Made by a program: the position numbers and the translations under genes
Source of the DNA: Nitrospirota bacterium
GTDB lineage: Bacteria; Nitrospirota; Thermodesulfovibrionia; Thermodesulfovibrionales; Dissulfurispiraceae
Assembly: GCA_004321915.1 (NCBI GenBank)
Contig: SCQE01000012.1
Location: forward strand, 1 to 64,000
Reading direction: 5' to 3'
DNA: 64,000 bases
Shown here: one piece after another, positions 1-64,000 of the stretch
Position numbering within the stretch: position 1 is the stretch's first letter
Layout of the letters: every line of letters starts with the position of its first letter
The notes under the pieces: generated by a model
The model's input: the letters and a program-made list of their open reading frames with translations, nothing else
What the model was told of the DNA's origin: nothing
Databases searched by the model: none

Positions 1-84
1 AAAAACTATCAGACATTCAAAAAACTTACCGATGACTGGGTCGAACTTTCCCTCGCCATCGCTCGCCTACGCAAACAAAAATAG
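1..84 (+). CDS. C-terminal fragment of an unidentified protein (cut by window start)
   Basis: Frame 1 is open from the first base and ends with TAG at 82-84, giving 27 residues that finish in WVELSLAIARLRKQK. The tail is amphipathic and basic, with no motif I can assign. It could be the end of a transposase or of any helical protein. The downstream gene is on the opposite strand and converges on it. Nothing recognisable lies in 85-198. Confidence 0.4.
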   Translation, partial: KNYQTFKKLTDDWVELSLAIARLRKQK

Positions 85-198
85 TCTATAATCTCTATGA
101 GAACTTTGCACTGTCGAGTAGTTAAACTGAATAACTAAGGGTACGGCGGCGTTTGGATGAGGGGCTATGTGGATACGGTCGGGATTGCCGTATCTATA

Positions 199-1548
199 TC
201 AATCCGGGTCCGTTGCCTGCTCTTCCTTCAGTATTCTCCATAGGCTGGTCCTCGATATGCCGAGGGCTTCGGACGCCTTAGACTTGTTGCCGCCGAAGAG
301 TTCAAGCACCCGCTCCGCGTATTCCCTGCTTATGTCATCGAGGGATTTGATGTTGTGCGGATCTATGGTTTCTATATGAAAGGCCTTGATCCCTTGAGGC
401 AGACTCTCGGGTGTTATCACGTTGTTTTTTTCGAGGATGATCGCCCTTTCTACGATGTTCTCCAATTCCCTTACATTGCCCGGGAAGCTGTAGTCTTTCA
501 GGATATTCATGGCTTCTTTCGCAAAGCCTTTTATTTTTTTGTTCGATTTCGGCAGGTGTTTCCGCAGGAAGTATTCGCCGAGCGGCGCTATGTCGTCAGG
601 CCGCTCCCTCAGGGGCGGTATGAATATTTCCATTACATTTAGCCTGTAATAGAGGTCTTCCCTGAACCTGCCTTCTGTTATGGCGCTTTTCACCTGCTGG
701 TTCGTGGCCGCTATAAACCTTACATCCACCCTGATGGGGCGCGTACCGCCGACCCTAAAAAATTCGCCCTCCTCTATCACTTTCAGCAGCTTTGCCTGAA
801 GATTGGGCGTCATTTCCGCTATTTCGTCGAGGAACAGAGTGCCGGTGTCCGCTATTTCGACAAGCCCCTGTTTTGTCCTGACAGCGCCTGTGAACGCGCC
901 TCTTTCGTGGCCGAACAGTTCGCTGGCAAGCAGCTCCTCTGTGAAAGTGGCGCAGTTGACCGATAAAAACGGCATGTTCTGTCTTTTACCTGTAAAGTGT
1001 ATTATCTTGGCCAGAAGACTTTTGCCTACGCCGGTTTCTCCGGTGAGAAGGACATTGCAGTCGGAATCTTTTATGCCCTCGATCAGAGTGAGTATGTCGT
1101 TCATGCTCTTGCTCTTGGCGATTATCGAGACCTTTTTGTCCATGCCTAAGTAAGTCTTGAGCGCGAGGTTCTCTTTACGAAGGGTCTTCTGCTGAATGAT
1201 CTTGCCGACCCTGAGCGCGAGGTCTTCGAGGTCGAAGGGCTTGGCGATATAATCGTAGGCCCCTTTTTTCATCGCGTCCACAGCCGAGCCGATACTGCCG
1301 AAACCGGTTATAAGCACCACTTCGGTTTCAGGATATTTTTCCTTTACTGCTTCAAGAAGCGCAATGCCGTCCATGCCCGGCATTTTTATGTCTGTAATCA
1401 GCAGGTCGAACTTATGCCGGTCGAGCAGGTCGAGGGCTTCGAGACCGTCCTTCGTTCCCGAGACTTTATGTCCTTCTTCGGTCAGGGTCTCGACGACATT
1501 TTCGAGGGTTATCTCTTCATCTTCGGCAACTAGTATTTTAAATGCCAT
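199..1548 (-). CDS. NtrC-family sigma-54-dependent response regulator
   Basis: A 449-residue cytoplasmic transcription activator. The N-terminal receiver domain (residues 1-120) has acidic residues VAEDEE, phospho-acceptor D53 in ITDIKMP and the conserved Lys at 103. The central AAA+ domain (about 138-375) carries Walker A GETGVGKS (170-177) and the sigma-54 contact loop GAFTGA (217-222). A Fis-type HTH closes the protein (about 421-443, KASEALGISRTSLWRIL). Family knowledge: it hydrolyses ATP to open sigma-54 promoters after phosphorylation. It lies 17 bp downstream of the sensor kinase gene, its obvious partner. The pair is divergent from the ABC importer cluster, but I found no TGGC/TGC -24/-12 element in front of that importer, so its target is unknown. 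Confidence 0.95.
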   Translation of the reverse strand: MAFKILVAEDEEITLENVVETLTEEGHKVSGTKDGLEALDLLDRHKFDLLITDIKMPGMDGIALLEAVKEKYPETEVVLITGFGSIGSAVDAMKKGAYDYIAKPFDLEDLALRVGKIIQQKTLRKENLALKTYLGMDKKVSIIAKSKSMNDILTLIEGIKDSDCNVLLTGETGVGKSLLAKIIHFTGKRQNMPFLSVNCATFTEELLASELFGHERGAFTGAVRTKQGLVEIADTGTLFLDEIAEMTPNLQAKLLKVIEEGEFFRVGGTRPIRVDVRFIAATNQQVKSAITEGRFREDLYYRLNVMEIFIPPLRERPDDIAPLGEYFLRKHLPKSNKKIKGFAKEAMNILKDYSFPGNVRELENIVERAIILEKNNVITPESLPQGIKAFHIETIDPHNIKSLDDISREYAERVLELFGGNKSKASEALGISRTSLWRILKEEQATDPD

Positions 1549-1565
1549 AATTGCAAGTTTAAAGG

Positions 1566-3146
1566 TTATCCGCCGCTCTTGGCAACATTCGTCCCCGGAA
1601 TGTTTTTGGGCAGCGAGATAATAAAGGTCGTGCCTTCGTTTTCTTTGCTTTCTACCCTCACATGGCCCCGGTGTTTTTGAATAATATTGAACACGATCGA
1701 AAGACCGAGACCGGTGCCTTTGTCCTTTGTGGTATAAAAAGGTTCGAATATCTTCTCGGTAGTTTCCTGTCCCATACCCTTGCCTGTGTCGGCCACCCTG
1801 ACAACGACATGATCGTCTTCTTCTACGGCCTTGACCGAAAGCCCGCCTTCGCCTGACATGGCATCGACGGCGTTCGAAAAAAGATTTATGAAGACCTGCT
1901 CCATCTGCTCCGGGTCTGCGTATATGACTATCTCAGGCGGATGCAGTTCGGCGGCGAATGAGATTCTTTCTGTGGCCGGCGTGTTGCCGAGATGTCTATA
2001 TGCGGCCGATATGAGGTTCCTCAGTTCCACGGCCGTGAAATGGGGCTCTCTTCCCCTAGCGAATTCTAACAGCTCCCCGACGATACTTTTGACCCTCATG
2101 GTCTGTCCGAAGATGTCGTCGAGTCCCTTTTTTACGGCCGGAGGACATTCGTCTCCGGATTTCTTGAGAAGCCTTTGCGCGGTGGTATAGATGTTGTTAA
2201 GAGGATTGTTCAGTTCATGGGCCACTCCTGCAGCGAAAGTGCCGATGGCCGCCAGTTTCCTGCTGTGCAGAAGTTCTTTCTCCCGCTGCGAAAGCCGGTC
2301 TTCCATGTAATTGAATTTTTCGATGAGTACGCCGACCTCGTCCTTGGACCATTTTTCAGGGGTTTGGGCGACATGGTCGAAAGCTCCGGCCCCGGCTTTC
2401 TCAACGACAGAGGTAAGAATCCGCAGCCGTCTGACTACGCTGTTCATTACGAACAGAAAAATCCCGAACCCTACTGCGAGGAACAAGGGGAAGAATACCA
2501 GTATCGCGGTCCGAGAAGCGTGGATAAAACCGTCCACTTTCTCACGGGCCGACTTGTCCAGTTCTTTCGATACTGCGAGGATGTTTTCCCCTGTTTTCCG
2601 GATGGCCGTGATTTCGGTGTCCAACTCCTTCAGGGAAATTATCAATGGGTGGTTGGTGTTCAGGGAGAAGTTTTTTTCGAGATGGCCTACATCTTCGAGC
2701 GGTTTATCTAGGAAGTTTGCTTCGAGCAGTCCGCTCACCTTTGCGTAAGCGGGCGAAGCTTTTTTAAGTCTTTCGGATTCGCCTGACGCGATGCCTACCG
2801 ATTTTTCGATGGCCGCGAATTGTACGCGGTACTCCTGAATGAGACTCTTGAGCGAGGCTATGCGTTCGATATGGGCGCTTTCTACGCTTTTCGTTATATC
2901 TTCGAGTTCCGTAAGATACCTGTAGATCGCCTTTGACTCGTCATCAGCCTTAGTGCGGGTAAATAGAAAGTAGTTCTTTTCGTGTCTTCTCAGCTGGAGC
3001 GATTTGCTTCTTACAGTATCGGTCATTTCCAAAAACGCGGTCTCTTTTTTCATCTCGATAAAATTCAGATACAGAAATACGGAAAGCAGGGCTATGACCA
3101 AGGCGCTGACAAAAAAACTCAGGAGGATCTTTTTTTGCAGGTACAT
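1566..3146 (-). CDS. Membrane sensor histidine kinase (HAMP-HisKA-HATPase), partner of the NtrC-type regulator
   Basis: A 526-residue kinase. A first membrane helix (about 7-29) and a second (about 213-236) flank an approximately 180-residue, helix-rich periplasmic sensor region resembling four-helix-bundle sensors. A HAMP linker follows (about 237-290). The dimerisation domain has the H-box GVAHELNNPLNN with phospho-acceptor H310. The C-terminal ATPase domain has DTGKGM and GTGLGLS boxes. It is the first gene of a two-gene operon with the regulator. The ATG at 3146 has no Shine-Dalgarno. A TATAAT hexamer on the minus strand (3157-3162) ends 10 bp before it, so the message may be almost leaderless. 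The ligand is unknown. Confidence 0.95.
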   Translation of the reverse strand: MYLQKKILLSFFVSALVIALLSVFLYLNFIEMKKETAFLEMTDTVRSKSLQLRRHEKNYFLFTRTKADDESKAIYRYLTELEDITKSVESAHIERIASLKSLIQEYRVQFAAIEKSVGIASGESERLKKASPAYAKVSGLLEANFLDKPLEDVGHLEKNFSLNTNHPLIISLKELDTEITAIRKTGENILAVSKELDKSAREKVDGFIHASRTAILVFFPLFLAVGFGIFLFVMNSVVRRLRILTSVVEKAGAGAFDHVAQTPEKWSKDEVGVLIEKFNYMEDRLSQREKELLHSRKLAAIGTFAAGVAHELNNPLNNIYTTAQRLLKKSGDECPPAVKKGLDDIFGQTMRVKSIVGELLEFARGREPHFTAVELRNLISAAYRHLGNTPATERISFAAELHPPEIVIYADPEQMEQVFINLFSNAVDAMSGEGGLSVKAVEEDDHVVVRVADTGKGMGQETTEKIFEPFYTTKDKGTGLGLSIVFNIIQKHRGHVRVESKENEGTTFIISLPKNIPGTNVAKSGG

Positions 3147-3197
3147 GTTCGGGAGTATTATAACCGAACAAAGCCTTTCTGATATACTTAACCGAAC
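3147..3197. promoter_or_regulatory. Divergent promoter region with three GTTCGG/CCGAAC half-sites
   Basis: The 80-bp gap between the sensor kinase and the ABC importer holds GTTCGG at 3147-3152 and CCGAAC at 3164-3169 (an inverted pair) and a second direct TAACCGAAC copy at 3189-3197; the first TAACCGAAC is 3161-3169. A minus-strand TATAAT (3157-3162) and a plus-strand TATACT (3183-3188) sit between the copies. The arrangement fits an operator read by a dimeric regulator controlling both directions. This is inference from repeats only. Confidence 0.4.
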
Positions 3198-3226
3198 GGA
3201 AAGTCATTATAAAAAGGAGCGATTTT

Positions 3227-4390
3227 ATGATCTTCAGAAGGTGCTTATCGGCTGTGGCCGCGCTTTTGACGGCTTGTTCGTTTTCTTCCTTTGCTTATGC
3301 TCAGGACCAACTTCACACGATAAAGGTCGGGCATGTGGGGCATGACCACCAGATAGCGATTTACGCTGCAATAGACGCAGGCAAGTCGCTCGAAAAGGAG
3401 TACGGCGTTTATTTCAATGAACTTAAGCGCCACGAGATGTACGAGCTTTACGACAAGGGGAAACTTGTCGCAAGGGTGCAGATGGTAAGGGTCGGCGGCG
3501 GGGCCAAGATGCCTGCCGCGCTTGAGCAGAACCACATAGAGGTGGGGCTCGGAGGCATAGGGCCTGTGATGAAATTTATAGAGAAGGGCGCTCCGATAAA
3601 GATATTGGCCCCGCTTAACAGTGACGGCGATGCGATGGTTGTGAGGACCGATTTTCAGGCTGCTTCGTGGGAGGATTTTTCGCGCGAGGTGAAGATGTCT
3701 AAAAAACCGGTGAAGATCGGATATAAAGACCCGATGGCTAACGCCTACATGATATTCGTCCGCGCGCTTACTGAGGAGGGCATCAGCTACGGCCACGAGA
3801 CCCTCGATAAGGACGGCAGGCAGGTACAGGTGATAATGGTCAATCTGCAGGGTGAAGAAAACGCCTTGCCTTCCCTCGAAAGCAGGATAGTCGACGGCGT
3901 GGTGGTCAATGAGCCTGCGCCTTCGCTCTTGGTGCACAAAGGCGCGGCCAAGAGGCTTGCGAACCTTTCGGAACTGCCGCCTAAAGGCAAATTCGCGGGG
4001 CATCCGTGCTGCATTGTCGCTGCGTCCGAAAAGACGATAAAAGAAAAACGTGCGGTTCTTAAAGCATTGCTTAAGGCCATTGCTGCAGGCGGAGACATAA
4101 TCCAGCATGACAGGGAAAAGGCGCTCGCATCCGAAACCTCGTGGACAAAGACCCCGGCGGAGGTCGGCAAACGGAGCATAATGAACGTGAGCTATATCGT
4201 AAAACCGGACGAAGCGTGGCAAAAGGCTGTGGATAAGTGGCTCACGATGATGTCCGGTTCAGGGCAGTTCAAAGGCAGGTTCGGCGGCAAGTCCGTGCAG
4301 GACATCCGCGCTGCGGCCCTTTCTCTCGATTTGATGAACGAGGCCCTTTCCGAGATGAAATTAAAGAAACAGGACTTGAAAAAGAAATGA
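3227..4390 (+). CDS. NitT/TauT-type ABC transporter substrate-binding protein
   Basis: 387 residues with a Sec signal peptide ending near AYA/QD (residues 23-26), so it is a periplasmic binding protein. The mature N-terminus (TIKVGHVGHDHQIAIYAA) and the central pattern (a GGIGP segment, then VVNEPAPSLLVHKG) fit the NMT1/SsuA-like family that feeds nitrate, taurine, sulfonate or thiamine-precursor importers. The sequence does not say which ligand. A good ribosome-binding site (AAAAGGAG) lies 8 bp before the ATG. The gene overlaps the permease by 4 bp (ATGA) and starts a co-directional run to 9547. Confidence 0.85.
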   Translation: MIFRRCLSAVAALLTACSFSSFAYAQDQLHTIKVGHVGHDHQIAIYAAIDAGKSLEKEYGVYFNELKRHEMYELYDKGKLVARVQMVRVGGGAKMPAALEQNHIEVGLGGIGPVMKFIEKGAPIKILAPLNSDGDAMVVRTDFQAASWEDFSREVKMSKKPVKIGYKDPMANAYMIFVRALTEEGISYGHETLDKDGRQVQVIMVNLQGEENALPSLESRIVDGVVVNEPAPSLLVHKGAAKRLANLSELPPKGKFAGHPCCIVAASEKTIKEKRAVLKALLKAIAAGGDIIQHDREKALASETSWTKTPAEVGKRSIMNVSYIVKPDEAWQKAVDKWLTMMSGSGQFKGRFGGKSVQDIRAAALSLDLMNEALSEMKLKKQDLKKK

Positions 4391-5262
4391 CTATGTTGCC
4401 CGGTAGCAAGCCGTTGCACTGGGCGGACCGCCTTCCCGCGAAGCTGCTGCTCGGCGCGATAATCCCCGCGCTGATGATCTTCTTCTGGTGGCTTGCAGGC
4501 AGGAGCGGCACGGCTGTAGTGCCTTCGATTATGGAAGTGTTGAAGGTGCTTGCCGACCCTTTTGAACCTCCTGCCGACATGTACTCGTCGTCCTTGGCGT
4601 TTTCTCTGCTGATGACCCTGTTGCGGCTTGTCATAGGCTTTGGCCTCGGCGTTGTTACCGCAGTTCCGCTCGGCTTGCTGGCCGGAAGTAACAGAGTTAT
4701 CGACAGGATACTCGGTCCCTCGATCCAGATGTCGAGGGCGATAAACCCGATAGTTTTGCTCCCGATAGCTGTCGCGTTGTTCGGTCTGTCTTCAATCGCA
4801 ACGATATTAGCCGGAGGGCCGGACGCGTGGAAGCACGATGTATTGGATCAGGTGCAGCTCGCGATGATATTCATTCTCTGGTGGGGCGCGTTCTTTCCTG
4901 TGTTCGTGAGCACGGTGCACGGAGTAAAGGGAGTGCGCGCTGCCTATTTAGAAACCATGGAAATGATGGGCGCGGACAGCCGGACTGTTTTCAGGAGGGT
5001 GATATTCCCCCACGCGCTGCCTTCGATAGCGAACGGAATGAGGATAGGCATGGGAGTGACTTGGCTTGTGCTGCTTGCGGCCGAGGTCTTCCCCGGCACG
5101 AGGAGCGGGCTCGGATACATGCTCTGCACAGCCTGCAAGACGTCCGATTACCAGTACACCTTTGCGGCAATGATATTAATCGCTGTTTTAGGCCTTTCGA
5201 TAGATACGGCCATGAGCAGGTTCGAAAAGAGGGCGGGGCACTGGCGCTCTCCCGAGCGGTAG
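4387..5262 (+). CDS. ABC transporter permease (NitT/TauT type)
   Basis: A 291-residue inner-membrane subunit with about six helices. The EAA-type loop that contacts the ATPase is visible as METMEMMGADSRTVFRRVIF. I chose the ATG at 4387 because it overlaps the TGA of the binding-protein gene (ATGA). A longer in-frame reading from 4237 would add 50 residues of arginine-rich sequence unlike a permease N-terminus. One cytoplasmic stretch (SIATILAGGPDAWKHDVLDQ) is longer than usual for this family. It forms the import channel together with the preceding and following genes. Confidence 0.88.
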   Translation: MTMLPGSKPLHWADRLPAKLLLGAIIPALMIFFWWLAGRSGTAVVPSIMEVLKVLADPFEPPADMYSSSLAFSLLMTLLRLVIGFGLGVVTAVPLGLLAGSNRVIDRILGPSIQMSRAINPIVLLPIAVALFGLSSIATILAGGPDAWKHDVLDQVQLAMIFILWWGAFFPVFVSTVHGVKGVRAAYLETMEMMGADSRTVFRRVIFPHALPSIANGMRIGMGVTWLVLLAAEVFPGTRSGLGYMLCTACKTSDYQYTFAAMILIAVLGLSIDTAMSRFEKRAGHWRSPER

Positions 5263-5263
5263 C

Positions 5264-6043
5264 GTGGCCGATATGGAAAAAATACCGGCCTTCAGTCTGA
5301 CCGGAGTTTCGAAGAACTTTCTGAGCAGGCAGGGAGTGCGTGTCAATGCGCTCGAAGGGGTTTCATTCAGTGCAGAGAAGGGGGCGATAACCTGTCTCGT
5401 CGGACCGACCGGTTCCGGCAAATCAACGGTCCTTAGATTGTTGTCAGGCCTTGAACTGCCTGATTCAGGAGAGGTCTTGGTCGACGGGGCCGCTGCCGCT
5501 CACGGCAAGATAAGCATAGGCTATCTGACGCAGCATCATACCCTGTTCCCGTGGCTCTCTACCTCAGAAAATATCGGACTGCCCCTTGAAATTAAGAAAA
5601 TCCACGAAGCGGAGCGCAGCCGAAGAGTAGCGCGCATCTGTGAAATGCTCGGGCTTAAAGACGCGCAAAAGCTGTATCCTTATGAGCTTTCGGGCGGCAT
5701 GCAGCAGAGGTCCGCACTCGGCAGGCTATTGGCCTCCGATTCCCTCTATTGGCTTATGGATGAGCCGTTCAATGCGCTTGACGAACGGACGCGCCACCAG
5801 CTTCAGGCCTTGCTAATAAAGCTTGCGTCGGAGAACGGCGTATCGGTTTTATTCGTGACCCACTCGATCGACGAGGCGGTTTTTCTTGCGGACAGGATAA
5901 TAGTACTCTCGCCGAATCCCGGGCGTGTGGAGGGTTCTTTCGACATTTCGATAAAGCATCCGCGCAACAGGCTCTCGCCGGAATACGGTAAGCTCATAGA
6001 AGAGGTCAGGCAGAGCATAGAAGCGGTGATCAAAGAGGAATAA
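5264..6043 (+). CDS. ABC transporter ATP-binding protein (NitT/TauT type)
   Basis: A 259-residue cytoplasmic ATPase subunit with Walker A GPTGSGKST (about 47-55), Q-loop LTQHHTLFPWL, signature LSGGMQQR, Walker B LYWLMDEPF and the H-loop VTHSIDEA. The start is GTG at 5264, one base after the permease stop; an ATG at 5273 is an alternative that loses three residues. It energises the importer formed with the two upstream genes. The next gene starts immediately after its stop (6044), so transcription almost certainly continues into the unusual membrane protein. Confidence 0.93.
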   Translation: MADMEKIPAFSLTGVSKNFLSRQGVRVNALEGVSFSAEKGAITCLVGPTGSGKSTVLRLLSGLELPDSGEVLVDGAAAAHGKISIGYLTQHHTLFPWLSTSENIGLPLEIKKIHEAERSRRVARICEMLGLKDAQKLYPYELSGGMQQRSALGRLLASDSLYWLMDEPFNALDERTRHQLQALLIKLASENGVSVLFVTHSIDEAVFLADRIIVLSPNPGRVEGSFDISIKHPRNRLSPEYGKLIEEVRQSIEAVIKEE

Positions 6044-8137
6044 ATGTTTTCATCTTTGCCCATAATCGTTATGGGTTTTTCTTCGCTCCTGATGCAGGTG
6101 GTATGCATCAGGTCTCTGCTAGCTCTTTTTTCGGGCAATGAGCTTGTAATCTGCATCACACTCGCAGTCTGGCTGGCTTCTGTCGGTTTGGGGAGTTTTT
6201 ACGGATGGAGGTTTAAGGCTCGGAGCTCCTTTGCGAATTCCTTTCTTGCCGCTGCTTTGACGGCTCAATTCTCGTTCTTTATTATCGGAGCTTTTCGTAT
6301 GTTTTTTGTCTTTTCATCGGGAGAGGTCGTACCGTTTGCTGCGACCGTGGCCCTCTCTTTTGGGGCACTCTTTCCGCTCTGTTTTGTGTTCGGGATGCAG
6401 TTCCCTTTGGCAGTGGAGAATTTGAAAAAGAAGGCTTCTGAGGTTTATTGGCTTGAGGCCTGCGGCGCTTTTGCGGCAGGCGTCTTGTTTGTCTTTGCTT
6501 TCTCGGGCAGGGTGGATTCTACGGCGATAGTTGCATTGACCGCTTTTTTGAACATGATCGTCTTTGGCGTCCTTTCGCGCAGAAGGATTTTCTTGTTTCT
6601 TCTCATTTTGCCGCTCCTCTTTTATTTTGCGGAACGGAAGCTGTTTCACTATTCCTTGCCCCAAGGAGTGACCCAAGTTGAACGGCTTGAATCCAGATAC
6701 GGCGAGATAGCGGCAGGCAAGCGTGCAGGCCAGACGGGCGTTTATGTTTCGGGCGCCTTTGCCTTCGCATATCCGGACATGCAGACAGAGGAAAATATCC
6801 ACATACCGCTCACAGCGCATGAAGCGCCTAAAAAAATCCTTGTTATCGGCGGTTCTCCGGCAGTTGTCAGGGAACTTCTGAAATATCCTGTCGAAAATAT
6901 AGACTTTATAGAACTCGACCCTGCGCTGCTGGATTTGTCAAAGCGGCTTCTCTCTCCGGAAGACAGATACTTTCTCGACGATAAACGTGTCAGCCTGATA
7001 ACTCAGGACGGCAGGTCTTTTGTAAAATCTGCTCATCCCAAGTATGACCTGTTGGTATTAAATCTTCCGGAGCCTTCCACCGCCTCGATAAACAGGTTTT
7101 ATACTATGGATTTTTTTAAGGAGGCAAAGGCGGCACTGAACAAAGGCGGAATGCTTGCGCTTTCCCTTCCCGCCTCGTACGGCTATATAGGAAAGAGGAT
7201 GCAATGGGCCAACGGCTCGGTATATGGATCTCTCAGGCGTGTGTTTGCACATGTCGAGGTTTCGTCCGAGGAGTACGGTATTATGCTTGCGTCGGATTCT
7301 TCGGTGCTCTCCGGCCCTCAAATCCTCGACGGCAGGTTTAACGAGCGGGGGGTAGGCACAGTCTATTTCAGGGGAGAGCTCTTTTACGACATCTTCGATA
7401 GATTGAAGACGGACGCTGTTAAAGAGAGGCTCGGCAGGGTGGATGTGTTGAACACAGACAGCAGGCCGGTCGCGTATCTCTATAATTTGATGATATGGTC
7501 AGATATCCACGGCGGGGGAATATTGAATTGGGTGTCAGGCACAGGCGGATTCATATTCGGGGCGGTTTTGGTGCTTCTGTTTTCTGCGGCAGGATATGTG
7601 ATCTTCAAAAGGAGAAAGGCCGTGTACTTCTCGCTTTTTACGACAGGCTATGTTTCTATGGCCTTTTCATCCGTGCTTATCTTGGGTTTTCAATCGGCCT
7701 TCGGTTTTGTGTATGAAAGCATCGGTCTGTTGAGCGCGGTTTTTATGGCCGGGCTTGCTGCAGGCTCGCTGCTGGCCGAAAGGAAGTTCGGCGGTCTAAA
7801 ATATCTGAAGGCTGCCGAGGCTTTGTCAGCATTGTTTTTTATCGCAGCCGTATATATGCTCAAAAGCAGCCTGTCGTTTTATGCCTTCGGCTTTTTATGC
7901 GGCATAATAGGGGGGATTCAATTTGGTGCGGCAGCAGCGGTTTTGGGCAGGAGAGATGAGGCTGCGACTTCAGGCAGGCTTTACGCGACGGATATCTCAG
8001 GCTCATTTGCAGGGGCTTTGATTACCGCGCTTTTTGCGATACCGGTATTGGGGATGGAGACGACACTCTTTATATTATCGGCAATGAAACTTTTATCACT
8101 GGCGTTTCTGTCATCGGCAGACCATGAAAAGGTTTAG
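6044..8137 (+). CDS. Polytopic membrane protein with embedded degenerate spermidine-synthase-like domain
   Basis: 697 residues in three parts: about six to seven membrane helices (1-198); a soluble Rossmann-like domain (about 215-430) that follows the aminopropyltransferase/methyltransferase plan; and about six more helices (497-690). The SAM-type glycine loop reads VIGGSPAVV (267-275), where the genuine SpeE at 39970 has GGGDGG. The acidic residue after the next strand is kept (FIELDP, 288-293). The catalytic Asp region reads LLVLNLPEPST (336-346) instead of VDSTD, so classic aminopropyl transfer is doubtful. Fusions of this kind are annotated as spermidine-synthase-like in databases, but their function is not established to my knowledge. 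It is translationally adjacent to the ABC ATPase (0 bp) and overlaps the FMN-binding gene by 14 bp, so a joint role in membrane transport or redox is inferred. Confidence 0.75.
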   Translation: MFSSLPIIVMGFSSLLMQVVCIRSLLALFSGNELVICITLAVWLASVGLGSFYGWRFKARSSFANSFLAAALTAQFSFFIIGAFRMFFVFSSGEVVPFAATVALSFGALFPLCFVFGMQFPLAVENLKKKASEVYWLEACGAFAAGVLFVFAFSGRVDSTAIVALTAFLNMIVFGVLSRRRIFLFLLILPLLFYFAERKLFHYSLPQGVTQVERLESRYGEIAAGKRAGQTGVYVSGAFAFAYPDMQTEENIHIPLTAHEAPKKILVIGGSPAVVRELLKYPVENIDFIELDPALLDLSKRLLSPEDRYFLDDKRVSLITQDGRSFVKSAHPKYDLLVLNLPEPSTASINRFYTMDFFKEAKAALNKGGMLALSLPASYGYIGKRMQWANGSVYGSLRRVFAHVEVSSEEYGIMLASDSSVLSGPQILDGRFNERGVGTVYFRGELFYDIFDRLKTDAVKERLGRVDVLNTDSRPVAYLYNLMIWSDIHGGGILNWVSGTGGFIFGAVLVLLFSAAGYVIFKRRKAVYFSLFTTGYVSMAFSSVLILGFQSAFGFVYESIGLLSAVFMAGLAAGSLLAERKFGGLKYLKAAEALSALFFIAAVYMLKSSLSFYAFGFLCGIIGGIQFGAAAAVLGRRDEAATSGRLYATDISGSFAGALITALFAIPVLGMETTLFILSAMKLLSLAFLSSADHEKV

Positions 8138-9350
8138 GATAATCTTTTTAGGCATAGTTGCTTTGTCATTTGCCGTAGGGCAATGGCTTAACGTATCCAT
8201 GTCCGCTAAAACGCCGGATGAAGCCGCCCTTTTGAAGGACATGGTTCCGGATGCCCGTTTTTCGGCGAAGGGGTGGATGCCTCCTCATTATTCATCCGAG
8301 GGGTTGATAGCGTTCAACACATACGATCTCGTTCCTTCCATCAGGGGCTATGCTGGACCTATAAAACTTCTTGTAGTGATGGACCGCAGCGGTTTCATCA
8401 GGGGCGTAAGGATCATCGGGCACAGAGAGACCAAGAATTATATTCATTTCATGGAGTCGTCAGAATATCTCGCCCGGCTTGCAGGAAAGCATCCGTCGGA
8501 GCCTTTTCAACAGGGCAGGGACATAGACGCGATAAGCAGGGCGACTGTCAGCGTTGACGCGCTCGCAAAGACACTTAAGGGGGCCTCGGCGCTTGCGGCC
8601 TCGTCCTTATTAGGTTTGGATGTAAAAGGCGAGGCAGGGGCAGGTGCGTCTGATTATCGGCCGTTTGTTTACGGGGCCTTTTTTGTCGTTTCTTTTGCGT
8701 TTTATTTTGCCACGAGAAAGACCCCGGAATATTCGATAGCGCGGGACATATCTTTGGCAGTGAGCATAGTAGTTTTAGGCATTTACCTGTCGAGCCCCTT
8801 TTCCGTGCTGCATGTCTTTTCCCTGATCCTCGGAGGCTTCTCGTCGTCTGCGCTCTGGTATACGCTTATTATCAGCGTCGCTTTGTCGGTCATTGCAGCA
8901 GGAAGGTTTTATTGCGGCTGGCTTTGCCAGTTCGGCGCGCTCTGCGAGTTTGCGGGCCGGATGCCTGTGTCGAAATGGGAGATGTCTTCCGATACGGATG
9001 AAAAATGTCGGCGCTTGAAGTATGTTGTTCTCGGACTTGTTACTGCGCTCGTTCTTATCAGCGGAAGGCCCGATTACGGCAACTACGAGGTTTATGTTAC
9101 GCTCTTTTCGTTTCACGGCAGCTGGCCGGCATGGCTGCTGGTTTTTGCGATGCTTATTGCCAACCTGAAGGTAAAACGATTCTGGTGCAGGTATCTCTGT
9201 CCTGTTGCCGCGCTTAGCGGGCTTTTCTCAAGGCAGGACGCGGGCTATGTGAGCAGGAGCGACTGCCCGATGTCCAACACCCCGAACCCGCACATATCAG
9301 AGTGCATAAGGTGCAACAGGTGTTATAAAGGTAGTTTGATAAAACCATGA
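8124..9350 (+). CDS. FMN-binding / NosR-NapH-like 4Fe-4S membrane protein
   Basis: 408 residues. An N-terminal signal-anchor helix (about 5-22) precedes an extracytoplasmic FMN-binding domain (about 62-160). Its DAISRATVSV motif (135-144) resembles sites where ApbE attaches FMN to Thr; T141 is the expected residue. About five membrane helices follow, with two NapH/NosR-type cysteine signatures (CGWLCQFGALC and CRYLCPVAAL). The protein ends shortly after a single cysteine group, C381 then C394, C397 and C400. NosR and NapH normally continue into two complete ferredoxin sets ending in CP, so this ferredoxin part looks shortened. Likely role: electron transfer between the quinone pool or cytoplasm and a periplasmic partner. 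It overlaps both neighbours (14 bp and 4 bp). No apbE lies in the window. Confidence 0.82.
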   Translation: MKRFRIIFLGIVALSFAVGQWLNVSMSAKTPDEAALLKDMVPDARFSAKGWMPPHYSSEGLIAFNTYDLVPSIRGYAGPIKLLVVMDRSGFIRGVRIIGHRETKNYIHFMESSEYLARLAGKHPSEPFQQGRDIDAISRATVSVDALAKTLKGASALAASSLLGLDVKGEAGAGASDYRPFVYGAFFVVSFAFYFATRKTPEYSIARDISLAVSIVVLGIYLSSPFSVLHVFSLILGGFSSSALWYTLIISVALSVIAAGRFYCGWLCQFGALCEFAGRMPVSKWEMSSDTDEKCRRLKYVVLGLVTALVLISGRPDYGNYEVYVTLFSFHGSWPAWLLVFAMLIANLKVKRFWCRYLCPVAALSGLFSRQDAGYVSRSDCPMSNTPNPHISECIRCNRCYKGSLIKP

Positions 9351-9547
9351 CCGACGACAAAAAATTCAGGATCCTGATATTCTTCAGCGCTGCGCTGACA
9401 GCGCTTGTAATTTTCTATAATGTGTTTGAGGAACGTATCGATTCTGATATGGTCCAATATGTTCAGAGACGTATGCATTACGAGAGCGTCATATCGAAAA
9501 AGGGTCTGAGCCTGCATGAGGCAAAGCACTGGAAGAAGAAAGAATAG
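9347..9547 (+). CDS. Small single-helix membrane protein of unknown function
   Basis: 66 residues starting with an ATG that overlaps the stop of the FMN-binding gene (ATGA). A single hydrophobic helix (about 8-25, ILIFFSAALTALVIFYNVF) is followed by a charged, mostly helical tail. I do not recognise the family. Tight coupling to the FMN/4Fe-4S gene suggests an accessory subunit of the same complex. The segment to 9610 holds a promoter for the next gene. Confidence 0.6.
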   Translation: MTDDKKFRILIFFSAALTALVIFYNVFEERIDSDMVQYVQRRMHYESVISKKGLSLHEAKHWKKKE

Positions 9548-9557
9548 TTCGGCCATC

Positions 9558-9586
9558 TTGTCTTGAAGCTTAACATGGTTTAAAAT
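9558..9586 (+). promoter_or_regulatory. Sigma-70-type promoter for the small HTH gene
   Basis: TTGTCT (9558-9563), a 17-bp spacer and TAAAAT (9581-9586) precede the ribosome-binding site AGGGGG and the ATG at 9611. Predicted by eye. Confidence 0.45.
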
Positions 9587-9610
9587 GAAACAATAGATTA
9601 AGGGGGTACT

Positions 9611-9817
9611 ATGGAATCCTATTACACTAAAGAACAGCTTGCAAAATATCTGAAGATGAACGGGGCTGCGCTTGACCGGATCGTCGAAAAAGGGCAGTTG
9701 GCCGGGATCATGACTCCCAAGAAGATCATGATATTCAAAAAGAGCGAGGTCGATGCTTGGTTAGCGGCCAAGAAGAAAAAGATCAATTCTATGATGGAGA
9801 ACGAAGAGATACTCTGA
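9611..9817 (+). CDS. Small excisionase/MerR-like helix-turn-helix protein
   Basis: 68 residues. The N-terminal pattern YYTKEQLAKYLKMNGAALDR followed by a wing with IFKKSEVDAWL matches the compact HTH_17 (excisionase-type) DNA-binding fold, which ends in a lysine-rich tail. Such proteins act as small regulators or recombination directionality factors; no integrase is nearby, so regulation is more likely. The ATG follows AGGGGG. Its TGA (9815-9817) directly abuts the stop codon of the convergent gene at 9818, leaving no room for a terminator. Confidence 0.7.
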   Translation: MESYYTKEQLAKYLKMNGAALDRIVEKGQLAGIMTPKKIMIFKKSEVDAWLAAKKKKINSMMENEEIL

Positions 9818-11425
9818 TTACAGGTACCATTGGGCTCTGTCATTAGGCACATGCCAGCGGATAAAGTCATACCAGATGCCGAGCGGGGCTTTTGCAACGC
9901 CCTTGAATCTCTTGTGAAGCACAGGCAACCCGTCCGGCACAAAAAGAAAGAGATACGGCTGTTCGTCAACGATTATTTCATGTATCCTTCTGTAAATCTT
10001 TTCGCGCTTCTGTCTGTTGAATTCGCTTCTGCCCTCGATCAGCAGCCTGTCGACCTCGTCATTCTTGTATGATATGAAGTTGAATTCCCCTTCTTTGACT
10101 TTCGAGGAATGCCAGATGTCGAACATGTCCGGGTCTCTCGAAAGCGACCATCCCATCAATACGGCTTCAAATTTTTTCTTGTCCACGAAATCATGCAGCA
10201 TGGCCTGCCATTCAAGGACTTTTATATTCATTTCTATGCCTAGTTTTTTCAGCTGCTCTTTCATTATCTGCGCGGTCTTAAGTCTTGCCTCGTTACCCTG
10301 ATTTGTGATTACGGTAAAGGAAAAACTTTTGCCCTCTTTTTCGAGACTGCCTTTACTGTTGAGCTTCCAGCCCGCTTCGGTCAAGAGTTTAAGGGCTTTT
10401 TCCGGATTGTAGTCGTAGTCCTTTACATCAGGGTTGTAGGCCCATGTTTCAGGATGGAAAGGCCCTGTGCATGGCGTTCCATAGCCGAGCTGCACCCCGG
10501 CTATTATCTCTTTTTTGTTGACCGCATGGGCCATCGCCTTTCGTATCCTGACATCCGAGAAACGCGGATCGAGCATGTTAAAGCCTAAATATGTGTATCC
10601 GAAGGCAGGGTATTTGAATTTCTGAAAGTATCTGTTAAAGAAGTCGGTCTGCGCCTGAAGTTTGAACTGCGGCGGCGTAAGCCCCATGAAATCTATTCCT
10701 CCGAATTTCAGTTCGAGGAACATGGTGGCGGTGTCGGGGATTATGCGTTTGATTATTCTGTCAATGCGCGGCCTCCCTTCATAATATTCGTCAAACGCTT
10801 CGAGTACGACCTTTTGGCCGGTCACCCATTCTTTGAGTTTGTACGGCCCTGTCCCGACCGGGTTGCGGTTTATTGCAGGCGAGGCGATGTCTTTGCCATC
10901 CAGCAAGTGTTTGGGAATGATACCCATGCCCCATGCCTCAAGTGCAGGAGCGTATGGATTTTTATACTTTACCTTGACTGTGTATTTGTCAGGCGTCTCG
11001 ACGTTTTCTACAGGGCCGTAATTGCTTGCATAAGGCGTGGGTATTTTAGGGTTCGTGACGGTCTGGTAGGTAAAGAGGACATCCTCAGATGTAAATTCAG
11101 CTCCGTCATGCCATTTAACGCCATGCCTCAGATGAAATGTGATAGTAAGCCCGTCGGCGGAAACATCCCATGATTTGGCGAGGTCACCAGTGAGTCTTAT
11201 ATCTTTATCGTACTTGGTCAGACCGTTAAATATTTGACCGCTTATTTCGGCTGAGGAAGAATCAGTTGCAAGAAGCGGCAAAAGTCTTTTGGCATCCGAG
11301 CCCATGCCCATGGTTATTGTGTCAGGATGTTTTATTTCAGGTTCGCGCGAGCAGGCGCCGAGTAACAGGACGAGAAGTATGAATGCTATTTTAAGACTTG
11401 CCTTCGGGCGTTGAAACACCGGCAC
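9818..11425 (-). CDS. Peptide/nickel-type ABC transporter substrate-binding lipoprotein (SBP family 5)
   Basis: 535 residues. The N-terminus has a lipoprotein signal ending LLGAC with lipidated C25. The rest follows the OppA/DppA family: DTITMGMGSDAKRLLPLL at the start of the mature protein, then HDGAEFTSEDVLFTY and NPVGTGPYKLKEW. It binds oligopeptides or related solutes in the periplasm. No permease or ATPase genes are adjacent, so it may serve a transporter encoded elsewhere. The apparent start is GTG at 11425, inside a small hairpin (11418-11437) and without a Shine-Dalgarno. secG is 11 bp upstream, so translation may be coupled. Confidence 0.88.
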   Translation of the reverse strand: MPVFQRPKASLKIAFILLVLLLGACSREPEIKHPDTITMGMGSDAKRLLPLLATDSSSAEISGQIFNGLTKYDKDIRLTGDLAKSWDVSADGLTITFHLRHGVKWHDGAEFTSEDVLFTYQTVTNPKIPTPYASNYGPVENVETPDKYTVKVKYKNPYAPALEAWGMGIIPKHLLDGKDIASPAINRNPVGTGPYKLKEWVTGQKVVLEAFDEYYEGRPRIDRIIKRIIPDTATMFLELKFGGIDFMGLTPPQFKLQAQTDFFNRYFQKFKYPAFGYTYLGFNMLDPRFSDVRIRKAMAHAVNKKEIIAGVQLGYGTPCTGPFHPETWAYNPDVKDYDYNPEKALKLLTEAGWKLNSKGSLEKEGKSFSFTVITNQGNEARLKTAQIMKEQLKKLGIEMNIKVLEWQAMLHDFVDKKKFEAVLMGWSLSRDPDMFDIWHSSKVKEGEFNFISYKNDEVDRLLIEGRSEFNRQKREKIYRRIHEIIVDEQPYLFLFVPDGLPVLHKRFKGVAKAPLGIWYDFIRWHVPNDRAQWYL

Positions 11426-11436
11426 AGGCTTGCCGG

Positions 11437-11790
11437 TTATTTGCCGGCAGGCTGTTGAGGAATGGGTGTGTTCTGCTGCTGGATCGGCTGGGCCGGTAGC
11501 TGCTGCTGAGGTATAGCGGCCTTATTCTGCTCTGCAGGGCCGGTCTGTTTTATGACAGAGGTGCCTTTAGATGTGACCATCGTAAGTGTAAGTGAAGTCA
11601 GCATAAATACAACTGCCGCAATGGTTGTAAGCTTACTTAAAAAAGTTGCCGCTCCTCTGCTGCCGAAGAGCGTCTGGCTGGACCCGCCGAAGGCTGCGCC
11701 TATGTCAGCGCCTTTGCCGCCTTGGACCAGAACGACGAGTATAAGGAAAACGGAAGCAAGAATATGGATTATCATCAGAAAAGTAGCCAT
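11437..11790 (-). CDS. secG: Preprotein translocase subunit SecG
   Basis: 117 residues. The first 75 match SecG: helix 1 (about 3-22), the conserved loop VQGGKGADIGAAFGGSS and helix 2 (about 50-70). SecG assists SecYEG-mediated export by cycling its topology. The C-terminal 40 residues are a Gln/Pro-rich tail (QQQLPAQPIQQQ), common in SecG from these groups and probably disordered. The gene directly follows tpiA (1-bp gap), a widespread tpiA-secG arrangement, so it is transcribed from the tpiA promoter. Confidence 0.95.
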   Translation of the reverse strand: MATFLMIIHILASVFLILVVLVQGGKGADIGAAFGGSSQTLFGSRGAATFLSKLTTIAAVVFMLTSLTLTMVTSKGTSVIKQTGPAEQNKAAIPQQQLPAQPIQQQNTPIPQQPAGK

Positions 11791-11791
11791 T

Positions 11792-12538
11792 TTACACCCT
11801 CTTGAAATTTACTATTTTTGAAAAACTGTCAGCCTTCATGCTTGCTCCGCCTACCAGTCCCCCGTCAACGTCGGGACATGCCATCAAAGCGTCTATGTTT
11901 TCGGGCGTTACGCTGCCGCCGTACAATATCCGTATTTCTTGGGCTTTCTCGGAGTAAAGGGAAGCAAGTTGTTCTCTTATGTATTTATGCGTCTCTTGCG
12001 CCTGCTCAGGTGTTGCTGTTTTGCCGGTGCCTATTGCCCAGATAGGTTCATAGGCGACTACGAGCTTGTCGCATGGGATATCTTTCAGTCCGTTATCCAG
12101 CTCCCGCTTGAGCACCTCGAAGGTCTTGCCTGATTCGCGCTCTTCAAGCGATTCTCCTATGCAGAAAATTACTTTAAGATTGTGGCGCAGCGCAGCGTGC
12201 ACTTTTTTATTAAGTATTTCATCGGTCTCGCCGAAATACTGGCGTCTTTCCGAGTGTCCTAAAATCACATATTCACATCCGGCGTCCGTAATCATGCCGG
12301 GGGCCGTTTCTCCGGTATAAGCGCCTTTGTCCTCGTAAAATGCGTTCTGTGCCGCCAACTTGATATTTGTCCCTTTCAACATGCCGGAAGCAGTGTGCAG
12401 AGAAATAAAAGGCGGCGCCAATACTATATCCGCATCGTTCGCGGCCTTGACCAACGGTATGAATTCGTCGATAAAAGCCCGGGTCTCCGCGACCGTCTTG
12501 TTCATCTTCCAGTTGGCTGCAAGAAATGGTTTTCTCAT
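11792..12538 (-). CDS. tpiA: Triosephosphate isomerase
   Basis: 248 residues, normal length. It interconverts dihydroxyacetone phosphate and glyceraldehyde 3-phosphate in glycolysis/gluconeogenesis. Diagnostic segments are the N-terminal AANWKMNKT with the catalytic Lys, the catalytic His in ILGHSERR, and the active-site Glu and phosphate-gripping loop in VAYEPIWAIGTGKTA. The C-terminal phosphate-binding stretch is GGSVTPEN and GGLVGGASM. The start MRKPFLAANWKMN is the usual TpiA N-terminus, so the ATG at 12538 is secure. No Shine-Dalgarno precedes it, and the predicted -10 box ends 8 bp upstream, so the transcript may be leaderless. Confidence 0.98.
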   Translation of the reverse strand: MRKPFLAANWKMNKTVAETRAFIDEFIPLVKAANDADIVLAPPFISLHTASGMLKGTNIKLAAQNAFYEDKGAYTGETAPGMITDAGCEYVILGHSERRQYFGETDEILNKKVHAALRHNLKVIFCIGESLEERESGKTFEVLKRELDNGLKDIPCDKLVVAYEPIWAIGTGKTATPEQAQETHKYIREQLASLYSEKAQEIRILYGGSVTPENIDALMACPDVDGGLVGGASMKADSFSKIVNFKRV

Positions 12539-12546
12539 AAGTGAAT

Positions 12547-12576
12547 ATACTAAAGTAAAGGCGTTCAGGCTGTCAA
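12547..12576 (-). promoter_or_regulatory. tpiA-secG promoter (possible leaderless start)
   Basis: On the minus strand, TTGACA (12571-12576), an 18-bp spacer and TAGTAT (12547-12552). Only 8 bp separate the -10 box from the tpiA ATG, which puts the transcription start within a few bases of the start codon. Confidence 0.6.
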
Positions 12577-12716
12577 GTTCCCGAATTTAAATCAACCCTG
12601 AACAGGCACTTACGGCAGAATGCATATTTATGATAGAAATCATAGTGCGGAGGGGTTTTTTGAGGTAGAATAAAAACATGGAGCAGGGCAAATAAAAAAA
12701 GGAGGTTTTATCGGCC

Positions 12717-12914
12717 ATGAAGGTTACAAAGGACACTGTTATCGGCGATGTGATCAAAGACAATCCATCCGCGACAAAAGTTATCGAAAAGTATTTCGGC
12801 AACGGTTGTTTTACTTGTCCGGGGATCAAGGTGGAATCGCTTTCATTCGGGGCGATGATGCACAATATGGACGTCAATAAAATAGTAGAAGAAATAAACG
12901 CTTTGGAGGAATAA
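12717..12914 (+). CDS. DUF1858 domain protein (CxxC, hybrid-cluster-associated type)
   Basis: 65 residues covering the whole DUF1858 fold: VTKDTVIGDVIKDNPSATKVIEKY, then the cysteine pair in GCFTCPG, then a helix ending EEINALEE. The family occurs free-standing and fused to hybrid-cluster and sulfur-redox proteins, and is thought to act in thiol or metal redox. A strong ribosome-binding site (AAAGGAGG, 12698-12705) precedes the ATG. It heads a three-gene group with the 42-residue Cys protein (1-bp gap) and the heme-copper-like protein. Confidence 0.88.
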   Translation: MKVTKDTVIGDVIKDNPSATKVIEKYFGNGCFTCPGIKVESLSFGAMMHNMDVNKIVEEINALEE

Positions 12915-12915
12915 T

Positions 12916-13044
12916 ATGGAACTCAAATGTTTTGTATGCGGGACCGACAATAAGGACGCGACATATCTCAAATGCATGCATGAGGGGACTGAAAAATACG
13001 TATGCGTTAGGTGTCTGCCTATTTTGATACACGGGGCCCATTAG
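12916..13044 (+). CDS. 42-residue zinc-ribbon-like protein (two CxxC knuckles)
   Basis: ATG at 12916 and TAG at 13042-13044 give 42 residues. Cysteines lie at 5, 8, 20, 30 and 33: CFVC and CVRC knuckles with a Cys and His between them. This is the pattern of a rubredoxin/zinc-ribbon knuckle pair binding one metal. It starts one base after the DUF1858 stop and has its own ribosome-binding site (GGAGG at 12906-12910), so it is very likely translated. Function unknown. Its position between a CxxC redox protein and a heme-copper-like membrane protein suggests a small metal or redox accessory protein. Confidence 0.65.
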   Translation: MELKCFVCGTDNKDATYLKCMHEGTEKYVCVRCLPILIHGAH

Positions 13045-13110
13045 ACTGATAGGAGCAGGGCGTGACTTTAGTCGTTGAAATTAAAAAACAACAAGAGGAG
13101 AAACAACACA

Positions 13111-13518
13111 ATGGATAAATTCGTAAAGAATTTTATAGGGGCGAGTATTTTCTATCTCGTTCTCTCTGCGGTCTTGGGCACGCTTATGCTTGCGTATCCG
13201 CAGTTGATGAATCTTAAGTTCGTCCATTCCCATCTGAACATGCTCGGTTGGGTTTCGATGATGATTTACGGGGTCGGATATCATATATTGCCCCGGTTTG
13301 TAGGTAAAAAACTGAAGAGCAACCTGCTCGGAGAGATCCAGTTCTACCTTGCCAATGCCGGACTTGTCGGCATGCTCGTTTTTTACAGCGCAGCCCAGTA
13401 TAATCCTGAACCGGTATATAAAACCCTTACGGTGGTTTCGGGGATCGCAGAGGCGGTTTCCGTTGTCATATTTTTTTACAACATGATAGCTACGCTTTAT
13501 GCCGAGGATGCCGCATAG
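13111..13518 (+). CDS. Miniature heme-copper oxidase subunit I-like membrane protein
   Basis: 135 residues with four predicted helices. The segment FVHSHLNMLGWVSMMIYGVGYHILPR resembles the heme-ligand helix region of CcoN/NorB (subunit I of cbb3 oxidases and NO reductases). The protein is only about a quarter of that subunit and cannot hold the full heme-heme/copper site. Such short relatives exist as stand-alone genes in anaerobes; their role is not established to my knowledge. They may bind a single heme. I chose ATG 13111 because AGAGGAG lies 8 bp upstream; an in-frame start at 13075 adds 12 lysine/asparagine-rich residues. Last gene of the DUF1858 group. Confidence 0.78.
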   Translation: MDKFVKNFIGASIFYLVLSAVLGTLMLAYPQLMNLKFVHSHLNMLGWVSMMIYGVGYHILPRFVGKKLKSNLLGEIQFYLANAGLVGMLVFYSAAQYNPEPVYKTLTVVSGIAEAVSVVIFFYNMIATLYAEDAA

Positions 13519-13525
13519 TGTTTTG

Positions 13526-13554
13526 TTGACAAAATAAGCTGTTGTAAGTTATTT
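13526..13554 (+). promoter_or_regulatory. Promoter of the initiator tRNA gene
   Basis: TTGACA (13526-13531), 17-bp spacer, TTATTT (13549-13554). The expected start near 13561 lies just before the tRNA 5' end at 13563. Confidence 0.6.
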
Positions 13555-13562
13555 TAAACGTC

Positions 13563-13639
<77 letters not shown>

Positions 13640-13663
13640 AATAAAAAGATTTAAAATCAGATA

Positions 13664-13703
13664 GTTAGAGGCCATTTCGAGATTTTTCGAAATGGCCTCT
13701 AAC
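13664..13703. terminator. Strong hairpin behind tRNA-Met
   Basis: A perfect 17-bp inverted repeat (13664-13680 and 13687-13703) around a 6-nt loop. Only GTTT follows on the plus strand, so it is not a textbook T-tract terminator, but it is the only structure between the tRNA and 14178 that could end or process the transcript. Confidence 0.6.
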
Positions 13704-13770
13704 GTTTAAGTGAGACGGTAACTTGTATACAGGTTCGATTCTATCTCTGTATCAGCGATATGGGAATGAT

Positions 13771-13917
13771 TTAAAACTGCTGTTTGTTCCAGAGCAGGGG
13801 GGAATGGAAGTCTTTGAGGGAAGCGCATTTCTCTTTCTTTTTGCAGGATGCTTCGCATGCGATCACATATTTGAAGCATTGTTTTATAGGACAGAGTATC
13901 TTATCGTTTTTGTTCAT
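13771..13917 (-). CDS. Candidate 48-residue cysteine-rich protein
   Basis: A minus-strand reading from ATG 13917 gives 48 residues with cysteines spaced C-x4-C-x7-C-x3-C-x5-C (CPIKQC, ACEASC, EKC), a pattern typical of small metal-binding proteins. No clear Shine-Dalgarno precedes it; a TATATA-like stretch lies about 25-30 bp upstream. The surrounding gap (13704-14177) holds nothing else I can support. Could be real or chance; the cysteine spacing is the only argument. Confidence 0.4.
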   Translation of the reverse strand: MNKNDKILCPIKQCFKYVIACEASCKKKEKCASLKDFHSPLLWNKQQF

Positions 13918-14177
13918 AGCGCAATTCGGCAGAAGTTCATGACTATATAATCGGGTATACAGGCTAATTCTTAACTTAATTCTAATTGCCGGCAGCTTAA
14001 TTGACGTCAAGGTATTTTGACTTTCTTCCGGGGCAGAATGCCCTGAATCGATACATAAATGCCATTAAAATATCTAGAAAAAACAATCCAAAACGTATTG
14101 GTTCAATTCTTGCTTTAAGTTGAAAGGACGGGGCGGCCAATGTCGAAATAATCGAAGTTTGTATGGTGGAGGATGCC

Positions 14178-14540
14178 ATGAAAAAAGTGCTTACATGTTG
14201 CTCGTTAGCGGTTGTCTTTATTTTTTCGATTTCTTATGCTGCGGAATGGAAGCTGTACGCCGGCAACGACGTCTCTAATTACTATTACGATACAAGCAGC
14301 TTAAAGCAGTCCGGGGCCGATGTTTTTAACGTTATTGTCAAAGAGGTTTCCGATAACGGTATGACCAAGATTTTTGCGGAGGTCAACTGTATGGAAAAAC
14401 AGATAAAAATTCAGTCCATTATTATTTACAGCGCCGGCAAAAACGAACCAAGCGTTTCCTATAAGTATGATTCCCAACGTTGGGTTTTTTCGCATCCCGA
14501 GGCAGGGAGAGATGCATTGATAAAGGCGGTTTGCAGCTGA
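14178..14540 (+). CDS. Secreted surface-adhesin-E-like protein
   Basis: 120 residues with a Sec signal peptide (MKKVLTCCSLAVVFIFSISYA, cleavage near AYAA/EW). The mature part begins EWKLYAGNDVSNYYYDTSSL and ends in a Trp/Cys-containing strand region, resembling the small beta-rich adhesin-E-like family first described from Haemophilus protein E. Two Cys remain in the mature domain and could form a disulfide. I chose ATG 14178 because GGAGG lies 6 bp upstream; an ATG at 14163 would place that site inside the gene. Predicted periplasmic or surface protein; function in this organism unknown. Confidence 0.65.
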   Translation: MKKVLTCCSLAVVFIFSISYAAEWKLYAGNDVSNYYYDTSSLKQSGADVFNVIVKEVSDNGMTKIFAEVNCMEKQIKIQSIIIYSAGKNEPSVSYKYDSQRWVFSHPEAGRDALIKAVCS

Positions 14541-14568
14541 AACTCCCGGCGGAAGGTGAGTTCTTAGT

Positions 14569-16827
14569 TTAATTGCCGCTTACATTGTCTTTTCGGTCGA
14601 GTACTCTTCTGACGGTCGCCGCTATTTCGGATATCAGGATGGGTTTCATGACATATTCCCGAATACCTATAACTTTCGCACGGTCCCCGTTTATTAATTC
14701 GCTGAAACCGGTGCATAGAATTATCGGCATGTCTTTTCGTAGAGCCAGTATTTTATGGGCAAACTCCAAACCTGTCATCAGCGGCATTGTCATGTCCGTG
14801 ATGACAAGATCGAAGGAGTCCGGTTTTGCATGTAACGCTTCCAACGCATCGAGCGGTTTAGTGAACGAGCTGACGGAATACCCGAGCTTCTCCAGAATCT
14901 GTCGTCCCATCAGCGCAATCTCCTCCTCATCGTCGACAAGCAGGATACGTTCGTTTCCCCCCGGCAGTGATTCGAATGACGGTCTGATATTTCGCGGGTC
15001 TTCTTCGCGCGCGCTGACCGCTTGTTTCAATACGGGAAGATATACATTGAAAGTAGTGCCGATCCCCGGCTCACTGTAGACGGTAATATGGCCCCCATGG
15101 CTTTTGACGATGCCGTGCACAACTGCAAGCCCCATGCCGGTCCCTTCACCGATCTCCTTCGTCGTGAAAAAAGGTTCGAAAATCCTGTCTAAAACAGCAT
15201 GCTCTATACCGTGTCCCGTATCGCTTACTTCCAGCTTTAAATATTCCCCCGGACTTAAGATCATGCCTGTCGTATGCCCGTCTCTTTCTATGTCGACCTT
15301 CTTCAAAGCTACTCCCAGCACGCCTCCGGTCTTTCTCATGGCATGATAAGCATTAGTGCATAGATTCATTATTATCTGATGCATCTGGGTCGGATCGGCA
15401 AGGACCGGTTCACAGTGTGTATCTATATTTTTGCGGAATTCTATCGTAGTAGGTATTGAGGCACGAAGCAATTTGAGCGCTTCTTCGATCGAGTCCTGTA
15501 TTTTCAAAGGCGTCTTCATCTGTTCTGTCTGCCTGCTGAAAGAGAGGATTTGCTGCACCAGATATTTTGCGCGTTTCCCGGCTTTCAGGACATTATCCAG
15601 CATCTCCACAATCTCGCTTCCCTCCGGAACGCTGTAACGCGCCATATCGCAATAGCCCATCATGCCCATGAGGATATTGTTGAAATCGTGCGCTATCCCG
15701 CCTGCCAGAGTCCCTATCGCTTCCAGTTTTTGCAAATGAAGGAGCTGGGCCGCCATCTGCTCCTTCTCTTCATCCGCTTTCCTTTTTTCTGTAACGTCTA
15801 TGCAGTACTCGATGACCCTGCTCACAGCGCCTTTTTCATCCAGAATAGGATAGGCATAGATTTCGAAAATATTTTTTACGCCTTTATCGCTGAGGTGAGT
15901 ATGTTCGAGTACCGCAGGTTTCTTGGTTTTTCTTATCTCTGCGATGCAGCAAGGATGGTCTTCACCGCTGCAGGGTCCGCTCCTGCCGTGTGTCATGTAA
16001 TAACAGGTCAGGTTTTCCGGTATTACCGGGCCGGAATAGGCGGCCTTGTTGGCAAGCACAATCCTGTATGATGAGGCATCGATGACATAGAAGGGGTGAG
16101 ACAGGGATTCTATGGTCGAAAGCAGGAATTCATGTTCTTCTTTCAGGGATTCGTTCTTCCGGGTAAGCTCGGTCTGGTAGCCTCTTATCGCATCGCGCAT
16201 GTCGCAGAAACTGTCCGCAAGGGTCCCTATCTCGTCTTGTCCTGTTTTAAGCAGAGGCGCATCGAAGTCTCCGTCGGCAAGTCTCTTCGACGCATTTGCA
16301 ATGACCTTGATCGGTCTGCTTACGACACGTTCAAGAACAAACCATATGCAGACGAAAAAAACACCGGTACTGAGCAGAAGTGTGAAAGCCAATTCATTAT
16401 GTTCCGACCGGATAACGTTTAACCTCTGACCGTAGTCGACCGTCAGAGTCAGCCTGCCGAGTTTTGTCTCGAAATAAACTATCTGTTTTTCAATAGTGTA
16501 GATATCGGGCTTATTACCGATGTCCGGTTTTAATGACGACTGCAGCGGATAAATAAGTTTGCCTGCCGGATCAAAAAGCTGAAGGCCCAACCAGTGTTTG
16601 TTCTTATGCATAAGGGTGTTCAGGTTTTCATGTATCGTATCTATCTGGCCGCTCAGCAGGAAAGGCACAATGCCTTCCATAACGCTATCGATATGCCTCT
16701 CTGTCGACTTGCGGTATTCTTCTTCCGCATAGAAAAGCGAATGGGGCATCCAGTATCCGTAAAGGTATGTAAAAAGCAGTGCCCCGAAAAAGAAAAGAGG
16801 CAGAAATATCTTTAACCTTAGACTCAT
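14569..16827 (-). CDS. Hybrid sensor histidine kinase (HAMP-PAS-HisKA-HATPase-REC)
   Basis: 752 residues. Two membrane helices (about 6-24 and 147-167) enclose a periplasmic sensor region; a HAMP domain (about 168-222) and a PAS domain (about 236-345) follow. The PAS has a cysteine-rich insert (C275, C286, C293, C294), which could bind metal. The H-box GGIAHDFNNILMG gives phospho-acceptor H380. The ATPase domain has DTGHGI and GTGMGLA boxes. A C-terminal receiver (about 628-745) has LVDDEEE and ITDMTMP with the acceptor Asp. It is 6 bp downstream of the PhnD-like binding-protein gene, so the pair probably forms a binding-protein-dependent sensor. The output regulator is not obvious. Confidence 0.93.
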   Translation of the reverse strand: MSLRLKIFLPLFFFGALLFTYLYGYWMPHSLFYAEEEYRKSTERHIDSVMEGIVPFLLSGQIDTIHENLNTLMHKNKHWLGLQLFDPAGKLIYPLQSSLKPDIGNKPDIYTIEKQIVYFETKLGRLTLTVDYGQRLNVIRSEHNELAFTLLLSTGVFFVCIWFVLERVVSRPIKVIANASKRLADGDFDAPLLKTGQDEIGTLADSFCDMRDAIRGYQTELTRKNESLKEEHEFLLSTIESLSHPFYVIDASSYRIVLANKAAYSGPVIPENLTCYYMTHGRSGPCSGEDHPCCIAEIRKTKKPAVLEHTHLSDKGVKNIFEIYAYPILDEKGAVSRVIEYCIDVTEKRKADEEKEQMAAQLLHLQKLEAIGTLAGGIAHDFNNILMGMMGYCDMARYSVPEGSEIVEMLDNVLKAGKRAKYLVQQILSFSRQTEQMKTPLKIQDSIEEALKLLRASIPTTIEFRKNIDTHCEPVLADPTQMHQIIMNLCTNAYHAMRKTGGVLGVALKKVDIERDGHTTGMILSPGEYLKLEVSDTGHGIEHAVLDRIFEPFFTTKEIGEGTGMGLAVVHGIVKSHGGHITVYSEPGIGTTFNVYLPVLKQAVSAREEDPRNIRPSFESLPGGNERILLVDDEEEIALMGRQILEKLGYSVSSFTKPLDALEALHAKPDSFDLVITDMTMPLMTGLEFAHKILALRKDMPIILCTGFSELINGDRAKVIGIREYVMKPILISEIAATVRRVLDRKDNVSGN

Positions 16828-16833
16828 GGAAGA

Positions 16834-17703
16834 TCAGTCCTCCTTCCAGAAAGGGTCCCAGTAGGCATCGAGCCCCCAGTCCTGCATCGGGTTGTAATCT
16901 TCGACCGTTGTGCTTGTGATGTTCTTTATCGGTATTGCCGACAATAATTTCCTGCCGTGCTCCGTCTTGGCCATGTCTATAAAGGCGCGTCTGATTTTTT
17001 CCCTGTCTTCTTTCGATACCCTAGGGTGCGCTGCAACCGGATGCGAGGGTATGTCCCGGGTCGTGTACAGCACCTTCAGTGAATCGCGGACCGCAGCGTC
17101 CTGCTCCTGCAGGGATTTTTCGACCCCGCCTCCGGCCGAAGCAAGGCCTTGCGCCACATGAATATACACTGAGCTGTGCGTCTTGACGTAAAGCGGTTTG
17201 ACTTTAGTTTTATAAAGCCTTTCAAGGTCGGCGCGCATCAGCACCGAAGCCCCTATCGCGTTGGGGGAGGGAAATGCGACCGTCTTTCCATTGAGTTCCG
17301 ATATCTTTTTTATGGGGCTGTCTTTGTGCACCACGAGTATTCCGCGCAGAGGGGCCTTGTCCCTTACGAGCGGTATGTAGCGATTGGACTCGTCGCCGAG
17401 CAAAATAAAGTAAGGGTTCATATACACAAAATCAAAGTTGCCCTTGATGTATTCCTTCTCGAAGCCCTCGATATTAAGGGTCGTGATCAGTTTGATTGAA
17501 AGCCCCGTCCGTCTTTCCAGTTCTTCTATCACGGGTTTCCATATGGAATAGAGCTTGCGCTGTTCGAATTGCGGCACTACCCCGAAATTGTAGCCCTCGG
17601 CGGCAAGGGCATGGTCATCTGAAAATGCTCCGGCAAAATACAGTCCGATGAGCAATAAGGTCAGCAACAGCATATTCCGTGAACGTCCGTTTTGTATTGT
17701 CAT
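16834..17703 (-). CDS. PhnD-like periplasmic binding protein (sensor partner)
   Basis: 289 residues with a signal peptide ending around HALA/AEG (residues 31-37). The PhnD/phosphonate-family plan is visible: YNFGVVPQFEQRKLYSIWKP, FVYMNPYFILL, VVHKDSPIKKISELNGKTVA and FPSPNAIGAS. Family members bind phosphate, phosphite or phosphonates for ABC import, or serve as ligand-binding partners of kinases. No permease or ATPase is nearby, but a hybrid kinase starts 6 bp downstream, so a sensing role is likelier. An AAGGAG ribosome-binding site precedes the ATG. The 206-bp gap to 17910 is a divergent promoter region without a clear consensus. Confidence 0.85.
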   Translation of the reverse strand: MTIQNGRSRNMLLLTLLLIGLYFAGAFSDDHALAAEGYNFGVVPQFEQRKLYSIWKPVIEELERRTGLSIKLITTLNIEGFEKEYIKGNFDFVYMNPYFILLGDESNRYIPLVRDKAPLRGILVVHKDSPIKKISELNGKTVAFPSPNAIGASVLMRADLERLYKTKVKPLYVKTHSSVYIHVAQGLASAGGGVEKSLQEQDAAVRDSLKVLYTTRDIPSHPVAAHPRVSKEDREKIRRAFIDMAKTEHGRKLLSAIPIKNITSTTVEDYNPMQDWGLDAYWDPFWKED

Positions 17704-17909
17704 AGCAGGCTCCTTAAGCAGAGATCGGTTTCAGCTTTTTTTATAATCGAGTGAAAATCTTACGGTCGGCGCTCTTTTGCATATTTAAAATTAGCATATC
17801 ATGTCATTTCACATATCCAAAGCATTTTGTCGTCATATTGAATTCGGGATGTTGCGAAAAGGGTATTGCCTGTTGTTTAATAGCAGGAAATGGACAGCGG
17901 TGGGTGGCG

Positions 17910-19040
17910 ATGATGACCGAAAAGAACAAGAAAAATAAGGGGACCGTACTCGTCGTTGACGACGACCGGGACGTGCTCCGGATAACGGCATGGCGGCTGT
18001 CCGAAGACGGCTACGATGTCACTCCGTGCGGCAAGGCCGCGGACGCCTTGACAGCGCTGCAGAACATGAAATGTGACGTGGTGGTCACCGATATCGTCAT
18101 GCCGGAAATGACAGGCATAGAACTGCTCGAAAAGATCCACGAGACCACCCCCGACATGCCGGTCATCCTGATGACCGGATATGTCGATTTCGAGAAGGCC
18201 GTGAATGCCGTAAAGTTCAAGGCCTTTGATTTCCTTATCAAGCCTTATACGCCTGAACAGATCGTGTTTTCGGTCGAGAAGGCAATCAAATACCGTAGGC
18301 TCATCGACCGGGAGAAAGAGTACAAGGCGATGCTCGAGGAGCTGAATCAGGAACTCGACACTCTGCTTTCCGAGCGCACAATGGGCCTGATGGCGCTTAC
18401 GATAGCGGACAAGGTCAGAAACCCTTCGACGGTCATCGGCTGGATATGCAAGCGTATTATGGAGCACGACAAGATATCCGACAGTCTCAGGTCCAATCTG
18501 AACGACATACTGTCCGAGTCGAGGAAGCTCGAGACCATCGTCAATGATTTTGAGGAACTCAACAAGAGCAAGCATTCGGTTTTCGTATATGACGATTTGA
18601 ACGAGGTCATACGGCTGCTCGTTCCGATACTCGACAAGGAGGCCGGTATGAAGAACGTTGCTGTCGACTTGCAGCTTTCCTCCTCCCCCCTGAGGATCAA
18701 TATGCAGCGTCATTTCATGGCTATGGCGATCCGGCATATTCTGAGGAACTCCATCGATGCGACCCCTCAGGGCGGGACGGTCAGGGTGACCACTTCGGAA
18801 GCGAACGACCGTGTGGTTGTTACGATCAGCGATACGGGACAGGGGATACCCGAAGATAGCATGAATAAGATATTCGAACCTTTCTACAGCACCAAGAGCC
18901 ATCGTTTCGGAATGGGGCTTCCGCTGGTCAAGCAGATTATTTCGGAACATCTCGGAGAAATTTCCGTTGAGAGCGTTATCGGCAAGGGCAGCACCTTTAC
19001 GATAACCCTGCCGGTGCGCTGGCTGAAGAGCACTCCGTAA
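17910..19040 (+). CDS. Receiver-HATPase protein lacking the phospho-acceptor histidine
   Basis: 376 residues. The receiver domain (about 10-130) is intact: VVDDDRD, acceptor D61 in VTDIVMP, K111. A helical linker leads to a DHp-like region reading LTIADKVRNPSTVIGW, where active kinases have a His followed by Glu and RNP; here D167 replaces the His. The HATPase_c domain keeps the N-box (RHILRNSIDA), DTGQGI and GMGLPL. Without the His it cannot autophosphorylate in the usual way, so it may act as a phosphatase, a scaffold, or a kinase for a separate His protein. Start chosen at the tandem ATGs 17910/17913 after a GGTGG stretch; an upstream in-frame ATG at 17751 would add 53 Cys/Phe-rich residues with no family match. 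Confidence 0.82.
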   Translation: MMTEKNKKNKGTVLVVDDDRDVLRITAWRLSEDGYDVTPCGKAADALTALQNMKCDVVVTDIVMPEMTGIELLEKIHETTPDMPVILMTGYVDFEKAVNAVKFKAFDFLIKPYTPEQIVFSVEKAIKYRRLIDREKEYKAMLEELNQELDTLLSERTMGLMALTIADKVRNPSTVIGWICKRIMEHDKISDSLRSNLNDILSESRKLETIVNDFEELNKSKHSVFVYDDLNEVIRLLVPILDKEAGMKNVAVDLQLSSSPLRINMQRHFMAMAIRHILRNSIDATPQGGTVRVTTSEANDRVVVTISDTGQGIPEDSMNKIFEPFYSTKSHRFGMGLPLVKQIISEHLGEISVESVIGKGSTFTITLPVRWLKSTP

Positions 19041-19076
19041 CCAGCCGGTAAGGGCTTGCTTTCAGCCCCGAATTCC

Positions 19077-19316
19077 CTATTCCGCCGGTAGAATGATTAT
19101 TATGACGGTCCCACGCTCTATTTCCGAAATTACGTCTATGCCGCCGTTATGGTCCATAATTATTCTTCGTGCAATGGCCAGTCCCAAGCCTGTGCCCCCG
19201 GTCGAGGTCTTGGTCGAAAAAAACGGTTCGAAAATCCTATTTATGTTTGCGGACGGAATTCCGCTTCCGGTATCGCCGATCCTTATAATCGCTTTGCCTG
19301 TTCCGTTATTCTTCTC
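19077..19316 (-). pseudogene. Truncated histidine-kinase ATPase domain fragment
   Basis: The minus strand reads 79 codons ending at TAG (19077-19079) that encode the C-terminal half of a HATPase_c domain: RIGDTGSGIPSANINRIFEP, FFSTKTSTGGTGLGLAIARR and an end ILPAE. The reading is blocked upstream by an in-frame TAA (19317-19319). A different frame continues upstream to about 19440 without an ATG, ending in FEKVVKPVVFYIREE, so a frameshift joins the two. The dimerisation domain is missing. It is the decayed end of a kinase gene, convergent with the receiver-ATPase gene. Confidence 0.75.
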
Positions 19317-19441
19317 TTATGTAAAAGACGACAGGCTTTACAACCTTCTCGAAACGCTGAACCTCCTGACCGCTTTTAATGTAAAGAAGCTTTGAGAGGG
19401 CCGGACAATCCGTTTCGGGCTGTCGAAAAGTCCTTCAGATA

Positions 19442-21061
19442 CTATTTGACCTTGGTGAGTATTTTTATGAACAGTTTCAGTATCTCAGGGTCATAATAAT
19501 GCAGGTCTTTTCTTATGGCGGACAAGGCCTCAAAAGGCGTGTGGCGTTTTTGGTAGGGGCTGCCCGGGGTCATAAGATCGTATGCGTCCGCAATGGCGAT
19601 GACCTTTCCGAAAACTGATATGTCGTTGCCCGACAGTCCGGAAGGGTATCCGGTGCCGTCCATGTTTTCATGGTGGTCCTGTACCGCTGACAGCGATTCA
19701 GGGGAAATACCATAGTGCCCGCGGATTATCTTCACCCCTTCCGTAACATGCGTCTTGAAAACCTCATATTCAAGCTTATTGAGTTTGCCCTGTTTGTTTA
19801 CTATCTCGTCGTTGATAACACTGAGCCCTATGTCATGCAGCAGCGCGCCGACGCAAAGCTTCAGCACTGCCTCGTACTCTAATTTCATGGCAAGGCCCAC
19901 TGCCGCAGACATGACAGCCACATTGAGCGAATGCACATAAAGGTAAAAGTCGTTACAGTCCAGCGAAAGCAGCGTATATACGGACCCCGGATGTCTGAGA
20001 ATGCATTCTACGATCCTTTCCGCTATCCCGACGGCCTCAGCCATGTTTTCCCTGTTCGACGGGTCGGTAAAAAGCTCCCGCATGATTATCTTTATATGCT
20101 CTTTCAGGACAATGATTTTGAGACGGTCCGCTTCGGGCTTCGAAGGCGGCATGTCGAGAGAATTCAGATAGGTGCGATAAAGGGGCAGATCGAATCTCCT
20201 TATGAATAAGCCTTTTTCGAGCTTGCCTACGGTTTCGGCGATTGTCACAGGCTCTTCGGTAGATGCCTTGACGACCGTTTCAAACACATAATTGTTTTCG
20301 GTAAACAGGCTGAAATTTATCTCGGTATGCGGGACCGTTACGGCACGGTCGATATAATGATAATACCCTTTATTGAACGAATAATCCCTGAAAGATACCA
20401 AGCTTTCACGATCGAACAGCTTTGGTTTTGCCCTGAATCTCGACAGGTAATTATCGAACAACGGCTTGTCATCGTGTCTTATCAATACGGAGCCGATATT
20501 CTTTTCTTCGAAAAACTCCTGCGTTAAGCTGTTGAACGGCAGACCGTCTCCGAACAGATATTTTATTTCGCCCCTGTCTTTGATGAATATGTCAAACGGC
20601 AGCTTAGTGTCAAAGATGAGCTTGCTGACCTGAAGCGCGTAGAACCCGAGCTTCTGACTTATCTGCGTGTTAAAGAGCACCCTCCTTTGCCACTGGAAAA
20701 TATAGGTCTCGATAAGTTCGCTTATTTTTTCCGGCATGTTTATAAATTCTGCAACGACTTGATAATGGTTCCCCTTTGTCTTCCATACCTTCCGGACCTC
20801 TCCGTAAACGCACAGGGTCGTCTCGATAGGCGTAGGTATCTTGAATATGATTTCGAGTATGTCGTCCTGAGCGTATTTTTTGTAGGATTTAAAAGATATG
20901 TCGGCTGCGCTGATATTTATAACTACAGGCTTCAGGCCTGTTTCCTTGGTGATGTGCGCTTTGAGACCCTTGCGCATTATCGAGGATACGGCATTTATCT
21001 TCACCGGCAGGAATGTATCGATCCTGAAATATTCTATTTTATCGACGATTTGTTCCGACAT
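19442..21061 (-). CDS. PilZ-like / HD-GYP cyclic-di-GMP signalling protein
   Basis: 539 residues. The N-terminal about 125 residues resemble a degenerate PilZ domain (YFRIDTFLPVKI and VVINISAADISF), a c-di-GMP receptor fold. A middle region of unknown type follows. The C-terminal HD-GYP domain (about 350-535) has the HD pair in ALLHDIGLS, the second His cluster DHHENMDGTGYP, and IAIADAYDLMT. HD-GYP enzymes hydrolyse c-di-GMP to pGpG or GMP. A strong ribosome-binding site (GGAGGAG) precedes the ATG. It stands alone as a transcription unit, convergent with nothing functional. Confidence 0.9.
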   Translation of the reverse strand: MSEQIVDKIEYFRIDTFLPVKINAVSSIMRKGLKAHITKETGLKPVVINISAADISFKSYKKYAQDDILEIIFKIPTPIETTLCVYGEVRKVWKTKGNHYQVVAEFINMPEKISELIETYIFQWQRRVLFNTQISQKLGFYALQVSKLIFDTKLPFDIFIKDRGEIKYLFGDGLPFNSLTQEFFEEKNIGSVLIRHDDKPLFDNYLSRFRAKPKLFDRESLVSFRDYSFNKGYYHYIDRAVTVPHTEINFSLFTENNYVFETVVKASTEEPVTIAETVGKLEKGLFIRRFDLPLYRTYLNSLDMPPSKPEADRLKIIVLKEHIKIIMRELFTDPSNRENMAEAVGIAERIVECILRHPGSVYTLLSLDCNDFYLYVHSLNVAVMSAAVGLAMKLEYEAVLKLCVGALLHDIGLSVINDEIVNKQGKLNKLEYEVFKTHVTEGVKIIRGHYGISPESLSAVQDHHENMDGTGYPSGLSGNDISVFGKVIAIADAYDLMTPGSPYQKRHTPFEALSAIRKDLHYYDPEILKLFIKILTKVK

Positions 21062-21151
21062 CTTTTGAACTCCTCCGCATATTTTTATATTAACAAAAAA
21101 CCTGCCATATAAACATTTTGCAGACGAATCTGTTTTGTCCGTAAATGCCTA

Positions 21152-21191
21152 TTGACAGATGTCTAACATAGTTGATACCGTATCGTATCAA
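21152..21191 (+). promoter_or_regulatory. HU gene promoter with overlapping dyad
   Basis: TTGACA at 21152-21157, with a weak -10 around 21176-21181. A 7-bp inverted repeat TTGATAC (21172-21178) / GTATCAA (21185-21191) overlaps the -10 and start region, as an operator would. No regulator is identified. Confidence 0.4.
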
Positions 21192-21217
21192 TAAAATCAT
21201 ACCGGAGGTAATTGTTC

Positions 21218-21493
21218 ATGACCAAGGCAGAACTCATCGAGAAAGTCGCAAAGGACGCAGGTTTATCCAAGGCAGCAGCAGGCAAGGCCATCGACGCCGC
21301 TACCGACGCAATCAAAGCCTCTCTTAAGAAAGGGCAGGCTGTGGTGCTCGTAGGATTCGGATCTTTCAAGATCTCCAAGAGAAAGGCGAGAAAGGGCCGC
21401 AATCCCCGCACAGGCAAAGAGATCAAGATTGCAGCATGCAAGGTGCCTAAATTCACAGCAGGCAAGACGCTCAAGGATGCAGTGAACAAATAG
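21218..21493 (+). CDS. HU-family nucleoid-associated DNA-binding protein
   Basis: 91 residues, the usual HU size. Matches are [11 protein letters not shown] at the N-terminus, the strand [20 protein letters not shown], and the DNA-intercalating arm [11 protein letters not shown]. Dimers bend and compact DNA. The ATG at 21218 is preceded by GGAGGT at 21204-21209; a TTG at 21212 is less likely. An intrinsic terminator follows 28 bp after the stop. Confidence 0.95.
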
Positions 21494-21521
21494 GCGCAGC
21501 GGACACATTAGATCGCAGGCC

Positions 21522-21557
21522 AAGGAGTCATGCAGAAATGTATGGCTCCTTTTTTTT
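21522..21557 (+). terminator. Intrinsic terminator of the HU gene
   Basis: A 10-bp stem (21522-21531 with 21542-21551, one G-T pair) with a 10-nt loop, followed by a run of eight T (21550-21557). Confidence 0.85.
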
Positions 21558-21609
21558 GGGGCGGAATTAAAATACGTGTTAGGGAAACAGATCGAAACGG
21601 GAGAGCGTA

Positions 21610-22134
21610 ATGGAAAAGAAACGCAGGGAGTTGAAAGAGATTGTAGCGACAAGGATCGAGCTTTTCAAAAAGAAACCTGAGGCGGCCGTATACAGACCGA
21701 AGGTGTCATCCAGACATGTAAGCGCTCTTTATACCGAAACTAAGGTCAGGGAGCATACTGTAAAATCCGACTACGCTGAGGCTGCCGGCGGCACTGACCT
21801 TGCTCCTAACCCCATAGAGCTTCTGCTTGCGGCCTTTGGAGCATGCGTGGAGGCCGCTTTTTACGAATTTGCGGAGCATGAGGGGCTTTCGGTAAAGGGG
21901 CTCTCTGTGGACGTGGAGGGAACGCTCGACCTCAGGGGATTGTTCATGGTTGACGATACCGTTCCTCCCGGATTTCAGGATTTGAAATACGTCTTTACCA
22001 TAGAAACCGGGGACAATGAGGCTGAAATAATCGAGCTCGCAAAAAAAGTAATCGCGCACTGTCCTGTGGTAGACAGCCTTGTCAGGCCGGTAAAGATTTC
22101 AGGAGATATTAAAGTGTTGGCATCGAAAAAATGA
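21610..22134 (+). CDS. OsmC/Ohr-family protein
   Basis: 174 residues. The OsmC fold is shown by PNPIELLLAAFGACVEAAFY with the first redox cysteine and by AKKVIAHCPVVDSLVRPVKI with the second. Family members reduce organic or fatty-acid hydroperoxides with thiol chemistry; many YhfA-like relatives are uncharacterised. The first about 50 residues are a charged extension with no family counterpart. The gene follows the HU terminator and is convergent with rsmE. Substrate unknown. Confidence 0.85.
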   Translation: MEKKRRELKEIVATRIELFKKKPEAAVYRPKVSSRHVSALYTETKVREHTVKSDYAEAAGGTDLAPNPIELLLAAFGACVEAAFYEFAEHEGLSVKGLSVDVEGTLDLRGLFMVDDTVPPGFQDLKYVFTIETGDNEAEIIELAKKVIAHCPVVDSLVRPVKISGDIKVLASKK

Positions 22135-22166
22135 AGATAGCATAAAGATAGTAAGAATCGAGTTTT

Positions 22167-22874
22167 CTATTCCAACATGTCTTGAATTATGGACAAAGAG
22201 GCTATGGCCGCTGTTTCGGCCCTGAGCGTGCGTTTGCCGAGAGTGGCTTTTATAATGCCGTGTCTTTCGGCTTCGAGCGCCTCATCGGCGCTGAAGCCGC
22301 CTTCAGGCCCTATAAAGATATAGAGTTCATTTCCTGAAAAGCCCGAAAGTATTTTGCGTACAGCGGCCCCGCCTTGCTCCCAGAAGATCAGTCCTGTGAT
22401 GTTGCCGCGTTTTTCAAAAAAACTCTCGAATGTCTCCGGTCCTGAAACCTCAGGTATGTAAGCCCTGCCGCATTGTTCGGCAGCCTCTTCGGCTATCTTG
22501 TTCCAGCGCGAAGTCTTGCGTGTGTCTTTTACGAGACACCGCTCCGAAATTATAGGTATGATTTTTTTTGCTCCCAGTTCTACGGCCTTTTGCACAACCA
22601 TGTCCATGTTGCTGCCTTTAAGTATCGACTGGCAGAGGACTATATCGACCACGGATTCGTTATCTATTGTCAATTCCGATTTGATCATAAGCGAAACGTT
22701 TTTTTTCAGTACGGACATTACTTCTGCATCATATGCCTTGCCCTTGCCGTTTATTATGGTTATCCGGTCGCCGACATTGCAGCGCATAACAGAGATCAGA
22801 TAATGGGATTTTTCTTTATCGAGCGTTACCGGCGAGCCGGGGCTGATCTTATCGGGTGGAACGTAGATTCTCAA
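22167..22874 (-). CDS. rsmE: 16S rRNA (uracil(1498)-N3)-methyltransferase RsmE
   Basis: 235 residues, normal length, SPOUT-class enzyme that methylates U1498 of 16S rRNA with SAM. The N-terminal PUA-like part contains EKSHYLISVMRCNVGDRI. The knot domain has QKAVELGAKKIIPIISERC and RWNKIAEEAAEQCGR. The SAM loop is YIFIGPEGGFSADEAL and LGKRTLRAETAAIASL. The start appears to be TTG at 22874, 3 bp after the dnaJ stop. dnaJ-rsmE linkage at the end of heat-shock operons is common in bacteria. Confidence 0.96.
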   Translation of the reverse strand: MRIYVPPDKISPGSPVTLDKEKSHYLISVMRCNVGDRITIINGKGKAYDAEVMSVLKKNVSLMIKSELTIDNESVVDIVLCQSILKGSNMDMVVQKAVELGAKKIIPIISERCLVKDTRKTSRWNKIAEEAAEQCGRAYIPEVSGPETFESFFEKRGNITGLIFWEQGGAAVRKILSGFSGNELYIFIGPEGGFSADEALEAERHGIIKATLGKRTLRAETAAIASLSIIQDMLE

Positions 22875-22877
22875 TTC

Positions 22878-23984
22878 TCATGCAGAGAAAAGGTCTTTTA
22901 ATTTACTTTTAAAGCCCTTTCCATACTCGGGGTTGTCGTCTCCGCTGATGCGCGCAAACTCTTCGAGCAGCTCTTTCTGGCGCGCCGTAAGCTTTTTCGG
23001 AACATCTATATAGACCGTAACTATCTGGTCTCCACGCTGGTGGCTCCCCAATTTCGGCATTCCCCTGCCTTTTACATGAAAGGTCTTGCCTGACGGCGTG
23101 CCTGCCGGGATTTTTATTTTTGTGCTGCCGTCCAAGGTGTCCACTTCGATCTCTCCGCCGAATACTGCCTTGTGGAACTGTATCGGCGCCTGACAATAAA
23201 TGTCGAGACCGTCGCGCACAAAGAACCGGTGATCGTCAACCGAAAGAACGACATAGAGGTCCCCTGCGGGGCCCCCGTAGCTTCCGAAATCCCCTTCGCC
23301 GCTTACCCTCAGGCGCGAGTTGTTATCGACGCCTGCCGGAATTTTAAGGGATATCTCTTTTTTGACTTTCATCTTGCCGCTGCCTTTGCAGGCCTTGCAG
23401 GGATGGGTTATGACCTTGCCTGCGCCGTTGCATTTGCCGCAGGTCTTTGCAACGCTGAAGAACCCCTGCTGGAAGCGCACCTGTCCCGCGCCTTTGCAGT
23501 TAGGGCAGGTTGAGGCTGCTTTGTCAGGCTCGGAGCCCGAGCCGCTGCATGTTTCGCAGGTCTGCCATTTGGGGATGGTAATGTTCTTTTCAACGCCGAA
23601 GGCTGCTTCTTCAAGGGTGATGTTCATGTTGTAGCGGAGGTCGGACCCTTTGGTCGAGCGTGTCTTGTTGAATCCGCCGAAACCGCCGAAGAAGTCGTCG
23701 AATATGTTTTCGAAGATGTCCCCGAAGCCCGCTCCTGCTCCGAATCCGCCCGCTCCCGCGCCCCCGAAGCCGTTGGACGTGCCGAACCTGTCGTAATGCG
23801 CCCGCTTGGACTCGTCGGAAAGGCAGGTGTAGGCCTCGTTTATCTCCTTGAACTTTTCTTCGGACTCTTTATCGCCCAAGTTTCTGTCAGGATGATATTT
23901 GAGGGCAAGCTGCCGGAATGCCTTTTTGATATCTTCCTGTGAGGCATCCCGGCTTACTCCTAACGTGCTGTAATAATCGGCCAT
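22878..23984 (-). CDS. dnaJ: Chaperone protein DnaJ
   Basis: 368 residues, full length. The J domain (1-70) has the YHPDRN motif that triggers DnaK ATPase activity. A Gly/Phe-rich linker (about 75-110) follows. Four zinc-binding repeats ([32 protein letters not shown]) lie at about 140-205. The C-terminal substrate-binding domains end in [19 protein letters not shown]. It delivers unfolded clients to DnaK. The ATG immediately follows the dnaK stop (no gap). Confidence 0.98.
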
Positions 23985-25898
23985 CTACTGCTTTTTCTTG
24001 TCCACGTCTTCAAATTCCGCTTCGACAACATCCTCCTCAGGAGACTTCTTTGCCGAATCGCCTGCTGCGCCTGCGCCTGCAGCCTGTTCCTGAGAAGCTT
24101 TGTAGATATGTTCGGCCAACTTGTGCGAAACCTTTGTAAGCTCTTCGGTTGCCGACTTTATCTCGTTGACGTCGCTGCTGCTCTCTTTTGCCTTCTTGCA
24201 TTTTTCGAGCGCGGATTCTATGTCCTTCTTCTCTCCTTCGGAAACCTTATCGCCGTAATCCTTCAGAGATTTTTCTACCGAATATATCAGTGTGTCGGCA
24301 TGGTTGCGCGCCTCTATAAGCTCTTTTTTCTTCTTGTCTTCATCGGCATGTGCCTCGGCATCGCGCACCATATTCTTTATCTCGTCTTCGCTAAGGCCGC
24401 TCGATGCGGTGATCCTTATCGACTGCTCCTTGCCTGTCCCCATATCTTTTGCGGAAACGTGCAGTATGCCGTTGGCGTCGATATCGAATGTCACCTCTAT
24501 CTGCGGCACGCCTCTCGGTGCAGGGGGTATCCCGACAAGTTCGAATAGGCCGAGGAGTTTGTTGTCGGCCGCCATCTCCCTTTCTCCCTGATGGATCTTG
24601 ATAGTCACGGCAGGCTGGCTGTCGGATGCGGTCGAGAAGACCTGTGATTTTTTTGTAGGGATGGTGGTGTTCCTGTCGATTATCTTTGTGAAGACGCCGC
24701 CGAGCGTTTCTATGCCTAGCGAAAGCGGGGTAACGTCAAGCAACAGCACCTCTTTTACGTCGCCCTTAAGCACGGCAGCCTGTATTGCTGCGCCTACGGC
24801 CACCACTTCGTCAGGGTTTACGCTTCTGTTAGGCTCTTTGCCGAAATAGTTCTGGACCACCTGCTGGACCTTGGGGGTCCTTATCTGTCCGCCTACCAGA
24901 ATAACCTCATCTATGTTCGATGCGCCGAGCCCTGAATCCGAAATCGCCTTTTTGCAAGGGTCGATGGTCCTATTTACAAGGTCGTCCGTAAGCTGTTCGA
25001 ACTTCGACCTCGAAAGTTTCATCAGCAGATGCTTGGGGCCTGTGGCGTCGGCTGTTATGAACGGCAGGTTTATCTCTGTCTCGGACGCGGTCGAAAGCTC
25101 TATCTTCGCCCTTTCTGCCGCTTCTTTGAGTCTCTGCAGAGACATTTTATCGTTCTTGAGATCGATGCCCTGTTCCTTTCTGAACTCGTCAATCAGCAGG
25201 TCCATTATCTTGAGATCGAAGTCGTCGCCGCCAAGATATGTGTCGCCGTTTGTGGCCTTTACCTCTATTACGCCTTCGCCTATTTCCAATACCGAAACAT
25301 CGAAGGTGCCACCGCCGAGATCGTATACAACCACCTTTTCCTCTTTTTTCTTGTCGAGGCCGTAGGCGAGAGCGGCAGCGGTAGGCTCGTTGATGATCCT
25401 GAGCACATTGAGGCCGGCTATCTTGCCCGCGTCTTTTGTGGCCTGCCTCTGGCTGTCATCAAAATATGCCGGAACGGTAATTACCGCTTCCGTGACCGGC
25501 TCTCCAAGATAATCCTCAGCCGCCTGTTTCAGTTTCTGAAGTATCATGGCCGAAACTTCGGGAGGAGAATAACGCTTGCCGCGTATCTCTACATGGGCAT
25601 CGTTGTTGTCAGCCGATACTATGTGATAAGGCAGCCTCTTTTTCGCATGATCGACTTCGGGCGTATTGTATTTTCTGCCCATGAGCCTCTTTATCGAAAA
25701 TATCGTGTTCTCGGGGTTCGTTATAGACTGACGCTTTGCGATCTGTCCTACGAGCCTCTCCCCTTTATCGCTTATTGCGACTACCGACGGCGTTGTCCGC
25801 GTGCCTTCCTGATTGGGGATGACCACCGGCTCTCCGCCTACCACTACGGCAACTACCGAGTTTGTAGTGCCTAAATCTATTCCTATTGCCTTTCCCAT
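23985..25898 (-). CDS. dnaK: Chaperone protein DnaK (Hsp70)
   Basis: 637 residues. The nucleotide-binding domain starts [14 protein letters not shown] and contains [17 protein letters not shown] and [14 protein letters not shown]. The position equivalent to GGSTR reads GGQIR, a mild variation. The interdomain linker and substrate-binding domain follow ([19 protein letters not shown]). The helical lid ends [17 protein letters not shown], a typical DnaK tail. ATP-driven folding of unfolded proteins with DnaJ and GrpE. It sits third in the hrcA-grpE-dnaK-dnaJ-rsmE operon and is therefore under HrcA/CIRCE control. Confidence 0.99.
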
Positions 25899-25927
25899 AA
25901 TGAACCTCCTGTATTTTTTTGTTTAGT

Positions 25928-26461
25928 TTAGTCGCCGTTATTTTGCGATGCTTTTTTGCTGACCGTTACAAGCGTTGCCCTGAGCACCTTTTCTTTGTAC
26001 ATATAGCCCTTTCTTAACTCCTGCACCACCATATTCTCGTCCATGTCGTTTCGCTCCACTTGTGACATTGCGTGGTGGACCGAAGGATCGAAGGCCTTGC
26101 CTGCGGCCTCGATCTGCGTCAAGCCGAACTTTTCGAGCGTCCTGTTCATCTCTCTCAAGGTGTTCTCCACGCCTTTGGCCAGAGCTGTCAACGCGTCCGA
26201 ATTGCCTGTCGAAGCGTGCTGGAGCGCCATATCCAAGCTGTCCATGACAGGCAGCAGCTCGTAGATCATCGACTCGTTGGCATACTTGAGCACCTCGTCC
26301 TTGTCCTTTAAGGCCTTCTTTCTGTAGTTCTCGAACTCTGCGTAGAGTCTTAAATGCTTGTCCCTGTATTCGTCACGCTCTGCGCGAAGAGATTCGCATG
26401 TCTCTTGCTGGATTTCGACATCCGCGCTTGTTTCTGCCGTTTGTGTGTTTTCTTCCATCAT
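25928..26461 (-). CDS. grpE: Nucleotide exchange factor GrpE
   Basis: 177 residues. A charged N-terminal coiled coil is followed by RLYAEFENYRKKALKDKDEV, the dimer helix LLPVMDSLDMAL, and the beta domain with FDPSVHHAMSQVE and VVQELRKGYMYKEKVLR. It releases ADP from DnaK and acts as a thermosensor in many bacteria. A ribosome-binding site (GGAGGT) precedes the ATG; the gene starts 12 bp after hrcA. Confidence 0.97.
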   Translation of the reverse strand: MMEENTQTAETSADVEIQQETCESLRAERDEYRDKHLRLYAEFENYRKKALKDKDEVLKYANESMIYELLPVMDSLDMALQHASTGNSDALTALAKGVENTLREMNRTLEKFGLTQIEAAGKAFDPSVHHAMSQVERNDMDENMVVQELRKGYMYKEKVLRATLVTVSKKASQNNGD

Positions 26462-26473
26462 TGCACCTCCTTA

Positions 26474-27517
26474 TCAGCCCTTGAGGGTCCTGCTTATGCA
26501 GCCGGCAACGGTCTCGACCATGAAGATCGCCTTGGAATAATCCATGCGGGTGGGGCCGATGAGCGCTATCAATCCCATATGACTGTCGCCCTCTTTGTAG
26601 GTCGAGGTCACGATGCTCAGGTTCTTCATCTCGTCAACGGGGTTCTCATTGCCTATCATGACCTGTACCCCTTCGTTGTTCGAAAGCTGATCAAGCAGCC
26701 TCAAGATAGTGTGTTTGTCTTTTATGGCCTTTGATATCTCTTTTATCTTTGAAATGTCCGAAAAATCGGGCAGGTTCATCACATCATGCAGTCCCGAAAA
26801 GTATATGTCGCTCTCTGAAAACGAGAGTATCTCTTCGCAGAGCGTTATGGCCCTCGATATCAGCTTGTCCCACAACACCTTGTCCGCCTTCATTCTTCCT
26901 ATAAGGACGCTTTTGATATCGTCAATCGTGCGGCCTGCATATTCGCTGTTAAGGTATTCCGCAATCCTGTTCAGGTCGTCCTGAGAAAGAAGAGGGTCTG
27001 TTTTTATTATCTTGTGCTTCATTACGCCTTCGTCCGTCAGGATTACGGCCACAACATGGTCGCCCTTGTATTTCATGAAATCTATTCTGTTGAAATGCGT
27101 CTTTTCCGGTTTGGGCGGAAGCGCTACGCCTACATAACTCGACATGGATGAAAGAGTGTTGGACACCTCCGAGAACATCCCGTTTATGTCGTTTTTTATG
27201 TCATCCAGTTTTCTTGAAAAGTTGTCGATGAATGCGGACTCTATGCCGCTAGTATCCGGATTCCTGTCCTGTCCGAGAAGCGAGTTCACATAAAACCTGT
27301 AGCCTTTGTCGGTGGGCACGCGTCCTGCTGAGGTATGCGGCTGACTGAGAAATCCCAATTCTTCAAGGTCCGCCATTATATTACGTATGGTGGCGGGGGA
27401 GAATCCGAATGCATATTTCTTGGTAACGAACCTAGACCCCACAGGATCAGGCTTGTTTATGTAGCTCTGTATTATGGCGTAAAGTATCTGTTTGCTTCGT
27501 TCATCAAGGGGTTCCAT
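26474..27517 (-). CDS. hrcA: Heat-inducible transcription repressor HrcA
   Basis: 347 residues. The N-terminal winged helix reads LDERSKQILYAIIQSYINKPDPVGSR in outline, continuing with GFSPATIRNIMADLEELGFL, the DNA-reading part. The C-terminal domain ends with IGPTRMDYSKAIFMVE, the conserved HrcA motif. HrcA binds CIRCE and needs GroEL to stay active. It is the first gene of its own regulon here. The Shine-Dalgarno AAGGAG (27530-27535) lies inside the CIRCE spacer edge, 12 bp before the ATG, so bound repressor also covers the translation start region. Confidence 0.98.
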   Translation of the reverse strand: MEPLDERSKQILYAIIQSYINKPDPVGSRFVTKKYAFGFSPATIRNIMADLEELGFLSQPHTSAGRVPTDKGYRFYVNSLLGQDRNPDTSGIESAFIDNFSRKLDDIKNDINGMFSEVSNTLSSMSSYVGVALPPKPEKTHFNRIDFMKYKGDHVVAVILTDEGVMKHKIIKTDPLLSQDDLNRIAEYLNSEYAGRTIDDIKSVLIGRMKADKVLWDKLISRAITLCEEILSFSESDIYFSGLHDVMNLPDFSDISKIKEISKAIKDKHTILRLLDQLSNNEGVQVMIGNENPVDEMKNLSIVTSTYKEGDSHMGLIALIGPTRMDYSKAIFMVETVAGCISRTLKG

Positions 27518-27521
27518 GATG

Positions 27522-27548
27522 TTAGCACTCTCCTTGTTCGAGTGCTAA
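27522..27548 (-). promoter_or_regulatory. CIRCE operator (HrcA-binding site)
   Basis: A perfect TTAGCACTC-N9-GAGTGCTAA inverted repeat (27522-27530 and 27540-27548), the canonical CIRCE element. It lies 4 bp before the hrcA start codon and over the expected transcription start. Confidence 0.98.
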
Positions 27549-27550
27549 TA

Positions 27551-27579
27551 ATTTAACAAGTAATTGGCAGGGCTGTCAA
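27551..27579 (-). promoter_or_regulatory. hrcA operon promoter
   Basis: Minus-strand TTGACA (27574-27579), 17-bp spacer, TTAAAT (27551-27556). The start would fall near 27544, inside the CIRCE element, explaining repression. Confidence 0.75.
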
Positions 27580-27674
27580 GATGAGATAGTTAACTTTTTG
27601 ATTTTCAAGCTATTTTTAAAGTAGATAGCTGGTTCTCAAACTGCAGTGTTTCGTAAGTGTATTGCTCTTACAGC

Positions 27675-28388
27675 TCAACTCATAAACTTCTCAAGCCGTT
27701 CCTTTCTTTTTTCCCAATCCGGCATTAATTTCGATAAAAACTTGAAATAACTATTAGTATGAGTATGAATTTTCAAGTGACAGAGCTCATGCATTATTAC
27801 GTAATCTATGCAGGATAAGGGCGCTTTAACGAGTGAAGTATTAAGCAGGATATCCCCGGATTTACTACAGCTACCCCATCGTCTGACCATTTTTCTAAGC
27901 CGGATTTCCGGATATGGGATACTCAATCTTTCGGCACGTTTATAACATTCTTCGAGACGACGAGAAAATATCAGGCGTGCGTGTTCCTTGTACCAGCTAT
28001 CGAGAAGGTCTTTTATCTTCGGTGAATCTTTAGCATCCGGCGTTGTTATAAGAAAATAAGCCCCCTTCAGTTTAACAGTATTAGTTTTCTGTGACCTTAT
28101 CTTCAATCGATATTGCCTGCCAAGGAACAAGTGAGTTTCGCCTCCAAGAAATTGGCGTGCTGGTGTGAGCGGCTCGAACTTACGAAAAAAATTAATCTGC
28201 TTTATGACCCAGCGCGCGCGTTTTGCAAGTCGGTCTCTAATCGTTTTCTGTGCCGTACCTTTTGGCGCCCTGATAGTTACACTACCGTTGGGGTGAACTG
28301 CAATCTCCATTGTCTTTCTATCTACATATGTAACATCGAAAGGGACTTTCTCTTTGCCATAAGTAACAAACCCGCTAAACTCCTTCAT
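27675..28388 (-). CDS. YgjP-like metallopeptidase (DUF45/M48-type)
   Basis: 237 residues. The C-terminal half has the zinc motif HELCH (in VIMHELCHLKIHTHT), with a further metal-binding His downstream, and the conserved MVRRWGSCS stretch typical of the YgjP/UPF0104-type metal-dependent hydrolases. The first half is a beta-rich region common to the family. Family members are frequently the last gene of type I restriction-modification operons; the biochemical role is unproven. Start overlaps the hsdR stop by 4 bp (ATGA), so it is part of this operon. Confidence 0.88.
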   Translation of the reverse strand: MKEFSGFVTYGKEKVPFDVTYVDRKTMEIAVHPNGSVTIRAPKGTAQKTIRDRLAKRARWVIKQINFFRKFEPLTPARQFLGGETHLFLGRQYRLKIRSQKTNTVKLKGAYFLITTPDAKDSPKIKDLLDSWYKEHARLIFSRRLEECYKRAERLSIPYPEIRLRKMVRRWGSCSKSGDILLNTSLVKAPLSCIDYVIMHELCHLKIHTHTNSYFKFLSKLMPDWEKRKERLEKFMS

Positions 28389-31300
28389 CTCTGCATTCTA
28401 TGCCGCGCCAACTGCATTGACCGTTCGATGATTTCATCCATTTGCTCTGTGGTAAGAACAATGCCTCGCGCTCCTTTGATCTCATCGTAAAGGAAATCGT
28501 CGATTTCATTCTCTGTGCGTTTTTGTGAATCGGCATCATCCCAGAAATGTACTTTCCAATTGCGCTTTAGGATATTATGGATCGCTATTGCCGCATCTGC
28601 CGATATTTCATCACAAAGGCCTTCATCAAGCCCTTGCTGCTCAAAAAATGGTCTAAGTATCCCGAAAAAAGCTTGGGCATGCTCATCATCTGCCAATTTA
28701 GACGGTATATTTTCGTGCTCACGGGCAACTACCTTGTTGCGAATCTCCGACACCTTATGCAGGTATTCCAGATCGGATATCCTCTGGGCCCTGAATTCAT
28801 CTATGGCTTGCTGGATAAGTTTTGAAAACTTTTCGTAGAGCGCGGGGTCTTCCTCCATCTTTTCGGTAATGACCTTTTTGGTGGCATGGGCGATAGCATC
28901 AGCCTGCGCAGCTGTTGTTTTTATGCCATATGCGCTCTGCTCTTCTTTCACCATGCCGAACATTTTGTCGTCAAAAATATTCACAGGCTCATTTAATCTG
29001 ACAACTTGGTTTGCCTGAATATGGGTGTCTAACAACTTTTTGATTTTAGGTTCATAATCCCGATAGTCAATGGATTCTGCGTAGCGGAGTTTGACCGCGG
29101 CCTTCAGATTATGAAATTTCCTCAAGTCGTTTTTATATTGTGCGAGTTTTGCGTCCGGAGCATTCAAGATAAACTGCTCGGTTGATAGCGCCAATGCAAG
29201 GGTTTTGCTGAAATCGGCCAAACGCTGATAAAACTCCGCCCTTAGCGCATTATCTCCCAGTAGTACCTCATAGGCTTCTTCATCGTACTGATTTCTTACG
29301 GTCTTAAAAATATCCCAGAGGTCTGAGTAAAGCTGCGGCAGTTTCTCTACTTCGATTTGGACCGATGTGAGAGTTCCGGCAATGTCCTCCTCGTCAAAGT
29401 CTGCCAGACCGGCCTCCGCGTACATGGTCAGCGCCTGATCCAGTTCTCCGAGAATGCTTGCATAATCCACAATGTAGCCAAACTCTTTTTCTGCGCCCAG
29501 CGTTTCGTTTTCATAAAGCCGGTTCACACGCGCAATGGCCTGCAATAGTGTATGTTCACGAAGCTTGCGACAAAGATACATGACGGTGTTGCGAGGAGCA
29601 TCAAAGCCGGTGATAAGCTTCTCAACCACAATCAGTATCTCCGGCTCATCTCCATATAAAAATTGATTTGTGATCTGCTTATTATAATTTTCCTCAGTGC
29701 CATACCTAACCAACATTTTTTTCCAAAATTTTACTACCTCATCAGATGGTTCGGCTTCAACCTCTTCGTATCCCTCCCGGGCGTCAGGAGGAGAAATAAT
29801 GACTTCTGATGTAACGTGACCGAATTCGTTTAAGAATCCGTGATATCTAAGCGCAGCCGGCTTGCTCGGAGCAACAAGCTGTGCTTTAAAGGGCGTGTTT
29901 TGCCAGTTCATGCGATAATGTTCGCTTATATCAAACGCCCGCATATAGATTACTTTGTCGGCCTTGTTCAACATTTCGGCCCGTGAGTATTTTTTCTTCA
30001 GGTCGGCTTTTTGCTCCGGGGTCAGTCCCTGTGTATGTCGCTCAAACCAGAGGTCAATCGCTGCCTTGTCCTGCTCCATCTCCACATGTCGGCCTTCGTA
30101 AAGAAGGGGCACCACCTGCCTGTCTTGCACTGCCTGTTGGATTGAATAATGCGGCTCTATTAACCCACCGAACTTGATAAAGTTATTCTTTTCTGACTTC
30201 ATCAGCGGCGTGCCGGTGAACCCCAGATAACATGCATTCGGAAACATCTGGCGCATCCGCGCATGGAGATTTTTGAATTGTGTGCGGTGCGCTTCATCAA
30301 CGAGCATGAAAATGTCGGCAGATTCTTCCTGATGTTTCTTCACATTAAGCGCTTTATCAAACTTGTGGATGAGAGTCGTAACAATAGTCACCTTTTTTTC
30401 GGACACCAATTCAAGCAGGTCTCTCCCTGTTTTTGCCCTCTGTGGATCAAGTCCGCACGCCACAAAGGTATTCCCCAGCTGTTTATCCAGATCTATCCTG
30501 TCGGTAACCAGAACAATGCGTGGATTGGGGATATCAGGATCGAGCGCAAGGTTTCTGGCAAGCCAGATCATGCTGAGAGATTTCCCCGAGCCCTGAGTGT
30601 GCCAGATAATACCGCCTTTACGCCTTTCACCCTTTAGTCCCGGTTGAGATTCAAACTTTTTTACACGGTCAAGAGTTGATTTGACTACAAAATATTGTTG
30701 GTAGCGCGCAATCTTTCTTATGCCTCCGTCAAAGATGCTGAACTTATATGCAAGCTCAAGCAGCCGCTCAGGCCGGCACAGGCTAAAAATAGTCTTGTCC
30801 TGTTCCGTAACCTGCCGGTTGCCTTCGGCTTCGAGCTTATCAAAGAATTTCCGGGCAACCAAGAAATCACCGGAGAAGAGACTCTTTTTTTCTTCGGGCT
30901 CTAATTGTTTATGGATAGATGCCTCGACATCTTTTTCGTTGTCCCTTAACTCCTGCCATACGCTCCAGAATTTCTTCATAGTACCCGCAGTTGCGTACAT
31001 GGCCTCATTCTTATTAATGCCCATAACAAGCTGCACATAAGAAAAAAGCTTGGGGATATATTCGTCCTGCTGATTACGAATCAGCTGTTCTACAGCCTTA
31101 TCCACGCCAATCTTAGGCGACTTGCACTCGATTACAGCAAAGGGAATGCCGTTAACAAAAAGGACTATGTCAGGTCGGGCCGTTTCCGTGCTGCGAGTGC
31201 GCTCCACGCTGAATTCCGCAGTAACATGGAATTTGTTTTTGTCCGGTCTTTGCCAGTCGATATAGCGTAAGGTAAAGCTTCTGGAATCGCCCTCAATTGA

Positions 31301-31624
31301 CTGCTCAAGCGCTGTCCCCAGAGTAAGGAGATCATAAACCGTCTCATTAGTCTTTTGCGGGCCATCCCATTTGAAGTTCTTTAATTTTTGAATAGCAGCC
31401 TGTATGTTTTCCTCGCTGAATAGATATTCCCGACCTCTGTACTGGATACGGTTTATCTCCTTGAGCTGTTTGCGCAGGATTTCTTCAAGCAGAACATTGC
31501 TATACTTTCCCTGCCTTTCCGCCAAAGCCTTTTCAGGTGTCAGGTATTCAAAGCCGAGATTTATAAGCTGCTGAATAGCAGGTATTTGTGAGAGGTATTT
31601 TTCGTTGAAGCGGAACCCTGTCAT
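28385..31624 (-). CDS. hsdR: Type I restriction endonuclease subunit R (HsdR)
   Basis: 1079 residues, full size. The N-terminal nuclease domain shows the PD-(D/E)xK pattern DIVLFVNGIPFAVIECKSPK (about 152-171). The superfamily 2 translocase motor has motif I TQGSGKSLSM, motif II VDEAHRTQ, motif III GFTGTPL, and motif VI region LLQAIARVNR. The C-terminal helical region docks onto the methylase core. It translocates unmethylated DNA and cuts at a distance. The ATG (GAGGAG upstream) overlaps the stop of the four-helix-bundle gene by 4 bp, and its own stop overlaps the metallopeptidase start. No break is visible, so it should be active. Confidence 0.97.
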   Translation of the reverse strand: MTGFRFNEKYLSQIPAIQQLINLGFEYLTPEKALAERQGKYSNVLLEEILRKQLKEINRIQYRGREYLFSEENIQAAIQKLKNFKWDGPQKTNETVYDLLTLGTALEQSIEGDSRSFTLRYIDWQRPDKNKFHVTAEFSVERTRSTETARPDIVLFVNGIPFAVIECKSPKIGVDKAVEQLIRNQQDEYIPKLFSYVQLVMGINKNEAMYATAGTMKKFWSVWQELRDNEKDVEASIHKQLEPEEKKSLFSGDFLVARKFFDKLEAEGNRQVTEQDKTIFSLCRPERLLELAYKFSIFDGGIRKIARYQQYFVVKSTLDRVKKFESQPGLKGERRKGGIIWHTQGSGKSLSMIWLARNLALDPDIPNPRIVLVTDRIDLDKQLGNTFVACGLDPQRAKTGRDLLELVSEKKVTIVTTLIHKFDKALNVKKHQEESADIFMLVDEAHRTQFKNLHARMRQMFPNACYLGFTGTPLMKSEKNNFIKFGGLIEPHYSIQQAVQDRQVVPLLYEGRHVEMEQDKAAIDLWFERHTQGLTPEQKADLKKKYSRAEMLNKADKVIYMRAFDISEHYRMNWQNTPFKAQLVAPSKPAALRYHGFLNEFGHVTSEVIISPPDAREGYEEVEAEPSDEVVKFWKKMLVRYGTEENYNKQITNQFLYGDEPEILIVVEKLITGFDAPRNTVMYLCRKLREHTLLQAIARVNRLYENETLGAEKEFGYIVDYASILGELDQALTMYAEAGLADFDEEDIAGTLTSVQIEVEKLPQLYSDLWDIFKTVRNQYDEEAYEVLLGDNALRAEFYQRLADFSKTLALALSTEQFILNAPDAKLAQYKNDLRKFHNLKAAVKLRYAESIDYRDYEPKIKKLLDTHIQANQVVRLNEPVNIFDDKMFGMVKEEQSAYGIKTTAAQADAIAHATKKVITEKMEEDPALYEKFSKLIQQAIDEFRAQRISDLEYLHKVSEIRNKVVAREHENIPSKLADDEHAQAFFGILRPFFEQQGLDEGLCDEISADAAIAIHNILKRNWKVHFWDDADSQKRTENEIDDFLYDEIKGARGIVLTTEQMDEIIERSMQLARHRMQR

Positions 31625-32310
31625 GAGCGTCTCCTCGATTGAGTGCGGGTTTTATACAACCGCTCGGTGAAGCCGCCTTCTTTTTCAAAGGTAGCGGCCT
31701 GCGCTGCCAACTGGCGATCAAGCAGACTGCAGGCAACAGCAATTAAAACAAGCGCGGCGTTGGCGGCGCTTTCAGGAAAAGTGGACGTTGTGGACGAAAA
31801 ACATGAAGTGGACGACATGGACTTTGTGGACGGAGTGGACGTTTCATTGTGTCCATTCTTTTGTCCATGCAGTCCATGTCGTCCATGTCGTCCATGTTGT
31901 CGTTCTGTTTGTCCACTTTCTTCTTTCACCCACCCTGCCACATCATCCGCCGTTACCGGCCTCCGGGCGATCAACTCCGCCCGGCGCGGGTCTTGCCTGT
32001 CCCAAAGCGGCAGTCCTTTCTGCCGCAAAAAATCCTCATAATCAAGCCGCAGTTCTTCAAGGCTTGCGCGGGCCACATTCGTCAGTTTCAGTTCGGTTTT
32101 TTTCGAGGTGCCGGAAGCCTGACTGCCTTCGGCAATGTTCTGCACCCCGCTTCGAGCCGCCTGCACCATCTGGTCATGAGTCCGCGAACGCTTTTCAACG
32201 TAACGATCACAAAACCGCACAGTTACATCATAAACAAGCTGCGCTATCTGAAAGCTCTTGAGCTTGCGATAGCCGCCGTGCTTAGGAATCAGCCCTTCCT
32301 GATCAGCCAT
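31621..32310 (-). CDS. Four-helix-bundle protein with suffix domain
   Basis: 229 residues. The N-terminal about 100 residues match the 23S-IVP/four-helix-bundle family (LVYDVTVRFCDRYVEKR, then QMVQAARSGVQNIAEGSQA). The C-terminal segment NAALVLIAVACSLLDRQLAA with FEKEGGFTERLYKTR matches the four-helix suffix domain. Between them lies a low-complexity linker (RHGRHGLHGQKNG, then Ser/Thr-rich) encoded by GGAC/GTCC repeats. Family relatives include Avd of diversity-generating retroelements, but no reverse transcriptase is present. Position between hsdS and hsdR, with ATGA overlap to hsdR, ties it to the restriction system; its function there is unknown. Confidence 0.8.
   Translation of the reverse strand: MADQEGLIPKHGGYRKLKSFQIAQLVYDVTVRFCDRYVEKRSRTHDQMVQAARSGVQNIAEGSQASGTSKKTELKLTNVARASLEELRLDYEDFLRQKGLPLWDRQDPRRAELIARRPVTADDVAGWVKEESGQTERQHGRHGRHGLHGQKNGHNETSTPSTKSMSSTSCFSSTTSTFPESAANAALVLIAVACSLLDRQLAAQAATFEKEGGFTERLYKTRTQSRRRS
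31781..31917. repeat. GGAC/GTCC short-repeat block inside the four-helix-bundle gene
   Basis: About 137 bp built of GTGGAC or TGGACGACA units on the left (31781-31839) and GTCCATG or GTCCATGTC units on the right (31851-31917). The two halves are roughly inverted copies, so the segment can fold into a long imperfect hairpin. It encodes the low-complexity linker of the protein and keeps the frame open. Confidence 0.8.
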
Positions 32311-32325
32311 TCTTCTTTCTCTTTT

Positions 32326-32399
32326 TGTCCATTTCGTTGTCCATTAAGTCTATGTCGTCCATGCCATATTTTCTATTGTCCATTCCGTCCATGTCGTCA
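32326..32399. repeat. Second GTCCAT repeat block between hsdS and the four-helix-bundle gene
   Basis: Six GTCCAT or close variants (TTGTCCAT, GTCGTCCATG, CCGTCCATGTC) in 74 bp, the same units as the block inside the downstream gene. This noncoding stretch forms the leader of the four-helix-bundle gene on the minus strand. Confidence 0.75.
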
Positions 32400-32404
32400 G
32401 TTTT

Positions 32405-33691
32405 CTATTTTGTCTTCACCCGCCACTGGCCGGTCAGCAGTTTCTGCATCAGTCCACGCTTTTGTTTGCGGTAGGCTTCCGCCTGTTTTTTCAGAAGATC
32501 GATTTCATGCCGGGCGGTGTTGAGAGTTGAGGCGATTTGTTTTTGATGTTGAACAGAAGGAATACGAAGTTGAAGATTGAGTATCTGTTTATCTGAAAGC
32601 TCTTTTTGACCTGTACCATCCATAATGTGACCAATACGCTTGTAGTAAGTTTCTCTTGAAAAAAAGTAAAAAAGAAATGTGGAAGATAATTTATCTTTAT
32701 TGATTTTAAGGCTTGTAATGGCGTTTGATGCAATGAACCCATCAAACTCATCCGGGACAATGCCAAAACCACCATTATGAAAGTTCTGACGTCCGATTAA
32801 GAACTCGCCAGCATGCCGCTTATAGTATGGGCGGCCCCTTTCCGTTAGTCTTGGCGACATACGCGAGTTTTTTTCAATACCTTTGCAATGCAATTTTACT
32901 GTCAATAGGGTTTCATCATAAACCGTTTGTAGCTTCTCCTTTACGGCAATTTCCGCTACTTCCCCCAGCTTTACCCTCCGCCATTTAGCTGTTTCACTTG
33001 TCCGACCAAGAAACATTTTGAGCAGCCACTTAAACTGTTTCTTCTTCGCCTCAATCAGCTTTTCCGTTTTTTCAATGGCGGTGTCCCAAGCTGTATGAAT
33101 TGCAGCAATTTTCTTTTGGTCATCCGGAGGCGGTAATAGGATTGGAATAGATTCGACTATAGATTGATTGATTTTTTTCATACTACCGCTTGTTCCCGTA
33201 GCATGACTTTGAATATATTTAACTGTCGCCTCACTTCTGAGATACACTTCAAGATAATCCGGATAAATTTTTGATGTATCAGGACGAAATCGCATCATCA
33301 AGTCTGGATAAGAACAGTTATCCAAGCCCCCTCGGAATACCCCAACACGCCCGACTTTATCTATTGTATTTGACCTGCTGATCAAAAAGTCGCCATGTCT
33401 AAGCAAGAAGCGATCAACAAGCGGATCATTTGCTGGTGCCGGCTTCGCCTCAGACAAATCAAGACATTGCTCACTGAGCGAAGACAAACCAAGAACCCAT
33501 TTGCCTGTTGGTTCATTTGGACAGATTGGTGAATATCCATTTTGAGGTGAATTCTCTATTAAGGAAGCGAGGGGCACTATATTACGTTGGACGCCTTGTC
33601 TCACTTCGCCTCTATAATTTTTCTTCGTAATTATTTTTACCATACGCTTTCCTATATTCTCTCCTACTCCCCCACAATTTTTCCTATTCAT
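32405..33691 (-). CDS. hsdS: Type I restriction enzyme specificity subunit (HsdS), two target-recognition domains
   Basis: 428 residues. Two half-repeats are visible. The first ends with IPILLPPPDDQKKIAAIHTA and a long helix TAIEKTEKLIEAKKKQFK; the second begins RRVKLGEVAEIAV and ends LRIPSVQHQKQIASTL with a second coiled coil, finishing GLMQKLLTGQWRVK, the usual HsdS end. Each half recognises part of a bipartite target. The ATG at 33691 has no strong ribosome-binding site; ATG 33640 with upstream AGGAG is a plausible alternative that removes 17 residues. It lies 57 bp downstream of the CD-NTase gene, not next to hsdM. Confidence 0.93.
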   Translation of the reverse strand: MNRKNCGGVGENIGKRMVKIITKKNYRGEVRQGVQRNIVPLASLIENSPQNGYSPICPNEPTGKWVLGLSSLSEQCLDLSEAKPAPANDPLVDRFLLRHGDFLISRSNTIDKVGRVGVFRGGLDNCSYPDLMMRFRPDTSKIYPDYLEVYLRSEATVKYIQSHATGTSGSMKKINQSIVESIPILLPPPDDQKKIAAIHTAWDTAIEKTEKLIEAKKKQFKWLLKMFLGRTSETAKWRRVKLGEVAEIAVKEKLQTVYDETLLTVKLHCKGIEKNSRMSPRLTERGRPYYKRHAGEFLIGRQNFHNGGFGIVPDEFDGFIASNAITSLKINKDKLSSTFLFYFFSRETYYKRIGHIMDGTGQKELSDKQILNLQLRIPSVQHQKQIASTLNTARHEIDLLKKQAEAYRKQKRGLMQKLLTGQWRVKTK

Positions 33692-33748
33692 TATTAAGCG
33701 TGTTACGCACAGTCGCTCTTGCTAAATTGCGTCGCTCAACCATACTCG

Positions 33749-35389
33749 CTATTGGATATTCACCACAAATTCATTGCTGCGGGCCACACAGATATTATTC
33801 TTGACGATATAGCACAATACACAATGACTACCTGTGTACAAAGTTGATTCTTTGTGGATTAACCCGCCCTTTCCAGTCGTTGATGCTGAAAAAATCCCTC
33901 CTCTTAACCCCGAAGCTCCCTGCATAGCAGCTTCCCTACCAGTATTGATGACTTGCCAATATACTTGAAAAGGGGGTGGGATTTTACATTCGGCTGAAAA
34001 CCTGAGGGAACAATGCTTTGGCAGGGGAGCGCTATCGCTTTTGAAAGTATGCCACTGCCCATCACATGATATATGTCCTTTAATTGTTACCGGAAAATTG
34101 CGGTGAACTGGCCAAAGCGGCATCTGCCTGTGCTGAACCTCAAAGCGAGCAGGTAACGGTTGTACATGTTTAACGACCGCATTACGAGACACCTGATCAT
34201 TGTAAGTCTTAAGCGCCTCGCTGACTGCTCGCTCCCCGAAGCTTGGTTCAAGGACTGTCTGAAGCTTTCCTATATCACCCGTTTCCAGCGCTTGAGTCAA
34301 ATCTATAGTGACCATATTTACCCACTCAAAGAAAGCTCGCGCCCGCGCATGATTGTCTTCATGCCACCTATCGGCAAAATTCTCATCCGGATTTGCTGGA
34401 TTCGGAATCTCCCATCTGCCATCAGCTCTTCTGCTTATAAGCCCCAAGCCCGCTATGCTCTCATGGAGTGTGATATATTGATTTTTTTGCAGTTCTGCGT
34501 AGAGGCCAAGCTTAGAGAGAATGTTTTTCAATGTATAATAAATATTCCCTTCGCCTTGGTAGAGCGACGCTGCAAGTGTTGTGATAATAATCGATATCGG
34601 CTTTATCTTATGTCGTTCTTCACTGATAAAGCGCATGTCTCTGTGTCTTTTGAAAATTTGAATGGCGCGCTGTAAGGGGGTACGTACAAGTTGATTCGGC
34701 ACCTTATCAACACTCTCATAAATAGGTTGTAGCGTTTTGGGATTCTTTGCTCTCTCTAAAATGAGTTGTTTCTGTGACGGCAACAGTTCGTTAAATGTGA
34801 TATTTTGACTCTCAAACCAAGTCGCGTATCCATTTGGATTACTTGACTTCCACTCGTATGATGGCTGAGCGCCGCTATGTCTATGTGTTAAGGCGATTGC
34901 TGTTTCAGCATAAGGTGACGCAGAGGCCTCATCTGGAATGCATGGTAAAACGTCGATATGAAATCCGCCTCCGTCCTGCCGTACGTAATCGAGCGTCCAA
35001 CAGCGTCTCCCCTCCGGATCAAGTTTTTCTGCATATATCTTATTAGACTTCAAGCAATTACCGATCTGATGCTTCACCGCTCTTGCATTGTTTGGGGACG
35101 AATCAATACGACCGACTTGAAGTTCGCAGACCAAATCCACATCATAGTCAGCCTCTGTGCCGTTCTTTATAGGCCTGACAATAGTCCCGAGTCGAATTGA
35201 CCCTTGAGGATATATTTCAGGCTTGGCCGTGCTGCCGTGATACATATCTTTAGCATATCCTTCTTCCAACCACTGCCCAACTGCCTGATAGCTTTGAACC
35301 GCCCGTTCGTAGTCGGTCGGAGTTACATCTAATAATTCTGCAATATTTTCAAGTATTGCGTTTAATCGATCTTCATTTCCTACAAACAT
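33749..35389 (-). CDS. CBASS CD-NTase (cyclic oligonucleotide synthase) with AGS-C sensor domain
   Basis: 546 residues. The nucleotidyltransferase core has YPQGSIRLGT (GS at 63-64), followed by the acidic pair in ADYDVDLVCEL (D83, D85) and the third Asp D146 in FHIDVLPC, the full metal-binding triad. The C-terminal about 115 residues (from FPVTIKGHISCDGQ) match the adenylyl/guanylyl-and-SMODS C-terminal (AGS-C) domain. On phage infection such enzymes make a cyclic di- or trinucleotide that activates the effector encoded beside them. GGAGG lies before the ATG, 10 bp after the patatin gene. The product nucleotide cannot be read from sequence. Confidence 0.92.
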   Translation of the reverse strand: MFVGNEDRLNAILENIAELLDVTPTDYERAVQSYQAVGQWLEEGYAKDMYHGSTAKPEIYPQGSIRLGTIVRPIKNGTEADYDVDLVCELQVGRIDSSPNNARAVKHQIGNCLKSNKIYAEKLDPEGRRCWTLDYVRQDGGGFHIDVLPCIPDEASASPYAETAIALTHRHSGAQPSYEWKSSNPNGYATWFESQNITFNELLPSQKQLILERAKNPKTLQPIYESVDKVPNQLVRTPLQRAIQIFKRHRDMRFISEERHKIKPISIIITTLAASLYQGEGNIYYTLKNILSKLGLYAELQKNQYITLHESIAGLGLISRRADGRWEIPNPANPDENFADRWHEDNHARARAFFEWVNMVTIDLTQALETGDIGKLQTVLEPSFGERAVSEALKTYNDQVSRNAVVKHVQPLPARFEVQHRQMPLWPVHRNFPVTIKGHISCDGQWHTFKSDSAPLPKHCSLRFSAECKIPPPFQVYWQVINTGREAAMQGASGLRGGIFSASTTGKGGLIHKESTLYTGSHCVLCYIVKNNICVARSNEFVVNIQ

Positions 35390-35399
35390 TCAATGCCTC

Positions 35400-36350
35400 C
35401 TATGCCGCACTTAAGAATTCCTTAATCTTATGCGCACTATGCGTAAAATCACGGTCAGCTCTCGATGTCAAATCATCAAACAGGCTCGCATCATCCATTG
35501 CCATCTCAACGTCCGATTCAAAGTTCAGACGCAATATTTGGTCGTCTCTCAGCAACAAGCCGAGCATATTGCTTGCTGCCGCTGACTGAAGATATAAAAG
35601 TGTATTTATAAATTTTTCTCTCCTCCAGCGTGTCATGAACCCCCACCCAGCAAGTCGTGTCAACAATTTCACTCTTTGGGGATAATACTGCTTTACCGTC
35701 CCTGTGCCAACCGATAATATTTTAATATTATCCATGTCGACACGCAGCCGCTTCTTTGCGTCAATCGCCGCAACTAGTGCAGGATTATTAGCCCAAAGTC
35801 CTCCATCTACCAATAGATATTCGTTAGCCTTATATGGATTGAAAAATGTTGGGGCCGAACTGGAAGCAAGGACAGCCTCACTGACAAGCACTTCGGCATC
35901 GCGCACAAAGCTACCATCATATTTTGATTTGAACACATGGACACACCCATTGCCAATATCTGTAGAGGGAATGATCAGGTGCTTACTTAAATCCCCGAGC
36001 CTTCTATCTTCGAATGTTTCACGTAAAACTTTCTTCAGGTAGCTGTTTTTGTATTTGCTTGCAAATAGCCCTGAAATCAATGGTAATCTTGCATGGACTC
36101 GCTTGCAAAATATTTTTCGGCCATGTTCTTTATATAACTGGAGAATTTTAGAGATAGGAATACCACAGGCGATACCAGCAGCGATAATGGAGCCTGTACT
36201 TGTTCCTGCGATCAGATCGAAAGTATCGAGCAGGTTTATATTCAGTTTTGTTTCAATGCAGCTTAAAAGGTGAGCAGAGTATACACCTCGAAACCCGCCA
36301 CCATCGATAGAGAGTATTCTGAACGTTTTGCTTGTCTTGTCAGTGCTCAC
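35400..36350 (-). CDS. capV: CBASS effector: patatin-like phospholipase (CapV type)
   Basis: 316 residues. The patatin signatures are complete: oxyanion loop GGGFRG (17-22), nucleophile S51 in GTSTG (49-53), and catalytic D182 in VDGGLWANNP. In type I CBASS, CapV is activated by a cyclic dinucleotide and degrades the inner membrane, killing the infected cell. Start is GTG 36350, overlapping the RhuM stop (GTGA), with a GGGGAAAG ribosome-binding site. The gene order patatin then CD-NTase is the classical two-gene minimal CBASS; no Cap2/Cap3 genes are present. Confidence 0.93.
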   Translation of the reverse strand: MSTDKTSKTFRILSIDGGGFRGVYSAHLLSCIETKLNINLLDTFDLIAGTSTGSIIAAGIACGIPISKILQLYKEHGRKIFCKRVHARLPLISGLFASKYKNSYLKKVLRETFEDRRLGDLSKHLIIPSTDIGNGCVHVFKSKYDGSFVRDAEVLVSEAVLASSSAPTFFNPYKANEYLLVDGGLWANNPALVAAIDAKKRLRVDMDNIKILSVGTGTVKQYYPQRVKLLTRLAGWGFMTRWRREKFINTLLYLQSAAASNMLGLLLRDDQILRLNFESDVEMAMDDASLFDDLTSRADRDFTHSAHKIKEFLSAA

Positions 36351-37372
36351 TTCTTTCCCCGCTTTTTACCTTCCACCTTCGGCCTTTCATGCTCCAATTC
36401 CTTCACCTTCTTCACCGCCTCCTCAAAATGCCGCTCGACCGGGCTGGGTTCATTTAACACCTTTTGCCGGTATTTCTCGAACTCAATCTCGGCTTTTTGC
36501 AATGCTTCTTCGTGTGACACAGAACCTGCATTGTCAAGGATCTTCCGTTCGGAGACACGTAAAAAATCCTCTAGTTTAGCGATCCAGTCTTTCATATACA
36601 TAGGCCTGCGGTTCAACGCCTGCAGTTCGGCAAATTCGAGATAGAGGTTGACGATACGGTTCAATACTTCCAGTTCGTCGGCTTTAAGATAATTTTTGGC
36701 AATGCCAGCATCCGTCTTTCTTGGTTTCTCGCCATCCCATGAGGTTAGGCCCATATAAGGTTGAGAGGCATCCGCTCTTTTGAAGACGATCTCAGCGGCC
36801 GTGTGGCCGTGGGCAGCCCAGTGCATTTTGTTTTGGACAATTGCAAAGAAGCGCTGCGAAGCCTCGGCGTTAGGATCATAGTCAATACTTGTGGCATAAA
36901 TATCCAACACTTTACGCCAAAAGACCTTTTCGCTGCTTCGAATGTCGCGTATGCGGGCAAGCAGTTCTTCAAAGTAATTGCCGCCCCCAGCTCGCTTGAA
37001 ACGTTCATCGTCAAGGGTAAAACCTTTTACGAGGTACTCTTTAAGCCGCTGGGTAGCCCATATGCGGAACTGAGTACCTCGCAGGGATTTCACCCGATAG
37101 CCAACGGAAATAATAACGTCGAGATTATAATGCGTCACGTTATAGGTCTTGCCGTCAGCGGCAGTTGTTGCAAAATTTGCAATAACTCCTTCTAAGAGGA
37201 GTTCGCCCTCATCAAATATGTTTTTAATATGACGTGAAATTACAGATTTATCCCGTTGAAACAGCTCGGACATCTCATTAAGAGGCAGCCAGACACTTTC
37301 ATTTTGAAGATGAACTTCCAGCTTTGTTTTTCCATCTTCAGTCGTATAGAGAATAAGTTCGCCTGCGGTCAT
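36347..37372 (-). CDS. RhuM-family (virulence RhuM) protein
   Basis: 341 residues. The N-terminal half shows the RhuM pattern: VWLPLNEMSELFQRDKSVIS, HIKNIFDEGEL, and VTHYNLDVIISVGYRVKSLR, which continues into GTQFRIWATQRLKEYLVKGF. RhuM proteins are widespread in defence islands and first known from a Salmonella pathogenicity island; some are proposed toxin-like or DNA-binding, none is well understood. GGGGAGGGG precedes the ATG. It is coupled to CapV by a 4-bp overlap, so it belongs to the inserted CBASS module rather than to hsdM. Confidence 0.9.
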   Translation of the reverse strand: MTAGELILYTTEDGKTKLEVHLQNESVWLPLNEMSELFQRDKSVISRHIKNIFDEGELLLEGVIANFATTAADGKTYNVTHYNLDVIISVGYRVKSLRGTQFRIWATQRLKEYLVKGFTLDDERFKRAGGGNYFEELLARIRDIRSSEKVFWRKVLDIYATSIDYDPNAEASQRFFAIVQNKMHWAAHGHTAAEIVFKRADASQPYMGLTSWDGEKPRKTDAGIAKNYLKADELEVLNRIVNLYLEFAELQALNRRPMYMKDWIAKLEDFLRVSERKILDNAGSVSHEEALQKAEIEFEKYRQKVLNEPSPVERHFEEAVKKVKELEHERPKVEGKKRGKK

Positions 37373-37410
37373 TGCCCCTCCCCAACACCTTGTGCATGCC
37401 TATGAGGTTT

Positions 37411-37459
37411 AAATAAAAAATCCCCCGAATTACGCATGCTGAGCAGAGGCGCGGGGGAT
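37411..37459 (-). terminator. Intrinsic terminator/attenuator between hsdM and rhuM
   Basis: On the minus strand, an 8-bp G/C-rich stem (37452-37459 with 37420-37427, ATCCCCCG/CGGGGGAT) around a 24-nt loop is followed by TTTTTTATTT (37411-37420). It lies after the hsdM stop and 38 bp before the rhuM start. Confidence 0.75.
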
Positions 37460-37470
37460 ATGCTGTCCTT

Positions 37471-37499
37471 ATCGTACCGACAACTTGCCACAAAGTCAA
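37471..37499 (-). promoter_or_regulatory. Internal promoter before the RhuM-CBASS module
   Basis: Minus strand TTGACT (37494-37499), 17-bp spacer, TACGAT (37471-37476). Transcription would begin near 37464, immediately before the hairpin terminator, giving either a 50-nt RNA or read-through into rhuM-capV-cdn. Confidence 0.5.
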
Positions 37500-37510
37500 T
37501 CAAGACCATT

Positions 37511-37526
37511 TTGTTGATGTCAACAA
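37511..37526. promoter_or_regulatory. 16-bp palindrome upstream of the internal promoter
   Basis: TTGTTGA-TG-TCAACAA, 7-bp perfect arms, 11 bp upstream of the -35 box. Typical size and position for a dimeric regulator's operator; no regulator is assigned. Confidence 0.45.
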
Positions 37527-37586
37527 ATTGGTATCCATATATTTCAGCGCAGACCACCATTTTCTTGGCCTCACGAAAATGGTGCC

Positions 37587-39143
37587 TCACTTCACCCCCA
37601 ACTCTTCAAGATACTTATTCATCTTCCCACGGACCTCGACCAACTCACCCTCTATCTGATCTATTTCTTTCTGAACAGCAGCAATATCTATCTCCTCTTC
37701 TTCTTCAAAGGTGTCGACATACCGCGGAATATTGAGGTTAAAATCATTTTCTTTGATCTCTGCGAACTCTGCGACATGGGCGTATTTATCGACATCCTTT
37801 CGCGTCTTATATGTTGCAACAATCTTCTCGATATGTTCCTCAAGCAGCAGATTTCGTGTCTTTGCTGACTGATAATCCCGGCTGGCGTCTATGAAAAGCA
37901 CATCACGCCGGTTTTCGTTAACTCCGTCTTTTTCCCTTGAACGGTCAAAAATAAGAATCGCAACCGGAATAGATGTTGTCGGGAATAAATTGGCAGGAAG
38001 CCCGATAACTGCATCAAGAAGATTTTCCTCGATAAGCTTTTGCCTGATACGCCCTTCGGCGCCCCCTCGGAAAAGCACACCGTGCGGCACTACAACAGCA
38101 ACGCGGCCTTCTTTTTCCAAAGCTGCTTCTATCATATGACTGATAAAGGCATAGTCACCCTTGCTCTTCGGAGGAACACCTCGCCAAAAGCGGTTGAAAC
38201 GGTCTTTTTCAGCAACGTCCGCTCCCCACTTGTCGAGCGAGAAAGGCGGATTTGCAACCACTATATTGAACTTCATCAGCCTGTCATTTTCCACAAGCGC
38301 CGGGCTGGTCAAGGCATTGCACCATTCAATGCGCGCTCCATCCATTCCATGAAGAAACATGTTCATTCTTGCAAGCGCCCATGTGCTGCCGTTTACTTCC
38401 ATACCGAACAGCGCAAAGTCCTTGCTGCCCACCTCATGTCCCGCTTCTATGAGAAGCCCGGCAGAGCCGCAAGTAGGATCGCAGATTCTGTTGCCCGGTT
38501 TGGGCTGTACAAGTTTTGCAAGCAGCTCTGAAACTTTGTGTGGGGTATAAAACTCGCCTGCCTTCTTTCCGGCATCAGAGGCAAAGCGTTCGATGAGATA
38601 GATGTAGGTGTTCCCGATTACATCTTCTGAGACACGGCTTGGTCTCATATCGAGCTGAGGCTTGTTGAAGTCCTCCAAAATATGTTTGAGCCGATAGTTT
38701 CGGTCTTTGGTCTTGCCGAGATTTGACTCGCTGTTGAAGTCGATGTTTCTGAATACTCCTTCAAGTTTGGCCTTGTTCGATTCTTCTATCGAGTCCAGCA
38801 CAATGTTAATGAGCTCTCCGATGTTGGCGCGTGTCCGGCGTTCGTATATGCTGTAAAAATCTGCGAGAAAGCGGTCTTTCTCCCCAGTATCAGGGTCCTC
38901 GTAGTCCACAAAGGGCAATAAAAAACGCTCTCGCTCAAGCTTCCGGCGAATGCGTTCATCATCAGCGCCGTACTGCTTTGTGTATTCCTCATAATGGTCT
39001 TTCCAGACATCCGAAATATACTTAAGGAACAGCATCACCAGTATGTAGTCCTTGTACTGCGCTGGATCAACGACTCCACGGAAGGTGTCGCATGCCGCCC
39101 ATGCAATATTATTGATTTCGTCCTGAGATACTTTCGAAGTCAT
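37587..39143 (-). CDS. hsdM: Type I DNA methyltransferase subunit M (HsdM)
   Basis: 518 residues. The N-terminal helical HsdM_N domain (1-150) is followed by the N6-adenine methylase fold: SAM motif DPTCGSAGLLIEAG and catalytic NPPF (in VVANPPFSLD). The C-terminus (IEGELVEVRGKMNKYLEELG) is a helix that contacts HsdS. It methylates host sites and forms the M2S core of the nuclease. An AAGGAG site lies before the ATG, one base after the upstream half-HsdS gene. The stop is followed by the terminator and promoter described at 37411-37526. Confidence 0.97.
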   Translation of the reverse strand: MTSKVSQDEINNIAWAACDTFRGVVDPAQYKDYILVMLFLKYISDVWKDHYEEYTKQYGADDERIRRKLERERFLLPFVDYEDPDTGEKDRFLADFYSIYERRTRANIGELINIVLDSIEESNKAKLEGVFRNIDFNSESNLGKTKDRNYRLKHILEDFNKPQLDMRPSRVSEDVIGNTYIYLIERFASDAGKKAGEFYTPHKVSELLAKLVQPKPGNRICDPTCGSAGLLIEAGHEVGSKDFALFGMEVNGSTWALARMNMFLHGMDGARIEWCNALTSPALVENDRLMKFNIVVANPPFSLDKWGADVAEKDRFNRFWRGVPPKSKGDYAFISHMIEAALEKEGRVAVVVPHGVLFRGGAEGRIRQKLIEENLLDAVIGLPANLFPTTSIPVAILIFDRSREKDGVNENRRDVLFIDASRDYQSAKTRNLLLEEHIEKIVATYKTRKDVDKYAHVAEFAEIKENDFNLNIPRYVDTFEEEEEIDIAAVQKEIDQIEGELVEVRGKMNKYLEELGVK

Positions 39144-39144
39144 A

Positions 39145-39726
39145 TTATTTCTCCTTATTTGTTGCTTTTAGGCAAATTGCATTTATTAATTGTGACCGTT
39201 TCTCTTGCAAGTATGAAAGAAGCCGTTTTTCTCTCTCACTGAGTTTGCTGAGTTCAACGATCTTTCTTTGGGTTTCAATGTTTGGTAAGGCGACAGGGAG
39301 TCCGCAAAAGGCAGAGAGGGGTATAAGGGGCATATGCGTACCGCGGCGCGCTATGTTGTGCAAGTATTCCTGAGCTGACGACTGATTGATATACCAAGCA
39401 AGGTACTCAGGCAATACAGCCTGTGACTTAGACCTGATCACAAAAAAATGGCTCACTGCAACAGTTCGTTCAATAGGATTTACAATCGGAGCAGCCCAGT
39501 TGCGGTTTCCACGGGAGAGAAAAAGCAGATCACCTTTTCTAATCAAAAATTTCTCTGCCGGTTTGTCGATATGCACACGGGAAAGGTTCTCTCTGTTCAG
39601 GATATGGTCCTCGTCAAAGTCCCTAATCTGGATGACCCGGTGAGTACCATTGTCAACAGGTTCGATCTTTTTTCTGAACTGGTATCCGAGCTGAATATCT
39701 GCAATTTCTGTTAGTTTCTTTTTCAT
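39145..39726 (-). CDS. Half-size HsdS-like specificity protein (single target-recognition domain)
   Basis: 193 residues: one recognition domain (LTEIADIQLGYQFRKK at the start) plus one helical spacer (LPNIETQRKIVELSKL onward). Full HsdS proteins carry two such halves. The start MKKKLTEIADIQLGY and the clean C-terminus suggest a genuine short protein rather than a broken gene; half-length S subunits can dimerise to recognise palindromic bipartite targets. It is the first gene of the operon, directly behind the near-consensus promoter, and is followed after 1 bp by hsdM. Confidence 0.85.
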   Translation of the reverse strand: MKKKLTEIADIQLGYQFRKKIEPVDNGTHRVIQIRDFDEDHILNRENLSRVHIDKPAEKFLIRKGDLLFLSRGNRNWAAPIVNPIERTVAVSHFFVIRSKSQAVLPEYLAWYINQSSAQEYLHNIARRGTHMPLIPLSAFCGLPVALPNIETQRKIVELSKLSEREKRLLSYLQEKRSQLINAICLKATNKEK

Positions 39727-39774
39727 TTGCGACCATTTATTTTGAATGATATTGAATTCCGCATTAGATAATTA

Positions 39775-39803
39775 ATTGTACAATGGCTATCTGATTTTGT
39801 CAA
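39775..39803 (-). promoter_or_regulatory. Near-consensus promoter of the defence operon
   Basis: Minus-strand TTGACA (39798-39803), 17-bp spacer, TACAAT (39775-39780), i.e. 11 of 12 consensus bases. The predicted start is near 39768, 42 bp before the half-HsdS start codon. Confidence 0.8.
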
Positions 39804-39878
39804 TAGTTATTTTTGATGTGTTGCAAATACTTCAAAATTTATGTTTGTTGTAGATATTTGAGCAAACCAAATAGATTA

Positions 39879-39912
39879 AGCCCCACCCTGAAAAATTTTT
39901 CAGGGTGGGGCT
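39879..39912. terminator. Perfect 34-bp palindrome, terminator of the polyamine operon
   Basis: A 17-bp perfect inverted repeat without spacer (39879-39895 and 39896-39912), GC-rich at the base with A5/T5 at the centre. It lies 58 bp after the speE stop and separates that operon from the defence operon promoter. Confidence 0.7.
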
Positions 39913-39969
39913 GGATGTTAAATGCGTAAAATACAAAAATTGACTATTAGGATATTCTGAATTATTTGG

Positions 39970-40806
39970 CTACCAGTTCAGCTTTCTCTGCATCAGTTTT
40001 TCGTACATTTTAGGGGGCATAAACGCCTGCTGATGGATTTCGTCGCTGTAATATCTGGTATCGACCTTGAATTCCCGCCTCATTTTCCGCATATCGTGCT
40101 TCTTGGAGGCTGCCGAGAAGGTCCACCAGTTGCCGGCATATGTGGCTATGTTTGCGGTGTAGAGATCCACTGTCGGGAAGATCAGTTTCATCGCCTCTTG
40201 GACCTCGATTACCATGTCTTTGTGAAAATGCAGCGATTCCGAGAGCGTTACGAGCATTCCCTCGTCGGTCAGGCAGTCTTTAACGGACTTGAAGAACTCT
40301 ACAGTGAAAAGGCTTTTTGCAAAGCCCACTATGTCGGTCGAGTCAACTATTACAACGTCGATGTCGCCGTCGCGGCCTTTAACGAACTCGGCCCCGTCCA
40401 TGCATTTTATCTCTACGCGCTTGTCGTCAACGCCGCAGGCCACCGACGGGAAATATTTCTTCGACACATTGATAACATCTTCGTCTATCTCGATGAAATA
40501 TACCTTTTCAACGCTGTCGTGGCGCAGCACTTCCCTTACTGTGCCGCCGTCTCCGCCGCCGATTACGATCACGTTTTTAGGGTTCGGGTGGGCGTGCATC
40601 GCTATGTGGACCAGCATCTCATGGTAAAAGAGCTCGTCCCGCTCCGTTATCTGAACAACGCCGTCGAGTATAAGCATCTTGCCGAAGTGTTTGTTCTCGA
40701 TGACCATAATATCCTGAAATGGGCTGGTGCTCTTGTGCAGCACATTCTCCACCTCGTAAACATACTGTATCGGCGCATAAGGGTCTTTTTCGAAAAATTT
40801 GATCAT
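39970..40806 (-). CDS. speE: Spermidine synthase (aminopropyltransferase)
   Basis: 278 residues. Polyamine aminopropyltransferase motifs are intact: MLILDGVVQITERDEL, the decarboxylated-SAM loop IGGGDGG (82-88), EIDEDVI, and the catalytic VDSTDIVG (D155, D158). The C-terminal YAGNWWTFSAASK fits the putrescine-binding side. It transfers an aminopropyl group to putrescine (or another diamine) to make spermidine. The gene lies 15 bp after the decarboxylase gene, so the two form a small polyamine operon. Decarboxylated SAM must come from a SAM decarboxylase not in this window. Confidence 0.96.
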   Translation of the reverse strand: MIKFFEKDPYAPIQYVYEVENVLHKSTSPFQDIMVIENKHFGKMLILDGVVQITERDELFYHEMLVHIAMHAHPNPKNVIVIGGGDGGTVREVLRHDSVEKVYFIEIDEDVINVSKKYFPSVACGVDDKRVEIKCMDGAEFVKGRDGDIDVVIVDSTDIVGFAKSLFTVEFFKSVKDCLTDEGMLVTLSESLHFHKDMVIEVQEAMKLIFPTVDLYTANIATYAGNWWTFSAASKKHDMRKMRREFKVDTRYYSDEIHQQAFMPPKMYEKLMQRKLNW

Positions 40807-40821
40807 AACTCCTCCTAAACT

Positions 40822-41955
40822 CTATATGATAATTGTCTTTGGTATCGAAAAACCGTTGAATTCCGAGGCGTAAGAGATGGTGTAAGCCCCGCTCGAAAGT
40901 ATCAATATCCGGTTGCCTAACTCGGGTTCGGGCAGCACAACGTCTTTATCGATGACATCGAAGCTGTCGCAGCTCGGGCCTGAGATGGTCCATTTCATGG
41001 GATCGTTCCTGCTGCCGACAACGTATGTGTATTTGATGCCGCCGATGCTTTCCATCAGGCCGTTGAAAACGCCTACATCGATATGCAGCCAGTTCTCGTC
41101 CCCGCGTTTTGTCTTGCCGATGACGGTCGAGACGAATATTCCAGCATCGCCCACCACCGCCCTTCCGGGTTCTATAAAGACCTCTACATCGTCGGAGAAT
41201 TTCTGCTTCAACGCCTTGTTTATTTTTTTCTCGATGGTCTCGATGTCCGCCACGTTCTTGGTGTATCTGATAGGGTAGCCCCCGCCGATATTCAGTATCC
41301 TTAGCGATATGCCTTTCTGTGCAAGGCTTTCCCATAGTTCCCTCGCCTTGTCGATTGCGGTATTCCAGTTGTAAACGTTGTTGCACTGCGAGCCTACATG
41401 AAAGGTTATTCCCACAGGCTCCAAGCCTTTTTCTTTTGCATAAATGAGCAGCTGTTCCGCCTCTTCCATCTCGACCCCGAACTTCTTGCTGAGCGGCCAC
41501 TCGCTGCCTTCGTTCGGCACGGTCAGTCTGATATAGACCTTGCAGCCGGGCGCGTATTTTGCCAGCTTGTCAACTTCGGTTATCGAATCAAAGGCATAGT
41601 AACTTACGCCGTAATCAACCGCGTGTTCGAGAAATCTGAAGGTCTTGACCGGATTGCTCGTGATTATTTTTTCGGGAGGAACGCTCAGGGTCGAGAGCAG
41701 CGCGAGTTCTCCCTCGGAGGCGATCTCGAACCCGGTGCCGAGAGAGTGCATAAGTTTTATTACCGAGATGTCCGGGTTTGCCTTCACAGCATAAAAGACC
41801 TTCGAGTTCCTGATGCCCTTACCGATAAGAGAGACCTTGTCCGCCACCATCTGTCTGTCCATCAGAAGATAAGGCGGCGCTTCGTCGCTGAGCGCGATGT
41901 AATTAAGCACCTTGTTCCAAGTCTCTTTGCTTATGAATCCGGAAGGCAGTTCCAA
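40822..41955 (-). CDS. PLP-dependent ornithine/lysine-type decarboxylase (alanine-racemase fold)
   Basis: 377 residues, fold type III. The PLP lysine K58 is in VFYAVKANPD; the glycine-rich phosphate site is LNIGGGYP, with EPGRAVVGDAG downstream; the active-site Cys is in SGPSCDSFD. This is the eukaryote-type ornithine decarboxylase family, which in bacteria decarboxylates ornithine and sometimes lysine; the adjacent speE favours putrescine production. The start is TTG at 41955, directly behind a perfect AAGGAGAT site. A lysine decarboxylase or dual activity cannot be excluded. Confidence 0.9.
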   Translation of the reverse strand: MELPSGFISKETWNKVLNYIALSDEAPPYLLMDRQMVADKVSLIGKGIRNSKVFYAVKANPDISVIKLMHSLGTGFEIASEGELALLSTLSVPPEKIITSNPVKTFRFLEHAVDYGVSYYAFDSITEVDKLAKYAPGCKVYIRLTVPNEGSEWPLSKKFGVEMEEAEQLLIYAKEKGLEPVGITFHVGSQCNNVYNWNTAIDKARELWESLAQKGISLRILNIGGGYPIRYTKNVADIETIEKKINKALKQKFSDDVEVFIEPGRAVVGDAGIFVSTVIGKTKRGDENWLHIDVGVFNGLMESIGGIKYTYVVGSRNDPMKWTISGPSCDSFDVIDKDVVLPEPELGNRILILSSGAYTISYASEFNGFSIPKTIII

Positions 41956-41986
41956 TGTATTATCTCCTTAAAAAAATCAGATGAAA

Positions 41987-41992
41987 ATTATA
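41987..41992 (-). promoter_or_regulatory. -10 box of the polyamine operon
   Basis: A perfect minus-strand TATAAT lies 31 bp before the TTG start of the decarboxylase gene; no good -35 is present at 16-18 bp. The remaining gap to 42290 has no gene, only the hairpins at 42105-42181. Confidence 0.4.
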
Positions 41993-42104
41993 CAACATGT
42001 AGAGCGGTAAAATCATGCGGGGCGAACGTAACGATATGTATGAATAGCCGGTGATAGGGATAAATTTCCTTCGTTCAGGGCTGCGTTTTGACGCTTGTTC
42101 TGCT

Positions 42105-42181
42105 ACAGCCGCAAAACTCGCTCTTTGAGCTCAGACACTTGCGGCTGTTTTACGCTTCACTTGGCAAAGAGTTGTTGCCAA
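42105..42181. other. Two tandem hairpins in an otherwise empty gap
   Basis: A 10-bp stem (ACAGCCGCAA 42105-42114 / TTGCGGCTGT 42139-42148) with a 24-nt loop, followed after 12 bp by a 7-bp stem (TTGGCAA 42161-42167 / TTGCCAA 42175-42181). They lie about 110 bp before the radical SAM gene. Could be a terminator, a structured leader, or part of a dispersed repeat. Confidence 0.45.
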
Positions 42182-42290
42182 AACTTCGCATTCACTCCAG
42201 AAACTTATCCATATCTCTGAAATGGGTATGTAGTGCATTTGCGCCTCTTATAAGTTTGAAGAAAAAGAACTGTCCGGTTAACATATATGA

Positions 42291-43412
42291 ATGGACACGA
42301 TGGATAAACTCAAGATCCTTTCTGCGGATTCACAGTATGATCTTGCCTGCGCTTGCGGCACAGGCAAGGATGACCGCAGGCGCAGGGGGCTCGACGGCAA
42401 ATGGCTGTATCCTGTGTCTCTGCCGCAGGGCGGATATTCGGTGCTATTGAAGACCCTCATGTCGAATGCGTGTTCCAATGACTGCAAATACTGTCCGCTG
42501 CGTTCAGAGACCAATGTGCGTCGCTGCACGCTTCAACCTGAAGAGACAGCGAATGTTTTTATGGAATATGCCCGGAAGAAAATAGTCTTCGGCCTTTTTC
42601 TGAGTTCGGGCGTAATAGGCAATCCCGACAATACGATGGACAAATTGAACGCGGTCGCCCGGATACTCAGGCATAAACATGCGTATAAAGGATATATCCA
42701 TCTGAAAGTCATTCCGGGGGCTTCCGATGCGGCCATCGAGGACTCCATTTCCTTGTCGAATGCGGTATCTCTCAATATCGAAACGCCCGGCAAAGAACAT
42801 TTTGAACTTCTTTCGTCGAAGAAAAACTACATGGACGATATTATAAGGCCGCTAAAGCTTATGGCAAAACTTACGGGGCAGGGCATGAAACGCTCTAAGG
42901 TCAAATGCACCACACAGTTTATTGTGGGCGCATCGAATGAGACCGACTCGGAAATCATACGTTACATGCTCACCTTGTATGACCGCTTAAAATTTCAGCG
43001 CGTCTATTTTTCGGCTTACCAAAAAGGGTTGGGGCACCCCGACATCCCCGGAGAAAGAGTGCTGCAGCCGGACCCCGAAAGAATGTTTATGCGCGAACAT
43101 CGTTTGTATCAAACCGACTTTCTTGTAAGAAGGTACGGCTTTTCGCAGAACGATATCATATTGGACGGCTCAGGCAATCTTGATCTCGATAAAGACCCGA
43201 AGGAAATCTGGGCCGAAAGCCACCCTGAATTTTATCCGGTAGCGGTCAACAGGGCGGAGAAGGAAGACCTGCTTAAAGTGCCCGGACTCGGCCCGCAAAC
43301 GGTCGATGTAATACTGAAACAGCGGCGTTTCACTAAAATCGGCAATTTTAAGGATATCGGCCTAAAGGGCAAGAGGCTCGAAAAGGCGAATAGATATGTG
43401 ATTTTTGAGTGA
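42291..43412 (+). CDS. Putative DNA modification/repair radical SAM protein
   Basis: 373 residues. The radical SAM cluster motif is C61-x3-C65-x2-C68 in NACSNDCKYCPLRSET, with the GEL-equivalent region IVFGLFLSSGV. The C-terminus carries a helix-hairpin-helix (LLKVPGLGPQTVDVILKQRR). This matches the family linked to a uracil-DNA-glycosylase-like partner in many bacteria (TIGR03916 type), thought to act in DNA repair or modification. That partner gene is not next to it here. ATGs at 42291 and 42300 are both possible; neither has a Shine-Dalgarno. Downstream, a macrodomain gene follows after 60 bp. Confidence 0.88.
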   Translation: MDTMDKLKILSADSQYDLACACGTGKDDRRRRGLDGKWLYPVSLPQGGYSVLLKTLMSNACSNDCKYCPLRSETNVRRCTLQPEETANVFMEYARKKIVFGLFLSSGVIGNPDNTMDKLNAVARILRHKHAYKGYIHLKVIPGASDAAIEDSISLSNAVSLNIETPGKEHFELLSSKKNYMDDIIRPLKLMAKLTGQGMKRSKVKCTTQFIVGASNETDSEIIRYMLTLYDRLKFQRVYFSAYQKGLGHPDIPGERVLQPDPERMFMREHRLYQTDFLVRRYGFSQNDIILDGSGNLDLDKDPKEIWAESHPEFYPVAVNRAEKEDLLKVPGLGPQTVDVILKQRRFTKIGNFKDIGLKGKRLEKANRYVIFE

Positions 43413-43420
43413 CGCCCGAA

Positions 43421-43450
43421 TTGTTTTCATATTTATCGTTTGGGTATAAT
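43421..43450 (+). promoter_or_regulatory. Promoter of the macrodomain gene
   Basis: TTGTTT (43421-43426), 18-bp spacer, TATAAT (43445-43450), 22 bp before the ATG at 43473. No Shine-Dalgarno lies between. Confidence 0.5.
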
Positions 43451-43472
43451 TAAAACCCTGAAAACAAATTTT

Positions 43473-44018
43473 ATGGAACTTATTACCGAATATAAATTCA
43501 AAAACAGGACATTAAGGCTGGTCAAAGGCGACCTTACCGAGAGGGACGTTGACGCCATAGTGAATGCCGCCAACACATCGCTCCAGCACGGCGGCGGGGT
43601 TGCAGGCGCAATCGTCAGAAGGGGAGGCCGTATTATTCAGGACGAGAGCGACAAAATCGGTTATGTGCCTGTGGGCGGCGCAGCGGCAACTATAGCGGGC
43701 AAACTTCCGGCAAAGCTGGTGATACACACAGTCGGGCCGCGTATGGGCGAGGGCGACGAAGACAACAAACTTAAGAATGCGGTCAAAAGCAGTTTGAAGC
43801 TTGCATCCGAAAAAGGCCTGAATTCGGTGTCCATGCCCGCGATAAGCTCGGGCATATTCGGTTTTCCTAAAGACAGGTGCGCGGCGATTCTCGTTTCTGA
43901 ATCGTTCAGTTTTTTTGAGGAGAACCCCCATAGTACGCTCGAAACCGTTGAATTCTGTATCCATGACGACCTTACGCTAGGACATTTCAAAAACGAATTC
44001 GACAAGCTGAAGCATTAG
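43473..44018 (+). CDS. Macrodomain protein (ADP-ribose/O-acetyl-ADP-ribose hydrolase type)
   Basis: 181 residues forming one macrodomain. The ADP-ribose site is shown by VKGDLTERDVDAIVNAANT, the catalytic-loop LQHGGGVAGAI, and the second phosphate loop ISSGIFGFPKD. Such enzymes remove ADP-ribose from proteins or hydrolyse O-acetyl-ADP-ribose; some reverse ADP-ribosylated DNA. I chose ATG 43473; an in-frame TTG at 43440 lies over the -10 box and would add 11 residues. Neighbouring radical SAM repair protein may hint at DNA-lesion processing, but that is inference. Confidence 0.92.
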   Translation: MELITEYKFKNRTLRLVKGDLTERDVDAIVNAANTSLQHGGGVAGAIVRRGGRIIQDESDKIGYVPVGGAAATIAGKLPAKLVIHTVGPRMGEGDEDNKLKNAVKSSLKLASEKGLNSVSMPAISSGIFGFPKDRCAAILVSESFSFFEENPHSTLETVEFCIHDDLTLGHFKNEFDKLKH

Positions 44019-44022
44019 GTCG

Positions 44023-44028
44023 TATAAT
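44023..44028 (+). promoter_or_regulatory. -10 box of the tRNA-Thr gene
   Basis: TATAAT, 16 bp before the tRNA 5' end; a partial -35 (TCGACA, 43999-44004) lies in the end of the macrodomain gene. Confidence 0.5.
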
Positions 44029-44044
44029 TATAGGTTGTTTTTAC

Positions 44045-44116
44045 GCCGAGATAGCACAGTGGTAGTGCAGCTGATTCGTAATCAGCAGGTCGAGGGTTCA
44101 AATCCCTTTCTCGGCT
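44045..44116 (+). tRNA. tRNA-Thr (CGT), CCA not encoded
   Basis: A 72-nt cloverleaf: acceptor GCCGAGA/TCTCGGC, D stem GCAC/GTGC, anticodon stem GCTGA/TCAGC with loop TTCGTAA (anticodon CGT, reads ACG), T stem GAGGG/CCCTT. The discriminator is T and the genome continues with T-rich sequence, so CCA is added enzymatically, unlike the initiator tRNA in this window. The T-rich run to 44130 probably helps termination. Confidence 0.95.
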
Positions 44117-44194
44117 TTTTTCTTTTTTAAAAACATACTGCAATATATACAGCTCAAAAACATTCAACGTGAAAATTAGCTGAATGTTCCATCT

Positions 44195-44253
44195 TGTCAA
44201 TAGGCATTGAATTTTGCCCCGGCATCGGCATCCAATTTTGACCCACCCCAGCG
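44195..44253. mobile_element. IS21-like terminal repeat remnant
   Basis: Starting TGTCAA at 44195, the segment carries two spaced copies of an AATTTTG-CCC unit (GAATTTTGCCCCGG and CCAATTTTGACCCACCCC). This resembles IS21-family ends, which begin TGTCA and carry repeated transposase-binding motifs with GACCCACC. No transposase genes or second end are seen, so it would be a solo remnant. Recognition is from memory of the family. Confidence 0.35.
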
Positions 44254-44297
44254 ATTAGTTTTTCTTTGAATTTCTTGTTTTCATCCTCCAACTTTCG

Positions 44298-44492
44298 TTG
44301 CTTCTGGATATATTGATTCTCTTTGTATTTTTTACTGTGTTGGGAATGCCTAGAGCGTATTTTTATTTTGAAGACATTAAAGAAAGCACTGGTGAAATTA
44401 ACCCATTTAAAATGGCTGAACACATATATTATAATTCTGTGTTTGCCTTATTCCTTGGCATTTTGGGATTAATCCTTGGGAGGATACAGTGA
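44298..44492 (+). CDS. Possible small two-helix membrane protein (uncertain start)
   Basis: 64 residues from TTG 44298, or 48 from ATG 44346. Two hydrophobic helices (LDILILFVFFTVLG and VFALFLGILGLILG) flank a charged loop. No Shine-Dalgarno is present and the region is AT-rich and near the IS remnant, so it may be the surviving end of a disrupted gene. The rest of the gap 44117-44553 shows nothing else I can support. Confidence 0.35.
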   Translation: MLLDILILFVFFTVLGMPRAYFYFEDIKESTGEINPFKMAEHIYYNSVFALFLGILGLILGRIQ

Positions 44493-44553
44493 CCCGTCCC
44501 ATAGCTTTAGGTTAGTAACCGGCTGCAAATTTGGTCGTTTAACTCCAGCGCAG

Positions 44554-45735
44554 CTAAACATACTGTCCGGCAACAAAGCCTGAGGCCCAAGCCCAATGCA
44601 GGTTGTAGCCTCCCAACTGTCCGGTAACATCTATGACCTCACCCGCGAAATATAGTCCCGGAGCTTTTTTGGCCTCCATGGTCTTTGATGACAGCTCGTC
44701 AGTTTCAACGCCGCCGCGAGTAACCTCTGCTGTTTTGTAGCCTTCGATACCGTCAGGGCATATTTCCCAATTTTGCAGGCTCTCGGCCGCTCGGCTGAGT
44801 TCTCTTTCGTTAAATTGGCAGAGCGGTTTTGACGGCAAGTGAATTTCAGACCACCTCTCCGCAAAACGGGCAGGCAGATGTTTTGACAGCAGGTTTTTCA
44901 TTTCCATTCTGCTTTGGCGCTTTGAGAGCAGAAGCTCATGCGCATCCATATCAGGCAGCAGGTTAATGCTTATAGTATCGCCTTTGTTCCAGTAAGAGGA
45001 TATCTGGAGTATTGCAGGACCGCTCAAGCCGCGGTAGGTAAAAAGAACAGAACCTCTGAAGGCCTTGTTATTGCATTGGACTACGGCGTTGATGGAAACG
45101 CCGGCCAGTTCGCTGAATGCCTTTCTATCGGCCTGTCCGAATGATAGAGGTGCAAGGGCAGGCCTTGCAGATATGACATTAAGGCCGAACTGCCGGGCCA
45201 CCCTGTGTCCGATATCTGTCGCACCGAGATTCGGGTATGAAAGCCCGCCTGTTGCGATAACCAGAGATTTCGATTCAAAAATACCCTTGTCTGTTGAGAT
45301 AATATATCGTTCCGTCTTCTTAATGTTTTCTATGTTGCAATTAAAAAGCGTTTTCACGCCGGAAGCTTTGCATTCAGACTGAAGCATTAGCAGAATTTCT
45401 TTTGAGCCGCTTTTACAGAACATCTGGCCGTCCTCTTTTTCGTAATATCCGATGCCATGTTTTTCGAGCATCCTGATAAAGTCATTGGGAGAAAGTCTCG
45501 AAAGGGCTGACTTGCAGAAATGCGGGTTGTTAGAAAGGTAATTGTCCGAACTTAGATTGATGTTTGTGAAGTTGCAGCGGCCTCCGCCTGAAGCCCGTAT
45601 CTTCCGTCCCGCATTTGGCGAGTGGTCGAGGATGAGCACAGACCTCTTGCGCTTTCCCGCTTCTATAGCGCACATCAGACCTGCAGCACCGGCGCCGACT
45701 ATAATAACGTCGGTGCCGGGATTATCTGCCTGCAT
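44554..45735 (-). CDS. HI0933/BaiN-family FAD-dependent flavoprotein
   Basis: 393 residues. The N-terminal FAD-binding Rossmann fold is IVGAGAAGLMCAIEAGKR; the family signature ASGGGRCNFTN follows, then VIATGGLSYPNLGATDIGH. The C-terminus returns to FAD with YFAGEVIDVTGQLGGYNLHW. BaiN-type members reduce enone bonds, for example in bile acids; most are of unknown substrate. The start overlaps the end of the multiheme cytochrome gene (ATG 45735, or TTG 45738), so the two are probably co-transcribed. Confidence 0.92.
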   Translation of the reverse strand: MQADNPGTDVIIVGAGAAGLMCAIEAGKRKRSVLILDHSPNAGRKIRASGGGRCNFTNINLSSDNYLSNNPHFCKSALSRLSPNDFIRMLEKHGIGYYEKEDGQMFCKSGSKEILLMLQSECKASGVKTLFNCNIENIKKTERYIISTDKGIFESKSLVIATGGLSYPNLGATDIGHRVARQFGLNVISARPALAPLSFGQADRKAFSELAGVSINAVVQCNNKAFRGSVLFTYRGLSGPAILQISSYWNKGDTISINLLPDMDAHELLLSKRQSRMEMKNLLSKHLPARFAERWSEIHLPSKPLCQFNERELSRAAESLQNWEICPDGIEGYKTAEVTRGGVETDELSSKTMEAKKAPGLYFAGEVIDVTGQLGGYNLHWAWASGFVAGQYV

Positions 45736-47623
45736 CAAGTTCTCTCAGTTTTTCTGCCGGGATGTCTTGATTGTGGAGTACAGCGCCTTTTATTTCCTTG
45801 AATCGTTTCTTGGTTTTTTTATCGGCATTTTTAACGAAGCGCTCCATTGACGCAATTTCCAGATCTATTTTCTTTGAGAGACTAAGATACTTGGCATACT
45901 TTTCTTTTTCCGCACCTATCGAAAAGTCTCCGGGCGCCTGCCATTTATCCTTAAAAGAGAGCCATGAGGCGAAGTCGTCAATCTTGTAGCCTTTAAGCGG
46001 TCTTATCGGAGTGGTGTTTTTTATGTCTGCGATCCTTAGTCCTTCCTTATCGGCGATGATTTTGTGTCCGCCTTTGAACGGCTCTGCGCCCTGATCGTCC
46101 ATAAACTCCCAGTTCGAAACAGCGATCTGTTTTTCTTTGTGGCAACTGTCGCAGCCGCGCGCTTTTCCGTAGGGATGGGCGGCTTGTTCTATTTCGAGCC
46201 AGAGCAGGTGGTTGTTGTTCGATCCGGATTTTTGCGTGCCGACCACATAGTATGCGTCTCTGGTCTCTCCGTTCGGCCATCTGAACATTATTTTTTCGGA
46301 AGGCTTCACCTCGGGCTTGATGTTTCCTGCTGCGTGAGGCCAGACCTTCACAGGCATCCAGATGCCTTTCTGGTCTTTCATAAGTATTGGGGGTGACTGG
46401 ATGCCGTAATAGAGCGAATATTTTTTGAACGGGTTTTCTCCTCCTGCAATCTTTCCGGGGCCCCAGACCGTCACCTGATAGCCGCGCAGTTCGCTTATGT
46501 GGCATGAGGCGCAGTCTAATTTTTTATGGATGCTATTTGCGTGCGCCTCTTCTATCTCTATGTGGCAGTCCTGACAGTTCGCCTTTCTCTGCATATCGCC
46601 CATGCCTTTGGGGCCGGTGGTATGGCAGTCGACGCAATGGATCTTTTTTGTGTAGTGGATGTCAGGCTTCATACCGGTCGGTATCGAGTAGTCTCCGCCC
46701 ATGTATGTCTCGCCGCGCCTGCTCTGCATTGCGCCCGGGTGGCAGATGCTTGTGCCCCGTCCGTATCCGCCGCAGCTTTCGGAGGAGGGTTTTGCAGTGA
46801 AGTTATGAACGCCTTTCTCCCTGTCCGGTTCATAGTGGCAGTCGAGGCATCCGGCGTGGCAGGCATTGCAGAACCTCTGCTTATGTTCGGCCTGTTTTTT
46901 CGAAAAAGGCACGTTGAGTTCTCTTGCGATGTCCTCCGTGTTTTTGAACGAAAAATCCGAATTGCGCAAAATTTCGGAAGGGGCGACATCGGCAAAGGAG
47001 GGGCCGCAGTTGTGCGGGCCGTAAGGCTCAAGCCATGTTTTCATGGTGCGCTGCCTGAAGTTTGTAGCCATTATAGTTGTTTTGAACTGTTTGAGCTGGT
47101 CCGGATGGCAGTTCGTCTTCCCGCAGGTCTTTGCCGCGATTTCAGGATCGAAATTCAGGGTCTCACGGTTTCTGTCGTGCCATAGGACTGTCCTCACCTC
47201 AGGGTGCGGTTCATCGTTAATTTTAGGCAGCATCATTCTTATCCTGTCGCTGCCTGACGGCAGAAGGGCATGCGGATAAACTCTTTTTCTGTCGAGAATG
47301 TTCCCGTTTTCACCGACCAGCAGCGCCGAAAGCATTCCTTTGTGGGCTTTTGCAACATCTTTTGCCCTGCCGTCTCCGAGGTGGCATTCATGGCATTTAA
47401 CGTTCGGGTGCCTGCTTTCCTTCTCTGCCGACTTGGGCGACACATAAAGATCGGGGGAACCGAGTTCTGTCATCCTGTTTTTGTCAGAGTGGCATTTTAT
47501 GCATTCAACGCTCGAATCCTGCCATACCCGATAGCCTAAAAATAGTACGACAAGAATGAACTGAAGAAAAAATAGAAAGACCGTCTTTGGACTTATGTAA
47601 TCGCTTAGTGTGCCGACCTTCAC
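45722..47623 (-). CDS. Membrane-anchored multiheme cytochrome c with unusual heme motifs
   Basis: 633 residues. A single N-terminal helix (about 14-31) anchors a periplasmic domain. Eight CxxCH motifs are present: C41, C77, C252, C259, C330, C350, C371 and C491. There are also a CX4CH (C167-C172, CGKTNCH) and a CX9CH (C284-C294, CGGYGRGTSICH), giving eight to ten hemes. Electron transfer between the quinone pool and periplasmic or extracellular acceptors is the likely role. The CX4CH and CX9CH spacings are rare; wide spacings are known from catalytic hemes such as the CX15CH of MccA, so an active-site heme is possible. The RodZ-like gene lies 18 bp upstream. Confidence 0.9.
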   Translation of the reverse strand: MKVGTLSDYISPKTVFLFFLQFILVVLFLGYRVWQDSSVECIKCHSDKNRMTELGSPDLYVSPKSAEKESRHPNVKCHECHLGDGRAKDVAKAHKGMLSALLVGENGNILDRKRVYPHALLPSGSDRIRMMLPKINDEPHPEVRTVLWHDRNRETLNFDPEIAAKTCGKTNCHPDQLKQFKTTIMATNFRQRTMKTWLEPYGPHNCGPSFADVAPSEILRNSDFSFKNTEDIARELNVPFSKKQAEHKQRFCNACHAGCLDCHYEPDREKGVHNFTAKPSSESCGGYGRGTSICHPGAMQSRRGETYMGGDYSIPTGMKPDIHYTKKIHCVDCHTTGPKGMGDMQRKANCQDCHIEIEEAHANSIHKKLDCASCHISELRGYQVTVWGPGKIAGGENPFKKYSLYYGIQSPPILMKDQKGIWMPVKVWPHAAGNIKPEVKPSEKIMFRWPNGETRDAYYVVGTQKSGSNNNHLLWLEIEQAAHPYGKARGCDSCHKEKQIAVSNWEFMDDQGAEPFKGGHKIIADKEGLRIADIKNTTPIRPLKGYKIDDFASWLSFKDKWQAPGDFSIGAEKEKYAKYLSLSKKIDLEIASMERFVKNADKKTKKRFKEIKGAVLHNQDIPAEKLRELDAGR

Positions 47624-47641
47624 GGGGATTTTAAGCCCCTT

Positions 47642-48589
47642 TTAGTTGACAGGGGAAGTTGCAGCAGATGATGTCGATTGTCCGCTTGGGCTTGCGTTTT
47701 GGGGCAGGATGAGTGTTACCACCTGTCCGCTGCCGCCTAAGTTGGAAATAGGTTTTCCGTTATAAGTCAGTTTCACTCCGGCAGCGTTGCCTATTTTCAG
47801 GAAGAAGGATTTTTCGGCAGAATAACTCTGTTTTTCGCCGGACTTCATGATCATCGAGTCTTTTTCAACCCCGTCGCGTATTACGAGGACCCAAACTTCA
47901 TCGGTAGCGGTTATATCGACGTTATGTTTTTTCTTTACGACGGCAGCCGGTCTGTCTTTTTTGGTGTTGTTGTCGACGACGGCTTGAGGTTTTTGCGCCG
48001 TAACAGCTGTCTGAATGACCGCCGCAGGGGTCTGGTTGGCAGCAGGAGTGGTCTGTTCGGCTGATGCGGGAGTTTCCTGCTGTTGAGCTGCGACCGGGGA
48101 TTGTGCAGGGACAGTCTGATAAGTTTTAACAGGCATCTCAGGCTCTTTTTCATTGAAAAGATAGAAATAAGATATGACCACGCTGAATAAAAATGGGACT
48201 ATCAGTATTGCGCGATAGGCTGTGTTCTTGGCCTGCGTGGATGTATAAACGGGGATACCTGTGGTATGGTAAGGTTCTGTCTTCGGCTCTTGCGCCGGTG
48301 CGGTCGCGACAGCGTCCTGTAAATTCGTTTTTTCCGGGACCTCTTTTTTCTTGCCGCCCCGTTTGGTTTCGAGATAATCGTTGTATTCGGAAAGTATCTT
48401 GTCAGCGGAAATATCTAGGGACTTAGCGTATTCCCGGATGTATCCTTTTGAGTAAACCTCGACAGGCAGTTTGTCGAAGTCACTGTTTTCGATCGCGTCA
48501 AGGTAGCTCGTCTTGACTCTCGTTAATTTAGAGACCTCTTTCAGGCTAAGTTTAAGCGCTTCTCTCTTTTCTTTGAATTCCTTTGACAT
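47642..48589 (-). CDS. RodZ-like HTH/transmembrane protein
   Basis: 315 residues. A cytoplasmic Cro-type HTH (1-70: LKLSLKEVSKLTRVKTSYLD, then PVEVYSKGYIREYAKSLDI) is followed by one membrane helix (about 130-148), a Gln/Ala/Pro-rich linker and a C-terminal periplasmic DUF4115-like beta domain (WVLVIRDGVEKDSM, QSYSAEKSFFLKIGNAAGVK). RodZ links MreB to the cell-wall machinery; the C-terminal domain arrangement fits. No mre genes are in the window. The ATG at 48589 has no Shine-Dalgarno and lies 10 bp from a promoter -10 box. Confidence 0.85.
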   Translation of the reverse strand: MSKEFKEKREALKLSLKEVSKLTRVKTSYLDAIENSDFDKLPVEVYSKGYIREYAKSLDISADKILSEYNDYLETKRGGKKKEVPEKTNLQDAVATAPAQEPKTEPYHTTGIPVYTSTQAKNTAYRAILIVPFLFSVVISYFYLFNEKEPEMPVKTYQTVPAQSPVAAQQQETPASAEQTTPAANQTPAAVIQTAVTAQKPQAVVDNNTKKDRPAAVVKKKHNVDITATDEVWVLVIRDGVEKDSMIMKSGEKQSYSAEKSFFLKIGNAAGVKLTYNGKPISNLGGSGQVVTLILPQNASPSGQSTSSAATSPVN

Positions 48590-48599
48590 AGATTTATTT

Positions 48600-48628
48600 A
48601 TTCTAATACAAGCGTATTCTATTTACAA
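48600..48628 (-). promoter_or_regulatory. Promoter of the rodZ-like operon
   Basis: Minus-strand TTGTAA (48623-48628), 17-bp spacer, TAGAAT (48600-48605), 10 bp before the ATG, predicting a 3-4-nt leader. Confidence 0.6.
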
Positions 48629-48684
48629 CGAAAAAAATATGCGCGAAAAAAACGTATTTATTGGGCTGTATCGGCTTGTGTTAC

Positions 48685-48690
48685 TATATT
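48685..48690 (+). promoter_or_regulatory. -10 box of the fabF-like gene (possible leaderless start)
   Basis: TATATT, 7 bp before the ATG at 48698; a weak -35 (TTGGGC, 48661-48666) lies 18 bp upstream. No Shine-Dalgarno precedes the ATG. Confidence 0.5.
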
Positions 48691-48697
48691 TTACGCT

Positions 48698-49915
48698 ATG
48701 AACAGGGTTGTAATTACAGGAATCGGCGCGATCACTCCGCTCGGCAACGACTTTAAAACCTCGTGGACCAGCATAAAACAAGGCTTTCAGGGCGTAAGCC
48801 GTTTGGAGAGGTTCGATGCCTCGGGATTGCCTTGGAAGGTTGCCGGAGAGATAAAAGAGTTCGGCCCCGGCATTTTTTTAAATGCAAAAGAGGCCCTTCG
48901 TCTCGACCCTTTTATCCGGTACGCCGCTGCTGCCGCGCATATGGCGATCGAAGATGCCGGATTAATGACAGCCGTGCCCGCCAATGCGGGAGTAATCGCG
49001 GGTTCGAGCCGGGGCGGGATAACTACTCTCGAAAGAGAGATGCGTAAGATAATATCTAAAAACGGCAGACCTGCGGCCTCTCCATATCTAATGCCTTCAT
49101 CCACGGTCAGCATGGCCGCCTCGTTTATAGCCCAGAAAAACGGTATGAAAGGTGAATGTATAGGAATATCCAATGCTTGTGCGTCAGGCTCGAACGCCAT
49201 AGGCGAAGCCTTCAGGCGTATTAAACACGGTTATTCGAGCATGGTTTTGGCAGGCGGCACGGAAGCCCCGTTATGCAGGCTTTGCGTCGAGGGGTACGGC
49301 GCATCCGGCGCGTTGTCGCAAGACGGGGGGGAGGGCGCAAGCAAGCCGTTCGACAGGAACAGGGACGGATTTGTGCTCTCCGAAGGCGCATGTATACTGG
49401 CGCTTGAAGAATACGAAGCCGCAAAACAGAGAGGCGCGAGGATTTACGCAGAGGTGTCGGGGTATTCCGCAATGAGTGACGCGTTTCACATAACAAAGCC
49501 CGATGCAGAGGGTGAGGCGGTCTCGATAAAGCGCGCTCTCGCGGATGCGGGCATAGATAGAGAAAGGGTGGGCCATGTAAATGCTCACGGCACATCCACT
49601 ATGCTCGGAGATCTGGCCGAAGCGAAGGCTATTGTCGAAGTTTTTGGAAAAGATACGCCGGTTACGGCCCTGAAGTCTATGACAGGCCATATGCTGGCAG
49701 CGTCGGGGGCGTTCGAGGCAGCTTGCACAGTCATGAGCCTATATGAAAGCGTGATTCCGGCTACCGTTAATATCGTAGAACAGGATCCTCTCTGCCCTAT
49801 AAATTTAGTCGTTCGGTCCGCTGAGAGCGATTCGGAATTTGCCGTGTCGAACTCTTTCGGCTTTGGAGGGGTGAACGCAGTGCTTGTGTTTAAAAGCAGT
49901 GACGGCGCGGATTGA
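48698..49915 (+). CDS. Beta-ketoacyl-ACP synthase II-type ketosynthase (FabF-like)
   Basis: 405 residues, normal FabF length. The Cys-His-His triad is complete: C161 in SNACASGSNA, H297 in HVNAHGTSTMLGD, H331 in SMTGHMLAASG. The Gly-rich end FGFGGVNAVLVF is typical. It condenses malonyl-ACP with acyl-ACP in fatty-acid or polyketide-like synthesis. No other fab genes or ACP lie beside it, so it may be a stand-alone or specialised ketosynthase. Its last codons form the left arm of a terminator whose loop contains the TGA. Confidence 0.92.
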   Translation: MNRVVITGIGAITPLGNDFKTSWTSIKQGFQGVSRLERFDASGLPWKVAGEIKEFGPGIFLNAKEALRLDPFIRYAAAAAHMAIEDAGLMTAVPANAGVIAGSSRGGITTLEREMRKIISKNGRPAASPYLMPSSTVSMAASFIAQKNGMKGECIGISNACASGSNAIGEAFRRIKHGYSSMVLAGGTEAPLCRLCVEGYGASGALSQDGGEGASKPFDRNRDGFVLSEGACILALEEYEAAKQRGARIYAEVSGYSAMSDAFHITKPDAEGEAVSIKRALADAGIDRERVGHVNAHGTSTMLGDLAEAKAIVEVFGKDTPVTALKSMTGHMLAASGAFEAACTVMSLYESVIPATVNIVEQDPLCPINLVVRSAESDSEFAVSNSFGFGGVNAVLVFKSSDGAD

Positions 49916-49936
49916 CGCCGTCACTGCTTTGTTTTT
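49893..49936. terminator. Bidirectional terminator with the fabF-like stop codon in its loop
   Basis: A perfect 15-bp stem (49893-49907 with 49916-49930) and an 8-nt loop containing the gene's TGA (49913-49915), followed by GTTTTT. It ends transcription of the ketosynthase gene and, on the other strand, of the MFS gene that ends at 49936. Confidence 0.85.
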
Positions 49937-51258
49937 CAGCATTCTGTTTTTGCCGCCACCGGGACCGGAGCGACTTTTTTTATTTCACGCCGCAGCGCGT
50001 CCTTCTCGTCTTTTATAAGCATGGTCAAGGCAATCCCTGTGATGAGCATGGCCCCGGCCAATATGAATGACGACTTGAATGTGCCTGTGTCGGCGCTTAG
50101 GGACTGGGAAATCTTTGTCATCACGAATCCCCCTACACCCCACGCGGAAAATAAGACACCGTAATTCACCCCGAAGTGTTTGATTCCCCAAAGGTCTTTT
50201 GTGTAAGACGGGAAGAGCGCAAGATTAGAGCCGTAATTGAAGCCGATAAAGGTGGCAAGCAGTAAAAGAAGAAGCGTATTCGATTCCCCGGAGCCTGTTA
50301 TCGGGATAGCGGCAAACATAAGCAGGGCCTGCGCCGTGAACATCAGCGCGAGGGTCCGTTTTCTGCCGATCTTGTCCGAGAGAGTACCGGCAGCCACCCT
50401 GCCTGCCGCATTTCCTATCGCCAGTATGGCCACTGCAAGGAACGCCTTTTCGGCAAGGCTCTTTTTTGCCAGTTCGGCCACGCTGCCTATGACCATAAGT
50501 CCTGCGCCCGCACCGATAAAAAACAACACCCATAAAATCCAGAACGCCGGTGAGACCAACATTTCGCGCACCGTGTGTTCGTTGTCAACGAACTTGGCCC
50601 TTATCTCGCACTCTCCCGCAGGGGTGCGGCGGCGCTCCACAAAACCTTTAGGCACAAAACCCGAAGGCGGGTTTACCAGAAAAAGAGAGAGGCCGCATAC
50701 TACGATCAAAAAAGCTATGCCTAAAAAAAACATTGCCTGCTGCAGCCCCCACGAACCTACGAGGTATTGGGCCAAAGGCGCAATATAGACGGATGCGAGT
50801 CCGAATCCTGACACCACAATGCCTGCGATTTTACCTGTCTTGTTAGGCGGAAACCATTTGAGCGCGGGCGGCGTGGCAGCCGAATAGCCGAAGGCTATTC
50901 CCGCCCCGGCAAAAAAGCCGAAGCCGATTATCCAGCTGATGTATTCCCTGCTTTGCGAAGCCCAGATGAAACCTGCGCCGACGAGCAGGCCTCCGATTAT
51001 CGCGGTGATGCGGGGGCCGAATTTGTCCTGACATTTGCCGGCCAATATCATGGTGAAGGCGAACACCAGACAACAGACAGCATAGGGGTCGTTCAATTGG
51101 GTCATGTCCCATTTGAAGGCATCGGTCCCCCCGGTTGTGATGGACTGCTTGATAGCGACCTTGAAGATGCTCCAAGCGTAAAGCACGCCGAGGGCCAAGT
51201 TTATGCCTGTGCCTGCCGCTGCAACCAGTTTGCCTTTATCAACCGTATCCTGAGTCAT
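49936..51258 (-). CDS. MFS transporter, OxlT (oxalate:formate antiporter) family
   Basis: 440 residues with twelve predicted helices. The N-terminal GTGINLALGVLYAWSIFKVA with TQLNDPYAVCCLVFAFTMIL and KFGPRITAIIGGLLVGAGF matches OxlT-like proteins; KIAGIVVSGFGLASVYIAPL and AAGRVAAGTLSDKIGRKRT are MFS signatures. A hydrophilic central loop (VERRRTPAGECEIRAKF) separates the halves. OxlT exchanges oxalate for formate; many relatives move other monocarboxylates, so the substrate is uncertain. AAAGGA lies before the ATG. It stands alone. Confidence 0.88.
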   Translation of the reverse strand: MTQDTVDKGKLVAAAGTGINLALGVLYAWSIFKVAIKQSITTGGTDAFKWDMTQLNDPYAVCCLVFAFTMILAGKCQDKFGPRITAIIGGLLVGAGFIWASQSREYISWIIGFGFFAGAGIAFGYSAATPPALKWFPPNKTGKIAGIVVSGFGLASVYIAPLAQYLVGSWGLQQAMFFLGIAFLIVVCGLSLFLVNPPSGFVPKGFVERRRTPAGECEIRAKFVDNEHTVREMLVSPAFWILWVLFFIGAGAGLMVIGSVAELAKKSLAEKAFLAVAILAIGNAAGRVAAGTLSDKIGRKRTLALMFTAQALLMFAAIPITGSGESNTLLLLLLATFIGFNYGSNLALFPSYTKDLWGIKHFGVNYGVLFSAWGVGGFVMTKISQSLSADTGTFKSSFILAGAMLITGIALTMLIKDEKDALRREIKKVAPVPVAAKTEC

Positions 51259-51433
51259 TTTTTTCCTTTCATTTTGGCTGGAGTTATTGTGATTAGATAA
51301 TTGTATTCCGGAAATAGGCGATAGTCAAATTATTATGCAGTTCTTTTAACAGGAGGACATACGCAATATGTATAAAGGCTTATGATAAGGCCGTGCCCCT
51401 TCCGTTTAGCGCTGCGTCTTGTTCTCGCCCTTT

Positions 51434-51463
51434 TTGACAAATAAGTTTTTCTTATGCTTTAAT
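51434..51463 (+). promoter_or_regulatory. pyr operon promoter
   Basis: TTGACA (51434-51439), 18-bp spacer, TTTAAT (51458-51463); start expected near 51470, giving a leader of about 115 nt with PyrR-binding loop and attenuator. Confidence 0.6.
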
Positions 51464-51480
51464 AATTCACCTTTAATGAT

Positions 51481-51494
51481 AGCCCGGTGAGGCT
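51481..51494 (+). promoter_or_regulatory. PyrR-binding loop in the pyr leader
   Basis: AGCC-CGGTGA-GGCT: a 4-bp stem with a hexaloop fitting the CNGNGA loop bound by PyrR in other pyr leaders, within the larger sequence CCCGGTGAGGCTAAAAGG. Binding of PyrR with UMP would favour the terminator downstream. Confidence 0.7.
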
Positions 51495-51512
51495 AAAAGG
51501 TCAGGAGAGAGA

Positions 51513-51581
51513 GTGAAACATTTATCGCATATATCAGGCCTTCCCCTCGTAAGGGGGGAAGGCCTTTTTTGTGGGGCCTGA
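51513..51581 (+). CDS. Possible 22-residue pyr leader peptide
   Basis: GTG at 51513 with AGGAGA 5 bp upstream opens 22 codons to TGA 51579-51581, running through the terminator stem. A translating ribosome would disrupt that hairpin, as in the E. coli pyrBI leader. May be chance. Confidence 0.3.
   Translation: MKHLSHISGLPLVRGEGLFCGA
51536..51570 (+). terminator. pyr attenuator terminator
   Basis: A perfect 11-bp stem (51536-51546 with 51555-51565), 8-nt loop, then T6 (51565-51570), just before pyrR. With the PyrR-binding loop upstream it forms a transcription attenuator sensing UMP/UTP. Confidence 0.9.
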
Positions 51582-51585
51582 ATCT

Positions 51586-52122
51586 ATGCCGAAAGAGCTG
51601 CTTAACACTAAAGATTTCGAGCGGATCATATCTAGGATCGCACACGAGATAATCGAGAAGAACAAGGGCACAGACGACCTTTGCCTCGTAGGCATCCAGC
51701 GCGGGGGAGTGCATATCGCCGAAAGGATCGCAGCCAAGATAAAAAGTATCGAGGATATTTCCCTCTCCGTAGGCTCGCTCGACATCTCTCTTTACAGGGA
51801 CGATATAGGCATGAAGAAATCACAGCCCACGGTCCGCCGGACCGATATACCTTTCAACATAACCGACCAAAAAGTCATATTGGTGGACGACGTGCTTTTT
51901 ACGGGCCGTTCGATAAGGGCCGCTATGGACGCCCTGATGGACTTCGGCAGACCGGCGCAGATACAGCTTGCGGTGCTTGTTGACAGGGGCCACAGGGAAC
52001 TGCCTATCAGGGCCGATTATGCCGGCAAAAACATACCGACCGCGCTCGATGAAAACATCGAGGTGCAGTTCAAAGAGGACGGGTTAGAAGACAAGGTGCT
52101 GCTGATAGAGAACGCCGGATAA
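51586..52122 (+). CDS. pyrR: Bifunctional pyr operon regulator / uracil phosphoribosyltransferase PyrR
   Basis: 178 residues. The start [21 protein letters not shown] is the usual PyrR N-terminus, so ATG 51586 is preferred over GTG 51571. The PRPP-binding motif is [37 protein letters not shown] and [19 protein letters not shown] are also diagnostic. PyrR binds the leader RNA when UMP is high and terminates transcription; it can also make UMP from uracil. It heads the operon and controls it through 51481-51570. Confidence 0.97.
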
Positions 52123-52127
52123 CGACA

Positions 52128-53045
52128 ATGCAAAAAGACTTGGTAAGCATAAGCGAAATCTCGAAAGACGACATCGAGTTGATACTCGACACGGCATCGT
52201 CCTTCAGGGATGTCTTGAGGAGGGACATAAAGAAAGTCCCTACCTTGAGGGGCAAGACGGTCGTGAATCTCTTCTTCGAGCCGTCAACCCGCACCAGGAC
52301 CTCTTTCGAGCTTGCGGAAAAAAGGTTGAGCACCGACGTGTTCAACTTCTCCGTGCCTACGAGCAGTGTGGTCAAGGGAGAGAGCCTTCTCGACACGGTA
52401 AGGACAATTCAATCCTACGGCGCGGATTATATAGTGATAAGACATTCCGCAAGCGGGGTCCCTCACTTCATAGCGCAAAACGTCGACGCCTCGGTAATCA
52501 ATGCGGGCGACGGCATCAACGAACATCCTACTCAGGCCTTGCTCGACGCCTTTACGATAAGAGAGCGGAAAAAAGATATCAAGGGACTCGAGATCGCCCT
52601 TGTGGGAGACATAGTGCACAGCAGGGTCGCAAGGTCGAATATTCTATGTCTTTTGAAATTGGGAGCAAACCTCCGGCTTATAGGGCCTCCGACGCTGATA
52701 CCGAATACGCTGCCCGAAGGCATCAGGGTGTTTCACGATATGGACGAAGGGCTTAAGGGCGTGGATGTGATAATGATGCTCAGGATACAGATGGAGCGGA
52801 TGGGCAAAGGTTTCTTTCCTTCGACGCGCGAGTATTTCAAGCTGTGGGGCATAAACTGTGAGAGGCTCTCAATCGCGCGTAAAGACGCGATAGTCATGCA
52901 TCCGGGCCCTATGAACAGGGGCATAGAAATATCGTCCGAAGTGGCTGACGGCGCTCAGTCGGTCATACTGGACCAAGTCACTAACGGCATCGCCGTAAGA
53001 ATGGCGGTGCTTTATCTCCTCGGAGGAAGTCGGAATGCCGAATAG
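52128..53045 (+). CDS. pyrB: Aspartate carbamoyltransferase catalytic subunit
   Basis: 305 residues. Carbamoyl-phosphate motif STRTRTSFE, with K84-type loop [16 protein letters not shown], then the aspartate site region [20 protein letters not shown] and [13 protein letters not shown]. It makes carbamoyl-aspartate, the committed pyrimidine step. No pyrI regulatory gene follows, so this is the unregulated catalytic-subunit type; the downstream pyrC overlaps it by 11 bp, as in organisms with class A ATC-DHO complexes. Confidence 0.97.
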
Positions 53046-54348
53046 CGCGTTCATAATCAAAAACGGTTTTATCATAGACCCGTCGCAGAATATCGAGGGC
53101 GTTGGGGACCTGCTTGTCGAGAACGGTAAGATAGCCGGAATATATTTTAAAAACGGCAAAAAGGACCCGAAAAAAAACGGGGCGGCAAATAAAGAAATAA
53201 AGACGATCGATGCTTCCGGGCGGTATGTGCTTCCGGGGCTTATAGACATGCATGTGCATCTGCGCGAGCCGGGGTTTGAGCACAAAGAAAATATAAATAC
53301 CGGCACGCGCGCTGCGGTCAACGGCGGTTTTACATCGGTCTGCTGCATGCCTAATACGGACCCTGTGAACGACAACGCTACGGTCACAAGTTACATAATA
53401 AAGAAGGCCCGCGAACAGGGCATATGCAATGTCTACCCTATCGGCGCTATAACCAAAGCGCAAAAAGGAGAGGAGCTTGCCGAATTCGGCATGATGAGAG
53501 AGGCCGGGTGCATAGGTTTTTCGGATGACGGGCATCCTGTGACGAACAGTCTTATGATGCGAAGGGCCTTGGAGTATTCGAAGATATTCGACTCCCCGAT
53601 AATATCTCACTGCGAAGACCTGTTGCTGGCCGATTCGGGCGTTATGAACGAAGGCGCGGTATCGTCGATGCTCGGATTGAAGGGAATACCTTCCGGGGCT
53701 GAAGACATAATGGTTGCGAGGGACATACTGCTTGCCAAGCTGACGGGCGGCAGACTGCACATAGCGCATGTTTCGACAAAGTGTTCCGTGGCGTTGATAC
53801 GCAGGGCAAAGGAGCAGGGTATCCGCGTTACCGCCGAGACCTGCCCGCACTATTTTACCATCACCGACAAAGCGGTAATCGGGTACAATACGAGCGCCAA
53901 GGTCAATCCCCCTCTAAGGACTGAGGAGGACATCGAGGCGATAAAAGAAGGGCTGAGGGACGGGACGATCGATGTGATCGCAACAGACCACGCGCCGCAC
54001 CATAAAGACGAGAAGCTTCAGGAGTTCGACAAGGCCCCTTCAGGCATATCCGGCCTCGAAACGGCCTTGGGCCTGAGCCTTGCGCTTGTGAGGAACGGAG
54101 TAATATCCATGAAGCAGCTTGCGGAAAAGATGTGTCTGAACCCTTCTTTGATAACCGGGGTCCGGGCCGGGAACCTGAAACAGGGCTCTGACGCGGATAT
54201 TGTGATCATCGATCAGGATGCCGAATTTACAGTCGACGCAGACAAGCTTTTGTCAAAGGGCAAGAATACGCCTTTTTGCGGCGTTAAGCTCAAGGGACTG
54301 CCTGTAATAACAATAGTAAAGGGGAATATTTATGAACGGCAGCATTGA
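53035..54348 (+). CDS. pyrC: Dihydroorotase (class I PyrC)
   Basis: 437 residues, amidohydrolase fold. Metal ligands in [17 protein letters not shown], the central ISHCED and [11 protein letters not shown] histidines, and the last Asp in [14 protein letters not shown] are all present. It cyclises carbamoyl-aspartate to dihydroorotate. It overlaps pyrB by 11 bp and the TPR gene by 17 bp, so translation is coupled. Class I dihydroorotases often bind the pyrB product physically. Confidence 0.97.
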
Positions 54349-55807
54349 TCTTTTCGGACATTCGATCGGCATAGAGCATCTCTATTACGCCGGAGCGCTC
54401 TTGGCTGTAATAATCATCCTCTTGATCTACAGGGCGACAAGAAAAAAGAAGATGGAAGAGGAAACGGACGAAAGTCAGGTCGCCGAACCTAAGCAGCAGA
54501 AGTCTGCCGAACCGGTCAGTGAACCCGAACAAACCGATGTGCCGGTAAAAGCCGAAGCATTGCCTGAACCTGTTAAAAATATCGTACCTGTAAACAGCAA
54601 TCCCAAGCCGCCCGAACTTACGGAAGACCGGAGGTTGTCGGCTGTTATAAGGCTCTTCCCTCAGATAGAGCATATAGAAAGGCTCGAAAATTACGAATCG
54701 CTTTATCTCAGCGCCGAAGAGATAAAGAAAAGCGTCTCTGCCCTGTTGCACAGCGTGCGCATGACTGACGGAGCCATAGACCCCCGCTCCGATGAAAAAA
54801 ACGACAATATCGGCGATGATCTCGACCACCGCGTGCTTTTGTTCGTCTCGGAATGCATAGAAAAGATAGACTCACGCTACGGAAAGCCGGTCTTCGACTA
54901 TAAAGACTACCTTATACTGGGGAACGCCGGGTTCTATGCAAAGAAATACGAGAAAGCGGTCGAATATTACGATAAAGCCGTTAAGGTAAGGCCTGACAGC
55001 ATATACGCGCTGAACAATCTCGGTGTGGCGCTCGATGATGTCGGGAGGAGCGATGATGCCTTGAGTTCCTTTGATGCGGCCATCGAAATATCTTCGTCAT
55101 TCGCCGAGGCTTGGTACGGGAAGGGCTATGCGCTGGCAGGGCTCGAAAGATTCGAAGAAGCGGCTGTCTGCTATGACAAGGCGCTCGAAATAAAGGCCCT
55201 TTATGCGGATGTCTGGTACGACAGGGGTGTTGCGATGAGCAGTCTGGGACGGCATGAAGACGCCCTGAAATGTTTCGAAACAGCGGCCATTCTGCAACCT
55301 GCGGATGCAAAGGCATGGCACGGCAAGGCCATCGCGTTGAGCGTATTGGGGCATCATGAAGAAGCATACAAATCCTATGACTCAGCTATAAACATCAAGT
55401 CTGACGATGGAGAGGCTTGGTACGGCAAAGGCATCGCATTGAACTATCTGGAATCTTACGAAGAGGCGCTTCGATGTTTTGATTTTGCGCTTGCAATAGA
55501 CAGCGGCGATGCAAAATCGTGGTTCGGCAGGGGGACCTCCCTGAGAAGCTTGGGGCTGCTCGAAGAAGCGCTGCAGAATTTTGACAGGGCTGTCTCCATC
55601 GACCCGCTTTATGCTAAGGCATGGTTTGCCATGGCCCGGATATGCTCGAAAAAACGTGACAGAGAAAAAGCTGTAAGCTATCTTACAAAAGCTGTGGCCA
55701 TCGACAGAAAACATGCTGAAAAGGCCGCTGTAAATGAAGACTTCAGATACATCAGGGAAGACGATGAATTCAAGAACCTGCTTAGAGCTATTGAACCGGA
55801 GGGTTAA
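54332..55807 (+). CDS. Membrane-anchored TPR protein inside the pyr operon
   Basis: 491 residues. One membrane helix (about 16-33, [16 protein letters not shown]) is followed by a charged linker (to about 100) and, from about 195 to 455, seven or more tetratricopeptide repeats of 34 residues with the W/G/Y/A/F pattern (for example [20 protein letters not shown]). TPRs bind other proteins. It overlaps pyrC by 17 bp and carA by 1 bp, so it is an integral operon member, yet no pyrimidine function is known to me. It may tether or organise an enzyme complex at the membrane, or be carried along. Confidence 0.88.
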
Positions 55808-56943
55808 TGGATAAGGCTTTGCTTGTGCTTGCTGACGGAACGGTGTTCGAGGGAAAGAACTTCGGCGCTTCCGGCGAAACTATCGGCGAGGTGGTATTCA
55901 ATACCTCGATGACAGGATATCAGGAGATACTTACGGACCCGTCGTATAAGGGGCAGATCGTGACGATGACATATTCTCAGATGGGCAACTACGGCATAAG
56001 CCCCGAGGACATGGAATCGGCCGGAGGCCCGAAGACGGAAGGCTTTGTGGTCAAGGAGTACCTCGACTTTCCGAGCAACTGGCGCTCGAAGATGCCTCTG
56101 GGACAGTATCTTAAAGAGTCTTCCATTGTAGGCATAGAAGGGATAGATACGAGAGCGCTGACACGCCATTTGAGGAATAACGGCGCGCAGATGGGAATCA
56201 TATCGAGCGTTGACGCAAACCCCGAAAGCCTGCTCGAAAAGGTAAGGAGACATCCGGGAATGTCAGCTGTTGATTTTGTAAAAGAGGTCACTACGAAAAG
56301 TAATTACAAATGGGAAGAGAAGCGCTGGAAGTGGGGTAGTCAACAGTCAGCAGTCAACAGTCAACAGTCAAAAGTCAAAAGATATTCTGTGGTCGTTTAT
56401 GACTTCGGGATAAAATTCAATATCCTCAGGAACCTCGTGGATTCAGGTTTCGATGTGACTGTTGTGCCTGCTCAAACCCCGGCGGAACAAGTCCTCTCGA
56501 TGGACCCGGACGGCATAATGCTTAGCAACGGCCCCGGAGACCCCCAGACTGTGACTTACGGCATCGAAAATGCGAAAAAACTGTTCGGCAAAAAACCTAT
56601 ATTCGGGATCTGCCTGGGACATCAGATATTGGGCCTTGCAATGGGCGGGAATACTTACAAACTGAAATTCGGTCACCACGGAGGGAACCATCCTGTAATG
56701 GACATATCCACCGGCAAGGTCGAGATTACCTCGCAAAACCACAACTACTGTGTGGATTTCGAGAGCTTGAGCGGCAAGGTCGAGCTTACGCATAAAAACC
56801 TTTTTGACGGCTCGGAGGAAGGCATGCGGCATGTTGAGCTGCCTGTATTCTCGGTGCAGTATCATCCTGAAGCAGGCCCGGGGCCGAACGACTCGGCTTA
56901 TCTGTTCGAAAGATTCAGGAAGCTGATAGAGGGTAGAAACTGA
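55807..56943 (+). CDS. carA: Carbamoyl-phosphate synthase small subunit (glutaminase)
   Basis: 378 residues. The N-terminal domain starts [20 protein letters not shown] and has [20 protein letters not shown]. The C-terminal class I glutaminase has the nucleophile Cys in [12 protein letters not shown] and the His/Glu pair in [11 protein letters not shown]. It supplies ammonia to CarB. A run encoded by six heptamer repeats (56338-56379) is inserted in the linker between the two domains, adding about 14 residues ([14 protein letters not shown]). carB does not follow in this window. Start ATG overlaps the TPR stop (TAATG). Confidence 0.96.
56338..56379 (+). repeat. Six-copy heptamer repeat inserted in carA
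   Basis: Six tandem 7-bp units: AGTCAAC, AGTCAGC, AGTCAAC, AGTCAAC, AGTCAAA, AGTCAAA. The 42 bp equal 14 codons, so the carA frame is kept although the unit is not a multiple of three. Confidence 0.9.
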
Positions 56944-56944
56944 T

Positions 56945-57559
56945 TTGTCATCAGAGTACGGTTTAGCTTCGGACGGAACTGCCGTTAAATTCAGCACAGC
57001 CCATTTTACCGCGGAAAAGGGCAGCATCCTCCACAGCGGGATATACAACAAGGAACTTACCGCAAGCCTTGCCGCAGGAGCGGTGATATTCATATCAGCC
57101 TTTTTCTTTGCGGATAAAATAAAGATAAACCTTGGCAGTTCGCTTATTATCCTGCTTTGCTTTACAGCTCTGTTTTTGTTTATCAGGACCCTCATCCTTA
57201 AAGACCCGATGCTGATTGCGGTTTTCGACCGTTCCGCAAACTCGTTAAATATCTCTCTGAGAAGCGTGTTCGGAGAAAAACAACAGGCTTACGCTTTAAG
57301 CGACATTGCGGGGATATCGAAAAAAACGGTTTCGCTTGCTCCCGAAAATCCTGATGGAATTAAGGTTGTAGAAAAAATCGCGCTCCAGCATTATACCGTC
57401 ATTCCCGGCTTCGGCAAGACGGCGGAATTTCATACGGTTTTGTTGGACATGAAGGACGGAAATCAGCTGATGCTGTTTTCATCAAAGAACAAAAAAAGCG
57501 CTGACGAAGTTTTCGATGGACTGAACAGGATATTGAAACTCACTGCGGGCGACGCTTAA
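56945..57559 (+). CDS. Uncharacterised membrane protein (two helices plus soluble domain)
   Basis: 204 residues from TTG 56945, one base after carA. Two adjacent helices (about 42-56 and 66-83) are followed by a beta-rich soluble domain (about 90-195). The architecture resembles small PH-like membrane proteins (bPH/YdbT-like): DPMLIAVFDRSANSLNISL, then FHTVLLDMKDGNQLMLFSS. I cannot name the family. Its TAA overlaps the stop codon of the convergent EamA gene (TTAA at 57556-57559). Confidence 0.6.
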   Translation: MSSEYGLASDGTAVKFSTAHFTAEKGSILHSGIYNKELTASLAAGAVIFISAFFFADKIKINLGSSLIILLCFTALFLFIRTLILKDPMLIAVFDRSANSLNISLRSVFGEKQQAYALSDIAGISKKTVSLAPENPDGIKVVEKIALQHYTVIPGFGKTAEFHTVLLDMKDGNQLMLFSSKNKKSADEVFDGLNRILKLTAGDA

Positions 57560-58437
57560 TGAAACAGCACAATCAGCACAAAGCCTGCAAGCATCAGCGT
57601 TGCCCCCAATAAACGTTCTCTTATACCGCTCTCTTTGAAGAGCCAGTATCCGTATAGAACGCCTATGAGCAGACTGAACCGTTTTATGGATATCATGTAA
57701 GCCACGTTCGCGATCCCGAGCGCAAGCATTCCTGTGATTAGAGAAATCCCGTCAAAGACCCCCGGCAGGACAGTGGCCTTTACATAATTGCTTGCCGTGC
57801 TGTAGCACTTAAGTTGCATTCTGCATCTGAAGAAAACATACGGAGTCAGGGAGATAAGCAGCGCCGCATTATAAACAAAGGCAGAAAAAATGCCTGACGA
57901 ATGTTCTATGACCTTTTTTGCCAGCGCGGCCGTGATGCTGTAAATCAACGCGACGATTATCATATAGACCGCTCCGCGTTCTTTGGTAATAGCTTTAATG
58001 GGCTCGAACAACCCCTTTTTTAGATCTTTTACATTCAGGGTGTAGCTTCCTGCTGCTATTAATAGTATTCCAATCGCTCCGTGAATGGAGACGCTCTCTC
58101 CTAATATTATTGTCGGCACAACTATCAGGAATATGGGCGTCAGGGCAAGAAACGGAAGGGTGAGGCTGAGCGGCGATATCTGCAGCGCCTTCATGTAGAG
58201 CACAAAGGATATTACTTCGAGCGGAAGCGCTATTAAAAAGGTCTTAAAAAAAACAGCATCCAGCTGTGGCAATGGAACAAAGAACTGCGCCGCAAGGACC
58301 ACAGGAAATGTAAAGAAGAGCCTCAGCCATGCGATAAGATATACGTCGTTGCCTTCGAGGGCTTTCTTTGTCAGGGCATCGCTTGTCGCCAGCGTGAATG
58401 CGCAGGCGAGAGATAAAGGTATCCAGAGATTCTCCAT
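57556..58437 (-). CDS. EamA/DMT-family transporter
   Basis: 293 residues with ten predicted helices in two EamA halves. The first ends near AIGILLIAAGSYTLNV, the second near RERLLGATLMLAGFVLIV. Typical signs are FTLATSDALTKKAL at the start, YMKALQISPLSLTLPFLALT, and YMISIKRFSLLIGVLYGYWLF. Family members export or import amino acids, nucleotide-sugars or other metabolites; the substrate here is not indicated. It is a single gene divergent from ilvC; the ATG has no clear Shine-Dalgarno. Confidence 0.88.
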   Translation of the reverse strand: MENLWIPLSLACAFTLATSDALTKKALEGNDVYLIAWLRLFFTFPVVLAAQFFVPLPQLDAVFFKTFLIALPLEVISFVLYMKALQISPLSLTLPFLALTPIFLIVVPTIILGESVSIHGAIGILLIAAGSYTLNVKDLKKGLFEPIKAITKERGAVYMIIVALIYSITAALAKKVIEHSSGIFSAFVYNAALLISLTPYVFFRCRMQLKCYSTASNYVKATVLPGVFDGISLITGMLALGIANVAYMISIKRFSLLIGVLYGYWLFKESGIRERLLGATLMLAGFVLIVLFH

Positions 58438-58444
58438 CGGATAA

Positions 58445-59562
<1,118 letters not shown>

Positions 59563-59563
<1 letters not shown>

Positions 59564-60189
59564 TGAAGTTCGCGCCGGAGGGCTACCCATTCATCGGCTT
59601 TTTCGCATTGGCTGCTTTTGCGGCTTATGCCATAGCCGGAAGCGCGGCAGCCCTTCTGTTTTTTATAGTGACCCTGTTTATGGCCTATTTCTTCAGGGAC
59701 CCCGAGAGGATTGCTCCTGAGGGCGATAATATATTCGTCTCTCCGGCGGACGGCAAGGTGATAGTCGCCCGGATAGCGCGCGAGGAGCAGCTCCTGAAAG
59801 ACGAGGCGGTCATGATAAGCATATTCATGTCTCCGCTGAATGTGCATGTGAATAGGGCGCCGTGCGACGGGACCGTGGAGCAGGTTGTGCATACCCCCGG
59901 AAGCTTTATTTCCGCGTTCAAGCCTGAGGCGTCGTTAAAGAACGAGAACATCGCCATGCTGATGAACACGAAGCTCGGAAAGGTGCTCGTAAGGCAGATT
60001 GCCGGATTTGTGGCGCGACGGGCGGTCTGCAGGGTCAGGCCCGGGGCCGAACTTAAAAAGGGCGAACGTTACGGCATGATCAAATTCAGCTCTAGGCTCG
60101 ATATCTTTTTACCGAAAGATACCGAAATAAAAGTAAAACTCGGCGATATCGTTAAGGCAGGAGAGACCGTAATTGCATACAGAAGCTGA
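59563..60189 (+). CDS. psd: Phosphatidylserine decarboxylase, short (archaeal-like) type
   Basis: 208 residues. One or two N-terminal helices (about 10-45) precede the decarboxylase core: FFRDPERIAPEGDNIFVSPADGKVI, then FMSPLNVHVNRAP, and the end MIKFSSRLDIFLP. Psd cleaves itself at a Gly-Ser bond to make the pyruvoyl cofactor. Here the site reads FSSR where the short family normally has FGSR, so the residue before the new pyruvoyl is Ser rather than Gly. It makes phosphatidylethanolamine from the product of pssA, which follows with a 17-bp overlap. Start ATG overlaps the ilvC stop by 1 bp. Confidence 0.93.
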
Positions 60190-60967
60190 ACACGAAGGCC
60201 ACAGGCACGAAAAGAAACCTAAAAAAGGCGTCTACCTTTTGCCGAACACGCTTACGCTCTGCAGCCTCTTCTGCGGTTTTTTCGCGATACTTTCGGCCAT
60301 AAACGGCCAGTATGTCAATGCGGCGTGGGCGATAGTCCTTGCCAACATATTCGACGGCCTCGACGGCTGGATAGCTAGGCTCACCAACACTACGACCAAA
60401 TTCGGGCTTGAACTCGATTCTCTGTCCGACCTTGTGGCGTTCGGCGTCGCGCCTTCCGTTATGCTGTATAAATGGGCGTTGATGCCGTTCGGAAGGCTCG
60501 GATGGGCTGCGGCCTTTTTGTTCGTGGCATGCGGGGCCTTGCGGCTTGCGCGGTTCAATATACAGACCGGGACCCCCGGTTCGAAATCGTTCAAAGGCAT
60601 GCCTATCCCCGGCGCGGCCACGGTCGTATCTTCGATCGTTATTTTTTATTACGAGTTTTGGGACGGACTGCCGGAGAGGAATATCTTTCTGCTGTCGATG
60701 ACCATTCTGCTGTCGCTGTTGATGGTCAGCACGCTGCGTTTCCATGGGGTGAAAGAGATAAACTTCAGCGAGCGCAAGCCTTTCTGGTTTCTTATAGTTT
60801 TTGTGCTTGTGCTGTTCGTGCTTCTTATCCATCCTTCGACCGCGATATTCATTTTTGCAATGCTCTATATTCTGTGGGGTATAATTGAAAATGTATATTT
60901 GATCTGGAGAAGAAGGAAACAGAAATTGGCCGGACAACATTCGATGATAGAGGAGAAAAAGACATGA
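60173..60967 (+). CDS. pssA: CDP-diacylglycerol-serine O-phosphatidyltransferase
   Basis: 264 residues, integral membrane. The CDP-alcohol phosphotransferase motif DGLDGWIARLTNTTTKFGLE, continuing to LDSLSD, holds the metal-binding aspartates. A His-rich, charged N-terminus (HTEAEHEGHRHEKK) precedes the first helix. It makes phosphatidylserine from CDP-diacylglycerol and serine; psd upstream completes phosphatidylethanolamine synthesis. The start appears to be TTG 60173, overlapping psd by 17 bp. Its stop overlaps leuA (ATGA). Confidence 0.95.
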   Translation: MHTEAEHEGHRHEKKPKKGVYLLPNTLTLCSLFCGFFAILSAINGQYVNAAWAIVLANIFDGLDGWIARLTNTTTKFGLELDSLSDLVAFGVAPSVMLYKWALMPFGRLGWAAAFLFVACGALRLARFNIQTGTPGSKSFKGMPIPGAATVVSSIVIFYYEFWDGLPERNIFLLSMTILLSLLMVSTLRFHGVKEINFSERKPFWFLIVFVLVLFVLLIHPSTAIFIFAMLYILWGIIENVYLIWRRRKQKLAGQHSMIEEKKT

Positions 60968-62472
60968 GAGTCGTAAAGATTTTCGACACCACGCTGAGGG
61001 ACGGGGAACAATCTCCGGGCGCCTCGATGAACACGGACGAGAAACTGCAGGTCGCAAAACAGCTCGTCAAGCTTGGTGTGGACATTATAGAGGCAGGGTT
61101 CCCGATAGCGTCTCCGGGCGATTTCGACGCGGTCCGGAGGATCGCAAACGAGGTCAAGGGGGCCACTATCGCCGGTCTTGCGCGCGCAAAAGAGGCGGAC
61201 ATCAGGAGCGCATACGAAGCAGTAAAAGACGCGCCTTTGAGAAGGATACACACGTTCCATTCGACATCCGACATACACCTTAAATATCAGTTCAGGGTAA
61301 GCCGCGAAGAGGCCTTGAAGCGGTCTGCCGAGATGGTCAAATTAGCGAGAAGCCTGACCGAAGATGTCGAGTTTTCGCCGATGGACGCCACTCGCACGGA
61401 AATCCCGTATCTGCTCGATGTGGTAGAGGCCGTCATCGAAGCCGGTGCGTCAACGGTGAACATACCCGATACTGTGGGCTACACGACCCCCGTGGAGTTC
61501 GGCGAGGTGATAAGGCGGATAAAAGAGAGGATCGGCGATCGGGCGGTGATATCCGTCCATTGTCACAACGACTTGGGACTTGCTGTGGCCAATTCCCTTG
61601 CGGCCATTTATAACGGCGCAGGGCAGGTTGAGTGCACCATAAACGGCATAGGAGAAAGGGCGGGCAACTGCTCTATGGAGGAGATAGTTATGTCGCTCCG
61701 CACTCGCCGCGATTTCTACAATGCGACGACAAACATAAACACTAAAGAGATAATCCGCACGAGTCGCCTTATTACTAGGATAACCGGCATGCAGGTCCAG
61801 CCGAACAAGGCCATAGTGGGCGCTAACGCGTTCGCTCATGAGTCCGGCATACATCAGGACGGGCTTTTGAAAGAGAAGATGACCTACGAGATAATCAAAC
61901 CCGAAGATATAGGCCTGAACAAAACCGAACTTGTGTTGGGCAAACATTCCGGCAGACACGCGTTCAAGACGAGGCTGACAGAGCTCGGTTACGAACTTTC
62001 TGCGGATGAAATAGAACTGGCGTTCAACAAGTTCAAGCATCTGGCCGACCAGAAAAAGAACATCTTCGACGAAGACATAGAAGCCCTTGTTTCGGAGGAA
62101 GTCTCCAAGACCCCCGAGACTTACGGCCTTGTTGACCTCTCTATATCCTGCGGCACGAGCGTAAAACCTACCGCTGCGTTGAAAATCAGGATCAACGGCG
62201 AGGTTTTGGACAAGGTCGAGCATGGGGACGGCCCTGTTGATGCTGTGTACAAGGCCATAGTGTCGGCAACAGGCACGCAGAGCAGCCTGCTGAAGTTCGA
62301 GGTCAAAAGCATCACAGGCGGCACCGACGCGCTCGGAGAGGTTGCCATATCGCTTAAAGAGGATGACAAAACCGTGCGCGGACACGGCGCGGACACCGAC
62401 ATAATAGTGGCTGCCGCCAAGGCCTACATAAACGCCCTTAACAAGCTCGCGGCAAGAAAAAAACAGTCATAG
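60964..62472 (+). CDS. leuA: 2-isopropylmalate synthase
   Basis: 502 residues. The TIM barrel begins KIFDTTLRDGEQSPGASM; SVHCHNDLGLAVANSLAA holds metal-binding His; CTINGIGERAGNCSMEEIVM and ANAFAHESGIHQDGLLK are diagnostic. The C-terminal regulatory LeuA dimer domain (about 390-500, with DAVYKAIVSATG and GHGADTDIIVAAAKAYINAL) binds leucine for feedback. It makes 2-isopropylmalate, the first step of leucine synthesis. Overlaps pssA by 4 bp; last gene of this operon. I see no T-tract terminator behind it. Confidence 0.98.
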   Translation: MRVVKIFDTTLRDGEQSPGASMNTDEKLQVAKQLVKLGVDIIEAGFPIASPGDFDAVRRIANEVKGATIAGLARAKEADIRSAYEAVKDAPLRRIHTFHSTSDIHLKYQFRVSREEALKRSAEMVKLARSLTEDVEFSPMDATRTEIPYLLDVVEAVIEAGASTVNIPDTVGYTTPVEFGEVIRRIKERIGDRAVISVHCHNDLGLAVANSLAAIYNGAGQVECTINGIGERAGNCSMEEIVMSLRTRRDFYNATTNINTKEIIRTSRLITRITGMQVQPNKAIVGANAFAHESGIHQDGLLKEKMTYEIIKPEDIGLNKTELVLGKHSGRHAFKTRLTELGYELSADEIELAFNKFKHLADQKKNIFDEDIEALVSEEVSKTPETYGLVDLSISCGTSVKPTAALKIRINGEVLDKVEHGDGPVDAVYKAIVSATGTQSSLLKFEVKSITGGTDALGEVAISLKEDDKTVRGHGADTDIIVAAAKAYINALNKLAARKKQS

Positions 62473-62796
62473 GTATCTTCCGGAAAAACGCAAGAATGTC
62501 TATATATGGCATTTTAAGATGTTCGGTTGCAAATCCGTAGAATTTTCGAGATTAAATAGTCTTTAAACGCGTCAGTTATCGATGCTCATAACCTATACCG
62601 CTCATACATAGTGATAAATATTTATCATTATGCCGAATAATATTCTCTCAGATAATAGATAATTGGGACTAAAAGCGGTATTTTATCCCAAAGACCTTGA
62701 ATCTTCAGGGGCATAAGCATATAATCTTATTAAAATGAAGGATAGATATAAAAATAAATGTTCTGCCACAAAGGAAATCCGACAAAGGAGAAAAAT
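62473..62796. other. AT-rich gap with a 16-bp palindrome
   Basis: 324 bp without a gene. The base composition drops sharply to AT-rich from about 62560. A perfect 16-bp palindrome TGATAAATATTTATCA lies at 62612-62627 and could be an operator. No tRNA, direct repeat or integrase was seen that would mark an island boundary. Confidence 0.5.
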
Positions 62797-64000
62797 ATGA
62801 GCAGATTTGAAGACATTCAGACGAAGTTAGAGAATTTAAGCCCAATACCCGTCAATATGCCAAAATTGTATCTTTTAGGTGATACCGGGGCAGGCAAAAC
62901 AACAATCGTCAGAAATATTATCGGAACGAATGCTTATAAATTTCCGTCAGTGCTACAGAAGCGCTGCACAGTCGCAGTTACCGAATATGTGCTTAGTAAA
63001 GACCTACCATACAAGGCAACGTACATATTCAAAAAGGAAGAGCAGGTAAATGAATTCGTAAAGGAAATATTGGAAATATCAATTGAAAAAGCTTATTTGA
63101 GTTTTCGCAAAAAAGAGTTGAGCCCTGTTAATGTTGCAGAGGATATCGAAGAAACTCCTGATGAACGGTTTAGACTGAAATACATTCTATCAACTGAGCA
63201 ATTAGAAGACGTTGTCAAATCAATAGTTGAATTGCTCCCAAACCTGGACAAGGCAGTAGATTCATTGAAAATCGAGCTTCAAAGTAAGGAGGAAGAGATA
63301 GGGGTAGTTGTTGACCTCGCGTTGGAGCAAAATGAGGAAATAAAGGAAATATTAGACAAGATAAAAGCCAAAATACTTGACTGTATAAAAAACAAAGTGT
63401 CAGAACTGTGTGAAGGGTTCACACTATTTTCTGACGATGATTTCTATCAACATTCCTCTACTGACATTGAAAATTTTGTAGAACAAGCGAAGAAACTTCT
63501 TTCCAGCGGGAAAAACTCCATTTCTCCGGTTGTGGAATATGCAAGACTTCAGGGCAATCTTTTGGCAGACTGGTTGCCAGCAGACACCGAGCTTGTAATA
63601 ATTGATGGGGAAGGTATCGGGCACGACACGCGGGAAGCGAGCAGGCTTTCAGCACGGCATTTGGATTATTTCCACTTTGCGGATTTTATTGGCTTGGTGG
63701 AGGAATGCAAGAAACCATTTGCATCCGGCGGGAAGAGTGCAATCGATGGAATTGTAAGAAACGGTTATTCAGAGAAATTTAATCTAATTTTCGCGAAGCT
63801 GGATGAAGTAGAAGTTGGAGACGATGTAGGTGCAAACCGTGAAGAAAAAGTCAGGGCTGTAAAGAAAGGCTTTGCGAATGTTATAAATGCCTTAAAAGAA
63901 GACGGTGTTGAAATTAGTATAGGAAATGACCACTTATATTATCTTTCAAACATGAAAGACAAGGAAACAAATGCAGAGAGCATATCGGAAATTGATAGGC
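62797..64000 (+). CDS. Large P-loop (GTPase-like) protein, truncated by window end
   Basis: At least 401 residues; open from ATG 62797 (AAAGGAG 7 bp upstream) to the window end. Walker A is GDTGAGKTT (28-36). A coiled-coil-rich insert (about 80-240) separates it from IIDGEGIGHD (268-277), a DxxG-like motif. A possible NKxD counterpart reads FAKLDE. This order fits a dynamin/septin-like or GTPase-type defence protein, but I cannot assign a family. Codons are clearly AT-richer (many AAA, ATA, GAA) than in the preceding operon, suggesting acquisition by transfer. Confidence 0.7.
   Translation, partial: MSRFEDIQTKLENLSPIPVNMPKLYLLGDTGAGKTTIVRNIIGTNAYKFPSVLQKRCTVAVTEYVLSKDLPYKATYIFKKEEQVNEFVKEILEISIEKAYLSFRKKELSPVNVAEDIEETPDERFRLKYILSTEQLEDVVKSIVELLPNLDKAVDSLKIELQSKEEEIGVVVDLALEQNEEIKEILDKIKAKILDCIKNKVSELCEGFTLFSDDDFYQHSSTDIENFVEQAKKLLSSGKNSISPVVEYARLQGNLLADWLPADTELVIIDGEGIGHDTREASRLSARHLDYFHFADFIGLVEECKKPFASGGKSAIDGIVRNGYSEKFNLIFAKLDEVEVGDDVGANREEKVRAVKKGFANVINALKEDGVEISIGNDHLYYLSNMKDKETNAESISEIDR

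Follow-up and report, generated by a model that had tools for sequence, protein, structure and literature searches.

The locus raises the question whether six tightly packed genes, those of an ABC importer and of three membrane proteins, serve a single function. The window, i.e. the whole stretch of 64,000 nucleotides analysed here (positions 1 to 64,000 of contig SCQE01000012.1 from a Nitrospirota bacterium), carries on its forward strand the genes of an NMT1-like solute-binding protein (3227-4390; NMT1_2, 66 bits in Pfam), an ABC permease (4387-5262; BPD_transp_1, 94 bits), an ABC ATPase with a GTG start (5264-6043; ABC_tran, 104 bits), a SpeE-like membrane protein (6044-8137; Spermine_synth, 82 bits), an FMN/4Fe-4S protein termed FMN4Fe (8124-9350; FMN_bind, 39 bits, and Fer4_5, 44 bits) and a 66-residue membrane protein, p66 (9347-9547). 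The Pfam scores of the first five genes all exceed the family cut-offs, in agreement with earlier domain calls made from the sequence alone; p66 matched no family in the domain search and is supported by its conservation across loci. The same sequence-only reading had described six genes joined by 0-14 bp, which is correct, the junctions being mainly overlaps (in gene order: 4-bp overlap, 1-bp gap, 0 bp, 14-bp overlap and 4-bp overlap). Comparing the window genome with its sister species we obtained dN/dS values of 0.17 for the SpeE-like gene, 0.10 for FMN4Fe and 0.07 for p66, figures which are only rough as dS is saturated. With the genes conserved and these ratios low, the genes are more than a chance finding.

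The cluster is two things: an ABC importer, which is a local addition, and a three-gene membrane module. SpeE-like, FMN4Fe and p66 genes keep a constant order in Nitrospirota and are fused into one polypeptide elsewhere, which argues that this triad is one functional unit. The sister species contains the triad without the importer, no importer homolog with more than 30% identity was found among 60 close relatives, and the importer is absent from about 20 other triad loci. Among 396 Nitrospirota genomes we found importer orthologs at five loci, and the triad is near none of them (0/5), an outcome that the sequence-only reading had itself named as refuting its six-gene unit. The importer, being missing beside the triad of the sister species and having no triad at its own loci, thus lies outside the unit; it is an accessory of the window genome, and the grouping of all six genes is not general. 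The proposal of one function for six genes therefore survives for the triad and fails for the importer, and the idea of an imported compound coupled to redox chemistry at the membrane can apply only as a private addition in the window genome. The underlying model, in which a small solute would be imported and then used or modified at the membrane by all six gene products, draws on the translational coupling of the genes in the window genome and on a metal or redox theme common to the importer loci and the triad, suggested by FtrD-like membrane proteins, ResB, CcsA and TlpA-like genes near the importer orthologs elsewhere. Given the separate occurrence of the two parts, we regard it as highly improbable, and as a general system it is refuted by the sister species and the importer ortholog loci.

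The importer itself resembles Sao/NitT/TauT-type importers in its NMT1-like binding protein and in its permease and ATPase, for which SaoP (110, cut-off 295) and SaoA (196, cut-off 360) are the best NCBIfam models. It differs from them in that it stays below every equivalog cut-off and in that its binding protein carries conserved His/Cys motifs (VGHVGHDHQ and GHPCC, invariant across six orthologs). As the binding protein reaches only 22.8 against SaoX (cut-off 300), all three Sao cut-offs are missed. A nitrate, taurine or sulfonate importer was rejected on the equivalog cut-offs (ntrB 90 versus 209, TauC 91 versus 342, SsuA family 56 versus 164 bits). Searched against PDB sequences, the profile of the binding protein gave no match.

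Within the triad, the SpeE-like protein has a degenerate spermidine-synthase domain (residues 246-475, positions 6779-7468, from a HMMER alignment to 1uir/3anx) between two helix bundles. Its AF2 model (pLDDT 86, pTM 0.88) matches spermidine synthase 1uir in Foldseek with an E-value of 1.5e-11, i.e. the fold is kept. The catalytic DxxD motif, DSTDP, is replaced by NLPEP at residues 340-344 with loss of the catalytic Asp, and the glycine-rich SAM loop is eroded to GGSP instead of GGGDGG. On these motifs an active spermidine synthase was rejected, and they bear out the earlier description of a degenerate aminopropyltransferase. The protein shares fold and membrane-domain context with spermidine synthases and the fused MFS-spermidine synthases of NF037959, but besides its motif losses it remains below the cut-off of that model (30 versus 40 bits). 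A canonical spermidine synthase is encoded at 40003-40755 on the reverse strand of the window.

FMN4Fe is NapH-like, with an extracytoplasmic FMN-binding domain and a 4Fe-4S part in the membrane (Pfam; alignments of 8 and 19 rows). A fold match to RnfG/NqrC covers the flavin domain only and comes from a model of moderate quality (pLDDT 73). The predicted covalent FMN site is Thr141 in ISRATVS (codon at 8544-8546, forward strand), which is invariant across 19 relatives; the site reads SRAT, a departure from the flavinylation motif [S/T]GA[S/T] that counts against the membrane-arm reading given below. An apbE gene is present in the window genome (C116:52734-53570, 304 bits). NapH-like flavinylated transmembrane electron-transfer proteins, including NosR and PceC, are a modular group with many different oxidoreductase partners (Meheust et al. 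2021, PMC8238504). With its outside N-terminal FMN_bind domain, its Fer4_5 membrane part and apbE in the genome, FMN4Fe fits this class, and the earlier call of a NosR/NapH-like electron-transfer protein holds. It differs from the class in having one short C-terminal cysteine cluster and no nitrous-oxide or halide reductase partner. NapH models score 40-50 bits (cut-offs 213-234), and NosR proper was rejected (66.5 bits, cut-off 1000).

The third protein, p66, which is conserved in 18 loci, has a single TM helix and ends in a tail that is itself conserved, RRxYYExVISKKGLSLHxAxYW (residues 41-62, bases 9467-9532). Within the module, constraint is strongest on this tail.

Which genes accompany the triad was seen from its relatives. 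With FMN4Fe as the sole query we retrieved 21 Nitrospirota loci, 12 of which have genes for a radical-SAM enzyme and a MEMO-AMMECR1 fusion within 4 kb; the other nine lack adjacent system genes, which counts against the association, several of them lying at contig ends and several not. A single protein of ~1200-1400 residues combines SpeE with FMN4Fe in Planctomycetota, Omnitrophota, a deltaproteobacterium and a purple sulfur bacterium. Eleven of the 13 loci with this fusion adjoin radical-SAM and/or MEMO genes, and nine of the 13 fusions also carry a p66-like C-terminal tail (hhalign P 4.7e-5). More fusions with the same neighbours came from 294 planctomycete genomes that were searched separately. 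The membrane unit is thus found in five bacterial phyla, adjoining or in the same genome as radical-SAM, MEMO and AMMECR1. Among 61 genomes, 12 encode the full-length SpeE-like protein and 11 of these 12 a system-type radical-SAM enzyme (Fisher P 3e-11, shared ancestry ignored). Several observations count against the association: three genomes have the SpeE-radical-SAM combination without FMN4Fe, one MAG has the fusion without a MEMO match, and the solo SpeE-like proteins of 800 residues seen in Planctomycetota lack a MEMO gene in their vicinity. In the window, moreover, no system genes adjoin the triad; in the window genome the radical-SAM, MTRR and MEMO-AMMECR1 genes lie together on another contig (C125:7122-9623; triad on C17). 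Being outside the window, these main partners could not be revealed by the sequence-only reading. These comparisons show the association of the triad with AmmeMemoRadiSam genes by neighbourhood and co-occurrence, and the fusion of SpeE to FMN4Fe.

The radical-SAM/MEMO/AMMECR1 trio is widespread; conservation of MEMO, which has a dioxygenase-like fold, and of AMMECR1 extends from prokaryotes to humans, and both have been linked to disease. To our knowledge there is no agreed biochemical function for MEMO, AMMECR1 or the radical-SAM partner, and the corresponding NCBIfam models (TIGR04335, TIGR04336 and TIGR04337) are hypothetical equivalogs without assigned function. The partners found here score far above the cut-offs (TIGR04337 362-381 versus 220; TIGR04336 230-278 versus 26; TIGR04335 146-180 versus 99 bits) and lie in one operon, as expected of AmmeMemoRadiSam. 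In the window genome the radical-SAM enzyme (C125:7116-8093, 380 bits against TIGR04337, cut-off 220) belongs to the separate clade formed by the enzymes of this system; MEMO (C125:8280-9077, 281 bits against TIGR04336, cut-off 26) shares a 469-aa ORF with the AMMECR1 half, as aligned with confirmed fusions. The variant differs from AmmeMemoRadiSam in this separate radical-SAM clade, in that MEMO is fused to AMMECR1 and predicted to be exported, in its two added small membrane proteins and in the attached SpeE-like/FMN/4Fe-4S membrane arm. The fusions have lipoprotein-type N-termini (signals by inspection) and conserved metal-site-like residues, and are, judged from these sequence features, probably exported and metal-binding.

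We consider it rather likely (probability about 0.6) that SpeE-like, FMN4Fe and p66 together make up the membrane arm of an enlarged AmmeMemoRadiSam system, a membrane-anchored, flavin-wired variant in which electrons would cross the membrane to the exported MEMO-AMMECR1; the system would further comprise the cytoplasmic radical-SAM enzyme and the small MTRR protein. Electrons from a quinol or cytoplasmic donor would enter the 4Fe-4S clusters of FMN4Fe, then reach the ApbE-attached FMN at the outer side of the membrane and finally the metal-binding MEMO domain. Having ceased to be a normal aminopropyltransferase, the SpeE-like protein may act as a membrane scaffold or ligand-handling subunit. 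The electron flow and its direction, the substrate, the acceptor role of MEMO, the metal and the parts played by the SpeE-like, p66 and MTRR proteins are inferred. The flavin arm might instead serve another acceptor or donor (a quinone, lipid, isoprenoid or periplasmic oxidoreductase), with radical-SAM and MEMO merely co-regulated. The modularity of NapH-like proteins, the separation of FMN4Fe from system genes in several genomes and the location of an archaeal MEMO gene in the mevalonate operon (PMC3857490) speak for this; however, the SpeE fusions of several phyla always adjoin radical-SAM and/or MEMO where contigs allow, and no other oxidoreductase was found to recur in the FMN4Fe and fusion loci, so that we hold it to be unlikely.

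The small proteins allow two interpretations as well. MTRR, encoded between the radical-SAM and MEMO-AMMECR1 genes in the window genome, is otherwise unrelated to p66 and shares with it a C-terminal A-x-(F/Y)-W-(R/K) motif. In the flavin-wired variant both proteins could use the common tail for docking the exported protein or for presenting a target at the membrane. Alternatively, they may be substrates whose aromatic pair is modified by radical-SAM and MEMO, a maturation machine that would create a new peptide-derived, membrane-tethered redox centre with a connection to the flavin/4Fe-4S protein. The occurrence of this motif in two unrelated small membrane proteins of one operon and the strong constraint on the p66 tail are compatible with such a role, as is the presence of radical-SAM enzymes related to those of Memo-AMMECR1 systems in peptide-processing systems (PMC7159879). 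But the radical-SAM enzyme is cytoplasmic and the tails are predicted to be external, the MTRR proteins of planctomycetes end in GKWxG, and the motif may serve docking; modification of the tails thus appears quite improbable.

In the literature searched, which did not extend to Burroughs et al. 2019 (JBC), reportedly the principal study of the gene neighbourhoods of MEMO, we found no description of a membrane arm of AmmeMemoRadiSam and no paper on a spermidine-synthase fusion together with radical-SAM; AmmeMemoRadiSam is mentioned there only in papers whose titles and abstracts concern other subjects. A variant in bacteria that has its own electron wire through the membrane, an exported MEMO-AMMECR1 and two tiny partner proteins would point to redox chemistry beyond the cytoplasm, and it offers concrete handles: the flavin, the clusters, the lipoprotein and the small-protein tails. 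At the same time a candidate partner is gained for one NapH-like flavin system among the many that are unassigned, and a context for a repurposed family of spermidine synthases.

The six genes at 3227-9547, which the sequence-only reading had taken for one importer/redox unit, are packed as tightly as it described: ORF positions place the solute-binding protein (3227-4390), permease (4387-5262) and ATPase (5264-6043) of an ABC importer ahead of the SpeE-like gene (6044-8137), the NapH-like flavin/4Fe-4S protein FMN4Fe (8124-9350) and the 66-residue membrane protein p66 (9347-9547), all on the forward strand. Pfam upheld every domain call except that of p66, which has no Pfam family; among the NCBIfam models listed (for the ATPase, the best 25 of 188), none of the six proteins scored above a curated cut-off. 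The observation is therewith confirmed and its interpretation partly supported: the last three genes, here called the triad, are one unit, and the importer is a separate local addition, as the nearest sister species (G001) does not carry it and its rare orthologs never lie near a triad. In that species we found SpeE, FMN4Fe and p66 in conserved order (66, 74 and 77% identity) without the importer, and the locus is the same in a public MAG, 'Nitrospirae bacterium MYbin3' (L040). The importer binding protein gave nothing better than partial 27-30% matches in 60 close relatives, and among 396 Nitrospirota genomes only five others hold orthologs (overall identity 52-60%); none of these five loci (L205-L209) has a triad nearby, and their neighbours include FtrD-like membrane proteins, ResB, CcsA and TlpA-like genes. 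In G357 the importer ortholog adjoins a different spermidine-synthase-like membrane protein (L205 11885-14005, reverse strand; 706 aa, weak PF01564 match). Because the binding protein carries His/Cys motifs invariant across orthologs (VGHVGHDHQ and GHPCC), and permease and ATPase score highest with NCBIfam models of the Sao transporters, a family associated with heavy metals, a metal or metal-chelate would be a reasonable guess for the ligand, not a result. Diverging from the importer are genes for a sigma-54 response regulator (199-1548) and a sensor histidine kinase (1566-3146; both reverse strand), a pair that could control the operon; 3' of it lies an excisionase-like helix-turn-helix protein of 68 residues (9611-9817, forward strand; HTH_17 just below cut-off).

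The triad is widespread. Searching GTDB genomes with an FMN4Fe profile, we obtained 21 Nitrospirota loci with close relatives, most with SpeE immediately 5' and p66 nearby; in one genome (G045, L039 5830-6843, forward strand) a twin-arginine-type protein, DUF362-looking by eye, lies directly 5' of SpeE. In Planctomycetota, Omnitrophota, a deltaproteobacterial MAG, one Nitrospirae MAG and Lamprocystis, SpeE and FMN4Fe form a single protein of ~1200-1400 residues. Nine of 13 such fusions extend into a transmembrane helix and a p66-like tail (KKLSDREAEFYKKVE versus KKGLSLHEAKHWKKKE), and two more have a p66-type tail on a separate small gene; in a profile-profile comparison fusion and p66 tails align over 27 columns (P 4.7e-5).

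The partner of the triad is the AmmeMemoRadiSam system: a radical-SAM gene and a MEMO-AMMECR1 fusion, with NCBIfam scores well above cut-off, adjoin triads and fusions alike. Both lie within 4 kb of FMN4Fe at 12 of the 21 Nitrospirota loci, and one or both adjoin 11 of the 13 fusions; the other two are near contig ends, and the genome of one of them (a 1.5-Mb MAG) has no MEMO anywhere. A second sample, from 294 planctomycete genomes, yielded fusions with MEMO and radical-SAM (G545, G425) or MEMO (G597), a genome with both where the contig breaks within SpeE (G456), and a fusion on a contig too short to show neighbours (G530). Solo SpeE-like proteins of ~800 residues stand beside a radical-SAM gene (~330-400 residues) at three planctomycete loci (L235, L236, L238), with neither FMN4Fe nor MEMO nearby; possibly these are a reduced variant.

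In the window's own genome, radical-SAM, a small MTRR gene and MEMO-AMMECR1 stand in tandem on another contig (C125). In a tree of 55 radical-SAM proteins the system-type members split from the generic ones with 100/100 support (G009 is on a long branch, with a tool warning). Full-length SpeE occurs in 12 of 61 genomes (our own and 60 relatives), 11 of which carry system-type radical-SAM (Fisher P 3e-11, ignoring shared ancestry and counting as generic, on lower scores, those genomes from which no radical-SAM locus was retrieved); in the remaining one, G003, SpeE reaches a contig end. Since SpeE adjoins radical-SAM in G040, G052 and G009, where an FMN4Fe ortholog is absent, SpeE is the partner that varies least, and the flavin arm is common without being universal.

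The predicted structure of SpeE shows a spermidine-synthase fold flanked by two helix bundles, with NLPEP replacing the catalytic DSTDP and an eroded glycine-rich SAM loop, worst in Planctomycetota; in contrast, a canonical spermidine synthase in the window (40003-40755, reverse strand; ~280 aa) keeps GGGDGG and DSTD intact. Because of this erosion, our guess is that SpeE may serve as a scaffold or ligand-handling subunit. FMN4Fe combines an RnfG/NqrC-type flavin domain (SRAT, not SGAT; Thr141 invariant in 19 relatives) with membrane helices bearing 4Fe-4S cysteine motifs, and apbE is present in the genome. On visual inspection, the N-termini of MEMO-AMMECR1 in Nitrospirota look like lipoprotein signals (in the window's genome, LLFVPAC); that genome's generic MEMO begins right at the domain. 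The LRGCIG motif is conserved, and so are H66, H98, D203, H206 and C244, five residues that resemble the metal site known in MEMO proteins. For the human member, MEMO1, the description is of a redox protein that depends on copper (PMC7694686). Proteins of the NapH-like type that carry an FMN domain at the N-terminus form an established class of transmembrane electron carriers, their partners mostly unknown (PMC8238504). In the simplest reading FMN4Fe would wire membrane or cytoplasm to exported MEMO-AMMECR1; we infer electron-flow direction, acceptor, metal and product. In most loci an MTRR protein of ~40-60 residues is encoded between radical-SAM and MEMO; in Nitrospirota it ends, like p66, in A-x-(F/Y)-W-(R/K) (KARFWRSTDET in the window's genome, L159 and C125:8099-8221, forward strand). 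These common tails could be docking motifs; that they are sites modified by the radical-SAM enzyme or MEMO is less likely. In the literature searched we found no earlier report of such an arrangement, and the whole is a membrane variant, probably new, of the known but uncharacterised AmmeMemoRadiSam system.
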